From a candidate division NC10 bacterium CSP1-5 (lineage in GTDB: Bacteria; Methylomirabilota; Methylomirabilia; Methylomirabilales; CSP1-5), in assembly GCA_001443495.1 (NCBI GenBank), contig LDXR01000002.1, positions 253,306-317,305 on the forward strand: 64,000 nt of DNA, in the 5' to 3' direction. The notes beneath the pieces are model-generated. The model was given only the letters and a program-made list of their open reading frames with translations. It did no database searches and was not told the DNA's origin. Shown one piece after another: positions 1-64,000 of the stretch (position 1 is its first letter; each line of letters begins with the position of its first letter). A program made the position numbers and the translations under genes.

Positions 1-254
1 ACGGTCACGTCACCGGACTGACGGTTGGGCACGTAGACCCGGGGCAACGCGCCGGCAATGGCGGGGCTCAGCTTATCAGCCTGCGTCTCGCTGTACAGGT
101 TGTCCGCATCCACCACCGGCGGCATCCCCGGCACCGTATCGATGGTGCGCGCTCGCTGTTGCGCCGTGGCGGCACCGGGCCAGGCGGACACAGCAAGCAC
201 GAGTCCGATTCCGAGACCTGCGCCCATGAGGGCACGAGGTCGAGCACGGTTCAT
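1..254 (-). CDS. Partial (runs off left edge) secreted protein, possibly YVTN/NHL beta-propeller-like; N-terminus MNRARPRALMGAGLGIGLVLAVSAWPGAATAQQ...LPRVYVPNRQSGDVTV
   Basis: Translated by hand from the reverse complement; open reading frame to the window edge, signal peptide, and 'RVYVPNRQSGDVTV' resembling the first blade of YVTN propellers. Not in the ORF track because it is open-ended. Confidence 0.6.
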   Translation of the reverse strand, partial: MNRARPRALMGAGLGIGLVLAVSAWPGAATAQQRARTIDTVPGMPPVVDADNLYSETQADKLSPAIAGALPRVYVPNRQSGDVT

Positions 255-468
255 CCGTCTGCCCCGCTAGTGTGGCTACCCCCCCCAACGCCCGCTAAGA
301 CTCGCCAAAATTCCGACGGTTGTCAAGCCCGCCTTCACCCGACCCACCACCGGTGGGTGCCCGACTGCCCTGGATGCGCACTCTTTCTTATTGACAATCG
401 CTCTGCGACTTGATAGGAACGATCCCCGGCAACCCGCGAGAATCAACACAATCACAAGGGGGTAAACG

Positions 469-927
469 ATGGTGAAAAAGCGTGGCTTTCTTACTTTCGT
501 GCTGTCTGTCATGGTCGTGGCCGGCATTGCGACGCTCGTCGCCGCCCAAGCCCAATATGGCACCGCGGCCGAGGCCAAGGGCATGCTCGAGAAGGCGGTG
601 GGCGCGATCAAGGCGGACAAAGCCAAGGCCCTCGGAATGTTTGCCAAGGGCGAAGGGGGGTTCAAGGACCGGGATCTGTATCCCTTCTGCGGCGGTCCCG
701 ACGGCAATTTCACCGCCCATCCGACGCTCACCGGCAAGAGCCTCAAGGAACTGAAGGACAAGGCCGGTAAGGGGCTCGGCGCGGAAATGTACAAGGTTGC
801 CACGGAGGGCCAGATCAGCGAGGTCAGCTACATGTGGCCTCGGCCGGGCCAAACCGACCCGGTCCAGAAGGTCAGCTACGTGACCAAGGTCGGTGACCAG
901 GTCTGCGCGGTCGGCTATTACAAGTAA
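469..927 (+). CDS. Exported single-Cache-like domain protein
   Basis: Signal peptide, then '..DRDLYPFCGGPDGNFTAHPTLTGKSLKELKDKAGKGLGAEMY..' typical of short periplasmic Cache-type proteins; RBS-like aagggggtaaacg upstream. Confidence 0.65.
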   Translation: MVKKRGFLTFVLSVMVVAGIATLVAAQAQYGTAAEAKGMLEKAVGAIKADKAKALGMFAKGEGGFKDRDLYPFCGGPDGNFTAHPTLTGKSLKELKDKAGKGLGAEMYKVATEGQISEVSYMWPRPGQTDPVQKVSYVTKVGDQVCAVGYYK

Positions 928-993
928 TCCCCTCCCGGGCCGACGGCGGACGACGCCGTCTATCGGGGTGGGAGAGTAGGACGTTGCCGGGAC

Positions 994-1026
994 AAAAAAA
1001 GCCCCGGGTCGGATGACCCGGGGCTT
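994..1026. terminator. Bidirectional intrinsic terminator between convergent genes
   Basis: AAGCCCCGGGTC-GGAT-GACCCGGGGCTT perfect 12-bp stem; A7 tract at 994-1000 reads as T-tract on the minus strand. Confidence 0.8.
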
Positions 1027-1057
1027 CTGCTTTGACGGCCTTTGCTCGAAATCGACG

Positions 1058-1729
1058 TTATCTATGGCTCCGCGGAGTAGGCGCGGGCCGACCCTGGCCG
1101 GCGTCGTGCCGCATCTCGCCCCTGTCCTGCCGGATCTCCCGACGGTCCCCGCGGATCTCGCGCCGGTCGTCCCGGATTTCCCTCCGGTCCTCCCGGAGCT
1201 CCCCACGGTCCTCTCTGATCTCCTCGCGAGAAGCCCCTTCGCGAATGTCTTCGCGCAGTTCCCGTCTGTCCTCGCGCAGCTCGCCACGGTCCTCGCGCAA
1301 CTCCCGACGGTCCTGTCGTAGCTCCCGCCGGTCTTGCCGGAGCTCTTTTCGATCCCTGGCGATCTCCCTGGCCTCGTCGCGAAGCCGCGGGTGCTCTGCG
1401 AGGAACTTGGCCGCGCCTGGGTGGTTCAGCATGAAGTGGGCGGCCCGGGGATGCTTGGCGAGTTTCTCCGCCAGTCCCGGGTGCTTTTCCAGAAACTGTT
1501 CGAGCCGGGGATGCTTGGCGACCCATTCGGCGAACCGCGCATCCTTCGCCACGTTGTCCGGGGTGATGTCTGCTTCACTGAACCTGCCGGGCTCCGCGGG
1601 GGTTGCGGGCTGTGTCCCGCTCGGGGTTGACCGCGGGGGTCCCTGCTGCGCCCGCGCCGCTGTCACGCCCCAGGCCGCGTGTCCTCCAACCACGAGAGCC
1701 ATGGCTATGAAAAACATGAACTGTCGCAT
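1058..1729 (-). CDS. Secreted low-complexity protein: HP-repeat region followed by long (R/E/D)-rich heptad repeat (RRELREDRRELRED...)
   Basis: Signal peptide MRQFMFFIAMALVVGGHAAWGVTAARA; terminator directly downstream on minus strand. Confidence 0.7.
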   Translation of the reverse strand: MRQFMFFIAMALVVGGHAAWGVTAARAQQGPPRSTPSGTQPATPAEPGRFSEADITPDNVAKDARFAEWVAKHPRLEQFLEKHPGLAEKLAKHPRAAHFMLNHPGAAKFLAEHPRLRDEAREIARDRKELRQDRRELRQDRRELREDRGELREDRRELREDIREGASREEIREDRGELREDRREIRDDRREIRGDRREIRQDRGEMRHDAGQGRPAPTPRSHR

Positions 1730-1848
1730 TTCTCGGTTTCCTCCTTTGATGTCCTCGCCGTGATGACCATCATCCGACGGTTCATCTTTTTAGACGGCGG
1801 GCCTCACCAAACGTTAAACGGCATGTCAATGTCAACCGAACCGTGTGG

Positions 1849-4008
1849 TTACGTCGTGGTCTCACCTCCGTCTCCGTCTTCAGCCACCGGGAGGGTAACG
1901 GTGAACGTGCTGCCTTTCCCCTCACCTTCCGATTCGATGCAGATTCGCCCCCCATGCATCTCGACGAGGCGCCTGGTGATGACAAGACCCAAACCCGTTC
2001 CTTCGCACTGCGCTCCGTGCGACGCCTCGAGCCTCGTGAAGGGCTGGAACAGCTTTGGCTGATCCTCGGGCCGGATCCCTATGCCCGTGTCCGTTACGGC
2101 GATTTCGACGAAATCGCCGTGGTGTTCATGGTGGGTCCCTTTCTGACCCTGAACCGTCCGGGTGGAGACCGTGACGCGCCCGCCGGGCGGCGTGAATTTC
2201 ACCGCGTTGGACAACAGGTTGGTGAGGATCTGCCTGACCCGGGAGGGATCGGCGTACAGGGAGGGAAGCGATTCGCCAGGCACAGACTCGACGACGAGAT
2301 TCTTCTTACCGGCCTGGTCCCTGATCATCGCGACGGCCTCGGCGATGAGTTCGCCGATCCGTACCGGCTTCCGGTGGAGCTCGACCCGCCCCACCTCGAC
2401 CTTGGAGAGGTCGAGCAGATCATCGATGATCTGGAGAAGGTGGTGGCCGGCCTTGTGGATGTTCTGCACGTGCCGCGCCTGCTTCTCCGTCAGGGGGCCA
2501 AAGTGCTGGTCCCGCAAGACCTCGGAAAAACCGATGATGGTGTTCAAGGGGGTCCGAAGTTCGTGGCTCACATTCGCTAGAAAGGTCGACTTATGGCGGG
2601 AGGCGTCCTCGGCCTCCACCAGGGCCTCTTGGAGGCGGGCATTGGCGGCCTCCACTTCCCTGGTCCGCTCTTCCACTGTGCGCTCCAAGCCCTCGGCGTG
2701 GGACTTCACCTGGGTATAGAGGCGGGCGTTCTCGATGGCGGTCGCGGCATGGGCGCCGATGGCCGAGAGGAGGTTGAGGTCGTCTTGGTCGAACGGGCGG
2801 TCGGTCGGGCCGTTCAGCACCTGGATGACTCCAATCATCTTTTCACGGATCTTGAGCGGGACGCAGAGCGCGGACTTGGTGGTGAACCCGGTGTGATAGT
2901 CGACCCCCTGATAGAACCGGCTGTCCTGTCGCACATCCGGGACGATGAGCGAACACCCGTGCTGGAAGACCCAGCCGGCGATTCCCTTTCCCACCTTCAA
3001 GCGCCGGCCCTTGAGCGCCTCCCCGTGCTCGCCCGATCCGATGCGAAAGACCAATTCGTCCCTCTCGTCATCCTTCAGCAAGAGCGAGCTGGCCTCCACA
3101 CCCATCACGGTCTGGATGCGCTCCATGATGAGGCGCAGAAGCTCGTCAACATCCAGGGTCGCCGTGAGGAGCGCGGAGACGTCATTGAGGGCCGCGAGCT
3201 CCCGAATCCGCAGGAACAGCGGAGTGACATCACGGATCACCAGGAGCTGGCCTGTGGCCCATCCATCGCCGAGAAGATTGGTGATGGTGAGTTGGAGCGT
3301 CCGGTCCCGATACGCATAGACGAGCCGCTCCGTGGCCAACCCCTCCTGGCGGGCCAGGGCCTTCAGGGCGAGGAGTAAGGGATCGGTGTCCCGACCATCC
3401 AGGATGGTCGGGAGCGCCACCCCCACCAGGTTCCGCTCCTGCCATTGAAAGAGCGCGGCGCCTGCCGGATTGGCGTAAAGGATGCGATGGGAGGAGTCCA
3501 GGAAGAGGATCCCTTCACCGAGATTTTGGAAGAGGGCATTGAAGTGGGCGGTGTGGGCGAGCAGCTCGGTAACGATCCTGCGGGGCTGGATCTCTCCGAC
3601 ACCCCGGATCTGCTCGGCCCAGACAGGAGAAGCGGTTCCATCCTCGAACGCCCGGAGGATCGGAAATAGGTCCTGAAGGATCGCATCGATGTTGCGCTTG
3701 GCGATGTAGGCGTCGGCCCTGACGTAGCGAAGCCATTGCGCAGACTCAGGGGCCGTCCCGGTGAGCACGATGATCGGGATGGACCGGGATTTGGGGTCCT
3801 CCTTGAGTTGTTGGCAGACCTCGATCCCGTCCACCTTCGGCATGACGAGATCCAGGACGAGGAAGTCGGGCGCCTCTCTGCGGACTTGATCGAGGGCCTC
3901 CATCCCATCGAATGCGGCTAAGACCTGATAGCCCCGCTCTTCGAGGGCTTCGTGCAGGAGCCCAACTAGGAGGCGGTCGTCATCGGCCACCAGAACCTTT
4001 CGCGGCAC
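1849..4008 (-). CDS. Hybrid sensor histidine kinase: N-terminal REC, PAS, GAF, HisKA, HATPase_c
   Basis: REC 'VLVADDDRLLVGLL..DFLVLDLVMPKVDG', GAF 'VGKGIAGWVFQHG', H-box 'FLANVSHELRTPLNTIIGFSE', ATPase 'TDTGIGIRPEDQPKLFQPF'. Confidence 0.93.
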   Translation of the reverse strand: MPRKVLVADDDRLLVGLLHEALEERGYQVLAAFDGMEALDQVRREAPDFLVLDLVMPKVDGIEVCQQLKEDPKSRSIPIIVLTGTAPESAQWLRYVRADAYIAKRNIDAILQDLFPILRAFEDGTASPVWAEQIRGVGEIQPRRIVTELLAHTAHFNALFQNLGEGILFLDSSHRILYANPAGAALFQWQERNLVGVALPTILDGRDTDPLLLALKALARQEGLATERLVYAYRDRTLQLTITNLLGDGWATGQLLVIRDVTPLFLRIRELAALNDVSALLTATLDVDELLRLIMERIQTVMGVEASSLLLKDDERDELVFRIGSGEHGEALKGRRLKVGKGIAGWVFQHGCSLIVPDVRQDSRFYQGVDYHTGFTTKSALCVPLKIREKMIGVIQVLNGPTDRPFDQDDLNLLSAIGAHAATAIENARLYTQVKSHAEGLERTVEERTREVEAANARLQEALVEAEDASRHKSTFLANVSHELRTPLNTIIGFSEVLRDQHFGPLTEKQARHVQNIHKAGHHLLQIIDDLLDLSKVEVGRVELHRKPVRIGELIAEAVAMIRDQAGKKNLVVESVPGESLPSLYADPSRVRQILTNLLSNAVKFTPPGGRVTVSTRTVQGQKGTHHEHHGDFVEIAVTDTGIGIRPEDQPKLFQPFTRLEASHGAQCEGTGLGLVITRRLVEMHGGRICIESEGEGKGSTFTVTLPVAEDGDGGETTT

Positions 4009-4199
4009 TACCGCACCCTCCCGGGCGCCAAAGGTCTAGGGCCCCCCGGCGTCGGCAGCCAATGCACTCTTGCGCAAAGAGAGCATAATGGCTGCGTGTA
4101 TGTGGTGTAGTCAGGGATTATTTGCAAGGCGCGTGCCGGGGCGCACGAAGCGGAGGCTGGCCGACGCAGCGCTCGCCCAAGAGCGTGAGAAATGGTATC

Positions 4200-4733
4200 T
4201 TAAGGGCCTCGATCCCGGAGGTAGAGCCGGCGAAGCTCGGCGAAGAACGCGAGCGCCTCCCGGGTGCGGTAATCGGGATAGGTCCAGGGAAGGGGTTGGT
4301 ACGCCCCTTGCTCGTATTTCAGATGAAGATCCCCAAAGATCCCCTGGTCCAGATAGATCCGGTGGGCGTAGTCCTTGGTGCTGGCCAGGACGATCTTCGC
4401 CGGGGTAAGATAGCCTGGGTCGACGTTGATCCGGCGCCGCAGAGTCCTCTTGCCGGCAAGGCTGAACTGCCCCTCGATCTGATTGGTCCGATGCTTGGCC
4501 TCCGGAAGTATATTCTGTGCGATCAGGGCCTCGGCGGCCACGAAGCGCCGATAGAGTCCGGATCCCATTTCCGTCTCGTAATACTCGGTGAAGGAGAAGG
4601 GGAAGACCTCGCTCTTCAGGTCGAGGGGACCGAAGGCTGCACTCAGGGACGATTCGACCGCTGCGAGAAGGCCTTCCGGTGCAAGGATGGCGAAGAAGAG
4701 CTTGGCGTTTCGTGCCCCCGGAACTTCTTTCAC
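4200..4733 (-). CDS. DUF4416 family protein
   Basis: 'AKLFFAILAPEGLL..FPFSFTEYYETEMGSGLYRRFVAAEALI..NVDPGYLTPAKIVLASTKDYAHRIYL' matches DUF4416; GTG start at 4733 preferred over the upstream ORF-track start. Confidence 0.85.
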   Translation of the reverse strand: MKEVPGARNAKLFFAILAPEGLLAAVESSLSAAFGPLDLKSEVFPFSFTEYYETEMGSGLYRRFVAAEALIAQNILPEAKHRTNQIEGQFSLAGKRTLRRRINVDPGYLTPAKIVLASTKDYAHRIYLDQGIFGDLHLKYEQGAYQPLPWTYPDYRTREALAFFAELRRLYLRDRGP

Positions 4734-4761
4734 TCCCCTATCCCCCGTGATGCTCGACCGC

Positions 4762-4784
4762 GAACAATATATCCTGAATTGTTC
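4762..4784. promoter_or_regulatory. Perfect inverted repeat GAACAAT-N9-ATTGTTC in divergent intergenic region (possible operator)
   Basis: Direct reading; located between divergent 4733(-) and 4876(+) genes. Confidence 0.35.
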
Positions 4785-4805
4785 CCTCGACCAACTTTTA
4801 GTTTC

Positions 4806-4834
4806 TTGACAGGCTCTTACATGTATGTTATTCA
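4806..4834 (+). promoter_or_regulatory. Sigma70-type promoter TTGACA-17-TATTCA
   Basis: Consensus -35, 17-nt spacer, upstream of amidase gene. Confidence 0.55.
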
Positions 4835-4875
4835 TGCTTGACATGAAGGTTTGCCTCCGAGGGGGACGAGACCGG

Positions 4876-6423
4876 ATGCGTAAGCTATCGGTGATCCTCG
4901 TAGGGATGATGGCGTCCCTCCTCCTCGCCCATCTCGCGTGGCCGGGGGAGATCGAGGTCCTCTACGAAGGGCAATGGAAAATTCTGAAGACCGAACTGGT
5001 GAGCGGTCGGGAGTACGTGCCCCTTGCCCAAGTGGCAAAAATCACCGGAGGAGGGGTTCTAAGAGATGGATTGCGGGTGAACGGTGTCACCTTCCGCTTG
5101 GTGGAAGGCGAGCCGGGGGTCGTCGTCGGGGATACGACCTTTCTTCTCACGGCCCCTCCGGTGAAGCAGCGGGGGGCCTTCTGGGTTCCTGTCGAGTTTC
5201 TCGTCCGGGCGCTCGAGGCCCGGTACGGCGAAGGACGGGTCTTCTGGAATAGATCCGGCCGCGTCGTCTGGCTGGGAAAGGAGCAGTATAACCTTCGCCT
5301 GCTGCGACACCACGCCTATCCCGACTATACCCGATTGGTGATTGAGGCGCTGACACCACTCAATTTCCGCCTGCAGGAGGAGGGTAAGGCTCAGCTCAGC
5401 CTCCGGATCGAGGGCGGCATCCTGTCTCCCATGCTCTCCGAGGCCGTTCGGATCAACGATGGGGTCGTCGAGATGGTGGAGCCGACGCAAGGGCAGGGGG
5501 AGGCGATCTTTCGTATTCAGCGGGATGCCTTCGGGGGCCTGACCCGGACCTTTACCCTCAATAACCCTGAACGGATTGTCGTCGATCTCTACCGGGTCAA
5601 AACAGCCGCCCAGCCCCCGCCCGAGACTCCGCCTGCCCAGCCGTCGTCCCGCGCCCCGTCGGCAGCCCCCGCCACCCCCCAGGTGACGGGTCTCAGGACC
5701 ATCGCCATCGATCCCGGTCACGGCGGGCGGGATACGGGAGCCATCGGACCCAAGGGTCTGCAGGAGAAGGACGTCGTCTTAGACATTGGGCTGAAACTCC
5801 GTCGTCTGATTCAAGAGCGGTTGGGGATCCGGGTGGTCATGACCCGGACGGAGGATGTCTTTGTCCCGCTCGAAGAGCGGACCGCCATTGCCAACCGGGC
5901 CAAGGCCGATTTCTTCATCAGCGTCCATGTCAACGCCGCTCATCGCACCAGGGCTCAGGGGTTCGAGACGTACTTTTTGAGCCGAGAGCCCTCGGACAGC
6001 GCTGCCAGGGCCTCTGCCATCCGGGAGAACCTGTCGGTGAATCTCGGGGGACTCAGGCCGAAAGAGGAAGACGCCCTAAGAGCCATTCTCTGGGACATGG
6101 CCAACACCCTCTATCTGAAGGAGTCTAGCGAGCTGGCGCAGATCCTCCTCGACGAGCTCGACAAGATTCTCCAGGTCGACAACAGAGGGGTGAAGTCGGC
6201 CCCCTTCTTCGTCCTGATGGGGGCCGCCATGCCAGCAGTCCTCTTGGAGGTGGCCTTCATCTCCAACCCGCAGGAGGAAAAGAACCTCCAAGCCGAAGGG
6301 TACAAGGACCGGGTCGCTGAGGCTCTCTATGCGGGGATCGTCCGCTTCAAGGATCGCTACGAGCGACGTCTGGGGCTCGTCCCTTCTGCACCCGGTCGAT
6401 CGGTCCCGACGGCCAAGAGGTAG
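4876..6423 (+). CDS. N-acetylmuramoyl-L-alanine amidase with AMIN/copper amine oxidase-like N-terminal domains
   Basis: 'TIAIDPGHGGRDTGAIGPKGLQEKDVVLDIGLKLRRLI..VVMTRTEDVFVPLEERTAIANRAKADFFISVHVNA' Amidase_3; signal peptide after ATG at 4876. Confidence 0.93.
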   Translation: MRKLSVILVGMMASLLLAHLAWPGEIEVLYEGQWKILKTELVSGREYVPLAQVAKITGGGVLRDGLRVNGVTFRLVEGEPGVVVGDTTFLLTAPPVKQRGAFWVPVEFLVRALEARYGEGRVFWNRSGRVVWLGKEQYNLRLLRHHAYPDYTRLVIEALTPLNFRLQEEGKAQLSLRIEGGILSPMLSEAVRINDGVVEMVEPTQGQGEAIFRIQRDAFGGLTRTFTLNNPERIVVDLYRVKTAAQPPPETPPAQPSSRAPSAAPATPQVTGLRTIAIDPGHGGRDTGAIGPKGLQEKDVVLDIGLKLRRLIQERLGIRVVMTRTEDVFVPLEERTAIANRAKADFFISVHVNAAHRTRAQGFETYFLSREPSDSAARASAIRENLSVNLGGLRPKEEDALRAILWDMANTLYLKESSELAQILLDELDKILQVDNRGVKSAPFFVLMGAAMPAVLLEVAFISNPQEEKNLQAEGYKDRVAEALYAGIVRFKDRYERRLGLVPSAPGRSVPTAKR

Positions 6424-6429
6424 AGGGAA

Positions 6430-7011
6430 ATGGCGCCCCTCCCGGATCGGAGGCTTCTCCTGGGCCTGCTTTTCCTGGTCGTTGTGGTGGGGGCTCTCGG
6501 CTTTCTCCTGGGTCGAGTCCTCGCCCCGCGGGCTCCGGAACCCCGGGACTCTCCCGTTCAGGACGGAGGCGCGGTCGATGTCACCACTCGGCGCATCCGC
6601 CTGTTCTTCGCCGTCCCCAATGCGGACAGGCTTCAGGAAGAAGAGCGGACGATCCCCCGGGCCGCCTCGTTAGTGGAGGAGGCAAAGCGGGCCGTGGCCG
6701 AACTCATCAAGGGGCCCCAGACCGACCTCAACCCGACGATCCCGTCCGGCGTCGGGCTCCTGCAGCTCTATTTTGACGGCCGCGGGACCGCATACGTGGA
6801 CTTCACGCGCGATCTCCAGACAAAACATCCGGGGGGGACCGGCGGTGAGCTCTTGACCATTTACTCTATCGTGGATACGCTCACCGCCAACTTTGGGGAA
6901 ATCCAGCAGGTCAAGCTCCTCGTGGAGGGGTCCGAAATCCTGACGCTGGCCGGGCACATCGACACCCGGCGTCCCTTCAGGCCCCGCTACTCCTTTGAGA
7001 GGGTGCGATAG
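6430..7011 (+). CDS. GerMN domain-containing protein
   Basis: 'RIRLFFAVPNADRLQEEERTIPR..AVAELIKGPQTDLNPTIPSGVGLLQLYFDGRGTAYVDFT' GerM-type. Confidence 0.85.
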   Translation: MAPLPDRRLLLGLLFLVVVVGALGFLLGRVLAPRAPEPRDSPVQDGGAVDVTTRRIRLFFAVPNADRLQEEERTIPRAASLVEEAKRAVAELIKGPQTDLNPTIPSGVGLLQLYFDGRGTAYVDFTRDLQTKHPGGTGGELLTIYSIVDTLTANFGEIQQVKLLVEGSEILTLAGHIDTRRPFRPRYSFERVR

Positions 7012-7764
7012 ATGCGGGCGGGCGGCCGTAAAGATGAGGAGATACGTCCGGTCACGATCACCCGGGGCTATCTCAAGTACGCCGAGGGGTCGGCCTTGAT
7101 CGAAGTCGGGGAGACCAGGATCCTGTGCGCCGCCTCGGTGGAGGAGCGCGTTCCCCAGTTTCTCAAGGACTCGGGTCAGGGGTGGATTACCGCCGAATAC
7201 GGATTGCTCCCCCGCTCCACGACCACGCGCACTCCCCGGGAGGTCGCGGCGGGGCGCGTGAGCGGCCGCACCTCCGAGATCCAACGGCTCGTCGGCCGAT
7301 CGCTCAGAGGTGTGACGGATCTGAGGCGGCTGGGGGAGCGCACGATCGTCATCGACTGCGATGTGATCCAGGCCGATGGCGGGACGCGGACCGCTGCGGT
7401 CACCGCCGGCTTTGTGGCCTTGGCGGATAGCGTGGCTCTGCTCCGGGACCAGGGCAAGATCAAGGAGGACCCCCTGCTGGATTCTGTCGCAGCCATCAGC
7501 GTGGGCATCGTGGAGGGGCGCGTCCTCTTGGATCTCTGCTACGCCGAGGACGCCATCGCCGAAGTGGACATGAACGTAGTGATGACCGGAGCGGGGAGAT
7601 TCGTCGAGGTTCAGGGCACGGCGGAGGAATCCCCCTTCAGTAAGGAGCAGCTCGACACCATGTTGGCCGTGGCGGCCCAGGGAGTACGACAGCTGGTTCG
7701 ACTGCAGCAACGATTGCTCGCGGAGCGGCTCCAGACGGCCAAATTGGCCCTTGACAAGAGCTAA
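7012..7764 (+). CDS. rph: Ribonuclease PH
   Basis: '[62 protein letters not shown]' highly conserved RNase PH. Confidence 0.97.
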
Positions 7765-7777
7765 CCCCGCGTCTACC

Positions 7778-8383
7778 ATGAAAATTGTCCTGGCGACGCG
7801 GAATCCTCACAAGCTCCGGGAGATTACCGCGATCCTCGGCGACGTTGGGGTAGAATGGATTCCGTATTCTACCCTTGCAGATGCACCGGTCCTGAAGGAG
7901 GAAGGCTCGAGCCTCCGGGAGAACGCTGCCGCGAAGGCCGAAGACGGAGTGGCCTTCACGGGCTGTGTTGCCCTCGCTGAGGACTCCGCCCTGGAGGTGG
8001 ATGCTCTCGGTGGGGCCCCGGGGGTTCATTCTTCTCGTTTCCTAGGGGAGGGGGCGACCGACGACGATCGGATCCAGGGGATCCTCAAGCAGCTTCGGAC
8101 CTACCCCTGGCACGGACGGACCGCCCGTTTTCGTTGTGTGGTCGCCGTGGCCCAACCGGGGAGACCGACCGAGTTTGCCGAAGGGGTCTGTGAAGGGTAT
8201 ATCGCGTGGGAGCCGAGGGGGACGGCCGGGTTCGGTTACGACCCCATTTTTTACGTCCCCGAATATGGTCAGACGTTGGCCGAGATCGGGCCGGCATTGA
8301 AAAACCGAATCAGTCATCGCGCCAAAGCCCTGGAGGCGTGTCGGGAGATCTTGATGCGGCTCAGGGACAGGGGGCGATCGTGA
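7778..8383 (+). CDS. rdgB: RdgB/HAM1 family non-canonical purine NTP pyrophosphatase
   Basis: 'MKIVLATRNPHKLREI..ALAEDSALEVDALGGAPGVHSSRF..GTAGFGYDPIFYVPEYGQTLAE'. Confidence 0.96.
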   Translation: MKIVLATRNPHKLREITAILGDVGVEWIPYSTLADAPVLKEEGSSLRENAAAKAEDGVAFTGCVALAEDSALEVDALGGAPGVHSSRFLGEGATDDDRIQGILKQLRTYPWHGRTARFRCVVAVAQPGRPTEFAEGVCEGYIAWEPRGTAGFGYDPIFYVPEYGQTLAEIGPALKNRISHRAKALEACREILMRLRDRGRS

Positions 8384-8501
8384 GGGGGGCGTCGTCTCGG
8401 GGGATGGCGCAGCTTGGGTGCGCATCCCGCACTGATGCGGGAGGGTCGTCCCGCAACATCCGCAACTGGATTTTTGGTCGGGGTGAGGGCAAGCACTGGA
8501 T

Positions 8502-8578
8502 CGGGGTGTGGCGCAGCCTGGTAGCGCACCTGCCTTGGGCGCAGGGGGTCGGAGGTTCAAATCCTCTCACCCCGACCA
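8502..8578 (+). tRNA. tRNA-Pro (TGG)
   Basis: Cloverleaf by hand: acceptor CGGGGTG/CACCCCG, T-arm GGAGGTTCAAATCCTC, encoded CCA, anticodon loop cttgggc. Confidence 0.93.
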
Positions 8579-8676
8579 ACTATACGAATTATGATGTTGC
8601 GGGATCGCCCCGACCAATCGTTGAGAGGACGTTGCGCGATCATCCCGACCACGGGACGTGTCGGGTGGAATTTCTT

Positions 8677-8754
8677 GCGCCTGTAGCTCAGCCCGGACAG
8701 AGCAACGGCCTCCGGAGCCGTGTGTCAGAGGTTCAAATCCTCTCAGGCGCGCCA
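8677..8754 (+). tRNA. tRNA-Arg (CCG)
   Basis: Acceptor GCGCCTG/CAGGCGC, anticodon stem acggc-ctccgga-gccgt, encoded CCA. Confidence 0.9.
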
Positions 8755-8770
8755 CACCGCCAGAGGCGGC

Positions 8771-8853
8771 GTTCATAGTTCAAAGTTCATGGTTCAGGGT
8801 GTAGTGGCGTAACGGAGTTTGGCTATGAACGATGAGCCAATAACCATGAACCG
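8771..8853. repeat. Heptad-period inverted array (GTTCATR)n ... (TGAACC)n
   Basis: gttcata gttcaaa gttcatg gttcagg / ctatgaacgatgagccaataaccatgaacc. Confidence 0.8.
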
Positions 8854-8865
8854 AATACGAGCGGT

Positions 8866-8942
8866 GGTGAGCGTAGCTCAACGGTTAGAGCACTGGACTG
8901 TGGCTCCAGGGGTTGAGGGTTCGAATCCCTCCGTTCACCCCA
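8866..8942 (+). tRNA. tRNA-His (GTG)
   Basis: Acceptor with extra G-1 pairing C73, anticodon stem ctgga-ctgtggc-tccag, T-arm, encoded CCA. Confidence 0.92.
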
Positions 8943-8950
8943 GAGAAAAT

Positions 8951-9010
8951 AGTACTGAGGACTGAGTGCTGAGGGATCTATGCACTTTTGACTCAGTCCT
9001 CATCACTCGT
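8951..9010. repeat. Heptad-period inverted array, sequence class ACTGAGG / CCTCAGT
   Basis: tactgag gactgag tgctgag ... actcagt cctcatc actcgt. Confidence 0.7.
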
Positions 9011-9021
9011 AGGTCGCTAGT

Positions 9022-9098
<77 letters not shown>

Positions 9099-9119
9099 TA
9101 GCCGCTGAAGGCGAACGGG

Positions 9120-9195
<76 letters not shown>

Positions 9196-9213
9196 TGCCG
9201 CCCGACGGACGGC

Positions 9214-9312
9214 GTTCACGGTTCAGAGTTCATAGTTCATGGTTGATGGTATATGGTGATGGAATCTTGGTGAATTTTCCGACTATGAACCATGAATCAT
9301 TAACCGTGAACC
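9214..9312. repeat. Heptad-period inverted array (GTTCAYG)n ... (CATGAAC)n
   Basis: gttcacg gttcaga gttcata gttcatg gttgatg ... ctatgaaccatgaatcattaaccgtgaacc. Confidence 0.8.
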
Positions 9313-9317
9313 GAAGG

Positions 9318-9394
<77 letters not shown>

Positions 9395-9399
9395 TCATT

Positions 9400-9449
9400 G
9401 GTTCAGGGTTGTCTGAAACTCTGAACCATGAACTATGAACTATGAACCC
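9400..9449. repeat. Heptad-period inverted array, short left arm
   Basis: gttcagggtt ... ctctgaaccatgaactatgaactatgaaccc. Confidence 0.7.
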
Positions 9450-9454
9450 AGAGG

Positions 9455-9539
9455 GCGAGAGTGGCGGAATAGGCAGACGCGCGGGACTTAGGATCCCGTG
9501 GGTAAAACCGTGGGGGTTCGACTCCCCCCTCTCGCACCA
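9455..9539 (+). tRNA. tRNA-Leu (TAG)
   Basis: 85 nt with variable arm, anticodon stem cggga-cttagga-tcccg, encoded CCA. Confidence 0.93.
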
Positions 9540-9551
9540 AGAGATGCGGCG

Positions 9552-10841
9552 ATGAAGATCAGTGTCGAAGAACTCGCCGGGTGCAAGCGCGCCCTCACCG
9601 TAGAGGTCTCGCCTGAGGCGGTCCGCCCCGCGGTGGAAGGGGCGTATCGCAAGCTGGGTCAGCGGGTCGCCCTCCCGGGCTTTCGGCGGGGGAAGATACC
9701 TCGGGAGATCCTCGAGCGTCGGTTCCGAGATGAGATTCGGGAAGAGGTGCTCCAGGAGATGATCCCGACGACCTACCGGCAGGCGCTCCAGCAGTCCCAC
9801 CTGGACCCGGTTGGGCTTCCCACGGTCGAGGAGGTTGACTTCCAGCTCGGGGAGCCCCTGCGGTACCGGGCCGTCGTGGAGGTCAAGCCTCCGCTCGAGG
9901 TCAGGGACTACAAGGGGGTTACCATCTCTCGAAAGAAAATGGAAGTGACCGATCAGGAGGTGGAGGAACACCTCAAGCTCCTCCAGGAACGAGTAGCAGA
10001 ATATGTCCCCATGGAGGGCTGGCCGGCCCTCAGAGAGGATCGGCTCATCGTTGACGCGCAGGGGTTCGTGGATGGAAAACCGAGGAAGGACCTTCGGGTG
10101 GAGGATTTCACCCTGGAGCTCGGGGCGGGCCAGTTGCTCCCGGGTGTGGACGAGCGTCTCGTCGGCGCCCTGAAGGGGGAGCTCCGGGATGCCCCGGTGG
10201 CCTTTCCCCCCGATGATCCACGGAAAGACCTCCGGGGGAAGGAGGTTCTCTTTCGGTTCACGGTGAAGGAGGTCAAGAAGAAAAGGGTCCCGCCCCTGGA
10301 TGACGCCTTTGCGAAAGCCGTGGGCGAGTGCGGGACGTTACGGGAGCTCCGGGAGAAGGTCCGTCAGGATGTTCTCACGCGGAAGGAGCACGCTGAGGAA
10401 CAGCGCCTCAAGTGGGAGGTGGTGGAGAAGATCGCAGCCGCCCATCCCGTTGAGGTCCCCGAAGGCATGGTGCGCCGAGAAATGGAGGGGATGCTTCGCG
10501 ACTTTTCCGCCTCGCGGGGCGGTCGCCCGGAACGCCTGGAGGGAGAGGTCTCGTTCCGTTTGAAGCTGGAGGAGGCGGCCCGGAAGCGGGCCAGGCACAT
10601 CCTGGTTCTCGACGCCATCGCGCGGCAGGAAGGGATTGCGGCCACCCCCGACGAGGTGGAGGCTGAGGTGGAGCAATTGGCGTCTGTGCTCCACCAAAAG
10701 CCGGATGAACTCAGGGCCCACCTGCGCCGCGAGGGTCGCATGGAGGCGGTCGCGGCCAACGTTGGCGAGCGGAAAACCGTGGAGTTTCTCTTCGCGCAGG
10801 CGAGGATTCTGGACAATTACGACCTCATTACCATCCCGTAG
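9552..10841 (+). CDS. tig: Trigger factor
   Basis: '[65 protein letters not shown]'; ATG 9552 preferred to the ORF-track start inside tRNA-Leu; followed by clpP-clpX. Confidence 0.95.
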
Positions 10842-10890
10842 GGGAGGACCCCCGGCACAGGCTGCCGGGGCAAGGGGAGGGGGATTGCCC

Positions 10891-11520
10891 ATGTATCTCG
10901 TGCCCATGGTGGTGGAACAGACGAGCCGCGGGGAGCGGGCGTACGATATCTTCTCCCGTCTCCTGAAGGATCGGATCATCTTCCTCGGGCAGCCCATCGA
11001 TGACGTCGATGCCAATCTGATCATCGCTCAGATGATCTTCCTGGAGGCCGAGGACCCGGAGAAGGATATCCACATGTACATCAACTGTCCGGGTGGCTCG
11101 GTGACGGCGGGCCTTGCCATCTACGATACGATGCAGTACATCAAGCCGGACGTGGAGACCATCTGCATGGGGCAGGCCAGCAGCATGGGGGCACTGCTGC
11201 TCGCGGCGGGCAAGAAGGGGAAGCGCTACTCCCTGCCTCACGCCCGGATCATGATCCACCAGCCATTGGGGGGCGTCCATGGCCAGGCCACCGATATCGA
11301 CATCCAGGCCCGAGAGATCCTCCGGGTCCGGGATGAGGTGAACCGGATCCTCGTTGCCCATACGGGCCAATCCCTCGAGAAGATCCAGAAGGATACGGAC
11401 CGGGACTTCTTCATGACCGCCGAGCAGGCCAGGGAGTACGGTATCCTCGATGAGGTGATCGTCTCGCGGGACGGGGCGAAGCTCCACTCAGAGATGTTGG
11501 CGCGGGCGTCAAGGCAATAG
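10891..11520 (+). CDS. clpP: ATP-dependent Clp protease proteolytic subunit
   Basis: '[79 protein letters not shown]'. Confidence 0.98.
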
Positions 11521-11530
11521 GAGGGAAGAG

Positions 11531-12781
11531 ATGGCCAAGCCGGTCAAGCATGGCGGAAAACTCCAGTGCTCCTTCTGCGGCAAGAGCCAGGAGGATGTCC
11601 GCAAGCTGATTGCCGGACCGACCGTCTACATCTGTGATGAATGCATCGAACTGTGCAACGACATCATCTCCGAGGAGCTGGAGGAGGAACGAGGGAGGGA
11701 CCTCGGGGATATTCCCAAACCGGCGGAGATCAAGGCCATCTTGGACCAATACGTCATCGGGCAGGAGCGCGCCAAGCGGATCCTGTCGGTGGCGGTCTAC
11801 AACCATTACAAACGGATCAACGCCAAGCCCCGGTGCGACGAGGCCGAGCTGGCCAAGTCCAATATCCTGCTCATCGGCCCGACCGGATCGGGGAAGACGT
11901 TGCTCGCGCAGACCTTTGCCAAGATCCTGGATGTGCCCTTCACCATCGCCGATGCCACGACCCTCACGGAGGCGGGATACGTGGGGGAGGATGTGGAGAA
12001 TATCATTCTCCGCCTGCTCCAGATGGCCGACTATGACATCGAACGCGCAGAGCGGGGGATCGTCTATATCGATGAGATCGACAAGATCGCCCGCAAATCT
12101 GAGAACCCATCTATCACCCGTGATGTCTCCGGCGAGGGGGTCCAGCAGGCGCTGCTCAAGATCCTGGAGGGGACGGTGGCCAACGTGCCCCCCCAGGGGG
12201 GACGCAAACACCCCCAGCAGGAGTACCTCCAGGTCGATACCACGAACATCCTCTTCATATGCGGCGGTGCCTTCATCGGGCTGGAGAAGATGGTCGAGGC
12301 CCGGATGGGCAGCAAGGCGATGGGCTTCGGGGCCGCGATCCAGGGGCGGCGCGACAGAAAGATCGGAGAAACTCTCGCCGAGGTCCAGCCGGAGGACCTC
12401 CTGAAGTTCGGCCTGATCCCTGAGCTGATCGGGCGTCTCCCGGTGGTGGCCCCGCTCCACGAGCTCGACGAAGCGGCCCTGATTCGCATCCTGGTGGAGC
12501 CGAAGAACGCCCTGCTGAAGCAGTACCAGCGGTTTTTTGGATTTGAGGGGGTGAAGCTGACCTTTACCGATGAGGCCGTGCGGGCCGTGGCACATGCCGC
12601 AGTGCGCCGAGCCACGGGGGCCCGAGGCCTTCGATCGATCCTCGAGGATATCATGCTAGATATCATGTACGAGATCCCCTCTCAGACCGGCGTAGCGGAA
12701 GTGATCATCGGGCGAGAGGTGATCTTGGAGCGGAATCGTCCCATCCTCCTGTACCACAAGAAGAAGGCCGAATCGGCGTAA
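11531..12781 (+). CDS. clpX: ATP-dependent Clp protease ATP-binding subunit ClpX
   Basis: N-terminal zinc finger '[30 protein letters not shown]', Walker A '[13 protein letters not shown]'. Confidence 0.98.
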
Positions 12782-12826
12782 CCAGTCCTGGCGCGCGTCG
12801 CGTTCGGTTTATTTCGCCCTTTTTCC

Positions 12827-12855
12827 TTGACACCCCTCGGCGTGTCCAGTAGCTT
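12827..12855 (+). promoter_or_regulatory. Sigma70-type promoter TTGACA-17-TAGCTT
   Basis: Direct reading upstream of BamD-like gene. Confidence 0.4.
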
Positions 12856-12893
12856 TGGCTGGATTGCGTCACCCCCTTGCGTGGAGGCATGGT

Positions 12894-13790
12894 GTGATCG
12901 CGCGCCTGCGAACTCGGACAGCTCTCTTCATTTTGCTGGTCCCGTCGCTCCTCCTGGGCGCCTGTGCCAGCAAGCGTGACGCGCAGACTGGAGCCTTGAA
13001 CGAGGAGGCCCTCTTCTGGCGGGCCAATCTCGAGTTTATGCGGGGGCGGTACGAGGAGGCCCGGGAGATGCTCCGCCTCTTCGTTACCCAGTTTCCTGAC
13101 AGCCCCGTCGTTCCCGAGGTTCGCCTCGGGATCGCCCGGACCTATTTCGAAGAGGAGCATTACGAACAGGCCCGGGTGGAGTATGAGCGATTCCTGAGCC
13201 TCCATCCTCGCCACGAGCGCATGGATGAGGCGCAGTACTTCGTCGGCCTGAGCTATTTCCACCAACTCGAGCGGGTGGATCGGGATCAGACCGCCGCCCG
13301 GCGTTCGGTCGCTGCTCTTCGTAGGCTCCTGACCGAGGTCCCCGACACCGCGTACAGAGAGGACGCCGAGGCGAAGATCTCGGTCGCCCGCCGCCGTATG
13401 GCAGCGCAGGAAATCGACGTGGGCCTCTTCTACCTGAAGCGGGACAAGTTCAAAGGAGCTGCGAGCCGGTTCCAGTGGGTCATCGACCGTTACAATGACA
13501 CCGGTCTCGAGCCCAAGGCCTTCTTCTACCTCGGGGAGGCCTACGCCCGGATGGAGGAGAAAGAGAAGGCCCAGGAGGCATACCGCCAGCTCCTGGAGAA
13601 ATACCCCGACTCTCTCTGGGCGGTAGAGGCCGGAGACCGTCTTGGGGTCAAGGTGGTTCTCCAGTCGCGACCGGGCGAGGACCACAGGAATTCCGAGGAG
13701 GTACCGGGGGGGATTTGGGACCTCTTCAAGGAATCGTGGGAAGATCTCAAGACCACCTTCAAACATTCGCTCAAGCCCCGCCCGGAGTAG
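12894..13790 (+). CDS. TPR lipoprotein, BamD/YbgF-like
   Basis: Lipobox LLLGAC; 'YEEAREMLRLFVTQFPDSPVVPEVRLGIARTYFEEEHYEQARVEYERFL' ; GTG 12894 start likely. Confidence 0.75.
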   Translation: MIARLRTRTALFILLVPSLLLGACASKRDAQTGALNEEALFWRANLEFMRGRYEEAREMLRLFVTQFPDSPVVPEVRLGIARTYFEEEHYEQARVEYERFLSLHPRHERMDEAQYFVGLSYFHQLERVDRDQTAARRSVAALRRLLTEVPDTAYREDAEAKISVARRRMAAQEIDVGLFYLKRDKFKGAASRFQWVIDRYNDTGLEPKAFFYLGEAYARMEEKEKAQEAYRQLLEKYPDSLWAVEAGDRLGVKVVLQSRPGEDHRNSEEVPGGIWDLFKESWEDLKTTFKHSLKPRPE

Positions 13791-13800
13791 CCCCCGATCC

Positions 13801-14517
13801 ATGGACGCTCGTCAGTTGAAGCAGCAGATCCAGCAGGCGACGGCCCTCTTCCAGGGGGGGCGGTACGACGAGGCGGAAGTATTACTCCTGGAAATTGTCA
13901 AGCACACACCCCTCTATGCCAATATCTACAACATGCTCGGGTTCATCTATTCCCAACGGAACTCCCCGGACCAGGCCGTGGAAGTCTTTCGCCAAGCCCT
14001 AACCATCAACCCCCGTTACACGGAGGCACGGCTCAATCTCGCCATCACGCTGGCCGACATGGGGGCATACAGCGAGGCCCTCCGGGAGTACGGCCTCGCC
14101 AGGGAGGGAGAGGAGACCAAGGCCTCGAGCCTCCCCACGCATGCGCAGGCACGCCTGGCCAATGCTCATGCCGAGCTGGCCAAGGCCTATCAGGAGCTCG
14201 GTCTCTATCCCCAGGCGGTCCAGGAGTACGAGAAAGCCATCGGCCTGGCGCCCCTTTTTCCCGATCTCCATTGCAAGCTAGCCCGCTGCTACATGGAGGC
14301 GGGTGATGGCGATCAGGCACAGACGGCTCTGAAGCACGCTTTGGAGCTGCATCCGACCTATGCCGACGCCCTCGTCCAGCTCGGGCTCCTCCACTATCAA
14401 CGACGCGAGACATCGCAGGCCGTTTCCACGTGGGAGAAGGCCTTGACCTCTGATCCGGCCAATGTGTTGGCCCAGATCTACCTCCGCATGGCCCGGGAGG
14501 GAGGCACGGGCAACTGA
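13801..14517 (+). CDS. Tetratricopeptide repeat protein
   Basis: Multiple TPRs 'PLYANIYNMLGFIYSQRNSPDQAVEVFRQALTINPRYTEARLNLAITLADMG'. Confidence 0.88.
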   Translation: MDARQLKQQIQQATALFQGGRYDEAEVLLLEIVKHTPLYANIYNMLGFIYSQRNSPDQAVEVFRQALTINPRYTEARLNLAITLADMGAYSEALREYGLAREGEETKASSLPTHAQARLANAHAELAKAYQELGLYPQAVQEYEKAIGLAPLFPDLHCKLARCYMEAGDGDQAQTALKHALELHPTYADALVQLGLLHYQRRETSQAVSTWEKALTSDPANVLAQIYLRMAREGGTGN

Positions 14518-14528
14518 ACGGGCTGGCC

Positions 14529-15392
14529 ATGGCCTCGATCCTGAATGAGACGCGTCAGCTGCTGCTCACCCACGGCCTTCGTCCCAAGAAGCGCTTAGGA
14601 CAAAGCTTTCTGGTCGACCCAGTCGTTCTGCGAAGAATCCTGGACGGGGGGGAGCTTCAGGCAAGGGATCGGATCTTGGAGATCGGGGCCGGGGTTGGAA
14701 CGCTGACTCACGCCCTGGCCGAGCGCTGTGACCGGGTCATCGCGGTCGAGATCGATCCAGGGCTCTTTCAGATCCTGGAGGACCTCTTCCAAGGCCAAGC
14801 GCACGTGACGCTCGTCCGGGGAGATGCCCGGCACCTCGACCTCAGCTCTCTCGTGGGGGAGGGGCCCTGGAAGGTCATCGCGAATCTCCCCTATGCCATT
14901 GTGACACCGCTCATTACGCGGCTGCTTGAGGCCAGCCATCGCTTTTCCCTGCTCCTCCTGATGGTGCAGCAGGAGGTGGCCGAGCGGTTGATGGCTTCTC
15001 CGGGCACGAAGGCATACGGGTCCCTTTCGGTGCTGGCCCAGTACTACACCGATGTCCGGACCGTCGTCCGCGTGCCCCGAACAGCCTTCTATCCGAGACC
15101 TCAGGTTGACTCCGCCGTGGTCAAGTTTACGGTCCTGCCACGCCCTCGGGTCGCCCCCGCGGACCCCCCTCTTTTTTTCCGCCTGGTGCGCGCCGCCTTT
15201 GCCCACCGGCGCAAGACGCTGATGAATGCCCTGAGGCAAACGCGGTGGGATTCGTTGGATCGGCAGGAGATCGCAGCGGCACTCGAGCGAGCGAGCATTG
15301 ATCCGTCGCGACGAGGGGAGACGTTGAGCGTAGGGGAGTTTCAACGACTCGCTGATGAGATGTTTTCCGCGATCAAGGGATCGGCGGCCTAA
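14529..15392 (+). CDS. rsmA: 16S rRNA (adenine1518/1519-N6)-dimethyltransferase
   Basis: 'KKRLGQSFLVDPVVLRRIL..ILEIGAGVGTLTHALAERCDRVIAVEID..VIANLPYAIVTPLI'. Confidence 0.96.
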   Translation: MASILNETRQLLLTHGLRPKKRLGQSFLVDPVVLRRILDGGELQARDRILEIGAGVGTLTHALAERCDRVIAVEIDPGLFQILEDLFQGQAHVTLVRGDARHLDLSSLVGEGPWKVIANLPYAIVTPLITRLLEASHRFSLLLLMVQQEVAERLMASPGTKAYGSLSVLAQYYTDVRTVVRVPRTAFYPRPQVDSAVVKFTVLPRPRVAPADPPLFFRLVRAAFAHRRKTLMNALRQTRWDSLDRQEIAAALERASIDPSRRGETLSVGEFQRLADEMFSAIKGSAA

Positions 15393-15394
15393 GA

Positions 15395-15481
15395 TTCAGC
15401 AGTCAGCGGTCCGCTGTCCGCAGTCGGCACGGAGCCCTGAGCTTTTGAAGCTGATAGCTGACAGCCGATAGCTGAGGGCTG
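15395..15481. repeat. Heptad-period inverted array, class (AGCTGAT/AGCTGAC)n with TCAGCAG/CAGCGGT opposite arm
   Basis: agctgat agctgac agccgat agctgag ggctg, opposite to ttcagcagtcagcggtccgctgtccgcagtcgg. Confidence 0.7.
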
Positions 15482-15489
15482 GGACGGGA

Positions 15490-16653
15490 GTGGGGATGTT
15501 TCATACGGCGCGGGAAGACGATATCAAGGCCGGACGAATCACCGATGTCTACTTCTTGCGGACGCTCGAGATCCTTGACCGTGAAAAGATCGATGCGGTC
15601 GTTGAGGCGGAGGTGACCCTCAAGGCCTTCCCCGAATCATGGACGTGGGGCATTTTGGCCGGGATCGAGGAGGTGGCGGGGCTGCTCACCGGGCTGCCGG
15701 TCGACGTGGATGCCTTCCGCGAGGGATCGTCCTTTCGGGTGGGAGAACCGATCCTGACGGTCAGGGGTCCGTATCGGGAGTGGGGACACTACGAAACGGC
15801 GATCTTAGGTCTCCTCTGTCAGGCCTCCGGGATCGCCACGAAGGCCGCCCGGTGTAAACGCGCAGCAGACGGACGGACCGTGATCAGCTTCGGGGCGCGG
15901 CGGATGCATCCTGTCCTCGCACCCATGATCGAGCGGAACGCCTTCATCGGGGGATGTGACGGCGTGGCGGTGGTGAAATCGGCTGAGCTCATCAAGGAGG
16001 AGCCGGTCGGCACGATGCCGCATACCCTGGTCCTCATCTTGGGGGATACGGTGAAAGCGGCCAAGGCCTTTGATGCGAGCATCGACCCCCGGGTGAAGAG
16101 GGTGGTGCTCATCGACACCCTGAGCGATGAAAAGTTCGAGGCGCTCCGCGTAGCGGAGGCCCTCGGCGAGCGTTTGTTCGCCGTCCGGCTTGACACGCCT
16201 TCTTCCCGCCGGGGCGATATGCTGGAGATTCTGAGGGAGGTGCGTTGGGAGTTGAACTACCGGGGATTCTCCTGGGTGAAGCTCTTCATCTCCGGCGGCC
16301 TGGATGAAGCTGAGATCCAGCGGCTTAACCCGTTGGCCGATGCGTACGGGGTCGGCACCGCCATCTCGAACGCACCGGTGATGAACTTCGCGCTCGATCT
16401 GGTGGAGATCGATGGGCGACCCATCGCCAAGCGAGGCAAGCGATCCGGGCGAAAGGCGGCCTACCGGTGTCGCGGTTGCCGCCTTCGGTGGGTGCTCCCG
16501 GCGGACGCCTCTCCCCCGGCCTGCCCGTGCGGCGACTCCGTGGAATCGCTGCTCATGCCCCTCCTCCGCAATGGTTGCATCGTCCGAAAGCTGCCGACTA
16601 CGCAGGAGATCCGCTCCCGCGTCCTCGAGGAACTTGATTATCTTGCCCTGTGA
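15490..16653 (+). CDS. Nicotinate phosphoribosyltransferase with C-terminal Cys-rich (zinc-ribbon-like) tail
   Basis: 'FHTAREDDIKAGRITDVYFLRTLEIL', 'ISFGARRMHPVLAPMIERNAFIGGCDGVA', tail 'YRCRGCRLRW..CPCGDS'. Confidence 0.88.
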   Translation: MGMFHTAREDDIKAGRITDVYFLRTLEILDREKIDAVVEAEVTLKAFPESWTWGILAGIEEVAGLLTGLPVDVDAFREGSSFRVGEPILTVRGPYREWGHYETAILGLLCQASGIATKAARCKRAADGRTVISFGARRMHPVLAPMIERNAFIGGCDGVAVVKSAELIKEEPVGTMPHTLVLILGDTVKAAKAFDASIDPRVKRVVLIDTLSDEKFEALRVAEALGERLFAVRLDTPSSRRGDMLEILREVRWELNYRGFSWVKLFISGGLDEAEIQRLNPLADAYGVGTAISNAPVMNFALDLVEIDGRPIAKRGKRSGRKAAYRCRGCRLRWVLPADASPPACPCGDSVESLLMPLLRNGCIVRKLPTTQEIRSRVLEELDYLAL

Positions 16654-16755
16654 TGTCTTGGGGATGCCGCACTTTCCCCTTGACAAGCGGCAGACCACGA
16701 CTAACCTGAGCCCGTGCGGTTGACGTAGGGCACCTGTGCGGATGGAAAGTAAGCA

Positions 16756-17433
16756 GTGAAACTGCGTAACCCGCATCTGATCAAATTGGCGGGATGGCTG
16801 GGGGCAGCTGCGCTGCGCGCCTGGAGCAGCACGCTTCGCTGCCTTACCGACACACAGGGCCAGCACACCGACCCGTGGGACCCCGCGCTGCAGGAGCGGT
16901 ACATCTATGCGCTATGGCACGAAAATCTGTTGTTCACCGCGACGCTGCGGTCCGAGGCTGATGTCATCGCACTGATCAGCCGACACGCGGATGGAGAACT
17001 CCTGGCTCAGGTCTGTCGTTGGTTCGGCCTCCGCACGGTTCGCGGCTCGTCGGGACGTGGCGGGGTGGACGCGGTGGAGGAACTGCTTCGACTGCAGAAG
17101 GGCTTCCACCTCCTCGTAGCGCCCGACGGCCCCCTGGGGCCTAGACGGCAGGTCAAACGAGGACTCGTCTATCTTGCGTCCTGGACGGGGATGCCGATTG
17201 TTCCGCTAGGGGTCGGATTCCAACGAGCCTGGCGGCTCAACAGCTGGGACCGCATGGCGCTGCCTAAACCGTTGAGCACCATCACCTGTATCGCCGGGCC
17301 GCTCATCCGCGTGCCTTCGGTTATCAACAAGGCGGACTCGGACCACTACCGCCGGCTCGTCGAACAGAACATGGCGATCGCCACGTCAGCAGCGGAAGCC
17401 TGGGCTGCGGGGGAAAAGCCCGCCATCACATGA
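16756..17433 (+). CDS. Lysophospholipid acyltransferase family protein (DUF374)
   Basis: 'YIYALWHENLLF..ISRHADGELLAQVCRWFGLRTVRGSSGRGGVDAVEELLRLQKGFHLLVAPDGPLGPRRQVKRGLVYLASWTGMPIVPLGV'. Confidence 0.9.
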   Translation: MKLRNPHLIKLAGWLGAAALRAWSSTLRCLTDTQGQHTDPWDPALQERYIYALWHENLLFTATLRSEADVIALISRHADGELLAQVCRWFGLRTVRGSSGRGGVDAVEELLRLQKGFHLLVAPDGPLGPRRQVKRGLVYLASWTGMPIVPLGVGFQRAWRLNSWDRMALPKPLSTITCIAGPLIRVPSVINKADSDHYRRLVEQNMAIATSAAEAWAAGEKPAIT

Positions 17434-17548
17434 CCGGCCTTTTTGAAGTCTTGACACGGTCCAGGACCGCAAGTGGCACGGTTAAAGAGTCAGGCCTTTG
17501 CAGTGTGGTCCCGAATCCTGAAACGAAGGTGTATCTTGAACGGAGCCT

Positions 17549-18217
17549 ATGCCCCGGAAGCACGCAAGATCGATTTCAACCGCCCCGAGTAGAGAGCATT
17601 TTCGGCCCAAGGAGTGGGCCATCATCCAGAAGTACCGGACGCCGCGGCAGGTGCAGCAGTTTCTCCGGGCCCTACCCTATAATTGGGAAAGGGACGGAGA
17701 GACCCTGCGGACGTTTCGCAGCGTAGTCCGGCACTGGCAGGCGCATTGCCTCGAGGCAGCCGTGACGGCGGCGACCATCCTCGAGCAGCATGGCTACCCA
17801 CCGCTGCTTCTCGACTTTCAGTCACAGGACAACCTCGACCACGTCGTCTTCCTCTTTCGCCACCGGGAACGCTACGGCACCGTGGCGCGTTCGCGTGACG
17901 CCGGGCTGCACGGGCGCAAACCCGTGTATCGGTCGCTCAGGCAACTCGTGATGAGCTATGTGGATCCCTACGTGGATGGCTCCGGGCGCATCATCGGATA
18001 CGGAGTGCTCGACCTGCGGACGTTCCGTCGACCCAACTGGCGACTCTCCTCGAGAAACGTCTGGGCGGTGGAACGGGTTTTGATCAAGATGCCCCACAAG
18101 AAGCTGAAGACATCCGACCGTCGATACCGAGCAGTACTCCGGCGATACCGGACCTTTCGGAAGAACTACCCCGACAGGCCCGCCACGTTCTACGCAAACC
18201 GGCACGAGTGGCTGTAG
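17549..18217 (+). CDS. Hypothetical protein, transglutaminase/cysteine-protease-like motif arrangement
   Basis: 'HCLEAAVTAATILEQHGYPPLLLDFQSQDNLDHVVFLF...GYGVLDL' Cys...His...Asp order. Confidence 0.5.
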   Translation: MPRKHARSISTAPSREHFRPKEWAIIQKYRTPRQVQQFLRALPYNWERDGETLRTFRSVVRHWQAHCLEAAVTAATILEQHGYPPLLLDFQSQDNLDHVVFLFRHRERYGTVARSRDAGLHGRKPVYRSLRQLVMSYVDPYVDGSGRIIGYGVLDLRTFRRPNWRLSSRNVWAVERVLIKMPHKKLKTSDRRYRAVLRRYRTFRKNYPDRPATFYANRHEWL

Positions 18218-18444
18218 CGGGCACACCCTCCTTCGCCGCCAGGCAGAAGCTCTGAAAATTCTTTCTTGGTGGCCCCCTCGCAGATAGACGTGGATCATAG
18301 CAGAAATCGGACAGGGGATTGCCGAGGACAGGTGTATACTGGGACACTTACCTGTGCTTTGGGGGACGGAGGGAGACGAGCGGGGGTGTCCGTAGACTTG
18401 TGAGTCCGAAGATTCCAAGAACACAGAAGAGGGGTCACCTCATC

Positions 18445-19503
18445 ATGGCCGAAGGCCCGACCGTGCGGGCGCTGGGAGAGTTCGGCCTGCTGAGGAGACT
18501 TCGAGCGAAGAGCCCGCCCCTTCCCCCTGAGGTCCTGGTCGGGATGGGGGATGATGCGGCCATCATGCAGCCATCACCCGGCCTCGCGTTAGTGGCCACG
18601 GTAGATGTCCTGGTGGAGGGAAAGGACTTCCGCTGGGAATGGTGCCCTGCGGAGGCCGTGGGACACAAGGGGCTCACCGTCAGCTTGAGCGATGTCGGGG
18701 CCATGGGGGCGATTCCGAAGTACGCTCTCGTCGCCTTGGGCCTTCCCGCGAGGACACCCGTAAAGCGCGTGGATGGTATCTACCGGGGGATCTGGGGGGC
18801 AGCAGAGGCAGCAGGGGTAGCAGTCGTAGGGGGGGATCTCTCGGAAGCTTCTCGTCTCATCCTCGGCGTGACCGTCATAGGAGAGGGGGAGGCACATCAT
18901 CTCGTTCGCCGCTCCGGGGCAAAGGTTGGAGAGACCATCTGGGTCACCGGTCCTCTCGGGAGGGCCGCAGCGGGACTATGCGCCTTGAAGGCAGGGTACC
19001 GGGTTGAGCGTTCAGCAGTGAAGGGCAGGCGGGGGACGCGCATCCCGCCAAAGGCCCGGAAGGCTCTCCGGGGGACGATGCAGGCCCAGCTCTATCCCAT
19101 GGCACGTTATCGAGAGGGGAGGGTCCTGGCCGAGACCGGGATCGCCACGGCCATGATCGATCTCAGCGATGGGCTCGCCTCGGATCTGACGCGGCTAGTG
19201 GAGGAGAGTGGGGTGGGGGCTCGGATCCTTGCTGACCGAATTCCCGTGGATCGGTCCACGCGGCAGGTGGCAGAGCTTGTTGGGCTGGATTCCGTGAGGC
19301 TGGCGCTGGGCGGGGGTGAGGACTTTGAACTCCTCTTCACAAGCGGCGCCTCTTCCACGACGGTCGAGGAGGCCCTGGTCCGCAAAGGCTTCGCCCGGCC
19401 CCATGCCGTCGGCGAGATGCGTGCCGCCGACGAGGGGCTCACCCTCGTCGGCCCTCGGGGAAAGGAGCAGCCGCTTGGAAAGGGGTTTGAACATTTTCGT
19501 TAG
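18445..19503 (+). CDS. thiL: Thiamine-phosphate kinase
   Basis: 'MGDDAAIMQPSPGLALVATVDVLVEGKDFRWEWCPAEAVGHKGLTVSLSDVGAMGAIPKYALVALGLP'; ATG 18445. Confidence 0.95.
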   Translation: MAEGPTVRALGEFGLLRRLRAKSPPLPPEVLVGMGDDAAIMQPSPGLALVATVDVLVEGKDFRWEWCPAEAVGHKGLTVSLSDVGAMGAIPKYALVALGLPARTPVKRVDGIYRGIWGAAEAAGVAVVGGDLSEASRLILGVTVIGEGEAHHLVRRSGAKVGETIWVTGPLGRAAAGLCALKAGYRVERSAVKGRRGTRIPPKARKALRGTMQAQLYPMARYREGRVLAETGIATAMIDLSDGLASDLTRLVEESGVGARILADRIPVDRSTRQVAELVGLDSVRLALGGGEDFELLFTSGASSTTVEEALVRKGFARPHAVGEMRAADEGLTLVGPRGKEQPLGKGFEHFR

Positions 19504-20759
19504 GCCTGTCTTCCATCCTCCCCCTGGCGATCCATCAGTCGGATCCTCACCTTGACAATGCTTCGCTTATCCGACGCCGCGACGACGAAGCGCATCCCCC
19601 CATACTGGACCTCCTCCCCGGTGTCGGGGATCTTCTGAAAGAGGTGGAGGAGGAACCCGCCCAGGGTTTCGTATTCCCCTTCGGGGAGCTGGATCCCGAG
19701 TTCGTCGCTGAGCCGCTCCACTTCGAGTCGCGCATCGACGAGGTAGGAGCCGTCGGGAAGGCGTTTCAGGGGAAGCGGCTCCTCGTCGTATTCATCCTCG
19801 ATCTCGCCCACGATCTCCTCCAGGAGATCCTCGATCGTCACGATCCCCACCACCCCTCCGTACTCATCCACTACGACAGCCATGTGGAACCGTCCCCGCC
19901 GCATCTCTTGGAACAGATCGGCGACGAGTTTGGTCTCCGGAACATAGACCGCCGGGCGGATGAGCGGCGCGAGAGGTGTTTCGGGGCCGGCCGAGAGGAG
20001 GTCGAAGGCGTGGACGATGCCGACGATCTGGTCGATGCGCTCCTCGAACACGGGGATGCGAGAGAACTGGTGCTCACTCACCACCGCCACGGCCTCGGCT
20101 ACCGTCGCGGAAGCGGGGACTGCCACCACCTCAATGAGAGGGATCATGACCTCCTGAACAGTGGTCTCGCCAAAGTCAATGATCTTGTGGATCATCCGCC
20201 GCTCACCCGTATCGAGGTCGGCCTGATGTCTGTCTTCCTGGACCAGGAATTTCAGCTCCTCGCGGGTGATGTAGGGGTCGCGCTCGGACGGGGCAATCTT
20301 GAAGGGGGTCAGGAGCGACGCCGAGGCGCGGTGGACAACAGCGGTAAGCGGGGCGAAGAGGTGCAGGCAGAAGTAAAGCGGCGTCGCTAAGAGGGGCGCC
20401 AGGCGATCGGCATGCTGCCGGAAGTAGGCCCTAGGGACCATCTCACCGAAGAGGAGGACGAGGGGGGTGAGGAGTAGCGTCGCGTAGTACTGGCGGCCCT
20501 CCCCAAGGAGAAAGAGACAGAGCAGGGTGGCGGCCGTCGCACTGATTACGACACACAGGTTGGTCCCGACCAAGGTCGTGGCCAGGAGTCGGTCGGGTCG
20601 CTGGAGCAGCCGCTCCGCCACCCGGGCCCCCTTCACGCCCTCCCCCGCCAGGTGGCGAATCTTGGTTCGATCGCACGAGATCAGGGCCATCTCCGAGCCA
20701 GAGAAGAAGGCCTCCAGGAGGACGAGGCACCCGATGAGGATGAAAAGGAAGGGGATCAT
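19500..20759 (-). CDS. Hemolysin-related DUF21/CBS/CorC_HlyC membrane protein (copy A)
   Basis: DUF21 N-term, CBS pair, '[30 protein letters not shown]'. Confidence 0.92.
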
Positions 20760-21781
20760 CCCGTGTGCTCCTGTTGCGGGGGCTGGTCAAACTCGTCGGC
20801 GATCTCCCCGACAAGCTCTTCCAGGAGATCCTCCAGGGTCACGAGCCCGGCGGTGGCGCCGTATTCGTTGACCACAATCGCCAGATGCCGGCCACGCCGT
20901 TGGAACTCTTTGAGGAGCGTGTCGACGGGGGTGGTCTCCGGGATGAAGAAGGGGGGGTGGAGCAGGGAACTCAAGGTGGGCGGGGGTGATCCCCCTACCT
21001 TGAACCGGAGAAGATCTTTGGCATTCAATATGCCCACAATCCGGTCGATGGTATCTTGATAGATCGGGATCCGGGAGAAGGCGGCCTTTGTGACGGCAGC
21101 GACCGCCTCACCAAAGGAGAGGCTTATGTCGAGGCAGAACATGTCGCTGCGGAGAGTCATCACCTGGCGGACCGGCACCTCGGCGAATGCCAGCACGCGC
21201 TCGATCATCTTGTGCTCGGTGGACTCCACGACCCCTTCCTGGCGTCCGACATCCAGGATCACCTTGAAGTCTTCTTCCGAGACTCCTGACGGACTCAGTG
21301 CGGCCGAAACCCCGAGGACCCTCAGGCAGATGTCGACCACCCTCTTGAGGACCGCCTGGAGCGGGGTGATGAGGAGCGAAAAGAGTTCAAGGGGCCGCGA
21401 GATGAGATACAAGACCCGTTCCGCATGAGTAACCGCCAGCATCTTCGGGATGAGTTCCCCGAAGACAAGGATCAGGGGGAGCATGAGCAGAGGTGCAAGC
21501 CACGCCTTTTGCGCGCCCCAGACGTGAAGGACGAGCGCCGTCGCGGTGACAGAGGCGGTGATGTTGACCAGGTTGTTACCGATGAGAATGGTGACGATGG
21601 TCCGGGTCGGACGTTCGAGGAGCTTCAGGGCCCGACCTCCCCGCCGAGGTTCCGTCTGGGCCAGACGCTGCAGCCGCAAACGGCTGAGCGAGAAGAGGGC
21701 GGTCTCCGAGGCCGAGAAAAAGGCAGACAGGGAGAAGAGGAGGAGTAACCCGATCAGATAGGATAGCGTTGTTTCGTCCAA
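20756..21781 (-). CDS. Hemolysin-related DUF21/CBS membrane protein (copy B)
   Basis: 'LLLLFSLSAFFSASETALFSLSRLRLQRL..VVNEYGATAGLVTLEDLLEELVGEIADEFD'; 4-nt overlap with copy A. Confidence 0.92.
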   Translation of the reverse strand: MDETTLSYLIGLLLLFSLSAFFSASETALFSLSRLRLQRLAQTEPRRGGRALKLLERPTRTIVTILIGNNLVNITASVTATALVLHVWGAQKAWLAPLLMLPLILVFGELIPKMLAVTHAERVLYLISRPLELFSLLITPLQAVLKRVVDICLRVLGVSAALSPSGVSEEDFKVILDVGRQEGVVESTEHKMIERVLAFAEVPVRQVMTLRSDMFCLDISLSFGEAVAAVTKAAFSRIPIYQDTIDRIVGILNAKDLLRFKVGGSPPPTLSSLLHPPFFIPETTPVDTLLKEFQRRGRHLAIVVNEYGATAGLVTLEDLLEELVGEIADEFDQPPQQEHTG

Positions 21782-21896
21782 AGATCCGATCTGCTCACTA
21801 CCCGATGACCCCTTGAGCCTTGGGTCGGCATGGGGCCAGGCTGCTGGTACATAATTTGCAGACTAAAACCGATGAATCCATCGGGGTTGCAATCCA

Positions 21897-23174
21897 GTGT
21901 CAGCTATGATATCAGTTCGTGGGGGCGTTGTAAAGACCAGGCCAGCGGAGGCAAAGGTCATGCGCATCGGGAATAAAATTCTCCTGGGCTTTCTGGCCGT
22001 GATCTTGGCCATCACCCTCATGGCCACTCAGGATTACCTGACCATCTTTACCAGCCTGTTAGTGGGCGGGGTGGCCTCCAGGATTCTCAGCCGGATGATC
22101 GCGCACAGGATGGAGGAGCTGGTGGGGGCCACGCGGGTCATCAGCCAGGGGGACCTGACCAAGACGGTCGCCGTGGACTCCCGGGACGAGCTGGGCCAGC
22201 TGGCCGACGCCTTTAATCGCATGATCGTCAGTCTCCAGGAGGTGGTCCGCGAGACGAAAGGGATGACGGACAAGGTCAGCCAGTCGACGATGGCCCTGAG
22301 TGACACAGCCGCGGCCACGAACCAGGTCACCGAGGAGCTCGCCACGCGGGTGCACCAGATTGCCAAGGGGGCGGAGAGGCAGGTGGTGCTGGTCGGCGAT
22401 GGATCCCGGGTGGTGCATGATCTGGCCCACTCCGCCAACGAGATTGCCGCCCGGTCGCGCTCTGCGGCTCAGGCGGTGGCCGAGGCCGGGGACACGGCCG
22501 AGTCGGGAGGGAAATCCGCTCAGGAGGCTGTGAGGAAGATGGGAGAGGTCTTCAGCCTCTTGGAGCGACTGGCCGCGGGGGTCAAAGGCTTCGGGGCGAA
22601 AACGCAACAGATTGGAAGCATCGTCGATCTCATCACCCGGATCGCCCACCAGACTCATCTCCTGGCCCTCAACGCCACCATCGAGGCAGCCCGGGCCGGC
22701 GAACACGGACGGGGCTTTGCGGTGGTCGCGGATGAGGTCCGGAAGTTGGCTGGCGATGCGGGGTCCTCGGCAGAGCAGATCGCCAAGCTGGCGCAGGAGA
22801 TTCGCGAGGAGAGCGCCCAGGTCCTGACCTCGATGGAGATGGCGGGGAAGGGGATCGAGTCGGGGCGGCAGGTCCTCCAGTTCACCGAGAAGTCGTTGCA
22901 CGAGATCGTGCGTACGGTGGTCCAACAGGTCAAGCGCGTGCAGGAGATCTCTCCTCTCACCGACCAACAGACCCTGGGAGCCAGGGCGTTAGTGAAGACG
23001 ATCGATGAGATTGCCGAGGTCGCTCGAGAGCATGCCCGCTCTACCCAGGAGGCCTCGGCGGCGACCCAGCTGCAGATCGCCTCGGTAGAGCAGATGGCCT
23101 TTGGCGCTCAGGAGCTCAGCAACATCGCGGACAAGCTGCGCGAAAGAGTCTCTCGGTTCAAGGTCAATGCATGA
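21897..23174 (+). CDS. Methyl-accepting chemotaxis protein with HAMP but no sizeable periplasmic sensor
   Basis: HAMP '[42 protein letters not shown]', hairpin '[44 protein letters not shown]'. Start could be 21960. Confidence 0.9.
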
Positions 23175-23643
23175 GCGGGTAGAGAGCCTCGCCGCTTCAG
23201 AAGGACGCCTCTTCGTTCTCCTCCAGGTGCGGGGGGAACCGTTTGCCCTTCCATCAGCGCAGGTGCGAGCTGTCAGCCCGGTGGGCCGGATCACGCGAAT
23301 CCCCCATGCCCCTCGGGAGGTCGGGGGTGTAACGAACTGGCGCGGAAAGGTTCTGACCCTCTACGATCTGGGAGAAGCCCTGGGACTGCCGGGAAAGTCT
23401 GGTCTCGCTCCCTATACCGTAGTGCTCGCCCCGGAAAAGGAGGATTTCGACGTGGGGGTTATGGCTGAACAGGTCCGGGAGGTTCGCGCGATCCCCGACG
23501 AGGCCCTGGAGCCCCTCTCCTCAGCCAGGGGCCTCTGCCACGGGATCATCGACCTGGAAGGCCTCCCCGTGATGGTCCTCGATCCGAAGACCCTCCTCGA
23601 TCGTCTGGCGATGGCAGTCCTGTCCGCCTCGTCCCCTCGATAA
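23167..23643 (+). CDS. cheW: CheW-like chemotaxis protein
   Basis: '[63 protein letters not shown]'; start overlaps MCP stop. Confidence 0.88.
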
Positions 23644-23656
23644 CGGGGTCTCGCCG

Positions 23657-25177
23657 GTGGATCTCAGCAAGTACCTGCCAATCTTCCTGAACGACTCCCG
23701 AGAGCATTTGCAGCGGATGGATGAATTTTTGCTCCGGTTGGAGCGGCATCCTGAAGACGCGCAGGCGATCGACGCTCTCTTTCGGTCTGCGCATTCCGTC
23801 AAGGGGATGGCGAGTACGATGGGCTTTGAGGAGCTGTCCAAGATCGCCCATTCCCTTGAAAGCTTCCTCGATCCCTATCGCAGGGGCGTTCAGCGGCTCG
23901 ACCGCCAGGCCATCGACCTCGTGCTCCAAGGGGTGGACCTCCTCCGCAAATCGGTCGAGCAAGCAAGCGCCAGTCAGGGCCCCGGGGAATCGGCGGGGAA
24001 GAGCGGAGAGGGGGGCGGGTCGTCACCGTCGTCCCCTCCGCCTCCCGTGCAGGGGGGGGCGACCCGGCGCGAGGGAATGTTGCGGGTGGCTCCAGAACTC
24101 TTGGATGATCTGATTGACCTCACGAGCGAGCTCCTCATCGCCCAGGAAGATCTGGGGAACGAAGAACGGGTCTTCAAATTCCAGGCGCTTATTCAGGCCG
24201 TGGGCCATCAGGCCATGCAGCTCAGGATGGTTCCGCTGCAGACGGTCGCTGATCGGTTCCCTCGGATGGCCCGCGATATGGCCAGGCAGGGAGGTAAGGA
24301 ACTGGTCTTTGAGATCCAAGGCAGGGATGTGGAGATGGATCGGGCGCTGTTAGAAAGCCTGGCCGACCCGCTGATGCACCTGCTCCGAAACGCGGTGGAT
24401 CACGGGATAGAACGGCCGGAGGAGCGCGTCCGCGCCGGAAAGCCGGCCGAGGGGAAGGTGCATCTCGAAGCCTCGAGGCGAAAGGATGGGGTCATCATCC
24501 AGGTGGCTGATGATGGCCGGGGGATCGACCCTGGCACGATCCGTCAGGCCGCTGTGACTCTGGGACTCCTCTCGGAGGACAAGGCGCAGACGTTGTCGGA
24601 GCCCGACCTCTTTCGGCTGCTCACCCTGCCGGGCTTCACCACCAGAGCGGAGGTCTCAGAGATCTCCGGGCGAGGCGTCGGGTTGGATGTGGTGCAATCC
24701 ATGGTCCAGTCGCTCCAGGGAAGCGTGTTGATAGAGTCCGTGCTTGGGCAGGGGACCACCGTCACCCTGAAGCTTCCCTTGACGCTGCTCCGCCTCCCGG
24801 TCCTCTTGCTCGAGGTGGGTGATGAGACCTACGCCATTCCCGTCACCCAGGTGCGGGCGACCCTGGACTGTCCTCCCGGAAGGATCAGGCCGACGGACGG
24901 GCGAGAAATCTTGTTCCGCGGGGAGGACGAGATCCCCGTGTTCCGTCTGCGGCGCCTCCTGGACCTTCCCGAATCCGCCGCGAGCCCTTTCGTCGTCCTG
25001 GTGGACTCCAAAGGGAAGGATGTCGGGCTGATGGTGGACAAGATCCTGGAGTATCGCGAGGTGGTGGTAAAATCGTTCCGGTCTCCGCTGAGGGGCTTGA
25101 AGGGACTCGGCGGGATGACCATCCTCGGGGATGGCGTCGTGGTCCCGATCTTAGATCTCGAGACGCTCTTGCCCTAG
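23657..25177 (+). CDS. cheA: Chemotaxis histidine kinase CheA (HPt, dimerisation, HATPase, CheW-like)
   Basis: 'LFRSAHSVKGMASTMGFEELSKIAHSLE', 'LMHLLRNAVDHGIERPEERVRAGKPAEG', 'VSEISGRGVGLDVV'; GTG start. Confidence 0.94.
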   Translation: MDLSKYLPIFLNDSREHLQRMDEFLLRLERHPEDAQAIDALFRSAHSVKGMASTMGFEELSKIAHSLESFLDPYRRGVQRLDRQAIDLVLQGVDLLRKSVEQASASQGPGESAGKSGEGGGSSPSSPPPPVQGGATRREGMLRVAPELLDDLIDLTSELLIAQEDLGNEERVFKFQALIQAVGHQAMQLRMVPLQTVADRFPRMARDMARQGGKELVFEIQGRDVEMDRALLESLADPLMHLLRNAVDHGIERPEERVRAGKPAEGKVHLEASRRKDGVIIQVADDGRGIDPGTIRQAAVTLGLLSEDKAQTLSEPDLFRLLTLPGFTTRAEVSEISGRGVGLDVVQSMVQSLQGSVLIESVLGQGTTVTLKLPLTLLRLPVLLLEVGDETYAIPVTQVRATLDCPPGRIRPTDGREILFRGEDEIPVFRLRRLLDLPESAASPFVVLVDSKGKDVGLMVDKILEYREVVVKSFRSPLRGLKGLGGMTILGDGVVVPILDLETLLP

Positions 25178-25204
25178 GGAGACACGGCGGTGGTATGATC
25201 TACC

Positions 25205-25594
25205 TCAGGGTCCTCCGGCCTCGCGGCCCCCGCGTGCCCCGAGGGCTTGGATGAGGACCTTGAGTGCTTGCTCAGCGGGTGGATTGACAGCGAGGAATTC
25301 CATTATGCTCTCGAAGTGCGGGTCCTCGTCTCGTCCACTGCTGATCACCCGACTGTTCGCCACTCGACACCGAATGGTTGACAGCTCCCCCTTTGTCTCC
25401 AGCTGGAGAAAGCACGGACTCTGCGTCTCAAGCATACCCTGGTGCTCTACGAGTGCTTCCCTCAGGGTTACATCCAGCACCTCTGCCATCTGGAGGGTCA
25501 TGATGCCCTCCGTCATGCCGGCAATGCGAAGGCGCCGAGGGTTCTGTCTTTGCCGGGCGGGACGCGTATAGCGCTTGCCCAGTGCTCGCCTCAT
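25205..25594 (-). CDS. PilZ-like domain protein, paralogue of 27097-27486
   Basis: 'TLQMAEVLDVTLREALVEHQG..STIRCRVANSRV..MEFLAVNPPAEQALKVLIQALGARGGREAGGP' closely similar to second copy. Confidence 0.55.
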   Translation of the reverse strand: MRRALGKRYTRPARQRQNPRRLRIAGMTEGIMTLQMAEVLDVTLREALVEHQGMLETQSPCFLQLETKGELSTIRCRVANSRVISSGRDEDPHFESIMEFLAVNPPAEQALKVLIQALGARGGREAGGP

Positions 25595-25771
25595 AATCTC
25601 AAGGGCTCCCCTCTCCTCGCCGGGTGGAATGGCTCAGCGGCCCCAAAAAGGCAAGCAGAAATCGTGCCAGCGAGATGCCGCTTTCGTCAGCGTCCGATCA
25701 ACCTGTAATTTCAAGACGTTACTTGCCCCTGGTGATGGGTACATTCTCTTCCAGAACTCTGTGAGGCTCTC

Positions 25772-26269
25772 TTAGCGAGGTCCAGTTGGCCGTCTCACTG
25801 GGGTGGCTTCGGGTGAGGCGATGACGCGCAGGCGGACTGGAATCACGCCGGGCCCGAGTGCGCCGAGAGCCCGGGCAGCGGCATACGAGACGTCCAGGAT
25901 GCGGCGGCTTCTAAAGGGGCCGCGGTCATTGATCCGCACCTTCACGCTTCGCCCGTTGGCCGGGTTCTCTACGAGCACCCACGTGCCGAAGGGTAGGGTC
26001 CGGTGGGCGGCGGTCATCTGGTGCATGTCAAAGATCTCCCCGCTAGCGGTGCGTCGTCCGTGGTACGGATGGCCGTACCACGACGCCTCGCCCGTCTCCT
26101 CGTGGCCGACGAATACAGGATGAGGTGCCGGAGCCACGGTCGGAGGTGCAGGCCGCGGCGAGGCACACGCAGCCAGGAGGAGGCCCAGCGTCGCCGTTTG
26201 TGCAACCCACACGATTCTCCGGATCTTCATCCACGTCATAGACGAGGGAGCTAGCAACTTTAGTGCCAC
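25772..26269 (-). CDS. rlpA: RlpA-like septal ring lytic transglycosylase (double-psi beta-barrel lipoprotein)
   Basis: 'GEASWYGHPYHGRRTASGEIFDMHQMTAAHRTLPFGTWVLVENPANGRSVKVRINDRGPFRSRRILDVSYAAARAL'; lipobox LLAAC. Confidence 0.94.
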   Translation of the reverse strand: MALKLLAPSSMTWMKIRRIVWVAQTATLGLLLAACASPRPAPPTVAPAPHPVFVGHEETGEASWYGHPYHGRRTASGEIFDMHQMTAAHRTLPFGTWVLVENPANGRSVKVRINDRGPFRSRRILDVSYAAARALGALGPGVIPVRLRVIASPEATPVRRPTGPR

Positions 26270-26634
26270 GAACGCCGCTCCTTCGGGGGCCGCTGCTGGT
26301 GTGGCCTGGACGCGAATGAGAGGGGCTCCTGCAGGCCGGGGGGAAGACCTTGAAAGAAGTCGATAAGCCTACATGGTCATTGACTGGGCCTCCGTTATTG
26401 CCTAAGCTCACCCCAGGGGAGAAGAACTAACGGACAAGGGAGGTACCATGAAAACGTATTGCCAAGAGGTAGTACGGAATCTGCTGAAGACGAACTAATT
26501 CCTTGGCGAGAGCAAGGCGAGGTAGGCGTGAAATAAAATTGGGGGAGGGGTCGTCTAAGGGGGTGACATTGGGGATAAACCGGGCCTGGCGGATGGCCGC
26601 TCGGGCCCTGGGTGGGTAAAGGAGGGGAACGAAC

Positions 26635-27012
26635 ATGAGACGCCTCGCAGTCGGCCTCGTCATCGGGAGCCTCGTGCTGGGCGGGATGGCCCTGCCGGCC
26701 GAGGCAGGACACGGGCATCGCGGCCACCACGGGCATGGCCACCACGGGCATGGGCATGGTCACTTCGCGGGGGGCTTCCTGGCTGGTGCGGCCACCTTCT
26801 TGGTCCTGGACGCTCTCCTCACGCCTCGGGTGGTTTATGGTCACCCGGTGGTCTATGCTCCGCCGGTCGTCTATCAGCCGGTCTATCGGGCCCCGGTCTG
26901 CCAGGACATGTGGGTCCAAGAGCGCTGGGAGCTCCGACCCCAGCAGCAGAACGGCTTTACCACGTACTATCAGGTCTTGGTGCCGGGGTACTGGCAGCGC
27001 CACTGCTACTGA
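26635..27012 (+). CDS. Small exported His/Gly-rich protein
   Basis: Signal peptide then 'GHGHRGHHGHGHHGHGHGH'; RBS aggaggggaac; followed by terminator. Confidence 0.75.
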   Translation: MRRLAVGLVIGSLVLGGMALPAEAGHGHRGHHGHGHHGHGHGHFAGGFLAGAATFLVLDALLTPRVVYGHPVVYAPPVVYQPVYRAPVCQDMWVQERWELRPQQQNGFTTYYQVLVPGYWQRHCY

Positions 27013-27030
27013 CACTCGCCTGGTCCAACC

Positions 27031-27068
27031 AGAAGGCCACCTCTTTCGAGGTGGCCTTCTCTCTTTCC
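27031..27068 (+). terminator. Rho-independent terminator
   Basis: AGAAGGCCACCTC-TTTC-GAGGTGGCCTTCT then ctcttt. Confidence 0.85.
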
Positions 27069-27096
27069 AATCACGAGCCAACCCATCCGGAAGAAT

Positions 27097-27486
27097 TCAC
27101 GGCCCTCCGGCCTCGACCCCCCCGTTGGCCCCGATGGATTGGACGATGTTCCTCAGGGCTCGCTCAGCCGCTGGGCTGACGTCGAGGAACTCCACCATCG
27201 TCTCATAATACGGGCCTCCGTCTGATCGGACGGAGCTCACCCGACTGTGCACCACGCGACAACGGATGGTGGACAGGTCCCCGTTCGTCCCCAGTTGAAG
27301 AAGGCAGAGGCTCTGCGGCGGGAACGTATCCTGCTGCTCTACGAGCACTCCCCGCTGCGTCACATCCAGCACCTCCGCCACCTGGAGGGTTGGGATTCCC
27401 TCCACAGTCCCACAAATGCGAAGACGCGGACGCTTCTCGGTGAGCAAGTTGTTCTGCAAGGATGAGGTCACGTGTGTTGCTGGCAC
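27097..27486 (-). CDS. PilZ-like domain protein, paralogue of 25205-25594
   Basis: 'TLQVAEVLDVTQRGVLVEQQD..STIRCRVVHSRV..MVEFLDVSPAAERALRNIVQSIGANGGVEAGGP'. Confidence 0.55.
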   Translation of the reverse strand: MPATHVTSSLQNNLLTEKRPRLRICGTVEGIPTLQVAEVLDVTQRGVLVEQQDTFPPQSLCLLQLGTNGDLSTIRCRVVHSRVSSVRSDGGPYYETMVEFLDVSPAAERALRNIVQSIGANGGVEAGGP

Positions 27487-27534
27487 TTAAGGGCGCCGGC
27501 GCCTTCCCCGTGTGCCCCGAAATGCGGGGAGAAG

Positions 27535-28755
27535 TTATCTTCCCTCGGTCCCTCTGTCAATGAAAAAATCGTGACGAGATAATTGCAACATGGCGCGGGC
27601 TGCCTCGACGGCTGCCGTCATGATCTCAGCCGGTGGGAGCCTGCTCATGTCGGCCAGCCGTCGGCAATCCTCGTATTCGGGGGCCAGGTGGATCGGGCGG
27701 CCTTGAAGTCGGCCCACCTTGACGCGCACCTGGCCAAAGGGGGTCTCCACCGTCAGCACCTCCCGCGGAAGCGTCTGCCGCTGCGTTCTGCGGAATCGGA
27801 CACCGAAGGTGCTGCTGTAGCTCAAGAGGATCGGTCCGATGCCCTCCTCAAGGCCGGCCGGAACGATCGCCGAGATGACCGTGGCGGGTCGGGACTTCTT
27901 CATGATGATCGGGGTCAGGAACACATCGAGGGCTCCCGCTGCAAAGAGCGCCTCCATGAGTGGTTCGAAGAGCTGGGGGTTCATATCATCAATGTTCGCC
28001 TCGACGACCGTCACCTCATCCCTGTCGAGGTCTTCGATCCTTTCACCGACGATCAGCCGGAGCAAGTTCGGCCGGCGAGCGAGGTCCAGGCTGCCTGCCC
28101 CGTAGCCGACCTGACTGATCCGCAGCGGAGGGAGGGGCCCGAACCCCTTCGCTAGGGTCGAGACAATAGCCGCCCCCGTTGGTGTGGTCAGCTCTGCCTC
28201 GACCGGGCTCCCATAGACCGGAACGCCTCGAAGAAGATGGGCGGTCCCCGGCGCCGGTACCGGGAGATCGCCGTGGGCCGTCTGGGTCCTCCCTCCGCCC
28301 AGGTTCAGCGCCGAGGCATGGATCTCCCGAATTGCGAGCACGTTCAGCCCAATAATGGCCCCCGCCACATCGACAATCGTGTCCACGGCCCCGATTTCAT
28401 GGAAGTGAATCCGCTCCATCGGAAGGCCGTGGACAGCCGCCTCGGCTTCTCCCAGGCGCTCGAAAATCCGGCGGACCGGTGCCAGAGCCGTCTCAGGGAG
28501 GTCGCTCCTTTCGAGGAGGGCGAGAATGTCGGAGAGATGGCGGTGGGGGGGCGGGTCTGGAGGCGTGATGACCTGGACCCGCGTCCCGATCAGGGCGCCG
28601 CGCCTGACCTTCTCGGCCTTGAGATCCACACCGGGAAGCTTGAGCCGTGCAATCTCAGACCGGAGCACATCCAGGGAGAGCCCGGCATCTACCAGTGCCC
28701 CCAGAATCATGTCGCCGCTGCAGCCGCTAAAGCAGTCGAAGTAGGCGATCTTCAT
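27535..28755 (-). CDS. larC: Nickel pincer cofactor biosynthesis protein LarC
   Basis: 'MKIAYFDCFSGCSGDMILGALVDAGLSLD..RIHFHEIGAVDTIVDVAGAIIGL..EANIDDMNPQLFEPLMEALFAAGALDVFLTPIIMKKSRP'. Confidence 0.96.
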   Translation of the reverse strand: MKIAYFDCFSGCSGDMILGALVDAGLSLDVLRSEIARLKLPGVDLKAEKVRRGALIGTRVQVITPPDPPPHRHLSDILALLERSDLPETALAPVRRIFERLGEAEAAVHGLPMERIHFHEIGAVDTIVDVAGAIIGLNVLAIREIHASALNLGGGRTQTAHGDLPVPAPGTAHLLRGVPVYGSPVEAELTTPTGAAIVSTLAKGFGPLPPLRISQVGYGAGSLDLARRPNLLRLIVGERIEDLDRDEVTVVEANIDDMNPQLFEPLMEALFAAGALDVFLTPIIMKKSRPATVISAIVPAGLEEGIGPILLSYSSTFGVRFRRTQRQTLPREVLTVETPFGQVRVKVGRLQGRPIHLAPEYEDCRRLADMSRLPPAEIMTAAVEAARAMLQLSRHDFFIDRGTEGR

Positions 28756-28770
28756 GGCTAACCGCTTGAA

Positions 28771-28825
28771 AGCTAGGACGCTGGGACGCTAGAACGCTGG
28801 AATTCTGGCTTTCCAGCATTCTAGC
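28771..28825. repeat. Short-period inverted array, class CGCTAGGA/CGCTGGGA
   Basis: agctagga cgctggga cgctaga acgctgg ... ccagcattctagc. Confidence 0.65.
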
Positions 28826-29579
28826 CGTGTTCGCCGAGGAGGTTGATCCGGTGGGCGAGCACGCCGGCACCAAAGCCGTTGTCGATGCCTACCACCGCCG
28901 TGCCGGAGGCGCAGGAATTCAGCATGGTGAGAAGCGCCGACATGCCACCGAAGCTCGCCCCGTAGCCGATGCTCGTCGGAACGGCGATCAGTGGTTTAGC
29001 CGTGAGCCCCCCCACCACGCTGGGGAGGACGCCATCCATTCCCGCCACCACGACGAGGACCCGGGCCGCGTGGAGCTCGGCCCATTTGTTGAGAATCCGG
29101 TGCAGTCCCGCAACCCCGACATCATACTGTCTGTCAACCCGGCTTCCTAAGAAATCGGCGGTCACCGCCGCCTCCTCGGCGACCGGGATGTCGGCGGTCC
29201 CGGCGCTCATCACCAGGACGGTCCCTGTGGTCGATGGCGTCCGCCCTCGGTGGACCACGACGGTGCGCCCCAACACGTTGTACTCAGCGGACCGATCGAC
29301 CTTCGCAATGGCGCCATACACCTCTTCGCTGGCCCGCGTGGCCAGGAGGCTGCCGTGCTGACGGAGTAACCGCTCGGCGATCGCCGTGATCTGTTCGATC
29401 GTCTTGCCGGGACAGAAGAGGACTTCAGGAAAGCCCTGGCGCAGGCTCCGGTGGCTGTCCAGGGTCGCGAAGCCCAGCTCCTCGAACGGTAGGACCTTCA
29501 GCCGATCAAGGGCCTCGTCGGTCGAGAGCTTCCCTGTTTTCACGGCCTCCAGGACGGCTTTGAGGCGGGTTGCATCCAT
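28821..29579 (-). CDS. larB: Nickel pincer cofactor biosynthesis protein LarB
   Basis: 'VLVMSAGTADIPVAEEAAVTADFLGSRVDRQYDVGVAGLHRIL..VAGMDGVLPSVVGGLTAKPLIAVPTSIGYGASFGGMSALLTMLNSCASGTAVVGIDNGFGAG'. Confidence 0.95.
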   Translation of the reverse strand: MDATRLKAVLEAVKTGKLSTDEALDRLKVLPFEELGFATLDSHRSLRQGFPEVLFCPGKTIEQITAIAERLLRQHGSLLATRASEEVYGAIAKVDRSAEYNVLGRTVVVHRGRTPSTTGTVLVMSAGTADIPVAEEAAVTADFLGSRVDRQYDVGVAGLHRILNKWAELHAARVLVVVAGMDGVLPSVVGGLTAKPLIAVPTSIGYGASFGGMSALLTMLNSCASGTAVVGIDNGFGAGVLAHRINLLGEHG

Positions 29580-29771
29580 TGGCAGCTCCTGTTTGATCCG
29601 CGAGAAGGGTAACATACACGATAATGTACTGCAATTCCTGTCCTGATAGGGGTTTGTACGGCCCAGGGGTGTGAGGCACGACGAAGGAGCATGGGAAAGT
29701 GTTGAGTGGGGTATCACCAATTCCAAAGAGGCGTTAGGCTGACGAAGCATCCGAGGGCGATTTGTCGATCT

Positions 29772-30647
29772 TCATGGTGCTTCCTCCTTTCCTTCTCCAT
29801 CGTCGCGCCAGTGCCGCGCATCGTGCGTCGTGCGGGTAGTCCGTACGGCTTCGTTCAAGGATCCGGTTCGGTATCCCTGCAAGTCAACGGCAACATGGAC
29901 AAAGCCGGCTTCCCGGAAGCGTCGAACGATCTCCTCACGCACCGCCGGAGCCACCAGTCGCGGCAGCTCCTCGGGTGCGACCTCGATCCGCGCAATCGCC
30001 TCGTGATAGCGAACCCGATAGATCCGGAAACCCAACTCCCGCAGCACGCGCTCACACCGCGCCACCTGGGTCAGGCGGGCAGGGGTGATTTCGATCCCGT
30101 AGGGGAACCGGCTCGACAGGCAGGCGAGGGCAGGCTTGTCCCAGACCGGGAGATCGATCCAACGGGCCGCCTCGCGGATGTCGGCCTTGGTGAACCCGAG
30201 CTCGTCCAGCGGCGAGCGCACGCCGTATTCGCGCGCCGCCTTGCGCCCGGGACGGTGGTCACCGCGATCATCGACGTTGAAGCCATCAAGGATATGGGGG
30301 ATCCCGAGGCAGCGGGCTTGCTCAATGGCCGTGCTATACAGTTCGGCCTTACAGAAATAACAACGGTTCACCGGGTTCCCGGCGTAGCGGGGATCATCAA
30401 GCTCATGCGTTTCGACCAGCAGGTGGCGCCCCCCCAACTGCTCGGCCAATCGCTGCGCGGCTATTTTCTCATCGGGAGCCAGGCTGGCCGAAACCGCGGT
30501 CAGCGCGACCACCCCCTCGCGCAACGTGGCGACCGCCTCGGCGAGCAGGAAGCTTGAGTCCACCCCTCCCGAGAAACAGACGACGACCCGGCCCATTTCC
30601 CGAAGGAGGTTCCGCAGCTGGGTGACCTTGGCGTCCAAAGTAGGCAT
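29772..30647 (-). CDS. larE: ATP-dependent sacrificial sulfur transferase LarE
   Basis: 'VVCFSGGVDSSFLLAEAVATL', 'NRCYFCKAELYS'. Confidence 0.95.
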   Translation of the reverse strand: MPTLDAKVTQLRNLLREMGRVVVCFSGGVDSSFLLAEAVATLREGVVALTAVSASLAPDEKIAAQRLAEQLGGRHLLVETHELDDPRYAGNPVNRCYFCKAELYSTAIEQARCLGIPHILDGFNVDDRGDHRPGRKAAREYGVRSPLDELGFTKADIREAARWIDLPVWDKPALACLSSRFPYGIEITPARLTQVARCERVLRELGFRIYRVRYHEAIARIEVAPEELPRLVAPAVREEIVRRFREAGFVHVAVDLQGYRTGSLNEAVRTTRTTHDARHWRDDGEGKEEAP

Positions 30648-30911
30648 TAGAGAACTCTGCTGGGATGAGGTCGCGGCGATTCCGCTGTCAAGACGTCACA
30701 GGTTTTCCGGGGGGCTTCACGGTGCGTGGCCAAGACGTGGTTCTCTTATAGCTCAATGCGCATGCTCTCTGTCAAGCCCAAACTTGGATTGCACCGGCCC
30801 GCCTTGTCCCCTTTTGAGGTGTCCGTCAAATTAGGGCTAGTGCCGTCTGTCCCTTGTTTCCCTGGGGGACGTCTTGTGGCATACTGGGGCATCTGATCTC
30901 TGGAGGGCTCC

Positions 30912-32111
30912 GTGGGAACACGACCAGAACGAGAGCGTCTTTCCCGGCGCGTGAAAGAGCTGGCGCGCGAGGTTGGTTTTGATCTGGTCGGCCTCTCGCC
31001 GGTTATCCCGCCCCCTCACAGTGAGTCGTTCGCCGAGTGGCTGAGGCGGGGCTTTGGGGGCGAGATGGCCTATCTCGAGCGCGGCGCGACGGCACGCCTG
31101 CACCCAGGGGGTTTTCTCCCGTGGGCGAAGTCGATCGTGTCGGTGGCACTCAACTACTACGTTCCCTTGCACCGAGAGGATGCGCCCCAGGATGGGCTCC
31201 GCGGTTGGATCTCGCGCTATGCCTGGGGAGATGACTACCACGAGATCATGGAGGATTATCTGGGAAAGCTCCTAGCGAGGATACGAGCCGAGGTCGGGGA
31301 GTTCGTCGAAGGACGGGCGTACGTAGATACCGGCCCGGTTCTCGAACGGGAGTTTAGCTCGCTGGCCGGGGTCGGTTGGATCGGGAAGAACACCACCATC
31401 ATTCATCCCCGCCGAGGCTCCTGGTTCTTTCTCGGCGAGCTGTTCCTCAGCCTCGATCTCGAGAGCGACCGGCCGATCCGCGATCGTTGCGGGGGGTGTG
31501 ACCTGTGCATCCGGGCCTGCCCGACGGGCGCACTGGTTGGACCCTATCTCCTGGACTCCCGGCGCTGCATTTCGTATCTCACCATTGAGCTGAAGGGGAG
31601 CATCCCTCGCGAGATGCGCCCGTTAGTCGGGGATCATATCTTCGGCTGTGATATCTGTCAGGACGTCTGCCCGTACAACGCAAAGGCCAGGCCCAGTTCC
31701 GAAGAGCGTTTCTGGCCGCGCGAAGGGCAGTACGCCCCCGACCTCATCCCGCTGCTGGCTTTGTCCGAGGAGGAGTTTCGGCGCCGGTTCAAGGGGAGCG
31801 CCATTCGCCGGGCCAAGCGGCGGGGGCTGCTCAGAAACGTCGCGGTGGCGCTCGGCAACGCAGGGCGGGCCGAAGCGGTCCCGGCCCTGACGCAGGCCCT
31901 TCGACACGATCCGGAGCCGCTGGTCCGAGGTCACGCCGCGTGGGCGTTAGGGCGGATCGGGGGGGGTGCGGCTCGCGAGGGACTCGAACAGGCGTCTACT
32001 CAGGAGACCGACCCTGATGTTCGGGAGGAGATCGGCCTCGCCCTGCACGAAATCAGCGGTCAGCAATCAGCGGTCAGCAGTCCGCTGCGTGCCGGAGAGC
32101 TGGAACGCTAG
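30912..32111 (+). CDS. queG: Epoxyqueuosine reductase with C-terminal HEAT repeats
   Basis: 'WIGKNTTIIHPRRGSWFFLGELFLSLDLESDRPIRDRCGGCDLCIRACPTGALVGPYLLDSRRCISYLTIE..GCDICQDVCPYN'. Confidence 0.96.
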   Translation: MGTRPERERLSRRVKELAREVGFDLVGLSPVIPPPHSESFAEWLRRGFGGEMAYLERGATARLHPGGFLPWAKSIVSVALNYYVPLHREDAPQDGLRGWISRYAWGDDYHEIMEDYLGKLLARIRAEVGEFVEGRAYVDTGPVLEREFSSLAGVGWIGKNTTIIHPRRGSWFFLGELFLSLDLESDRPIRDRCGGCDLCIRACPTGALVGPYLLDSRRCISYLTIELKGSIPREMRPLVGDHIFGCDICQDVCPYNAKARPSSEERFWPREGQYAPDLIPLLALSEEEFRRRFKGSAIRRAKRRGLLRNVAVALGNAGRAEAVPALTQALRHDPEPLVRGHAAWALGRIGGGAAREGLEQASTQETDPDVREEIGLALHEISGQQSAVSSPLRAGELER

Positions 32112-32196
32112 AATGCTCGGAGGCTTCAACTAGGCAGTTCCCTTAACCCAAGAAACCCAAGAAACGCAAGAAACCCAATGAACCCAACACTGAACA
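32050..32196. repeat. Two short-period arrays: (ATCAGCGGTCAGCA)n within the queG 3' end, and (ACCCAAGAA)n after it
   Basis: atcagcg gtcagca atcagcg gtcagca gtccgct; acccaagaa acccaagaa acgcaagaa acccaatga acccaac. Confidence 0.7.
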
Positions 32197-32203
32197 CCCA
32201 AGC

Positions 32204-33400
32204 ATGAGCGATCTGTACGCCGATTTTCGACGGTATCTCTGTCCCACATCGGCTGAACCGCTCGGGCTCATCATCGAGAGGGCGGAGGGCTGCTTCCTGC
32301 GGACTCGCGACGGGAAGAGCATCCTCGACTTCGTCTCGGGCATTGGGGTGAGCAGTGTGGGCCACGGCGGTCCGGAGGTGTTGCGGGCGATCAGCACCCA
32401 GGTCGAGCGGCATCTCCACGTGATGGTCTATGGCGAGATGGTCCAAGAGGCGCAGGTCGCGTTGGCCAAGCGCCTTGCCGAGATCGCTCCGGGCGATCTC
32501 TCGATGACGTTTTTCTGTAACAGTGGGGCGGAGGCGATCGAAGGGGCAATCAAGCTCTGCCGCAAGGCGACAGGCCGGACGCGCGTGGTCGCCTTCGCCG
32601 GGGGATACCACGGGGATACCCTTGGGGCCCTGTCGATCTCGGGCGAGGCCCGCTACCAGAAACCGTTCGAGCCGCTCCTGCCCGACGTGCATTTGCTTCC
32701 CTTCGACGCCTGCGACGCCTTGGATGGCATCGACGAACGGGTGGCGGGGGTCGTGGTGGAGCCGATCCAGGGAGAGGCCGGGGTGCGCGTCCCGGGCCCC
32801 GACTTTCTGCCCACGCTGAGGGCCCGCTGCCGCGAAGTTGGGGCATTGTTGATCCTGGATGAGGTTCAGACCGGAATTGGCCGCACCGGACGGTGGTTTG
32901 CGTGCGAGCACTGGGAAGTGGTTCCAGACTGCCTGGTGCTCGCCAAGGCGGTGGGGGGTGGGATGCCCTTGGGTGCTTTCATTGCGCGTCCAGCGCTGAT
33001 GCGCACCCTCTGGGCCGATCCGCCTTTTGCCCACGTGACGACCTTTGGCGGCCACCCCGTCTCGTGTGCCGCGGGGCTTGCCGCCCTCCGCACCATCGAT
33101 CAACAGGGACTTCTCAAAAACGCCGAGACCATGGGCAATCACCTCAGAAGCGCCATGTCCCGCCTTCACGGGGTGAAAGAGGTCCGAGGGATCGGCCTCC
33201 TTCTGGGCCTCGTCCTCGAGGAGCCGTCTCTGACGCCGCCTGTCCTTCGCCTGGCGTTAGAGCGTGGCTTGCTGGTGGGGGACTTTCTCTACGCCGACGG
33301 GGTCATCCGCATCGCACCGCCCCTGGTGGTGTCGCGGGAACTCTGCGATCGGGCGGTCGAGGTTTTGGGGGAGAGCCTCCGCATCGCGCGACAAAGATGA
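32204..33400 (+). CDS. Class III PLP aminotransferase (acetylornithine/GABA aminotransferase-like)
   Basis: 'FFCNSGAEAIEGAIKLCRKATGRTRVVAFAGGYHGDTLGALSISG..LLILDEVQTGIGRTGRWFACEHWEVVPDCLVLAKAVGGGMPLGAF'. Confidence 0.93.
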   Translation: MSDLYADFRRYLCPTSAEPLGLIIERAEGCFLRTRDGKSILDFVSGIGVSSVGHGGPEVLRAISTQVERHLHVMVYGEMVQEAQVALAKRLAEIAPGDLSMTFFCNSGAEAIEGAIKLCRKATGRTRVVAFAGGYHGDTLGALSISGEARYQKPFEPLLPDVHLLPFDACDALDGIDERVAGVVVEPIQGEAGVRVPGPDFLPTLRARCREVGALLILDEVQTGIGRTGRWFACEHWEVVPDCLVLAKAVGGGMPLGAFIARPALMRTLWADPPFAHVTTFGGHPVSCAAGLAALRTIDQQGLLKNAETMGNHLRSAMSRLHGVKEVRGIGLLLGLVLEEPSLTPPVLRLALERGLLVGDFLYADGVIRIAPPLVVSRELCDRAVEVLGESLRIARQR

Positions 33401-33486
33401 TGACGGCTCGACTGAGCTCGCCGAAGTCCGATGACCGATCAAGGAGGTTCGAGGACTGAGTACCTGAACTTGGGAGGGACGACGGA

Positions 33487-34563
33487 TTGCGAGAGCCTCT
33501 CGTTGAGCGCGTGCTGAGGTTCATTCGAGGGACGACCGACGAGACCTTTGAGGGACTAGCCCTGGAGGTTTTCGGTTTTCAGTACCAGAGGAATCCGGCC
33601 TATCGACGCTTCTGTGGTCAGCGAGGAGTCACGCCGGATACCATAGTCCGTTGGGACGATATTCCTCCAGTCCCCACGGCAGCCTTCAAGTTTCTGGACC
33701 TGACCTGCGCCCCGCCCGAACACGTCTTCCTGACCAGCGGGACGAGTCAGGGTGGAGAGCGGCGAGGGCAACACGGATTCCCCTGGCTCGAGCTTTACGA
33801 TACCTCCCTCCTGAAGAATTTCACTGCCCATCTCCTTCCTGATGGACTGCGGCCTCGGATGCTCATCCTGGCGCCGCCTCCAGACCTTCACCCCGCCTCC
33901 TCCCTGTCCCATATGCTCGAGGGAGTGCGGAAAGCGCACGGAGGCGAAGGGAGCGTATATTTTGTCGGCGAGACGGGGATGAATCTCGCCGGGCTGCTGG
34001 ACAGCTTGCGCGAGGTCGAGTCGCAGCAAGATGCAATCTGCCTTCTCGGTACCTCGTTCGCCTTCGTCCATTTCCTCGACGTGTGTCTTCTGGAGGGATG
34101 GACGTTTCAGCTCCCTGAGGGGAGTCGTCTGATGGATACCGGAGGCTTCAAGGGGCGATCCCGCGAGCTCTCGCGAGAGGAGCTGTTGCGCCTCTATGGA
34201 AAGACTCTTGGGATTCCCGAGGCGCTGTGCATTAACGAGTACGGCATGACCGAGATGGGTTCCCAATTTTACGACAATACCCTGAGGGATCGGTTTCTGG
34301 GGCGCTCGCGCGTTCGGTTCAAAGAGGTCCCTCCCTGGGTGCGGACGCGTATCCTCGATCCCACGACGCTTGAGGAGATCCCGGAAGGCCAGGTGGGGCT
34401 CCTCACCCACTACGACCTGGCCAACTGCGGATCGGTGCTGGCGATCGAAACCGAAGATCTGGGCTACAGGGTCGCAGAGGGGTTCGAGGTGGTTGGCCGA
34501 GCGCCCGGGGCCGAGGCGCGGGGTTGCTCTTTGACCGTCGAGGAGCTTGAAAGAAGGCGATGA
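33487..34563 (+). CDS. LuxE-like acyl-protein synthetase (adenylating)
   Basis: 'FGFQYQRNPAYRRFCGQRGVTPDTIVRWDDIPPVPTAAFKFLDL..VFLTSGTSQGGERRGQH..INEYGMTEMGSQFYDN'; TTG start. Confidence 0.82.
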   Translation: MREPLVERVLRFIRGTTDETFEGLALEVFGFQYQRNPAYRRFCGQRGVTPDTIVRWDDIPPVPTAAFKFLDLTCAPPEHVFLTSGTSQGGERRGQHGFPWLELYDTSLLKNFTAHLLPDGLRPRMLILAPPPDLHPASSLSHMLEGVRKAHGGEGSVYFVGETGMNLAGLLDSLREVESQQDAICLLGTSFAFVHFLDVCLLEGWTFQLPEGSRLMDTGGFKGRSRELSREELLRLYGKTLGIPEALCINEYGMTEMGSQFYDNTLRDRFLGRSRVRFKEVPPWVRTRILDPTTLEEIPEGQVGLLTHYDLANCGSVLAIETEDLGYRVAEGFEVVGRAPGAEARGCSLTVEELERRR

Positions 34564-35933
34564 AGGTCGCTGCCTATCATCTCCCGTCACAGGTCTCGGG
34601 ATGTGAAGTCGAGACCCGCGCGCTTGGTACGGTGACGCTGGAAGTCCCGCGGATCACGCCGACGCTCCTCACCGAAGTGATCGGACATCTGCAGAGGGCC
34701 CGGGAGCGCCTCCGGAAGCGAAAGGGGCAAGAGATCGCCGAGATCCTCGCGGAGGTTTTTCGCCGGTGGCAAGATCGCACCGACCCCTTTCGTCAGGACG
34801 CCGAGGCGGCGCTGCCTGCGACCACCCGATTTTCGCCCGGCATGGTGGCCCACGGCCTGGATCTCTTGTGCGAGGGATACACGGCGGATGCCTTTGACGA
34901 GCTCCTCCAGGGGATCGGGGACGAAGAGGCCTTGGAGGGGTTTGTCCATCTCGGATCCCAACTGAGCCGTGCGTACGGCCCCGCCCTGATCACCCATGTG
35001 CTGGCGGGAAACATCCCCGGGATAGGACTTCCGGGTCTCATCGCCGCCACCCTCCTCGGATCGGCCAGTCTGATCAAGACCGCCTCGGCGGAGCCGCTCT
35101 TTCCCGCGCTGTGGGCGGCTTCGGTCGCTCGGGAGGACCCGGAGATCGGCGAGTGCCTGGCCGTCCTGTGGTGGAGTGGCGGCCGGGCAGATCTGGAAGC
35201 CGTGGCCTTTGATCGCGCCGAGGTGGTCATCGCCTATGGCAGCGAGCAGACGATCCACGAACTTCAGGGGCGCATCCGATGTCGATTCCTGGACCACGGG
35301 CACCGCGTGAGTTTCGGTCTGATTGGCCGGGAGGCTCTGGCGAGGGCAGAGGGGGTGGCGGATCGGGCCGCCTACGATGCCTCCCTCTTCGACCAACAGG
35401 GATGCCTCTCACCGCATCTCTTTTACGTGGAGGAAGGGGGAAGGATGAGCCCGAGGGAGTTTGCCGAGCTGATGGGGGCGGCCATGGCGAGGTGGGCAGA
35501 GCAACTTCCGCCGGGACTGCTCACCGTAGAGGAGGCAGCCACCGTCCGGAGGTTTCGGGCCGGCTATGAAGCCCAGGAGCTGGCCGGAAAAGAGGTCGCC
35601 CTCTTCACGAGTCCGCGGGGGCTCGACTGGACCCTCATCTACGACGCCGATCCGACGTTTATCCCTTCTTGTCTCCACCGAACCGTTTTGATCAAGCCGG
35701 TGGCGGACCTCTTGGAGGTAGGGGGTCTGCTGCGACCGTGGCGGCCGTATCTTCAGGCTGCAGGTGTGGCGGTGATCCCGGAGCGGATCGGGATGCTCGC
35801 GGGTACGTTAGGCCATGCCGGGGTGAACCGGATATGTCCCATTGGCAGGATGCAGGCGCCTCCGCTCACCTGGCACCAAGAGGGACGGCCCCTCTTCCGG
35901 GATCTCTTGCGGTGGACGGATCTCGAAGTGTAG
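34560..35933 (+). CDS. LuxC-like acyl-CoA reductase
   Basis: 'VLAGNIPGIGLPGLIAATLLGSASLIKTASAEPLFPALWAASV..VIAYGSEQTIHELQGRI..DQQGCLSPHLFYVEE' ; 4-nt overlap with LuxE-like gene. Confidence 0.85.
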   Translation: MKVAAYHLPSQVSGCEVETRALGTVTLEVPRITPTLLTEVIGHLQRARERLRKRKGQEIAEILAEVFRRWQDRTDPFRQDAEAALPATTRFSPGMVAHGLDLLCEGYTADAFDELLQGIGDEEALEGFVHLGSQLSRAYGPALITHVLAGNIPGIGLPGLIAATLLGSASLIKTASAEPLFPALWAASVAREDPEIGECLAVLWWSGGRADLEAVAFDRAEVVIAYGSEQTIHELQGRIRCRFLDHGHRVSFGLIGREALARAEGVADRAAYDASLFDQQGCLSPHLFYVEEGGRMSPREFAELMGAAMARWAEQLPPGLLTVEEAATVRRFRAGYEAQELAGKEVALFTSPRGLDWTLIYDADPTFIPSCLHRTVLIKPVADLLEVGGLLRPWRPYLQAAGVAVIPERIGMLAGTLGHAGVNRICPIGRMQAPPLTWHQEGRPLFRDLLRWTDLEV

Positions 35934-35940
35934 GGGGGAG

Positions 35941-36204
35941 ATGGCGGGATTCTGGGATCGGTTTCTCTCAGGCCTCAGACATGTGCTGAAAGCCCCAGCG
36001 GTACCGCCGCGGCGAAGCCCCTGGGTCCTGGTCGCTCATGTGTCCCCCGGTCCTGGCCTGCAATGCCATTTCTGTGGTCGGGAGGGGGCACAGGGCGAAG
36101 GAGAAGAGGGCCGATCGGGACTGGTCCAGGCCCGACACAACCCTCGTCTGCAACACGTTGTCTGCGGCGATTGCCTGAGGTGGAACAGGATTACCCCCAC
36201 CTAA
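35941..36204 (+). CDS. Small CxxC...CxxC protein (zinc-ribbon-like), possibly frameshifted before its C-terminus
   Basis: MAGFWDRFLSGLRHVLKAP..GLQCHFCGREG..HVVCGDCLRWN; the -1/+1 frame continues as '..THKEDVAPEELQKRVQVIFARKK'. Confidence 0.45.
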   Translation: MAGFWDRFLSGLRHVLKAPAVPPRRSPWVLVAHVSPGPGLQCHFCGREGAQGEGEEGRSGLVQARHNPRLQHVVCGDCLRWNRITPT

Positions 36205-36325
36205 CCACGCATAAAGAAGACGTCGCGCCGGAGGAATTGCAGAAACGCGTGCAGGTGATCTTCGCGAGGAAAAAGTAAGTCTGTGAGGCCTCTTTACGTT
36301 ACCGGTCCTCAGGAAGGAGGAAGGG

Positions 36326-37504
36326 ATGAGCGGGGTACGGGTACTGGTTGGCACAAGGAAGGGCGCGTTCGTCCTGACGTCGGACGGCAAGCGCCAGCGG
36401 TGGGATGTCAGCGGCCCCCACTTTGCGGGCTGGGAGATCTACCACCTCAAGGGCTCGCCCGTCGACCCGAACCGGCTATATGCGTCGCAGACCAGCGGCT
36501 GGTTCGGGCAGGTGATCCAGCGCTCCAACGACGGCGGCAAAACGTGGGATGCGCCCGGAGGCGGGGTGACGATCTCGCCAGGCGGCATGCCTGCTGGCGA
36601 GAGCAACAAATTCGTCTACGACACTTCTCCGGGAACCGGCAAACCCCTCACGACGCATCAGTGGTATGACGGCACACAGCACCCCTGGGAGTTCAAGCGC
36701 GTCTGGCATCTCGAACCGTCGCTGACCGATCCGGATACCGTTTACGCCGGGGTGGAAGACGCGGCCCTGTTCCGCACGACCGACGGCGGCCGGACGTGGC
36801 AGGAGCTCGCCGGGCTGCGCGGCCACGGCTCGGGGCCCCGGTGGCAGCCGGGCGCCGGCGGGATGTGCCTGCACACGATCCTGCTGGATCCGAGCCATCC
36901 CGAGCGGATCTTCATCGCCGTCTCGGCCGCGGGCGCCTTCCGGACCGACGACGCCGGGAAGACGTGGCGGCCGATAAACCGTGGCCTGCACTCGGAATAC
37001 ATCCCCGACCCGAATGCCGAGGTCGGCCACTGCGTGCACCGCATCGCGATGCACCGGTCGCGCCCGAGCGTGCTTTTCATGCAGAAGCACTGGGACGTCG
37101 TGCGCAGCGACGACGCCGGCGAGTCGTGGCAGGAGGTCAGCGGAAACCTGCCGACCGACTTCGGGTTCCCGATCGACGTGCACGCGCACGAGCCGGAAAC
37201 CATCTACGTCGTCCCCATCAAGAGCGACTCGGAGCATTATCCGCCCGAGGGTAAGCTGCGCGTCTACCGCAGCCGCACGGGCGGACACGAGTGGGAAGCT
37301 CTCACGAAAGGGCTGCCGCAGAGCGACTGCTACGTGAACGTGCTGCGGGACGCGATGGCCGTTGACTCGCTTGATTCGTGCGGCGTGTACTTCGGCACCA
37401 CCGGCGGCCAGGTGTACGCATCGGCCGACAGCGGCGACACATGGGCGCCCATCGTCCGGGATCTTCCGGCCGTCCTGTCCGTCGAGGTCCAGACAGTGCC
37501 ATGA
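36326..37504 (+). CDS. BNR/sortilin-type beta-propeller protein (exo-alpha-sialidase-like fold)
   Basis: Repeated 'S.DGGKTW', '[11 protein letters not shown]', '[11 protein letters not shown]', '[11 protein letters not shown]', '[11 protein letters not shown]'. Confidence 0.88.
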
Positions 37505-37797
37505 TCCGCGTTGCGCTCCCGCAACATCTGCGGACGCTGGCGCAGGTCGACGGAGAGGTGCAGCTCCAGGTGGACGGCCCGGTGACGCAGCGCTCGGTGC
37601 TCGACGCGCTCGAAGCCCGCTATCCGGTGCTGCGCGGGACGATCCGCGACCACGTGACGCAGCAGCGCCGGCCGTTCTTGCGGTTTTTCGCCTGCGAGCA
37701 GGATCTGTCCCATGAGCCGCCGGATGCGCTCCTGCCCGAGGCGGTCGCGATGGGGAATGAGCCGTTTCTGGTCGTGGGGGCCATCGCCGGGGGCTAG
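37501..37797 (+). CDS. MoaD/ThiS family ubiquitin-like protein ending in Gly-Gly
   Basis: '[50 protein letters not shown]...VVGAIAGG*'; ATGA overlap with preceding gene. Confidence 0.8.
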
Positions 37798-37872
37798 CGT
37801 TCACCGGAGCGGTGCGCATTCGCCACCACGATAAGGTTCCATAGTGGAACAGAATCACCTTGGCCTGAGAAA

Positions 37873-37998
37873 TCACCGCGGCTCTATCGGATAGCCTGCC
37901 TGTCGCCAGGCCTCAAGCCCTCCCCGCAGCGCTGCCACCGCGTGAAAGCCGCTCGCCTTGGCCGCGGCCGCCACCCGGGCGGCCGTTTTCTCCTCGGG
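37873..37998 (-). pseudogene. Remnant of rhodanese-domain C-terminus (PEEKTAARVAAAAKASGFHAVAALRGGLEAWRQAGYPIEPR*)
   Basis: Hand translation of the minus strand; no start codon and stops immediately upstream. Confidence 0.65.
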
Positions 37999-38139
37999 TC
38001 AGGTTCACTCTCTATCCGCCGCCTCATCCCTTACGCCTGATCGCAAAATAGTTGACACCCCATAGGGACGCAAGGGTACACTACACCTTCCCGAGGGACG
38101 AGTCACTCATTTGTCACCTATCGTTCGTGAGGGGAGCCT

Positions 38140-40398
38140 GTGCGAATCACGTTTCGGATTGTCCTCTCAATCATTGTCGTCGTCAGCGCCATTGCCTTTC
38201 TGCTCACTCTTTGGCAGGTACAGCAGGAGAAGGAAGGGTTGAGGCGGGATCTCGATCGCCGCACCTCACTCCTCGCCGAGAGCCTCCGGGAGACGATTGA
38301 GCCTTTGGTGGGGCAGCCTCAGACCGCACGCATTCAGCAAATTGTCGAAAAGTTCGGCAACCGGGAGAAACTGGCTGGAGTCGCTGTGTACGATGCCAAG
38401 GACCATCTCATCGCCATCACACCGGCGCTGGCTCCTCAGCTCCCGACGATACCCTCGTTGATCCCTGAAGCCATGAATGCAGATCGCGGCACGGGAGGTT
38501 TTGTCCACATTGGGAACACGAGGATGTACCTCTATGCCCTTTCCTTCCACCGCGAAGCTGTTGTCACCGGCGCCGTGGTCATCTTCTACGATGCGACGTA
38601 CCTCCAGGATCATCTCTCCCGCATCTGGAAAAACAACTTCGTCGGGTTTCTGGTCCAGGCGCTCTTGATCTCCCTCACCACGCTCTTTGTTGTCCGTTGG
38701 AGCATTGTCGGGTCAATCGCCAAGATGGCGGAGTGGATGAAGAGGCTCCGCACCGATACGACCGCCGAACCACTTCACTTCCCTGATGGGGATATGTTTG
38801 AGCCGTTGACAAAAGAGGTCGCCCAGATGGCAAGAAGCGTCCTGGCGGCGCGGGCGTCCGCCGAGGAGGAAGCAAGGCTGAGACAGGCTGCAGAGTCTCT
38901 CTGGACTCCAGCACGGCTCAAAGAGCATGTGCGGACCCTCCTGTCCGAGAAATCTCTCTTTGTTATCTCGAACCGCGAGCCGTACATTCATGTCAGGAAA
39001 GGCACGCAGATCGAGTGTGTGGTTCCTCCAAGCGGTTTGGTGACGGCTTTAGAGCCAATTCTGAAGGTGTGCGGGGGCGTGTGGATTGCCCACGGCAGCG
39101 GCGATGCAGACCGCGAGGTCGCAGATCAGCAGGACAAGCTTCGGGTGCCCACCGAGGATCCTCAATATGTCCTGAAAAGGGTCTGGCTCACCAAGGGAGA
39201 AGAGAAGGGATACTACTACGGATTTTCGAATGAAGGTCTCTGGCCCCTCTGTCATATCGCCCATACCCGACCGATCTTCCGTATCGATGATTGGGAGTAT
39301 TATCAAATTGTGAACACGAAATTCGCAGAAGCCACTCTAGCAGAGCTCGAGGGCATCGATGAACCCGTCGTCCTGGTCCAGGATTATCACTTTGCGCTCC
39401 TTCCCAGATTGATCAAAGAAAGACGTCCGGATGCCAGGGTCGGCCTCTTCTGGCACATCCCGTGGCCCAATCCCGAGTCCTTTAGCATCTGCCCGTGGCA
39501 ACGAGAGCTTGTTCATGGAATGCTGGGGGCAGACCTCATCGGTTTTCACATCCAGTTCCATTGCAACAACTTCCTGGATACCGTCGATCGGACACTGGAA
39601 TCCCGCATCGTCTGGGAACACTTCGCGGTCAGGCGAGGACGGCAGACCACGTATGTGAAACCATTTCCGATCAGCATCGCATTCCCTGACCATGGTGAGG
39701 CACAGTTGATGAAGCCACCGGCAACGATCAGCAAGGGAAGTCTCCTCGGAGGCCTCGGCGTTAAAGCCAGATTTCTGGGGGTCGGTGTGGACCGTCTCGA
39801 CTACACCAAAGGGATCTTGGAACGTTTGAGGGCCGTTGAGCGCTTCTTGGAAAAATACCCCACCTACCTCAATGAATTCACCTTTGTCGAGCTCGGCGCA
39901 CCAAGTCGGACATCCATCAAACACTACCACGACTTGATCGCCGAGGTGGAGGCTGAGTGTGACAGAATCAACTGGCGCTTTCAAACCGAGGAGTGGAAGC
40001 CAATCATTCTCTTGAAAAAACATCATAGCCATGAAGAAATCGCACCTTTCTACGAAGCCGCCGATGTCTGCCTCGTGACATCTTTACACGACGGGATGAA
40101 CCTCGTGGCGAAAGAATACGTTGCCGCACGGGAGGATGAGCAGGGGGTGCTGATCCTCAGTAGATTTACGGGAGCTTCACGAGAGTTGCGAGACGCCCTG
40201 ATTGTCAATCCGTACAACATTGAGCAGATGGCAGAGGCGATTCGCTCGGCCGTGGAAATGGATGCCGAAGAGCAGCAGGCTCGGATGCGCAAGATGCGGC
40301 ATGTCCTCAAAGAGCAAAACGTCTATCGCTGGGCTGCGAACTTGATTACAGAACTTGCCCAAATACGTATCGAAAAAGGTTCTATCGCCAAGTCGTAG
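38140..40398 (+). CDS. Membrane-anchored sensor (TM-periplasmic-TM-HAMP-like) fused to trehalose-6-phosphate synthase (GT20)
   Basis: N-term TM 'FRIVLSIIVVVSAIAFLLTLW', second TM 'FVGFLVQALLISLTTLFVVRW', then GT20 'VGVDRLDYTKGILERLRAVERFL..LVTSLHDGMNLVAKEYVAAR'. Confidence 0.9.
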   Translation: MRITFRIVLSIIVVVSAIAFLLTLWQVQQEKEGLRRDLDRRTSLLAESLRETIEPLVGQPQTARIQQIVEKFGNREKLAGVAVYDAKDHLIAITPALAPQLPTIPSLIPEAMNADRGTGGFVHIGNTRMYLYALSFHREAVVTGAVVIFYDATYLQDHLSRIWKNNFVGFLVQALLISLTTLFVVRWSIVGSIAKMAEWMKRLRTDTTAEPLHFPDGDMFEPLTKEVAQMARSVLAARASAEEEARLRQAAESLWTPARLKEHVRTLLSEKSLFVISNREPYIHVRKGTQIECVVPPSGLVTALEPILKVCGGVWIAHGSGDADREVADQQDKLRVPTEDPQYVLKRVWLTKGEEKGYYYGFSNEGLWPLCHIAHTRPIFRIDDWEYYQIVNTKFAEATLAELEGIDEPVVLVQDYHFALLPRLIKERRPDARVGLFWHIPWPNPESFSICPWQRELVHGMLGADLIGFHIQFHCNNFLDTVDRTLESRIVWEHFAVRRGRQTTYVKPFPISIAFPDHGEAQLMKPPATISKGSLLGGLGVKARFLGVGVDRLDYTKGILERLRAVERFLEKYPTYLNEFTFVELGAPSRTSIKHYHDLIAEVEAECDRINWRFQTEEWKPIILLKKHHSHEEIAPFYEAADVCLVTSLHDGMNLVAKEYVAAREDEQGVLILSRFTGASRELRDALIVNPYNIEQMAEAIRSAVEMDAEEQQARMRKMRHVLKEQNVYRWAANLITELAQIRIEKGSIAKS

Positions 40399-40413
40399 GC
40401 ATGACAAGGGTGT

Positions 40414-41208
40414 ATGCACTATCTGTGGAGCCGATGGCCTCAGATACAGAAGCAAATTCGCTCACGGAAAAACCTGCTTTTCCTCCTTGACTACGACGGT
40501 ACGCTCACCCTCATTGCCCCAACACCCCGACAAGCCAGGCTCAGCCCTCAGACGAAGCTGGTGCTGCGAAGGCTTTCACGGAAATCCAACGTTACCCTCG
40601 CTGTCATCAGCGGCCGAGCGCTGGCTGATCTGAAGAGGATGGTTGGATTGAGACATCTCGCCTATGCAGGGAATCACGGTTTGGAGTTGTGGTGGCACAA
40701 TAAACGACGGACAGTGAAGATTCCAAGGGCCTTGAAAGAGGCCCTCTCCGAAGTCACACGGATTCTCAGCAAAGTCGGTCGTGAGTTCGACGGGGTGATT
40801 ACGGAAAACAAAGGCCTCTCGTTGAGTCTCCATTACCGCTTGGTAAAGGCAAACGGGCTTACCCACCTGAAAAAAGAATTCTGGAATCATGTCATGCCTT
40901 TTGTCCGTTCCGGCACAATTCGTGTGGTGAAAGGGAAAAGGGTCTTTGAGGTTCGTCCCAATGTGCCGTGGACCAAAGGTCACGCTGCCCTCTGGTTCAT
41001 GAAAAAGCTCGCCAGCCCATCGTGTCTGCCCATCTACATTGGAGATGACCAGACAGATGAGGATGCGTTTAGCGTGTTGAAGAGAGGGATTACCATTCGA
41101 GTGGGTGAGCATCATAGATCCGAAGCAAAATACTATGTCCGACGTGTAGGGGAAGTCGTCCGATTTCTGGAATGGGTGGCAGATGAGCATGCGCGCCGTG
41201 ATCACTGA
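40414..41208 (+). CDS. otsB: Trehalose-6-phosphate phosphatase
   Basis: 'LLFLLDYDGTLTLIAPTPRQARLS..AVISGRALADLKRMVGLRHLAYAGNHGLEL..IYIGDDQTDEDAF' HAD motifs. Confidence 0.95.
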   Translation: MHYLWSRWPQIQKQIRSRKNLLFLLDYDGTLTLIAPTPRQARLSPQTKLVLRRLSRKSNVTLAVISGRALADLKRMVGLRHLAYAGNHGLELWWHNKRRTVKIPRALKEALSEVTRILSKVGREFDGVITENKGLSLSLHYRLVKANGLTHLKKEFWNHVMPFVRSGTIRVVKGKRVFEVRPNVPWTKGHAALWFMKKLASPSCLPIYIGDDQTDEDAFSVLKRGITIRVGEHHRSEAKYYVRRVGEVVRFLEWVADEHARRDH

Positions 41209-41268
41209 GGATGAATGGGCGCTGTCCTGGGATGAACTGTGGCCCCGCCCGGGGTGTGGTGCCGACGT

Positions 41269-43047
41269 CTACAAAGGCTGGCCGTCGTGCTGCAGATGCC
41301 AGAGCCGGGCGTAGAGGCCCCCCCGGCGCAAGAGCTCCTGGTGAGTCCCCTCTTCCGCCAACGCTCCTTGGTGAAGGAGCAGGATCCGGTCCGCCTCTGC
41401 CGCGCTCTGCAGCCGATGGGCAATGACGAGAACAGTTTTGCCTGCGGCCAGATCTCGGAGCCGGCGCGCGAACGTCGCCTCGGCGGCCGGATCGACGCTC
41501 GAGGTCGCCTCGTCGAGGATCAGGATGTCGGGGGCGTACGCGAGGGCGCGGGCGAGCCCGATGAGCTGACGCTCTCCCATCGACAGGGAAGCGCCGCGCT
41601 CGGTGAGACGAGTCTCGAGCCCGGCCGGGAGGCGCTCGACCACCGGCGAGGCGCCCGCAAGCTCGAGAGATCGCGTGACCGTTTCGTGGTCCACCCCGTC
41701 ACCCACCCGAAGGTTCACCCCAAGGCTCTCCGAGAAGAGGAAAGGGTCCTGGGGGATCAGGCCGATCCGTCGCCGGAGCGCGATCAGGTCGAGCTCCCGG
41801 ATATCTTGTCCGTCGGCCAGGATGGCGCCGCGCTGGATCTCGTAGAGGCGGGTGAGCAGTTGCACCACGGTGCTCTTCCCCGCGCCGGTGGCGCCGACGA
41901 GGGCCACCCGCTCGCCCGGCTGAATCGCGAAGGAGAGCCCCTTGAGGACGTACTCGCCGGGCCGATAGGCAAACCAGACGTCCCGGAACTCGATCGCCCC
42001 CCGGAGCGCACTCACCCGATGCCCGTTGCCGTCCGGCTCGGGCGTCTCGTCCAGGAGCTCGAAGATCCGCTCGGACGAGGCCATCGCTGACTGCATGATG
42101 TAGTACTTTTCACTGAGGTCCTTAATGGGGGTGAAGAACCGCTGGAGATATTCGAGGAAAGCGACGAGGACACCCAGGGTGATGCCCTCGCGCACGACCT
42201 GCCCGCCGCCGTACCAGACGATGAGTCCGAGCCCGACGGCGGCGATCACCTCGACCGCCGGATAGAAGAGGGCATAGTAGAGAAGAGATTGGAGCGTGGC
42301 CTCGCGGTGCTCGGCGTTCAATCGGGCAAAGCGGGTGGCCATGGCCCCTTCTTTCCCGAAGGCCTGGATTACCCCCATCCCGTTCAGGCTCTCCTGGAGG
42401 AAGGCATTCAACCGGCTGAGCTTCTGCCGGATGAGGCGGTAGGCCCCCCGCGCCTTTTCCTGGAAGAGAACGACGACGGCGATCAGCACGGGGAGAGTGG
42501 CGAAGGTAATCAGGGAGAGTTTCAGGTCGAGGTAGAGCATCGCCACCACGATCGCCCCCGCGGTGAGGAGGTCGCCTACGGCGCTGACGAGACCGCTGGT
42601 GAACAGCTCTTTCACGTTCTCAACGTCCGAGGTCACCCGCGTGAAGATCCGGCCCGCCGGATTTCTATCGAAGTAGCGGAGGGAGAGGCGGTTCAGGTGG
42701 CGAAAGATCTCGAGCCTCAGATCGGCCACGATCCGCTCCCCGGTCCATTGGGTGAGGAAGAGCAGCCCGTACCGGACCGCGCCGTCGAGGGCCACGATAC
42801 CTAGATACAGCAGAGCGAGACCCCACAGCCCCTGCAGCTCACCCGGGACGATGTAGTTGTCGATGGCGACCTTGAGAAGGTAGGGGCGGATGGCCTCAAT
42901 CCCTGAGGCGAGGATGAGCAGGGTGCCCGAGCCGGCGAGAACCGCTCGATAGGGAATCAGATACTTCGAGAGACGCTTCATCATCCGGGCGTCGTAGGCC
43001 CGTCCGACGATCGTCTCCTCTTCTTGTTGGTCCGCCAATGCCACCAT
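41269..43047 (-). CDS. ABC transporter, fused permease/ATP-binding (exporter, partner of 43086-44897)
   Basis: Walker A 'GATGAGKSTVVQLL', signature 'LSMGERQLIGLARAL'. Confidence 0.94.
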   Translation of the reverse strand: MVALADQQEEETIVGRAYDARMMKRLSKYLIPYRAVLAGSGTLLILASGIEAIRPYLLKVAIDNYIVPGELQGLWGLALLYLGIVALDGAVRYGLLFLTQWTGERIVADLRLEIFRHLNRLSLRYFDRNPAGRIFTRVTSDVENVKELFTSGLVSAVGDLLTAGAIVVAMLYLDLKLSLITFATLPVLIAVVVLFQEKARGAYRLIRQKLSRLNAFLQESLNGMGVIQAFGKEGAMATRFARLNAEHREATLQSLLYYALFYPAVEVIAAVGLGLIVWYGGGQVVREGITLGVLVAFLEYLQRFFTPIKDLSEKYYIMQSAMASSERIFELLDETPEPDGNGHRVSALRGAIEFRDVWFAYRPGEYVLKGLSFAIQPGERVALVGATGAGKSTVVQLLTRLYEIQRGAILADGQDIRELDLIALRRRIGLIPQDPFLFSESLGVNLRVGDGVDHETVTRSLELAGASPVVERLPAGLETRLTERGASLSMGERQLIGLARALAYAPDILILDEATSSVDPAAEATFARRLRDLAAGKTVLVIAHRLQSAAEADRILLLHQGALAEEGTHQELLRRGGLYARLWHLQHDGQPL

Positions 43048-43067
43048 TCTACTCTCTACCGATTAGG

Positions 43068-43141
43068 CAGTTCACGGTTCACCGTTCACGGTATCTTGAG
43101 TTCCGGACCTTTTCCGGCTGTCAACTGTGCACCGTGAACTG
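43068..43141. repeat. Heptad-period inverted array (GTTCACG)n
   Basis: gttcacg gttcacc gttcacg gt ... caactgtgcaccgtgaactg, between two ABC transporter genes. Confidence 0.75.
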
Positions 43142-44897
43142 ATTCGAGTTCCTCTCGACGATGATACCGATCCCATAGATGGCTGTAGAGGCCTCCGCGA
43201 TTCAGCAGCTCGCCGTGAGGGCCATGCTCGACGAGACGGCCCCGGTCGAGGACGAGAATGAGGTCGGCTCGCTCGATGCTCGTGAGCCGATGGGTGCTGA
43301 CGAGAATCGTCCGGCCCGCGAAATGGGTGCGGAGCCGGTCCAGGATCAGCTTCTCGGTCTCGGCGTCCACACTGGACAGTGCGTCGTCGAGGATCAGGAT
43401 CCGGGGGTCCCGCGCAACGGCCCGCGCGATGGTCACCCGCTGCCGCTGTCCCCCTGACAGCGTGATTCCCCGCTCTCCCACCACAGTCTCGAGGCCATTG
43501 GGGAGAGCCCTCACCTCGTCTTCGAGGCAGGCAAGAAACAGGGCGTGGTGAATCGAGGCCTCCTCGGGGTCTTCGAGGCCGAGGGCGACGTTGTTCCGCA
43601 GGGTGTCCGAGAGAAGAAAGGCCTCTTGGGGGACATAGCCGATGCTCTGCCTCAGGACCGATACGGGAAGCCGTGTGAGGTCGATCCCGTCCAAGAAGAG
43701 CTGCCCCTCGGGGATCTTCCTGAGGCGGGTGAGGAGGCCGAGGAAGGTACTCTTGCCGCCGCCGCTCGGGCCGACGAATCCCACGAAGGCCCCGTCAGGG
43801 ATCGAGAAAGAGAGGCGAGACAGGGCCGACGGACCGCTCCCGTCTCCGTATCGAAAGGTGAGGTTTTTCGCTTCAATGCCGCCATGGATGGTGCTGGGAC
43901 GGATCGGCTGCGGATGCTCCCGGACCGCCGGCTCTTCGGCGAGCGTCTCGGTGATCCGGTCGAAGGCGACCTTTCCCCGCTGCCATAGGCTCAGGATCCA
44001 GGCGGCCGCGATCGTGGGCCACATCAACATGGCGAGGTAAGCGTTGAAGGCCACCAACTCGCCGAGCGTCATCTGGCCAGACGCGACCTGCTGGCCGCCG
44101 ATGCCGAGCGCCAGCACCACGCCGATACCACCGGCGAGCCCGGTCAGGGGATAGTAGATACCTTCAAGCCGCACTACGCGCATCTCCTCGGCCAGGTACT
44201 GTTCTCCCTTGTCGCTGAAGGCGGCCACCATGGCCTTCCCTAACGTATAGGTCTTGATGACGCGCATGCCGGCGACTGCCTCTTGCACTTGGCCGCAGAG
44301 CTCCTGGTAGCGGGCCTGAGCCCGGTGGAGTCCCGTCTCCATCCGGTGACGGAGCATGCTGAGGGCCCAGAGGAGCACGGGAAAGGGGGTCAGGGCGTAC
44401 AGCGTCAGCCATGGGTTGAGACGGGCCATCAACGCTACAGCAGAGATCCCCAGGATGACGGTGGCAGAGAGGTGCAGCGGTCCCGCGCCCAAGAGCGACC
44501 GCAGCGCGCTCATGTCCTGGGTGGCCCGGGCCATGAGATCTCCGGAGGGGACCCGATCGTAGAAGCCGCCGTCCAGGTCGAGCCACTGACGGTAGAGCCG
44601 ATTGCGCAGGTCGTACTCAATCTGACGGGAGATCCCCACGATCGTTCTCCGGGCGAGAAAGCGGAAGCCACCCTGAAGCAGCGTGAAGAGGAGGAGGGCA
44701 CCGGCGAGGAAGAGCAGGGTCGAGCCCGCCGGCTGCTCCTGCAGCCGATCGATGGCTTCTTTCAGGATCCAGGGGATGGTCAGACCAAAGGCGCTTGAGC
44801 AGAGGCCGGCGACGAGGCCGAGCAAGAGGAGTGTCCGGTAGGGGCGATATAGGGCCAGGATTGCTCTCATGAACTTTCTTTGTAGCAGAGGCGGCAC
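43086..44897 (-). CDS. ABC transporter, fused permease/ATP-binding
   Basis: Walker A 'GPSGGGKSTFLGLL', signature 'LSGGQRQRVTIARAV'. Confidence 0.94.
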   Translation of the reverse strand: MPPLLQRKFMRAILALYRPYRTLLLLGLVAGLCSSAFGLTIPWILKEAIDRLQEQPAGSTLLFLAGALLLFTLLQGGFRFLARRTIVGISRQIEYDLRNRLYRQWLDLDGGFYDRVPSGDLMARATQDMSALRSLLGAGPLHLSATVILGISAVALMARLNPWLTLYALTPFPVLLWALSMLRHRMETGLHRAQARYQELCGQVQEAVAGMRVIKTYTLGKAMVAAFSDKGEQYLAEEMRVVRLEGIYYPLTGLAGGIGVVLALGIGGQQVASGQMTLGELVAFNAYLAMLMWPTIAAAWILSLWQRGKVAFDRITETLAEEPAVREHPQPIRPSTIHGGIEAKNLTFRYGDGSGPSALSRLSFSIPDGAFVGFVGPSGGGKSTFLGLLTRLRKIPEGQLFLDGIDLTRLPVSVLRQSIGYVPQEAFLLSDTLRNNVALGLEDPEEASIHHALFLACLEDEVRALPNGLETVVGERGITLSGGQRQRVTIARAVARDPRILILDDALSSVDAETEKLILDRLRTHFAGRTILVSTHRLTSIERADLILVLDRGRLVEHGPHGELLNRGGLYSHLWDRYHRREELESVHGAQLTAGKGPELKIP

Positions 44898-44928
44898 AAG
44901 CAGTCAATGTGGGGGCGGCCTCGGTCGC

Positions 44929-45705
44929 TCAAAACAGGGCGATCTCCACGCCCAGCCTCACAGTGACATCCGGGCTGTCCCTGGTCAGTCCGAACCCCAC
45001 GGCTGTGTACACCTCGATTCCCTCGGTAATCGCGAGCACCGTGCCGGCCCGGAGCACGAGGACGTCACCCCTCTGTTGCGCGCTCAGCTCGCTCACGACC
45101 TCTCCCACGAGCGACCATGCATCTGTGATCTCATATTCGAAGGAGCCCGTGACCACCCAGAAATCGAGGTCCCTATCGCGCGTGACGAATGTATACCCGC
45201 CATTCAGCGTCAGGATGAGGGGACCAAAGGTCTTGCTGACGATGGCGAGGGGCTGCACGTCAACGCCTTTCTCTCCAAGTTCGCGATTTTCGTCGCCTGT
45301 GGGCAGTCTTAAGACAACAGCGCCCATGAAGGCTGGCCGGCGTTCAGTCTCATCGAGGAGCCGGTACTTGGTCGTGAGCTCCACATCGCCCACCCCCCCG
45401 CGTGTGCTATCGTCCTCCGGATCGAGAAGGACGAACGGCGCATCCACGTCCACCTCGAGCCCCGGCAGGACGCCAATGTTCAGCGTGGTGGTGAGAGACG
45501 ATACTTTCTCGTCTGGGCTCTTCTCGTAGTCGCCCTGCAGCTCTAGCTCGACCTGCCCGGGGTCCAAAGTCTTGGTGTCCTCGGTGTCGAGCGGGCCGGC
45601 ATCGACAGCCGCAGCCCCGAGCCCCAGGAATAAGAGGATGGCTCCACACCACAACCGACAGCGGTTCAGACCGCGCCAAGCCAATGGCGTAGTGACCCGT
45701 GTCAT
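44929..45705 (-). CDS. Outer-membrane beta-barrel, MetA-pathway/'transporter' family
   Basis: 'DTEDTKTLDPGQVELELQGDYEKS..GVGDVELTTKYRLLDE..LRLPTGDENRELGEKGVDVQPLAIVSKTFGPLILTLNGGY'. Confidence 0.7.
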   Translation of the reverse strand: MTRVTTPLAWRGLNRCRLWCGAILLFLGLGAAAVDAGPLDTEDTKTLDPGQVELELQGDYEKSPDEKVSSLTTTLNIGVLPGLEVDVDAPFVLLDPEDDSTRGGVGDVELTTKYRLLDETERRPAFMGAVVLRLPTGDENRELGEKGVDVQPLAIVSKTFGPLILTLNGGYTFVTRDRDLDFWVVTGSFEYEITDAWSLVGEVVSELSAQQRGDVLVLRAGTVLAITEGIEVYTAVGFGLTRDSPDVTVRLGVEIALF

Positions 45706-45936
45706 AGACCCTCCTTCATCAGGCGAACAAGTCCAACGATGATCATATCGGCGCGCCGATAATCTTGGATCAGGGCCTTTCTGTCAAGGCGGTTGTCGCC
45801 TCCTCTGCCCGATCCTCCGTCCCGCGGCCGCTGCCACCGTCGGGCTGTGGGCGAAGCCCAGGTGTTCGGCGTTCCCGCTTGTACGGGAGACCGGCAATAA
45901 GAGCACCCGAACGCCATTTCGAGGAATATTTTGGGC

Positions 45937-45967
45937 TTGACAGCGGATATGCCCATGGCCTTATAAG
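45937..45967 (+). promoter_or_regulatory. Promoter TTGACA-18-TTATAA driving ncRNA copy 1
   Basis: Perfect -35 and strong -10, predicted start near 45974. Confidence 0.6.
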
Positions 45968-45972
45968 TAAGG

Positions 45973-46168
45973 TACTCGTGGGGACCCTTTGGTTGTTGCG
46001 TGGGTGGCCATTGTGAGGCGGGGAGCGGTTAGCTTCCCGCAGGCAGTAGCAGTATGGACCCGGGGTAGGCATAGTAATTCTTAGCCCACCTGCGGCACAA
46101 TCGAAGGCGCACCAAACATTCAGACGCCCGCTCGGGCGGAGCATGACCCGAGCGGGCGTTTTTGTTTT
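45973..46168 (+). ncRNA. Structured ncRNA copy 1 (6S-like candidate) with intrinsic terminator
   Basis: About 195 nt between promoter and T-tract; helices TTTGGT/ACCAAA, ATTGTG/CACAAT, GGGGAGC/GCTTCCC; 3' part repeated at 47037-47147. Confidence 0.5.
46125..46168 (+). terminator. Intrinsic terminator of ncRNA copy 1
   Basis: CGCCCGCTCGGG-N10-CCCGAGCGGGCG then tttttgtttt. Confidence 0.85.
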
Positions 46169-46181
46169 AGGAGGGTAAGCG

Positions 46182-46841
46182 ATGGCAGCAAAGTATCGTA
46201 TTCTAATGATGATCCTAGGTATGATGGCTCTCTTCGGCTGTGCCTCCCATGAGATTAAGGCGCTGACTCCTCACCCGATCGAAGCCTATCAAATCCGACA
46301 GGCTGTTGCTGGGGTGACGATTGCAGCCGATCCTTACAACACTAAAGAAAAGGTTCAGCAGGCATTTACCCTCGACCTGAGCGAAGAGGGGTTTTGCCCG
46401 ATCCTGCTGGTTATGGACAATCGGTCAAACGACAATATCCTGCTCGTGAAGGATGACATTGAGCTGGTGGATAGTCGAGGCAATGTACTCAAACCCACCC
46501 CTGCAAATGTGATGATCGAGAAATTTGAGAAAAATAAGATGGCCTACGCCCTATTGGGCTTCGGGATCTTCTCGTATATGTCAGCCGAGGAAGCAAACAA
46601 GAAAATGCTGAGCGACTGGAGCGGTAAGGAGTTGCCGGCGGATAAGATCCTGATTCCAAATCGAAAGGCCCATGGGGTAGTCTATTTTAAGGTGGGAGAG
46701 AGACTCACCACGTTGCCGAACTCGACCCTGCATATTCCGCTCCGTAACATGCGGACGCAGGAGATGCACTCCGTAAAGCTCCGCATAGCAGAAGGAGTTT
46801 CGGTGCCCGATGTCGAACGCGCACCGTCTGCCCCGAAGTAG
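46182..46841 (+). CDS. Hypothetical lipoprotein
   Basis: 'MAAKYRILMMILGMMALFGCASHEIKALTPHP..' lipobox; RBS ggaggg. Confidence 0.8.
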   Translation: MAAKYRILMMILGMMALFGCASHEIKALTPHPIEAYQIRQAVAGVTIAADPYNTKEKVQQAFTLDLSEEGFCPILLVMDNRSNDNILLVKDDIELVDSRGNVLKPTPANVMIEKFEKNKMAYALLGFGIFSYMSAEEANKKMLSDWSGKELPADKILIPNRKAHGVVYFKVGERLTTLPNSTLHIPLRNMRTQEMHSVKLRIAEGVSVPDVERAPSAPK

Positions 46842-46969
46842 CCAGCTGGGCAGGGAAGCGCGTAGCGGGATTTGTTTGGGTCTTCCCTTTACCCTCAGCG
46901 GGTGGGGATTACCCGGGGGTAAAGAAAGATAAAGAAGACGACCGATCGTAAGCCTCGATGGAACCACAG

Positions 46970-47147
46970 TAAAGGCTTGCCTTGATACAGTATGGAGAGC
47001 GGGCGTCAATTAGTGCCTCCCAAGGAGATAGAAAGGTGGACCCGGGGCAGGCATTGTAGTTCTTAGCCCACCTCCGGCAACAATCGATGGCGCACCAAGC
47101 GCTCAGACGCCCTCTCGGGCGGGGCATGGGCCGAGCGGGCGTTCTTG
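46970..47147 (+). ncRNA. Structured ncRNA copy 2 (paralogue of copy 1; 5' boundary uncertain)
   Basis: 47037-47147 aligns to 46055-46164 with about 14 differences by hand count; alternative closing helix GCTTG/CAAGC replaces TTTGG/CCAAA. Confidence 0.45.
47108..47146 (+). terminator. Terminator-like hairpin of ncRNA copy 2 (weaker T-tract)
   Basis: CGCCC-T-CTCGG / CCGAG-C-GGGCG then ttcttg. Confidence 0.6.
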
Positions 47148-47415
47148 ATTGCCCTAACCTCAGGATGAAGGCTTTGGTTATTGGACTTTTGAGGGGATTT
47201 CCGGTAGCCTCCATTCGGTAGGAGCTTCCCTGCATTTCCACATTCCGCTTATCCCCTGGTAGGGGTCTTCGAGGAGACATAAGCGAGCAGCCTGCAACCC
47301 GAGAAATTAGGGAGGCATCCGAATATTGGCAGGCTTTACAGACTCTACTGATGCCTTTAGAATGATGCCGGTTATAGCTCCCGAATGACCAGCATCACGG
47401 GGGAAGGAGGCGAGG

Positions 47416-48051
47416 ATGGCTGAGGAAAAGGCGCAGGTGCCGTTCGGCGAGATGATCGCCCTGTGGCAGAAGATGATGTGGGAAGGATTTGAGATGATGC
47501 TCAAAGGCCCCGCATTCGCCACCGGTTTAGGGAAGGCCTTCGCGGGCTCGACGGTTCTCCAAGAGCAGCTCCAGCAGAACATCCAGGCTGGCCTGAAGGC
47601 GATGAACCTGCCTACCGCCGAGGATCTCCACCGGATCGCCGAAGGGATTACCACGATGCGGGTCCAGATCGAAGCCATGAGAGGCTACCTGGAAGGGGTG
47701 GAGAGGGTCGTCACGCTTCAGGAAAAGTGGCGGAGGAGCGTAGACGAGACGATCCAACGGCTCTTCGCCAGGCAGGAGGAAGGGCAGAAGAGTTTTCAGG
47801 CATGGACGAAAGAGGTGGAGAATCGCCTCAGTGACCTCCAGCGGTTCTGGGAGGAGGGGACAAGGCGCTGGACCGAGGGCCTGACAGAAGCAGTTGCCCT
47901 GGGGCAAATCAGCCACCGTTCCCTCGAAGAACTGGGTAAAGCCGTCTCGGACATCTCCGAGTCGGTTTTCCGACAAGGGCCGGCTACACCGGAAGCAAAA
48001 GAGAACCCCAGACCTTCCCAGAGACAGGTGAAAGGCCCACCTGAGAAGTAA
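47416..48051 (+). CDS. Coiled-coil protein, phasin/PhaE-like
   Basis: 'EMIALWQKMMWEGFEMMLKGPAFATGLGKAFAGSTVLQEQLQQNIQAGLKAMNLPTAEDLHRIAEGITTMRVQIEAMRGYLE' pattern of PHA-associated proteins. Confidence 0.5.
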   Translation: MAEEKAQVPFGEMIALWQKMMWEGFEMMLKGPAFATGLGKAFAGSTVLQEQLQQNIQAGLKAMNLPTAEDLHRIAEGITTMRVQIEAMRGYLEGVERVVTLQEKWRRSVDETIQRLFARQEEGQKSFQAWTKEVENRLSDLQRFWEEGTRRWTEGLTEAVALGQISHRSLEELGKAVSDISESVFRQGPATPEAKENPRPSQRQVKGPPEK

Positions 48052-48169
48052 TCTCCCCACGGTGTTCAACCTCATTGCGGTGACGCATTGACTTCCGTGC
48101 TTTTTTCCCGCAGTATCCTCGCGGAATCGTGAAAAGAGAGACCGGGATGGGTGAAGGGGGGATGGGGCG

Positions 48170-48496
48170 ATGGCAAAAGGCCAGAGGCAGCAACCGCAGC
48201 TTGTCAGACACTTTCAGCAACGATTTCCGGAGGTGTGGAAGGCGTATGTGAAGCTCCGTGACGCCTGCGACGATCAGGGACCCTTGACTGCTCGGGAACG
48301 GGAGTTGATCAAGGTAGGGATCTCGGCCGCCTTGAGACGGGAAGGAGGACTCATCGCCCATATTGACCGGGCAAGGGATGTCGGGGCCAGTCTCGAAGAG
48401 ATCTATCAGGCGATCCTGGTGGCCACGGGGCTCATCGGGCTTCCCAACACCTTAGCCGCCTTCGGCATCGCCCGAGACCGCCTCGAAAGGGCGTAA
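48170..48496 (+). CDS. Carboxymuconolactone decarboxylase/AhpD-like family protein
   Basis: 'LTARERELIKVGISAALRREGGLIAHIDRARDVGASLEEIYQAILVATGLIGLPNTLAAF'; the usual CxxC is absent. Confidence 0.75.
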   Translation: MAKGQRQQPQLVRHFQQRFPEVWKAYVKLRDACDDQGPLTARERELIKVGISAALRREGGLIAHIDRARDVGASLEEIYQAILVATGLIGLPNTLAAFGIARDRLERA

Positions 48497-48581
48497 CTAC
48501 AAGACAGTACAGAAGGTACAGAGAGTACAGAGGGCGGGAGATTGTGGGGAGCGGAGACTTCAAGTACAGTAGAGTCTCGAG

Positions 48582-49355
48582 ATGGGACTGAAATCGAGCG
48601 AGGCCGTCGTTATCGGGGGACACAATCTCGGGGAGGCCGACCGGATCGTCGTCTTTTACACCCGAAGCTACGGCAAGGTCAGGGCGGTAGCCGCCGGCGC
48701 GAGACGAATTCGGAGTCGGTTCGGTGGAAGCCTTGAGCTTTTTACGCATGGCTGCCTGGTCTATTTCGAGCGATCACAGAGCGATCTGCACCGCCTGAAC
48801 GAATTTGCCATCCGCCAACCCTTCCATGCGCTCCGCAGCTCCCTGGAGCTCCTCGCGGCCGCCTCGGAGGTGGCCGAACTCGCCGGAGTCGCCGGGGTGG
48901 AGGGGGAGGGAAGCGACGAGCTTTTTGCCCTGATCGTCGGAACGCTGGGGGGGCTCAATACCGGGAAGGAGTTCTCCCTTCTCCTTCGGGCCTTCGAGAT
49001 TCGACTCCTCAAGATCCTCGGCTATCTCCCTGAACTCTACAGATGTGTCAAGTGTCGAGGAACGCTCCCCGAGGGACATCAGAGCTTCGGGCTCAATGAA
49101 GGCGGTCTCCTCTGTCCCGCCTGTCGGGCGGAGGCCTTAGAGAGTATGGCTGTGTCACCAGCGGCGCGTCAGTTTCTTCGCATAGCCCTGGGGGAAATGG
49201 CCTCGGACCGTTTCAGCCCGGACGCCAAGCTGTCGGACGAGCTTCGGTCACTCCTGCAGACCTTCCTGGAGTTCAAGCTGGGGCGAAGGATCCGCTCAGC
49301 CCGCTTCCTTGCAGGTATTTCGGGCTTTTTCCTTGACACCTCATCCCCGTCTTGA
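48582..49355 (+). CDS. recO: DNA repair protein RecO
   Basis: 'SSEAVVIGGHNLGEADRIVVFYTRSYGKVRAVAAGARRIRSRFGGSLELFTHG', CxxC zinc site. Confidence 0.95.
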   Translation: MGLKSSEAVVIGGHNLGEADRIVVFYTRSYGKVRAVAAGARRIRSRFGGSLELFTHGCLVYFERSQSDLHRLNEFAIRQPFHALRSSLELLAAASEVAELAGVAGVEGEGSDELFALIVGTLGGLNTGKEFSLLLRAFEIRLLKILGYLPELYRCVKCRGTLPEGHQSFGLNEGGLLCPACRAEALESMAVSPAARQFLRIALGEMASDRFSPDAKLSDELRSLLQTFLEFKLGRRIRSARFLAGISGFFLDTSSPS

Positions 49356-49414
49356 GTAAGCTCAATCCCGCACTTTTCCGGTGAATTGACGCCTATTTGG
49401 AGGGATTTGGGGGG

Positions 49415-50302
49415 ATGAGGATATACTATCAGGACGTCGTCATTGGACTGGAGGAATTCTTTGCCAGGAAGGGTTGCGTCATCCAGGAGCCGTACGATAT
49501 CGAGGTGGGGGCAGGGACCAGCAACCCGGCCACCTTCCTCCGGGTGCTGGGCCCCGAGCCATGGAATGTCGCCTATGTGGAGCCCTCCAGGCGTCCCACC
49601 GATGGCCGGTATGGAGAAAACCCCAACCGGCTTCAGCACTACTACCAGTTTCAGGTGATCCTCAAACCCTCCCCCGACGACATCCAGGAGATCTATCTCG
49701 ACAGCCTCCGGTATCTGGGCATCGATCCCCTCAAGCACGACATCCGGTTCGTGGAGGATGACTGGGAGTCCCCCACCCTCGGGGCGTGGGGGCTGGGATG
49801 GGAGGTCTGGCTGGACGGGATGGAGATCACGCAGTTCACCTACTTCCAGCAGGCGGGAGGGGTGGACCTCAAACCGGTCTCCGGCGAGCTGACCTACGGC
49901 ATCGAGCGGATCGCTATGTACCTGCAGGGCGTCGAGAACGTCTTCGACCTGAAGTGGGTCAAGGGCGTGACCTACGGCGATGTCCACCACAAGGGAGAGG
50001 TGGAGTGGTCGATCCACAACTTCGACGAGGCGGACATCCAGCTCCAGTACAAGCTGTTTGATCTCTACGAGGCGGAGTCGCTGCGACTCATCGAAAAGGG
50101 GCTCGTCCTCCCCGCCTACGATTTCTGCCTGAAGTGTTCTCACACGTTTAACATCCTGGATGCCCGGGGGGCGATCAGTGTGACCGAGCGCCAGGCCCTC
50201 ATCGGACGCGTCCGGAATATGGCCCGCCGCGTTGCCGAGGCCTATCTCAGGCAACGCGAGGAGATGGGGTATCCGCTGCTGAAGAAGGGCGGGCAGAAGT
50301 AG
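49415..50302 (+). CDS. glyQ: Glycine--tRNA ligase alpha subunit
   Basis: '[79 protein letters not shown]'; ATG 49415. Confidence 0.98.
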
Positions 50303-50391
50303 TTCAGGGTTCACGGTTCATGGTTCACGGCAAGAGGCTCGATGGCGTTTTTCGGGTCTACCACGAACCCTGAACCATCAGCCATGAACGG
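50302..50391. repeat. Heptad-period inverted array (GTTCAYG)n between glyQ and glyS
   Basis: gttcaggg ttcacg gttcatg gttcacg ... cgaaccctgaaccatcagccatgaacg. Confidence 0.8.
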
Positions 50392-50399
50392 AGATACGG

Positions 50400-52481
50400 A
50401 TGGCGACGGCAAAGGAGCTGCTGTTCGAGATCGGGACCGAGGAGATCCCCTCGGTCTATATGCCGGACGCCCTCCGGGACCTGGGCGGCGTGACAGAGCG
50501 CGTCCTACGGGAGGCCCGGCTCGGCTTCAAGCGGATGCGAACGCTCGGAACTCCGCGGCGCCTGACCCTGTGTGTGGAGGACCTGGCGGATAAGCAGACG
50601 GACGAGGTGCGCGAGGTGATCGGGCCACCCAAGGGAGTGGCGTTCGACAAGGCCGGGAGGCCGACCGCCGCCGCGCTCGGGTTTGCCCGGGCCCAGGGCA
50701 TTGCCATGGAGAAGTTGAAGATCAAGGTCACCGATCGGGGAGAGTACGTGGTGGCGGTCAAAAAGACCGAAGGGGCGAAGACGGTCCAGGTCCTCCCGTC
50801 GCTCTTGCCCAGGATCGTCACCTCGCTCGCCTTCCCGAAGAGCATGCGCTGGGGTGATCGGAGCATGCGGTTCGTCCGGCCCATCCGGTGGCTTCTCGCC
50901 ATCTACGGCGGCAAGGCGGTGGCGTTCGAGATCGAAGGGATCAGGAGCGGTGCACGGACGTATGGACATCGGTTCCTGGCCCCGAAACCGATCGTGGTGC
51001 GCGGCTTCAAGGACTATCTGGCCAAGCTGGAAAGGGCGTTCGTCGTCGTGGACCAGGAGAAGCGACGAGAGCAGGTGAGACGCCTCGTCGAGCAAGCCGC
51101 CCGACAGGTGGGCGGTCAGGCCGTGATCGAGCCGGACCTCTTGGAACAGGTGATCCACCTGGTGGAGTATCCGAACCTGGTGCGGGGTGCGTTTCCAGAG
51201 CATTACCTCAGTCTGCCAAAGGAGCTGATCATCACCCCGATGCGGAAGCACCAGCGGTACTTCCCGGTGGTGGACAAACAAGGGAGACTCCTCCCGTACT
51301 TCGTCGCGATCTCCAACATGAAGGTCAAAGACATGGATGTGATCCGCCTGGGGAATGAACGGGTCCTGCGGGCCCGATTGGCGGATGCGGATTTCTATTT
51401 CAAAGAAGACCAGAAGAAGCTCCCGCTGGAAAAGCTGGTCCCCCGCCTGGGCCAGATCCTCTTCCAGGAGCGGCTCGGGACCGTGCTCGACAAGAGCCGA
51501 CGGATGGCGGAGCTCGCCGCCTTCATGGCCAAGGCGGTGGATCCGGGCCTTGAGGGGGCCGTGCGCCGAGCCTCCACCCTGTGCAAGGCGGACTTCGCGA
51601 GCGGCATGATCCGGGAGTTTACGGAACTGCAGGGCGTGATGGGCCGATACTACGCGGCAATGAGCGGGGAGAAGCCGGAGGTGGCAGCCGCCATCGAGGA
51701 ACACTACCTGCCGAGATATGCGGGGGATGCCCTTCCGAAGTCGAAGGGCGGTGCCCTGGTCGGGATCGCCGATCGGATGGACAGTATCGCCGGCTGCTTC
51801 GGGATCGGGATGATCCCGACCGGTTCTGAGGACCCCTACGCCTTGCGCCGGGCGGCCCTCGGGCTCATCCTGATCCTGGCAGGACAGGAGCTCTCTGTCT
51901 CCCTCTCGGCCCTGACGCAGAAGGCCCTGGAACTGCTCAAGGACCGCATCACCCGGCCGCAGGCGGACGCCTTGAGCGACATCCAGGGATTTCTCCGGGG
52001 CCGGTCTGAGGGGATCATGATCGATCGGGGCATTCCGGCCGATGTGGCCGCTGCGGTGCTTCAGACCGGTTTTGACGATATCCCCCGGGCCTTCCGGCGC
52101 GCCCAGGCCTTGGCCAAGGCCAAGCAGGACCCTGGCTTTGCCTCGATGATGGTGGCCTTCAAGCGGGTCGCCAATATCCTTCCCCCCGACTTTGCCGCCA
52201 GGGTCGAGGAACCCCGGTTGCGGGAAGAGGCGGAAAAGGCGCTGTGGCGTGAGGTCAAGGCCCTGCAGGGAGAAGTGGCTCGCCTGACGGACCGGGGGGA
52301 GTACGAAGCCGCGCTCAAGCGAATTGCCACGCTTCGGCCGGTCGTGGATCGGTTCTTCACTGATGTCTTGGTGATGGCTAAAGACGCCTCGATCAGGGAG
52401 AATCGCCTGGCCCTCCTGGCCGAGACGGCCAGCCTTTTCAGTCGGATCGCGGACTTTCGCCAGATCGCTGCTTCCACCTAG
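50400..52481 (+). CDS. glyS: Glycine--tRNA ligase beta subunit
   Basis: 'LLFEIGTEEIPSVYMPDALRDL..SMRWGDRSMRFVRPIRWLLAIYGG..YLSLPKELIITPMRKHQRYFPVVD'. Confidence 0.97.
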   Translation: MATAKELLFEIGTEEIPSVYMPDALRDLGGVTERVLREARLGFKRMRTLGTPRRLTLCVEDLADKQTDEVREVIGPPKGVAFDKAGRPTAAALGFARAQGIAMEKLKIKVTDRGEYVVAVKKTEGAKTVQVLPSLLPRIVTSLAFPKSMRWGDRSMRFVRPIRWLLAIYGGKAVAFEIEGIRSGARTYGHRFLAPKPIVVRGFKDYLAKLERAFVVVDQEKRREQVRRLVEQAARQVGGQAVIEPDLLEQVIHLVEYPNLVRGAFPEHYLSLPKELIITPMRKHQRYFPVVDKQGRLLPYFVAISNMKVKDMDVIRLGNERVLRARLADADFYFKEDQKKLPLEKLVPRLGQILFQERLGTVLDKSRRMAELAAFMAKAVDPGLEGAVRRASTLCKADFASGMIREFTELQGVMGRYYAAMSGEKPEVAAAIEEHYLPRYAGDALPKSKGGALVGIADRMDSIAGCFGIGMIPTGSEDPYALRRAALGLILILAGQELSVSLSALTQKALELLKDRITRPQADALSDIQGFLRGRSEGIMIDRGIPADVAAAVLQTGFDDIPRAFRRAQALAKAKQDPGFASMMVAFKRVANILPPDFAARVEEPRLREEAEKALWREVKALQGEVARLTDRGEYEAALKRIATLRPVVDRFFTDVLVMAKDASIRENRLALLAETASLFSRIADFRQIAAST

Positions 52482-52633
52482 GGGGGAGCGCTTGACCCCC
52501 AAACGGGCGGGGTTCAGCGCAAGGGGGGGGTGGCAAGTTCCTTGCAAGGTGTCTCGAGGAAGGGATTGTGGAAAAAGTGCCAGATCACGAGGCTCGGGAA
52601 GCATAGGGTAACATAAGGTAAAAGGAGAGAAAA

Positions 52634-52927
52634 ATGGCCAAGCGGTTCCTGACACTCCTCATCATAGCCAGTCTACTGGGCGGGACTTCGGGGCTGGCAG
52701 CGGCGGGGCAACGCGATTTCGAGACGCGGGGCACCATCGACTACCTGCCGCGGGTCGTCGTGTTCGCGATCCATCCCGTGGGGGTCCTGCTGAACACCTT
52801 TATTCTTAGGCCGATCGGCTACGTTGCCTGCTCTGTCCCGGAGCTGACCGGCTGCGGGCCGGACGAGCAGCGCGCCCTGGGCATGGAGGGGACGTATCAA
52901 GACATCCCATCGGAGCCGACCCAGTAA
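52634..52927 (+). CDS. Small exported hypothetical protein
   Basis: Signal peptide 'MAKRFLTLLIIASLLGGTSGLAAAG'; RBS aaggagag. Confidence 0.6.
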   Translation: MAKRFLTLLIIASLLGGTSGLAAAGQRDFETRGTIDYLPRVVVFAIHPVGVLLNTFILRPIGYVACSVPELTGCGPDEQRALGMEGTYQDIPSEPTQ

Positions 52928-53215
52928 GGGGGTAGGCTGATCCGACCCGCACGACTGGCTCGACGGCCAGCGTGCCTGGCGGTCGGTTACCCTTTCGCTC
53001 GTCCCGTGCGACCAGGGATCGGGACCAGATCGTGTGGCCTTTGACGGGCCGACGCCCGATCCTCACACACCCTGCTCCGCGTTGGCCGAGGCGCCAGCCC
53101 GGAAGAGTCGCGTGACGCCCAGCGGCGGATGGTGGCCCCCGCATCACCCGACACGACCTCCTGTCTGGGTGAGAGGCATCTTCCGCAACCCGCAAATCCC
53201 CTGTCACAGAAAGGC

Positions 53216-53244
53216 TTGACACACTGAGGGGGTGGGGATAATAT
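53216..53244 (+). promoter_or_regulatory. Near-consensus sigma70 promoter TTGACA-17-TAATAT for thrC
   Basis: Direct reading, about 40 nt upstream of the start codon. Confidence 0.7.
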
Positions 53245-53283
53245 CGCCCCCCAAGTCATGCCATTCCCGCAGCTGAAAGACTC

Positions 53284-55137
53284 ATGAAGAGCCAGGCCAG
53301 AAAATCGGGTTCCCGCTTCTACGAGCTCTACTGCATCGCCTGCGGCAGACGGGTTCGCGAGGAGGAGTCGACCACCCGCTGCCCGAGCTGCCGAAGCCCC
53401 CTGGACGTTCGGTTCGACTACGACTACATCCACTCCCGGCTCAACCGGTACTCCCTCAGAAATTCCCCCATCAAGGCGATGAAGTATCTCGATTTCTATC
53501 CCATCGAGAACCTGAATCTGGTGGTATCGCTGGATGAAGGGGGGACGCCGCTCTACCGCTGCCGGAGGCTGGGAGAGACAACCGGCTTTTCTCGCCTCTA
53601 CATCAAGAACGAGGGCGCCAATCCGACGGGGGTCTTCAAGGACCGCGGGAGCATGGTGGAGCTCTCGAAGGCCAAGGAGCACGGCGCGAAGGCGATCTGT
53701 GTGGCGTCCACCGGGAACATGGCCGCCTCCGTCGCCGCGTATGCCTCCATCGCTATGTTGCCCTGCTATGTGCTGGTGCCCGAGGGAACCGCCATCGGGA
53801 AGATGGCGCAGGCCTTGAGCTATGGGGCGCGGCTTCTCCAGATCCGGGGGACGTACAATGACGCCTTTCGTCTCACCGAGGAGATGAGTGAGCGGTACCA
53901 TTTCTACCTGGCCGGGGACTACGCCTTTCGCGTCGAAGGACAGAAGTCCCAGGCCTTCGAGATCATCGAGCAGCTTGACTGGCAGGTCCCGGCGGTCGTG
54001 ATTGTTCCCATGGGTTTTGGGACCAACATCGCCGCCCTCTGGAAGGGGTTCAAGGAGTTTTACGACATGGGGCTGACCGACCGCCTCCCTCGCCTGATCG
54101 GGGTTCAGCCCGAAGGCTGCAGCCCCATCGTCGCCGCGTTCAACCAGGGGCAGGAGAAGATTACGCCGGTGGAGCGGCCCGACACCATCTGCTCCGCGGT
54201 GGCGGCGGGGGACCCCCTGGATGGGCCCAAGGCGTTGCGCGCCATCCGGGAGTCGGGGGGGTGTGCGCTCAGCATGAGCGACGGAGAGATCCTCGAAGCC
54301 CAACAGTTGCTGGCCCGGCTCGAATCGATCTTCGTCGAGCCGGCGGGTGCCCTCCCCATCGCCGCTTTGCAGCCCTTGCTCGCGACCGCACGGGTACAGG
54401 CGGACGAAGTGGTCGTCTGTCTTGCTACCGGCAACGGCCTCAAGGACCCCCGGTCGGCGCTCAGGGTCCTCCCGTCGCCGGCAGCCATTGAGCCCTCCAT
54501 TCAGGAGGTGGACAAGTTCCTCAAGCTCAAGCTCTACGAGATCCGGGCCGCCGGGGCCAAGAACGGCGACCGGAACCTCTTTACCGAGGTCCCCTCGAAA
54601 GGGGCGCTGTCCGAGCTGGTCAACACGGAGTTCGGCATCCGCCTCACCCCCGACTACGCCCAGCGGGCCCTGGGCCTCGTGGAGGATTTCGTCAACAAGG
54701 GAAAGCCGGTCACCAAGGCGGATCTCCAGTACATCCTGGAGACCACGCTCAAGCGTGCATCCGGCGAGGGGGTCCTCAAGGTGGAGGACTTCCAGGTCAC
54801 GACGACGCTCCACGGTCAGGCTCAGGCCAAGGTCTGGGTGAGCTTCGATGGGGAGCGGCTCGAATCGAGCGGAGCGGGGGTCGGGCCGGTCGATGCGGTG
54901 ATCAGCGCCCTCAAGGCAGCGGCCAGCAGCCGGGGGCGGATCTTCTTCGAGTTGATCGATTACCAGGTGGCGATCAACGCCCCAGGGACCGATGCCTCGG
55001 TGGAAACGACGCTGGTCCTGAAGGACGCCAAGGGGAACCGGATCGTTGCCACTGGGACCTCTCCCGATATCATCGTGGCCTCAGTCCAGGCCTTCGTGGA
55101 CGGCTACAACCTCCTGTGGGCCCGCCAGCAATCCTAG
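53284..55137 (+). CDS. thrC: Threonine synthase fused to C-terminal LeuA/CimA-type allosteric (dimer) domain
   Basis: Zn ribbon + PLP 'YIKNEGANPTGVFKDRGSMVELSKAKEHGA'; C-term 'GQAQAKVWVSFDGERLESSGAGVGPVDAVISALKAA..ELIDYQVAINAPGTDASVETTLVLKDAKGNRIVATGTSPDIIVASVQAFVDGYN'. Confidence 0.9.
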   Translation: MKSQARKSGSRFYELYCIACGRRVREEESTTRCPSCRSPLDVRFDYDYIHSRLNRYSLRNSPIKAMKYLDFYPIENLNLVVSLDEGGTPLYRCRRLGETTGFSRLYIKNEGANPTGVFKDRGSMVELSKAKEHGAKAICVASTGNMAASVAAYASIAMLPCYVLVPEGTAIGKMAQALSYGARLLQIRGTYNDAFRLTEEMSERYHFYLAGDYAFRVEGQKSQAFEIIEQLDWQVPAVVIVPMGFGTNIAALWKGFKEFYDMGLTDRLPRLIGVQPEGCSPIVAAFNQGQEKITPVERPDTICSAVAAGDPLDGPKALRAIRESGGCALSMSDGEILEAQQLLARLESIFVEPAGALPIAALQPLLATARVQADEVVVCLATGNGLKDPRSALRVLPSPAAIEPSIQEVDKFLKLKLYEIRAAGAKNGDRNLFTEVPSKGALSELVNTEFGIRLTPDYAQRALGLVEDFVNKGKPVTKADLQYILETTLKRASGEGVLKVEDFQVTTTLHGQAQAKVWVSFDGERLESSGAGVGPVDAVISALKAAASSRGRIFFELIDYQVAINAPGTDASVETTLVLKDAKGNRIVATGTSPDIIVASVQAFVDGYNLLWARQQS

Positions 55138-55204
55138 ATAGTACCATCGAGCAATGGAGCAATGGAGCGGTGGGACTCGTGGTCGCGGAGCCCTGCTCAA
55201 GGCG

Positions 55205-58200
55205 TCAAGCCCGGTCCCCCTCGGGGGGAGCAAAGCCGCGGCGGAGCGTGTTCTCGGTGATGGTCCTGGGTTCCATAAACTGCAGGAGATAGTCGGGCCC
55301 CCCGGCCTTTGAGCCGATCCCTGACATCTTGAACCCCCCAAAGGGCTGCCGGCCCACGATCGCCCCCGTGATCTTTCGGTTGATGTACAGGTTCCCCACC
55401 TGGAAGGCCGCCTTGGCCCGCTCGATGTGGGCGGGGCTCCGGGAGTAGAGGCCTCCGGTCAACGCGTACTCGGTCTCGTTGGCGATCTCGAGGGCCTCCT
55501 CGAATTCGGCGGCCCGGAACACCGCCAGGACAGGGCCAAAGATCTCTTCCCGGGCGATGGTCGCAGCACGGGGGACATCGGCAAAGACCGTCGGTCCCAC
55601 ATAGCAGCCGGTCTTCAGGTGTGAGACGTCGGTGTCCAGGACAAGCCTTGATTCTCTCCGGCCCTGTTCGACGTAGCGGAGGACCTTGCGGTAGGCCTCC
55701 TCGTCAATCAACGGGCCGACGACCGTTCCCGGATCCTCGGGTGGGCCGACCTTGAGGCTGGCGGCCGCCTGCACGAGGCGCGTGAGGAAGGCGTCGTGTG
55801 CCGATCCCACCACGATGACCCGTGAGCAGGCCGAGCACTTCTGGCCGGCGTAGCCGAAGGCCGAGGCCACGACGCCACGGACGGCCTCATCGAGGTCGGC
55901 GTCCTCATCGACGATAATGGCGTTCTTGCCCCCCATCTCGGCGATCACCCGTTTCGGACCCCGCTGATCCTTTCTCGTCTGAGCGGCCAGCTCATAGATC
56001 CGGAGCCCCACCCCCCGTGAGCCTGTAAACGCAACCAGATCAACGAGGGAACTCGTGACCAGGTATTCCCCCACCTCTTCCCCCAGACCCGGCAGATAAT
56101 TTACCACCCCGGCGGGGAACCCGGCTTCTTGGAAGATCGTCATGAGATGCCACGCCATGACGGGGGACTGTTCGGCCGGTTTCATGATGGCCGCATTGCC
56201 GGTGACGAGCGCGGCGGAGGTCATGCCGGTCAGGATGGCCAATGGGAAGTTCCAGGGCGCGATGATCACGGCGACGCCCCGAGGCTGGTACAGGTATTCG
56301 TTCACCTCCCCCGGCGCTTCTCCCAAGCGCTGCACCTTTCCGAGCCGCAACATCTCGCGCCCGTAATATTCGAGGTAGTCAATCGACTCGGCCACGTCGG
56401 CGTCCGCCTCTCGCCAGGGCTTCCCCACCTCGGTGACCTCCCACGCCGCCAGCTCGACCCTTCTCCGTCGCATGAGCGCCGCGGCCTGAAATAAGAGATC
56501 GGCCCGGGTTCGGGGCGATGTGGAGGCCCATCCGCGAAATGCCATCCTGGCAGCGTCCAGGGCTTGCTCCGCGGTGTGGAGATCGGCGAGGGCCGTCCGC
56601 CCGACGATCTCCTCGGGACGCGCGGGGTTCCGTGAGACTAGGTCTCGGGTGGTCCGGACTTCTTCGCCGCCGATGATCAACGGGTGGAAGTGGTCGAACT
56701 GGCTCCGGACAGCGCTGAGGGCCTCGGGCATGCCTCTGCGATGTTCCTCGTGAGTGAAGTCGAGCTCCGGCTCGTTGCGGAACGGGGTCGGCTCGGCGTG
56801 TGTCACCCCGATGGGTGCCGCGGGCACCTCGCCTGATACCGGGACCGGCCCGGGCGGTTTCAGTAAGTCCTCTGGAGACCAGTACTCGGCGAAGCTGTGT
56901 CTTAGGAAGGATTCATTGGAGGTGTTCTCGAGGAGCCGCCGGATGAGATATCCCATCCCCGGAATCAGCTCTCCGAGGGGAGTGTACACGCGAACCCGCT
57001 GCTCCAGGCGAACCAGGGCGTCTTTGATCGGGTCCCCCATGCCGTACAGCATCTGGAACTCCAGGGACTCCCCGGGTACCTTCAGGCGCCGGGCCCAGGC
57101 CAGGGCAGCCGCGATGGAACGGATGTTGTGGCTTCCGATCGCGGGACGGAGCAGCTCGCAGTGCTCGAGGAGAACGCGGGTGAGCTTCTCGAAGTTGAGG
57201 TCCGTTTGCCACTTCTCCATGAAGACCGGCACCGCCCATCCCTGTTGCCGGGCGATGACCACCTCGTAATCCCAGTAGGCCCCCTTGACGAGGCGAACGC
57301 CGATCGAGGCGCGGCGCCGCTCGACCCATGTCAGGAGATCGTGAAGATCCTGCTCCGCGTCCTTGAGATACGCCTGGAGTACGACCCCGACGTCCTCGTG
57401 GCCCCGAAACTCCTCTTCGTCCAAGAGTGCCTTGACAGTTCTGAGGGTGAGGTCTTTGAACTCGTAGTGCTCCATATCGACGGTCACAAAGGCCTCCACC
57501 TCTCGCGCCCGCCGCAGGATGGATCGAAGACGAGCCTTGACAGCCTCGACGCTCCCCTCTTGATCGAGGGGGTTCAACTGAGAGTAGAGGGAGCTGAGCT
57601 TGAGCGAGACATTCACGGAGGGGAGTGGCCCCCGGTGGTCCCGGTCGAGAAGGGGTGAGGGCTCCCACTGTCTCGCGTGAGGGGTGAGCGCGTCCAGAAT
57701 GGTGAACACTCGCCGCTGGTACGCCTCTGCCTCCTCCTCGCTGACCGTGGCCTCGCCCAGCAGATCGAGGGTGAAGCCCATCTGCCGGCGCCTGAGGGCC
57801 TGGACGACCCGAAGGGCCTCCTCGATGGTGGCGCCGGCGATGAATCGCCGCGCCAGGCGGCGGGCGGCGTGACGGACCGCGAGGGCCAATGCCCGGGCTG
57901 CCAGGTCCCGGCGCGAGGCGACCCGGAGGCCCCAGCGAATGAGCCCCGGAAGGGCCTTCTCGTGGGGGGCGAGATACTCCGAGAGATGGTGGACGACCTG
58001 CTCGCTCGTCGTCAAGGTGGGCAGGACGTCGATGAAGCGGAACAGACCGACTTTCAAGGACTCATCCCGCATGGCCCATGTGAGGAGTCGCTCGTCCCAT
58101 CCGTCTCGAGACAGGATCGAGGGGGACGTGTCCTGTAGGTGCGCAAAGATCTGCCGGCCGATCTCTTGGGTATCCCGCTCGACCTGCTGCCGGACCTTCT

Positions 58201-58213
58201 CGGGGACTTCCAT
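55205..58213 (-). CDS. putA: Bifunctional proline dehydrogenase/L-glutamate gamma-semialdehyde dehydrogenase
   Basis: PRODH 'IGVRLVKGAYWDYEV', ALDH 'IIAPWNFPLAILTGMTSAALVTGNAAIMKPAEQSPV..FGYAGQKCSACSR'; ATG 58213. Confidence 0.96.
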   Translation of the reverse strand: MEVPEKVRQQVERDTQEIGRQIFAHLQDTSPSILSRDGWDERLLTWAMRDESLKVGLFRFIDVLPTLTTSEQVVHHLSEYLAPHEKALPGLIRWGLRVASRRDLAARALALAVRHAARRLARRFIAGATIEEALRVVQALRRRQMGFTLDLLGEATVSEEEAEAYQRRVFTILDALTPHARQWEPSPLLDRDHRGPLPSVNVSLKLSSLYSQLNPLDQEGSVEAVKARLRSILRRAREVEAFVTVDMEHYEFKDLTLRTVKALLDEEEFRGHEDVGVVLQAYLKDAEQDLHDLLTWVERRRASIGVRLVKGAYWDYEVVIARQQGWAVPVFMEKWQTDLNFEKLTRVLLEHCELLRPAIGSHNIRSIAAALAWARRLKVPGESLEFQMLYGMGDPIKDALVRLEQRVRVYTPLGELIPGMGYLIRRLLENTSNESFLRHSFAEYWSPEDLLKPPGPVPVSGEVPAAPIGVTHAEPTPFRNEPELDFTHEEHRRGMPEALSAVRSQFDHFHPLIIGGEEVRTTRDLVSRNPARPEEIVGRTALADLHTAEQALDAARMAFRGWASTSPRTRADLLFQAAALMRRRRVELAAWEVTEVGKPWREADADVAESIDYLEYYGREMLRLGKVQRLGEAPGEVNEYLYQPRGVAVIIAPWNFPLAILTGMTSAALVTGNAAIMKPAEQSPVMAWHLMTIFQEAGFPAGVVNYLPGLGEEVGEYLVTSSLVDLVAFTGSRGVGLRIYELAAQTRKDQRGPKRVIAEMGGKNAIIVDEDADLDEAVRGVVASAFGYAGQKCSACSRVIVVGSAHDAFLTRLVQAAASLKVGPPEDPGTVVGPLIDEEAYRKVLRYVEQGRRESRLVLDTDVSHLKTGCYVGPTVFADVPRAATIAREEIFGPVLAVFRAAEFEEALEIANETEYALTGGLYSRSPAHIERAKAAFQVGNLYINRKITGAIVGRQPFGGFKMSGIGSKAGGPDYLLQFMEPRTITENTLRRGFAPPEGDRA

Positions 58214-58428
58214 CCCTGGCTCCCTGAAGGGGTTGCTGCTCACTACGATTATAGGCGGAGACGGGTGCGGTTCCAAACCGTGCTCATGCCTCTGCCTCGT
58301 CCCGTCTGGCTGCAATGTTTGTTCCCCTGCTGCGTCGAGGACGAATACCGAGCGGGCGCCGTTCCTCCCGCGGGGTGGCTGTGCTACAGTGAAACGGACG
58401 TCATCACAGATGAGACAAGGAGGAGGCG

Positions 58429-59340
58429 GTGAAGATTGCGGTGATGGGGGCCGGGGCCGTGGGGGGGTACTTCGGGGCGCTCCTTCACAGGGGAGGGCTC
58501 GATGTGACCTTGATCGCGCGCGGTCGGCACCTGGAGGCCATCAAGGCGCACGGGCTTCGGATCAAAAGCACCCAGGGGGATCTGACTGTGCCGGCTAAAG
58601 CCGTCGGTGACCCGAGGGCGGTTGGCCCGGTGGATCTGATCCTCTTCTGCGTAAAGTCCTATGACACGGAATCGGCCGCGCGTCAGTGTCTGCCGATCGT
58701 TCAAGAAAGCACCGCCATCCTGTGCCTGCAGAACGGGGTCGACAACGAAGAGAAGATCGCGATGGTCGCCGGAGGCGAGAAGGTCCTCGGGGGAGTCGCC
58801 TACATCGGGGCCGGTGTCTCCGAGCCCGGGGTGGTCGTGCATACGGCTGAAGGCCGGATCGTCTTTGGAGAGATGCGCGGAGGAGTCAGCGAACGGGTGC
58901 GGCGCCTGGAGCAGATCTTTCGTGACGCCGGGTTCCCCGCAGAGGTCTCCTCCAACATCCAGGCGATCTTGTGGGGAAAGCTCTGCTGGAACGCCGCCTT
59001 TAACGCGTTAAACACACTCGTGGGGGGTGATGTCCGCGTTCTGGTGGAGCGGCCGGAGACTCGAACATTGGCCAGGCAGGCCATGGAGGAGGTTCGGGCC
59101 GTCGCCAACGCGAACAATGTCCCCCTCTCCGCAGACCTCGCCGAGCGACTTCTCACATGGACCGACACTGCGGCCGGGGCCATGAAGACCTCAACCCGGC
59201 AAGACCTGGAGGCGGGGAAGCGACTGGAGGTCGAGGCTTTAAACGGGGCAGTGGTCCGAAAAGGAGAAGCGGCAGGCGTTCCCACCCCCTTCAACTTTGC
59301 CCTCTATGCTCTCCTCAAGGCCATCGATCCGGGCGCCTGA
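58429..59340 (+). CDS. panE: 2-dehydropantoate 2-reductase
   Basis: 'MKIAVMGAGAVGGYFGALLHRGGLDVTLIARGRHLEAI..ILCLQNGVDNEEKIA..LWGKLCWNAAFNALNTLVGG'. Confidence 0.93.
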   Translation: MKIAVMGAGAVGGYFGALLHRGGLDVTLIARGRHLEAIKAHGLRIKSTQGDLTVPAKAVGDPRAVGPVDLILFCVKSYDTESAARQCLPIVQESTAILCLQNGVDNEEKIAMVAGGEKVLGGVAYIGAGVSEPGVVVHTAEGRIVFGEMRGGVSERVRRLEQIFRDAGFPAEVSSNIQAILWGKLCWNAAFNALNTLVGGDVRVLVERPETRTLARQAMEEVRAVANANNVPLSADLAERLLTWTDTAAGAMKTSTRQDLEAGKRLEVEALNGAVVRKGEAAGVPTPFNFALYALLKAIDPGA

Positions 59341-59407
59341 TACACGATCCCCCCATAGGTGGAAATAGGCCTTTTGGGCTGCCACGGGGGTTTCCTCTTT
59401 GAAGGCG

Positions 59408-59440
59408 AACGCCCGGGGAGCTTGTGCCACCCGGGCGTTG
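59408..59440. terminator. Hairpin between convergent genes
   Basis: AACGCCCGGG-N12-CCCGGGCGTT. Confidence 0.6.
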
Positions 59441-59471
59441 TCCTTGAATGAATCAATGAGGTGGTTACGGG

Positions 59472-59867
59472 CTAGCCCGCTCGGACCTTGACCCAGACCT
59501 CCCGAGTCCGAGGCCCATCAAACTCGCAGAGGAAGACCGACTGCCACGTTCCGAGGCAGAGCTTTCCCTTGTCGATCAGGACCGTCGCAGCGTTCCCCAC
59601 TAGTATCGCCTTCAGGTGGGCGTCCATGTTCCCATCGTTGTGCTCGTATTGGGCATCCCGAGGGAAGAGACGACGCAGGTGAGCCATGATATCCCGCCCG
59701 ACTGCCGAATCATCCCCTTCTTGCACAGCCACAGCTGCGGTCGTATGCGGGATATAGACATAACAGATCCCGTCGCCCATCCCTGACCCGTCCACCACCT
59801 TCTGCACCTCCGAGGTGATGTCGCAAAGCTCCTCTCGCTTCTGGGTCTTCACGGTGAGCTTCATCAT
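59472..59867 (-). CDS. YjbQ family secondary thiamine-phosphate synthase
   Basis: 'KREELCDITSEVQKVVDGSGMGDGICYVYIPHTTAAVAVQEGDD..HLKAILVGNAATVLIDKGKLCLGTWQSVFLCEFDGPRTREVWVKV'. Confidence 0.93.
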   Translation of the reverse strand: MMKLTVKTQKREELCDITSEVQKVVDGSGMGDGICYVYIPHTTAAVAVQEGDDSAVGRDIMAHLRRLFPRDAQYEHNDGNMDAHLKAILVGNAATVLIDKGKLCLGTWQSVFLCEFDGPRTREVWVKVRAG

Positions 59868-60079
59868 AGCTCGATCAACTCCACCCCGAGGTTTGCAAGG
59901 TCCACCACGGCCGCCGTCGCCCAGTCGCACTGAAGGCGCTCGAGGGGGGCCAGCGCGAACGGCGCAATAAAATCTCCTCCGTGGATGACGAAATCGACAC
60001 GCCGACGATTGAAGACTTCGACGGCACGATCTATGCGAGGCAAGTGATCGTGCGAATCTGCCATGAGGCCGATCTGCAT
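59864..60079 (-). pseudogene. YfcE/MJ0936-type metallophosphoesterase with internal in-frame deletion (N- and C-termini retained)
   Basis: N-term 'MQIGLMADSHDHLPRIDRAVEVFNRRRVDFVIHGGDFIAPFALAPLERLQCDW' joined directly to family C-term-like 'ATAAVVDLANLGVELIEL'. Confidence 0.65.
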
Positions 60080-60142
60080 GGGCGCCTCAGTAAGCGACAT
60101 GGATACCACACATTACCTTGCAGAGTCAAGGGACCGCCGATC

Positions 60143-60241
60143 TGTTCAGTTCAGAGTTCACGGTTCATGGTTCATGGCAAGATTGGGACTCTACCAGCAT
60201 GTGAATCCCAAACCATCAACCCTGAACTATGAACCCTGAAC
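60143..60241. repeat. Heptad-period inverted array (GTTCAYG)n
   Basis: gttca gttcaga gttcacg gttcatg gttcatg ... aaccatc aaccctg aactatg aaccctg aac. Confidence 0.8.
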
Positions 60242-60245
60242 GCGC

Positions 60246-60914
60246 CTACCGGCGGGGGAGGGGGATGCCATGGCGCTCGAGGTCCTGACGGAGCGGGCAG
60301 GTGTCGCAGCGCGGTGTGGACCGGCAGTACACTTTCCCGACTGCCACGAGCAGGGCATGGTATTCGTTGTAAAGCTGTGCATCCTGGGGGAGGTGGTTCA
60401 TGAAGAGCGCCTGCACATCGTGATAAGTAGCCTCGGGAGAAATCAGGCGATGGCGCGCAAGGATTCGCTTAGTGTATGCGTCGACGACAAAGATCGGCAT
60501 GTCGCCTGCATAGAGCAGGATGGAGTCCGCCGTTTCCGGGCCGATCCCGGAGACCTCCAGCAGGGCGTTACGGAGCCGCGCCGGTTCATCGCGGAACATA
60601 CGGTGCAGGCTCCCCCCGTATCGCTTGCGGAGAAAAGCGAGGAAGTTCTGGAGTCGGCGGGCCTTCACGGTGAAGGTCCCTGCGGGGCGGATCAGCGTGG
60701 CCAACCGGTGTCTTGAGAGGGCTGACATGGCCGAGGCGGTGAGCGCTCGGGCCCCGCGGAGCTGTCGGATCGCTTTCTCGACGTTGCCCCAATTGGTATT
60801 CTGGGTGAGGATGGCCCCGACGATGACCTCGAATCGGCTTCGCCCAGGCCACCAGCCCTGGGGGCCGAGTCGTCCGTAGAGCCGGCGATAGATGCTCAGG
60901 AGTCGGCGCCGCAT
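60246..60914 (-). CDS. Endonuclease III-like HhH-GPD DNA glycosylase with Fe-S cluster motif
   Basis: 'FEVIVGAILTQNTNWGNVEKAIRQL..LEVSGIGPETADSILLYAGDMPIFVVDAYTKRIL..CRSTPRCDTCPLRQDLERH'. Confidence 0.93.
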   Translation of the reverse strand: MRRRLLSIYRRLYGRLGPQGWWPGRSRFEVIVGAILTQNTNWGNVEKAIRQLRGARALTASAMSALSRHRLATLIRPAGTFTVKARRLQNFLAFLRKRYGGSLHRMFRDEPARLRNALLEVSGIGPETADSILLYAGDMPIFVVDAYTKRILARHRLISPEATYHDVQALFMNHLPQDAQLYNEYHALLVAVGKVYCRSTPRCDTCPLRQDLERHGIPLPRR

Positions 60915-61066
60915 GGAAGCCTCCTGCCGTGGTCCGCTATGAGAGGGGGTGTAGCGTGGAGGTAGCATCCTGCTCCATCTTCTTGTATAATAACCTGATT
61001 ATTCGGGCAAGGTCGCCCGTTGGAAACATTGATGAGGCGGGGAGGCTCTCCTGGGGGTTGCGGCGC

Positions 61067-61489
61067 GTGCCGAGGATTTTGGCCATTGATCTTGGCGAGG
61101 TTCGCATGGGCCTGGCGGTGAGTGACGATCTCATGATCACCGCCCAGCCTCTGCCGACTTGGCGCCGCATGGGCCGGCGGTCAGATTTTGCCCATCTCGG
61201 GGACCTCGTCGAAAAATGGGGAGTCCACCAGGTCGTCGTCGGGTATCCCAGGCACCTCGGGGGTGAGGTTGGGGAGCAGGCCGCCGGGGCGCAGAAGTTT
61301 GCCGAAGAGCTGGGGAATACCCTGGGACTTCCGGTAGCCCTCTGGGATGAACGGTACAGTACGGTCGCCGCAGAGCGGACGCTGATCGAGGCGGGGGTCC
61401 GGCGAAAGCGGCGCCAAGAGATGAGGGACAGCGTGGCAGCTCTGTTGATCCTGCAGGCGTATCTCGACCGCCGGCAGAGGGATGGATAG
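61067..61489 (+). CDS. ruvX: Holliday junction resolvase RuvX (YqgF)
   Basis: 'RILAIDLGEVRMGLAVSDDLMITAQPLPTW..VVVGYPRHLGGEVGEQA..LPVALWDERYSTVAAERTLIEAGV'; GTG start. Confidence 0.92.
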   Translation: MPRILAIDLGEVRMGLAVSDDLMITAQPLPTWRRMGRRSDFAHLGDLVEKWGVHQVVVGYPRHLGGEVGEQAAGAQKFAEELGNTLGLPVALWDERYSTVAAERTLIEAGVRRKRRQEMRDSVAALLILQAYLDRRQRDG

Positions 61490-62495
61490 GGTGGCGGTCC
61501 GGGGGCACCGATTTGCTGTGTGGAGCGCGGGCCTGTGCCTAGTGCTCATGACCGCCTTTGGCGTGCGGCTGTACCTGGCGCTTCATCCCACAATGAGCCC
61601 TCGGTTTCGTGATGCAGGGCCTCGGGTGGTCTTCATCAAGCCCAACACCGGGGTCACTACCATCGCCGACCTGCTGAAGGAGCAAGGGATCATCCAAGAC
61701 CGCCTCCTCTTCGTCCTCGCGAGCGTGCTCCGGGGTTCCTATGATCGATTGAAGGCCGGGGAGTATCAGTTCGCCCCCTCGATGGGACTCGTGGACGTCA
61801 TCCGGATTCTCGAGGAGGGGAAGGTCCTTGTGCACAAGGTCATCGTTCCAGAAGGGTCCACCGCCTGGCAGATTGCAGGGCTCCTCGACGAGGAGGGGCT
61901 TGTAGATCGGGAGCGGTTCCTGAGACTGGTCATGGATCGTTCGGTGGCCCGTCAATACGTGCCTGAGGCAGACACGTTGGAAGGGTTCCTCTTCCCTGAC
62001 ACCTACCATTTGATTAAAGGCCTGACGGAGGAGGAGATCATTGACAAGTTGGTCCAGCGGTTCTTAAGGACGTTCAGCGGCGAGGACGAATTCCGGGCCC
62101 GCAAGCTCGGAATGAATCGCTACAGGATCGTGACGCTCGCCTCCATTATTGAGAAAGAAGCGGTGGTAGATCAGGAAAAGCCCATCATCGCCGGGGTCTT
62201 TTACAACCGCCTGCGGCGGGGGATGCGACTGCAGGCCGATCCCACCGTCCTCTATGGCAAGCGCAACGGGGGCCGGATTACCCGCCGCGACCTCCAGGCA
62301 AAGCACCCCTATAACACGTACGTGCAGAACGGACTCCCCCCAGGGCCCATCGCCAGCCCCGGAGAAGCAGCCCTGAAGGCGGCGCTGTACCCGGCCCGGG
62401 TGAGCTATCTCTACTTCGTCTCCAAGAATGATGGGACCCATCAGTTCTCCCGGACCCTGGAGGAACACCAGCAGGCTGTTCGCAAGTACCAGTAG
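61482..62495 (+). CDS. mltG: Endolytic transglycosylase MltG
   Basis: 'TLEGFLFPDTYHLIKGLTEEEIIDKLV..ASIIEKEAVVDQEKPIIAGVFYNRLRRGMRLQADPTVLYG..NTYVQNGLPPGPIASPGEAALKAAL'. Confidence 0.96.
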   Translation: MDRVAVRGHRFAVWSAGLCLVLMTAFGVRLYLALHPTMSPRFRDAGPRVVFIKPNTGVTTIADLLKEQGIIQDRLLFVLASVLRGSYDRLKAGEYQFAPSMGLVDVIRILEEGKVLVHKVIVPEGSTAWQIAGLLDEEGLVDRERFLRLVMDRSVARQYVPEADTLEGFLFPDTYHLIKGLTEEEIIDKLVQRFLRTFSGEDEFRARKLGMNRYRIVTLASIIEKEAVVDQEKPIIAGVFYNRLRRGMRLQADPTVLYGKRNGGRITRRDLQAKHPYNTYVQNGLPPGPIASPGEAALKAALYPARVSYLYFVSKNDGTHQFSRTLEEHQQAVRKYQ

Positions 62496-62538
62496 AGGAA
62501 CATGGTGTCGAAGAAGCACAGCATCTGAGGAGGAAAGG

Positions 62539-63300
62539 ATGAGGATGGTTCGGGTCTTCCTGCGGACGGCTCCAATGGCCCTGCTCCTCGTGGCCTGTGT
62601 CACCACACCTCCGCCTGAACAACCGCCGGCATCGGCGGCCACCTACTATGAGCTGGGGAGGGCGTATTTCGAGGGGGGCAATTTTCGCCTAGCCATCCCG
62701 GAGTTTTCCAAGGCGGTGGAGCTCAAGCCTTCCGATCCCATCTATCGGTCTGACCTGGGCATGGCGTTCATGTTTAACCGAAACCTCGACGAGGCGATCA
62801 AGCAGTTCGAAGAAGCGATCACGCTTGACAAACGATATACGCCGGCCAAGAACAATCTGGCCAGTGCCTATATGCTGAAAGGCGATCTGGAAAAGGCGCG
62901 AATCCTCCTCACGGAGGTGCTCAACGATCCCTTGTATCCTACACCCCATTTTGCCTATTTCAATCTGGCCAAAATCTATGAGCGCCAGGGAAAGATCGAT
63001 CAGGCGGTTGAGCATTATAAGTTTGCCCTGGACGTTCAACGCGACTATGCGGACGCCCACAACAACTTGGGATTCCTGTATCTGCAGCAGGGTAAGACGG
63101 ACCTCGCCATTTCGGCGTTTGGCGAGGCGACCCGCTTGAGCCCCAAGGTGCCGGTCTATCACCGAAACCTGGGGATTGCGTACACTGAGGCCGGCAGGCG
63201 TCGCGAGGCCCGCAAGGCGTTTGAGAGGGTGCTCGAGCTGGAATCCACTGGGCCCTCGGCGGAGTATGCCCGAAAGGCCCTGGACGAGCTGAAGCGATGA
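62539..63300 (+). CDS. TPR-repeat lipoprotein (PilF/PilW-like)
   Basis: Lipobox LLVACV; 'YYELGRAYFEGGNFRLAIPEFSKAVELKPSDPIYRSDLGMAFMFNRNLDEAIKQFEEAI'; ATG 62539. Confidence 0.85.
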   Translation: MRMVRVFLRTAPMALLLVACVTTPPPEQPPASAATYYELGRAYFEGGNFRLAIPEFSKAVELKPSDPIYRSDLGMAFMFNRNLDEAIKQFEEAITLDKRYTPAKNNLASAYMLKGDLEKARILLTEVLNDPLYPTPHFAYFNLAKIYERQGKIDQAVEHYKFALDVQRDYADAHNNLGFLYLQQGKTDLAISAFGEATRLSPKVPVYHRNLGIAYTEAGRRREARKAFERVLELESTGPSAEYARKALDELKR

Positions 63301-64000
63301 CGGCGGTTTCCGTGAGAATGCCAGCGGTTCAGGTTCCAGATCTGCGCGACTTCACGCTGCCGGAGCTTGTTGAGTGGATCGCAGGTCTTGGCGAGCCCCG
63401 CTATCGAGCTGGGCAGATATTTCGCTGGCTGTGGAAGCGGCAGGTTGACCGGTTTGAAGCAATGACAGACCTGCCGGCCAGGTGCCGCCAGCTTCTGGAG
63501 GCGCAGGCGTGCGTCAGCAGGGTTGCCGCTGTCGCGGTTCAGTCATCGAGGGACGGCACCCGCAAGCTTTTGCTCGGGCTTTCCGATGGAGAGCGCATCG
63601 AAGCAGTCCTGATTCCGGAGGGCTCGCGTCTGACCGCCTGTATCTCCAGCCAGGCGGGGTGCGCCATGGGGTGTGGCTTTTGCCTCACCGCCACCATGAA
63701 TCTCCATCGAAACCTGCGCCCGGCGGAGATTGCCGGCCAGCTGGTGGCGCTCCAGAGCGCCCTTGGCCCCGGGGAGCGGGTCACCCACATCGTGTTTATG
63801 GGGATGGGGGAGCCCCTGGCGAATTATGCCGCGACCGAAAAGGCCTTGCGGATCCTCATCGCTAAGGAGGGGCTTGCCTTTTCTCCCCGGCGGATCACCG
63901 TCTCGACCGTCGGTGTGATTCCAGGGATTCGTCGCTTGGCCCGAGCCGGCCTCGGAGTGAACCTGGCGGTCTCTCTGGTGGCGACCACGGATGAGGTGCG
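63297..64000 (+). CDS. rlmN: Partial 23S rRNA (adenine2503-C2)-methyltransferase, runs off right edge
   Basis: 'DFTLPELVEWIAGLGEPRYRAGQIFRWLWKRQVDRFEAMTDLP..CISSQAGCAMGCGFCLTATMNLHRNLRPAEI..VFMGMGEPLANY' radical SAM; absent from ORF track because open-ended. Confidence 0.96.
   Translation, partial: MTAVSVRMPAVQVPDLRDFTLPELVEWIAGLGEPRYRAGQIFRWLWKRQVDRFEAMTDLPARCRQLLEAQACVSRVAAVAVQSSRDGTRKLLLGLSDGERIEAVLIPEGSRLTACISSQAGCAMGCGFCLTATMNLHRNLRPAEIAGQLVALQSALGPGERVTHIVFMGMGEPLANYAATEKALRILIAKEGLAFSPRRITVSTVGVIPGIRRLARAGLGVNLAVSLVATTDEV

Follow-up and report, generated by a model that had tools for sequence, protein, structure and literature searches.

A transmembrane sensor module fused to a trehalose-6-phosphate synthase-like GT20 enzyme in Methylomirabilota and other bacterial phyla

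The locus was analysed within a 64,000-nt stretch of contig LDXR01000002.1 from candidate division NC10 bacterium CSP1-5; the whole stretch is referred to as the window. A single open frame on its forward strand encodes a predicted membrane sensor module joined to a GT20 glycosyltransferase, and otsB follows in an operon-like arrangement. The features, in window coordinates, were as follows.

38129-38136 (+): Shine-Dalgarno-like GAGGGGAG 5′ of the GTG start, by direct sequence reading
38140-40398 (+): whole fused gene, sensor module plus GT20; single open frame, 752 aa, GTG start, TAG stop
38152-38220 (+): TM helix 1, residues ~5-27; Kyte-Doolittle 19-residue mean up to 2.8, model helix 2-56, predicted cytoplasmic N-terminus
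38221-38604 (+): predicted extracytoplasmic Cache/PDC-like sensor domain, residues ~28-155; Foldseek, sCache_3_2 in relatives, YycG profile match
38632-38700 (+): TM helix 2, residues ~165-187; hydropathy, model helix 153-205
38701-38895 (+): degenerate HAMP-like linker and coil, residues ~188-252; profile alignment to the Pfam HAMP of kinase homologues
38896-38955 (+): junction helix with invariant W255 (S-L-W-T-P-x-x-L-K); alignment, unfused relatives L130 and L132
38956-40359 (+): GT20 catalytic domain, residues 273-740; PF00982 E = 7e-115, catalytic residues intact
40414-41208 (+): otsB, trehalose-6-phosphate phosphatase (HAD), 15 nt downstream; PF02358 E = 3e-44, TIGR00685 160.7 bits against a cut-off of 68

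The window also holds, upstream of the fused gene, a beta-propeller protein of the BNR/Sortilin-Vps10 type (36326-37504, +), a LuxE-like acyl-protein synthetase followed by a LuxC-like acyl-CoA reductase, together a fatty-acid reductase pair (33487-35933, +), and a 617-aa ORF with an unusual pairing of a pyridoxal-phosphate-dependent enzyme (PALP) and a LeuA allosteric (dimerisation) domain (53284-55137, +).

The initial annotation had described a sensor front end joined directly to GT20 with otsB next, and this arrangement was found in one intact ORF: no internal stop was present, and the frame stayed open across the sensor/GT20 junction. Two separate genes would give a different picture, in which translation of the real enzyme begins inside the frame, around residue 255, next to an N-terminal ORF that is either separate or decayed. 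Such a start would agree with the free GT20 relatives, whose first residue corresponds to ~250-258 of the fused protein. However, in alignment with full-length homologues, the first in-frame start of the fused ORF fell on their conserved first Met, and synonymous changes dominated the N-terminal part. Compared with a same-genus orthologue, residues 2-268 had a dN/dS of 0.17 (ectodomain 0.28, TM2-HAMP 0.09) and GT20 one of 0.12, and TM1 showed no amino-acid change; the sensor is thus under purifying selection. No Shine-Dalgarno sites were found at internal start codons near the junction, and the same fusion recurred in 80 independent public loci (of at least 563 relatives). An internal start is thus extremely improbable. 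The sensor-GT20 fusion was confirmed as genuine; an artefact, a frameshift or two ORFs were ruled out by conservation, dN/dS and the start site. A scan for a sigma-70 promoter upstream of the fused gene found none. The full-length AlphaFold2 model (63-sequence alignment, single chain, mean pLDDT 85) placed helix 2-56, an alpha/beta domain at 62-151, helix 153-205 and a coil helix at 221-251 before the GT-B enzyme, with a pTM of 0.64 and an uncertain relative domain orientation.

A survey of the distribution of the fusion, which had been suggested with the initial annotation, gave a wide spread. The 80 loci were kept from the relatives confirmed by a scan of public genome contigs. The fusion was full length in all 80, with alignments that start at or close to residue 1 and run to ~745, and occurred in at least 10 phyla, with Acidobacteriota, Elusimicrobiota, Nitrospirota, Omnitrophota, Bacteroidota, Myxococcota, Verrucomicrobiota, Thermodesulfobacteriota, Methylomirabilota/Rokubacteria, Edwardsbacteria and Daviesbacteria among the carriers. 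Full-length fused genes were present in 50 of 95 Methylomirabilota genomes, 19 of 118 from Nitrospirota, 18 of 198 from Acidobacteriota, 11 of 100 from Elusimicrobiota and 4 of 148 from Bacteroidota. A maximum-likelihood tree, built quickly from 82 GT20 domains, placed all sensor-fused sequences in one clade (SH-aLRT 95), which holds one possible loss (L160, on a long branch); as judged from these sequences, the tree shows a single origin of the fusion. The fused clade lay inside a superclade (support 100) that also includes free enzymes and that a branch of 0.72 sets apart from canonical OtsA. Within the window's own genus, G001, G003, G004 and G006 carry a free GT20 from another branch of the superclade.

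Hydropathy and AlphaFold2 agreed on two TM helices around a ~130-aa extracytoplasmic domain, as initially annotated. Because OtsA matches swamped the full-length fold search, the N-terminus was modelled and searched alone (model pLDDT 84.5). With Foldseek it matched the WalK model 9a5d, TM2 and the HAMP region included, across 260 columns (query TM-score 0.77, E = 1.8e-10), and also the ectodomain crystal structures of WalK (4ywz), KinD (4jgo) and DcuS (3by8). The YycG ectodomain 5is1 was matched in a profile search of PDB sequences (E = 0.002), and the NCBIfam DgcN model matched residues 12-94 of the window protein (E = 0.0016). The HMM domain search proposed earlier recovered Glyco_transf_20 (PF00982), whereas no Pfam HAMP or Cache match rose above cut-off in the window protein itself; among 60 relatives, sCache_3_2 was detected in 13, and dCache, Cache_WalK or HAMP in a few. 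Moreover, a profile of residues 1-262 matched ~490-510-aa proteins in relatives, with the whole module covered and E down to 8.6e-31, and those matches tested by Pfam were HAMP-HisKA-HATPase_c histidine kinases. A kinase with the same sensor was searched for in the window's own genome and none was found. Since the Pfam Cache matches in relatives, the WalK-type fold and the profile matches to kinases converge, the N-terminal module is, on homology and predicted fold, a histidine-kinase input module. The earlier reading of a sensor-kinase-type front end is thereby strongly supported, also by the deep conservation of the fusion. A chance membrane-like N-terminus was ruled out by the kinase homology and the fold.

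The linker behind TM2 had been claimed to be HAMP-like. That description held, but the linker is degenerate, and its kinship is visible only through family members, the histidine-kinase homologues and the fold. Pfam HAMP was detected in 2 of 60 relatives, with a best E of 3.5e-5. In the alignment of relatives, P192 was present in at least 90% and E226 was invariant, both of them HAMP hallmarks. At the junction, the unfused GT20 relatives carry a similar W-T/N helix (L132 opens MHQWTANAVKELV). Because these free enzymes begin at this point, the sensor is, by alignment, joined cleanly at the natural N-terminus of the enzyme via the HAMP coil, like receptor-effector fusions.

The enzyme part superposed on OtsA structures with a target TM-score of ~0.9 (Foldseek; 5jio, E = 2.4e-38). 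The glucose-6-phosphate- and UDP-glucose-binding residues of E. coli OtsA were taken from PMC1769515 and the mycobacterial equivalents from PMC6879718, and the check covered those listed residues that could be placed in the alignment. The equivalents of R9, G22, Y76, W85, D130, H154, R262, K267, R300, D361 and E369 were present in 81 of 81 fused sequences, and the catalytic and substrate-binding residues were likewise intact in all lineages of the GT20 superclade. A loss of catalytic residues, which would have spoken against the original reading, was therefore not observed, and a pseudo-enzyme was ruled out. GgpS identity was ruled out by the TIGR02398 score (310 bits, equivalog cut-off 569), and a bifunctional TPSP by the separate OtsB ORF and the lack of a TPP domain in the same chain.

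Two tested features of OtsA were absent. The TIGR02400 (OtsA) score was 428 bits, below the equivalog cut-off of 565, and the GW[PS]G motif near the acceptor site was altered: its Trp was found in 9 of 10 canonical sequences, while the fused sequences had His in 33 of 45 and never Trp. The residue concerned is the second Trp of E. coli GLWFGWSG (W41), replaced across the fused clade by His, Ser, Gln, Tyr or Ala. The first (W38) is conserved, and ‘Trp40’ in PMC1769515 may refer to either of the two. In addition, the Arg before D361 (R360) is His in the fused clade. Because of the two absent features, the protein was filed as a divergent, sensor-fused T6P-synthase-like enzyme. Trehalose-6-phosphate is its probable product, with glucose-6-phosphate as the presumed acceptor; the product is likely rather than certain because the acceptor-side Trp is replaced and the NCBIfam scores reach neither the OtsA nor the GgpS cut-off. 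These same features, together with the R360 change and the long branch separating the clade from canonical OtsA, would also fit an enzyme that uses another phosphorylated acceptor or nucleotide-sugar and makes some other compatible solute, with the sensor still in control. On the other hand, all tested residues contacting the phosphate, the donor or the site of catalysis were invariant (roles from PMC1769515 and PMC6879718), the OtsA model scored higher than GgpS, and otsB or TreT is adjacent in most listed loci, so that a product other than T6P appears improbable.

The gene neighbourhood was examined in the same 80 listed loci. The otsB gene was adjacent to the fused gene in 52 of them, and a TreT-type trehalose synthase plus DUF5752 stood beside it in 45, a count in which the DUF5752 gene lies off the contig in a few cases. 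Examples of the latter pair beside a sensor-fused tps were as follows.

L036, 6421-8512: DUF5752 and TreT
L034, 6662-8564: DUF5752 and TreT

These neighbours support trehalose as the likely end product. Both TreT and DUF5752 are absent from the window's own genome, and neither is therefore essential to its system. DUF5752 has the look of an uncharacterised protein of trehalose clusters, and the open-licence literature yielded no paper naming it. In Nitrospirota loci L179-L183, DUF5752 and TreT directly precede a GT20-OtsB fusion. Histidine kinases with the same module were also found nearby: four order-mates (L117-L120) have one close downstream of the fused tps-otsB genes, and two other class members (L121 and L126) have one in the same cluster as these genes. 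The neighbourhood shared by the kinase and the fused tps hints at, but does not prove, an origin of the fusion by recombination between neighbouring genes.

Other members of the GT20 superclade were associated with different partners. In an Acidobacteriota group, GT20 forms the C-terminal part of a fusion with a Na+/H+ exchanger (PF00999, E = 1.5e-21 and 2.3e-20), and elsewhere a receiver gene precedes an unfused enzyme.

L149 (G217:C96), 4795-7500 (-): Na+/H+ exchanger-GT20 fusion, PF00999 and PF00982 in one frame
L150 (G161:C21), 3507-6263 (-): Na+/H+ exchanger-GT20 fusion, PF00999 and PF00982 in one frame
L132, 513-1139: CheY-like receiver gene directly upstream of an unfused superclade GT20 at 1163-2650
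L130, 3525-4058: CheY-like receiver gene directly upstream of an unfused superclade GT20
L126, 5498-5995: CheY-like receiver gene directly upstream of an unfused superclade GT20

The pairs of a receiver gene and a free GT20 suggest a two-component route to the same enzyme. The unfused GT20 behind the receiver gene in L126 looks broken. Similarly long GT20 frames, Pfam-checked in part, were seen in 6 further genomes of the exchanger-fusion clade.

The exchanger-tethered lineage means that membrane placement itself may be selected, and it bears on the principal alternative, a membrane anchor: the sensor-derived segment would no longer signal and would tether trehalose synthesis to the inner membrane, for example near an exporter or a metabolite source. 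The HAMP is degenerate, the extracytoplasmic domain is sequence-variable and no recognised ligand-binding motif was found in it; it could therefore be a passive anchor. The osmotic, desiccation or membrane signal put forward in the initial annotation is likewise unsupported by this domain, which showed nothing specific to osmolality. However, one or two helices would suffice for an anchor, whereas a folded ectodomain of ~130 residues was kept in at least 10 phyla at the dN/dS of 0.28, the HAMP hallmarks P192 and E226 were conserved, and the HAMP-coil geometry was retained in the AlphaFold2 model. We regard a mere anchor as unlikely.

A one-component transmembrane receptor with a biosynthetic glycosyltransferase (GT20) as its output is the reading we consider rather likely. 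It is natural to infer allosteric control of the enzyme by an extracytoplasmic signal, and the conserved sensor-HAMP-enzyme order agrees with this. In the proposed mechanism, the extracytoplasmic Cache-type domain, of the histidine-kinase sort, would sense an external or envelope cue that moves TM2; the degenerate HAMP and coil would relay the change across the membrane, probably as a dimer, and the sensor would thus bias the open-closed cycle of the cytoplasmic GT20. The product of the enzyme would be a phosphorylated disaccharide, most likely trehalose-6-phosphate, and OtsB, encoded by the adjacent gene, would dephosphorylate it to trehalose. In this scheme the product, the dimeric coupling through HAMP, the gating by a signal and the nature of that signal are all putative. 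Points against the receptor reading are the degenerate HAMP below cut-off, the variable ectodomain, the replaced GW[PS]G Trp and R360, the NCBIfam score under the OtsA cut-off, the uncertain domain orientation in the full-length model, and the unfused GT20 of some congeners.

The window enzyme was compared with known systems. It shares with OtsA (GT20; E. coli 1GZ5 and M. thermoresistibile 5JIJ) the GT-B fold, the catalytic and substrate-phosphate residues and the otsB partner. To our knowledge, known OtsAs are soluble, whereas the window enzyme is preceded by a ~255-residue transmembrane sensor and carries AHGSG in place of GW[PS]G and HDGMNL in place of RDGMNL. The TM1-Cache-TM2-HAMP input module resembles, in fold and profile homology, that of the histidine kinases WalK/YycG, DcuS and KinD, but the window protein has no HisKA/HATPase_c and carries a glycosyltransferase as output. 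DgcN/YfiN (CHASE8-HAMP-GGDEF) and other one-component receptors have a similar front end and an enzyme output. Their outputs make or break signalling molecules, whereas that of the window protein is predicted to be a compatible-solute biosynthetic enzyme. In the msc-gt-tpsp complex of Thermoproteus tenax, the gene for a T6P synthase is linked to those for a GT4 glycosyltransferase and a putative mechanosensitive channel, and synthesis is controlled at the protein level; unlike in the window gene, TPS there is a soluble fusion with TPP that the GT activates in trans, with no sensor fusion (PMC3634074). OtsA of Arthrobacter, an osmotic stress sensor, is tied to osmotic sensing, but it is soluble and self-assembling, acts in morphogenesis and lacks a receptor domain (PMC5685639).

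Descriptions of a membrane-bound or HAMP-linked T6P synthase were searched for in the open-licence literature and none was found. Quite possibly, though we put this forward tentatively, the fused proteins form an undescribed, widespread class of transmembrane receptors in which Cache-HAMP switches compatible-solute synthesis, one of several independent sensing wirings of one GT20 clade (receptor fusion, Na+/H+-exchanger fusion and receiver-domain partner). Bacterial HAMP-linked transmembrane receptors are known to drive signalling outputs, namely kinases, methyl-accepting domains, cyclases and phosphodiesterases. If such a receptor is wired to a metabolic glycosyltransferase, the response would need no transcription step. 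The family is large, and because the isolate Niastella soli is among its carriers, enzyme-level gating of osmolyte synthesis is directly testable. The conservation of the fusion across at least 10 phyla suggests that cells may trigger protectant synthesis by sensing their surroundings without a gene-expression step; if true, this would account for how soil and groundwater bacteria that grow slowly and are mostly uncultured could respond to a shift with a protectant made within seconds.
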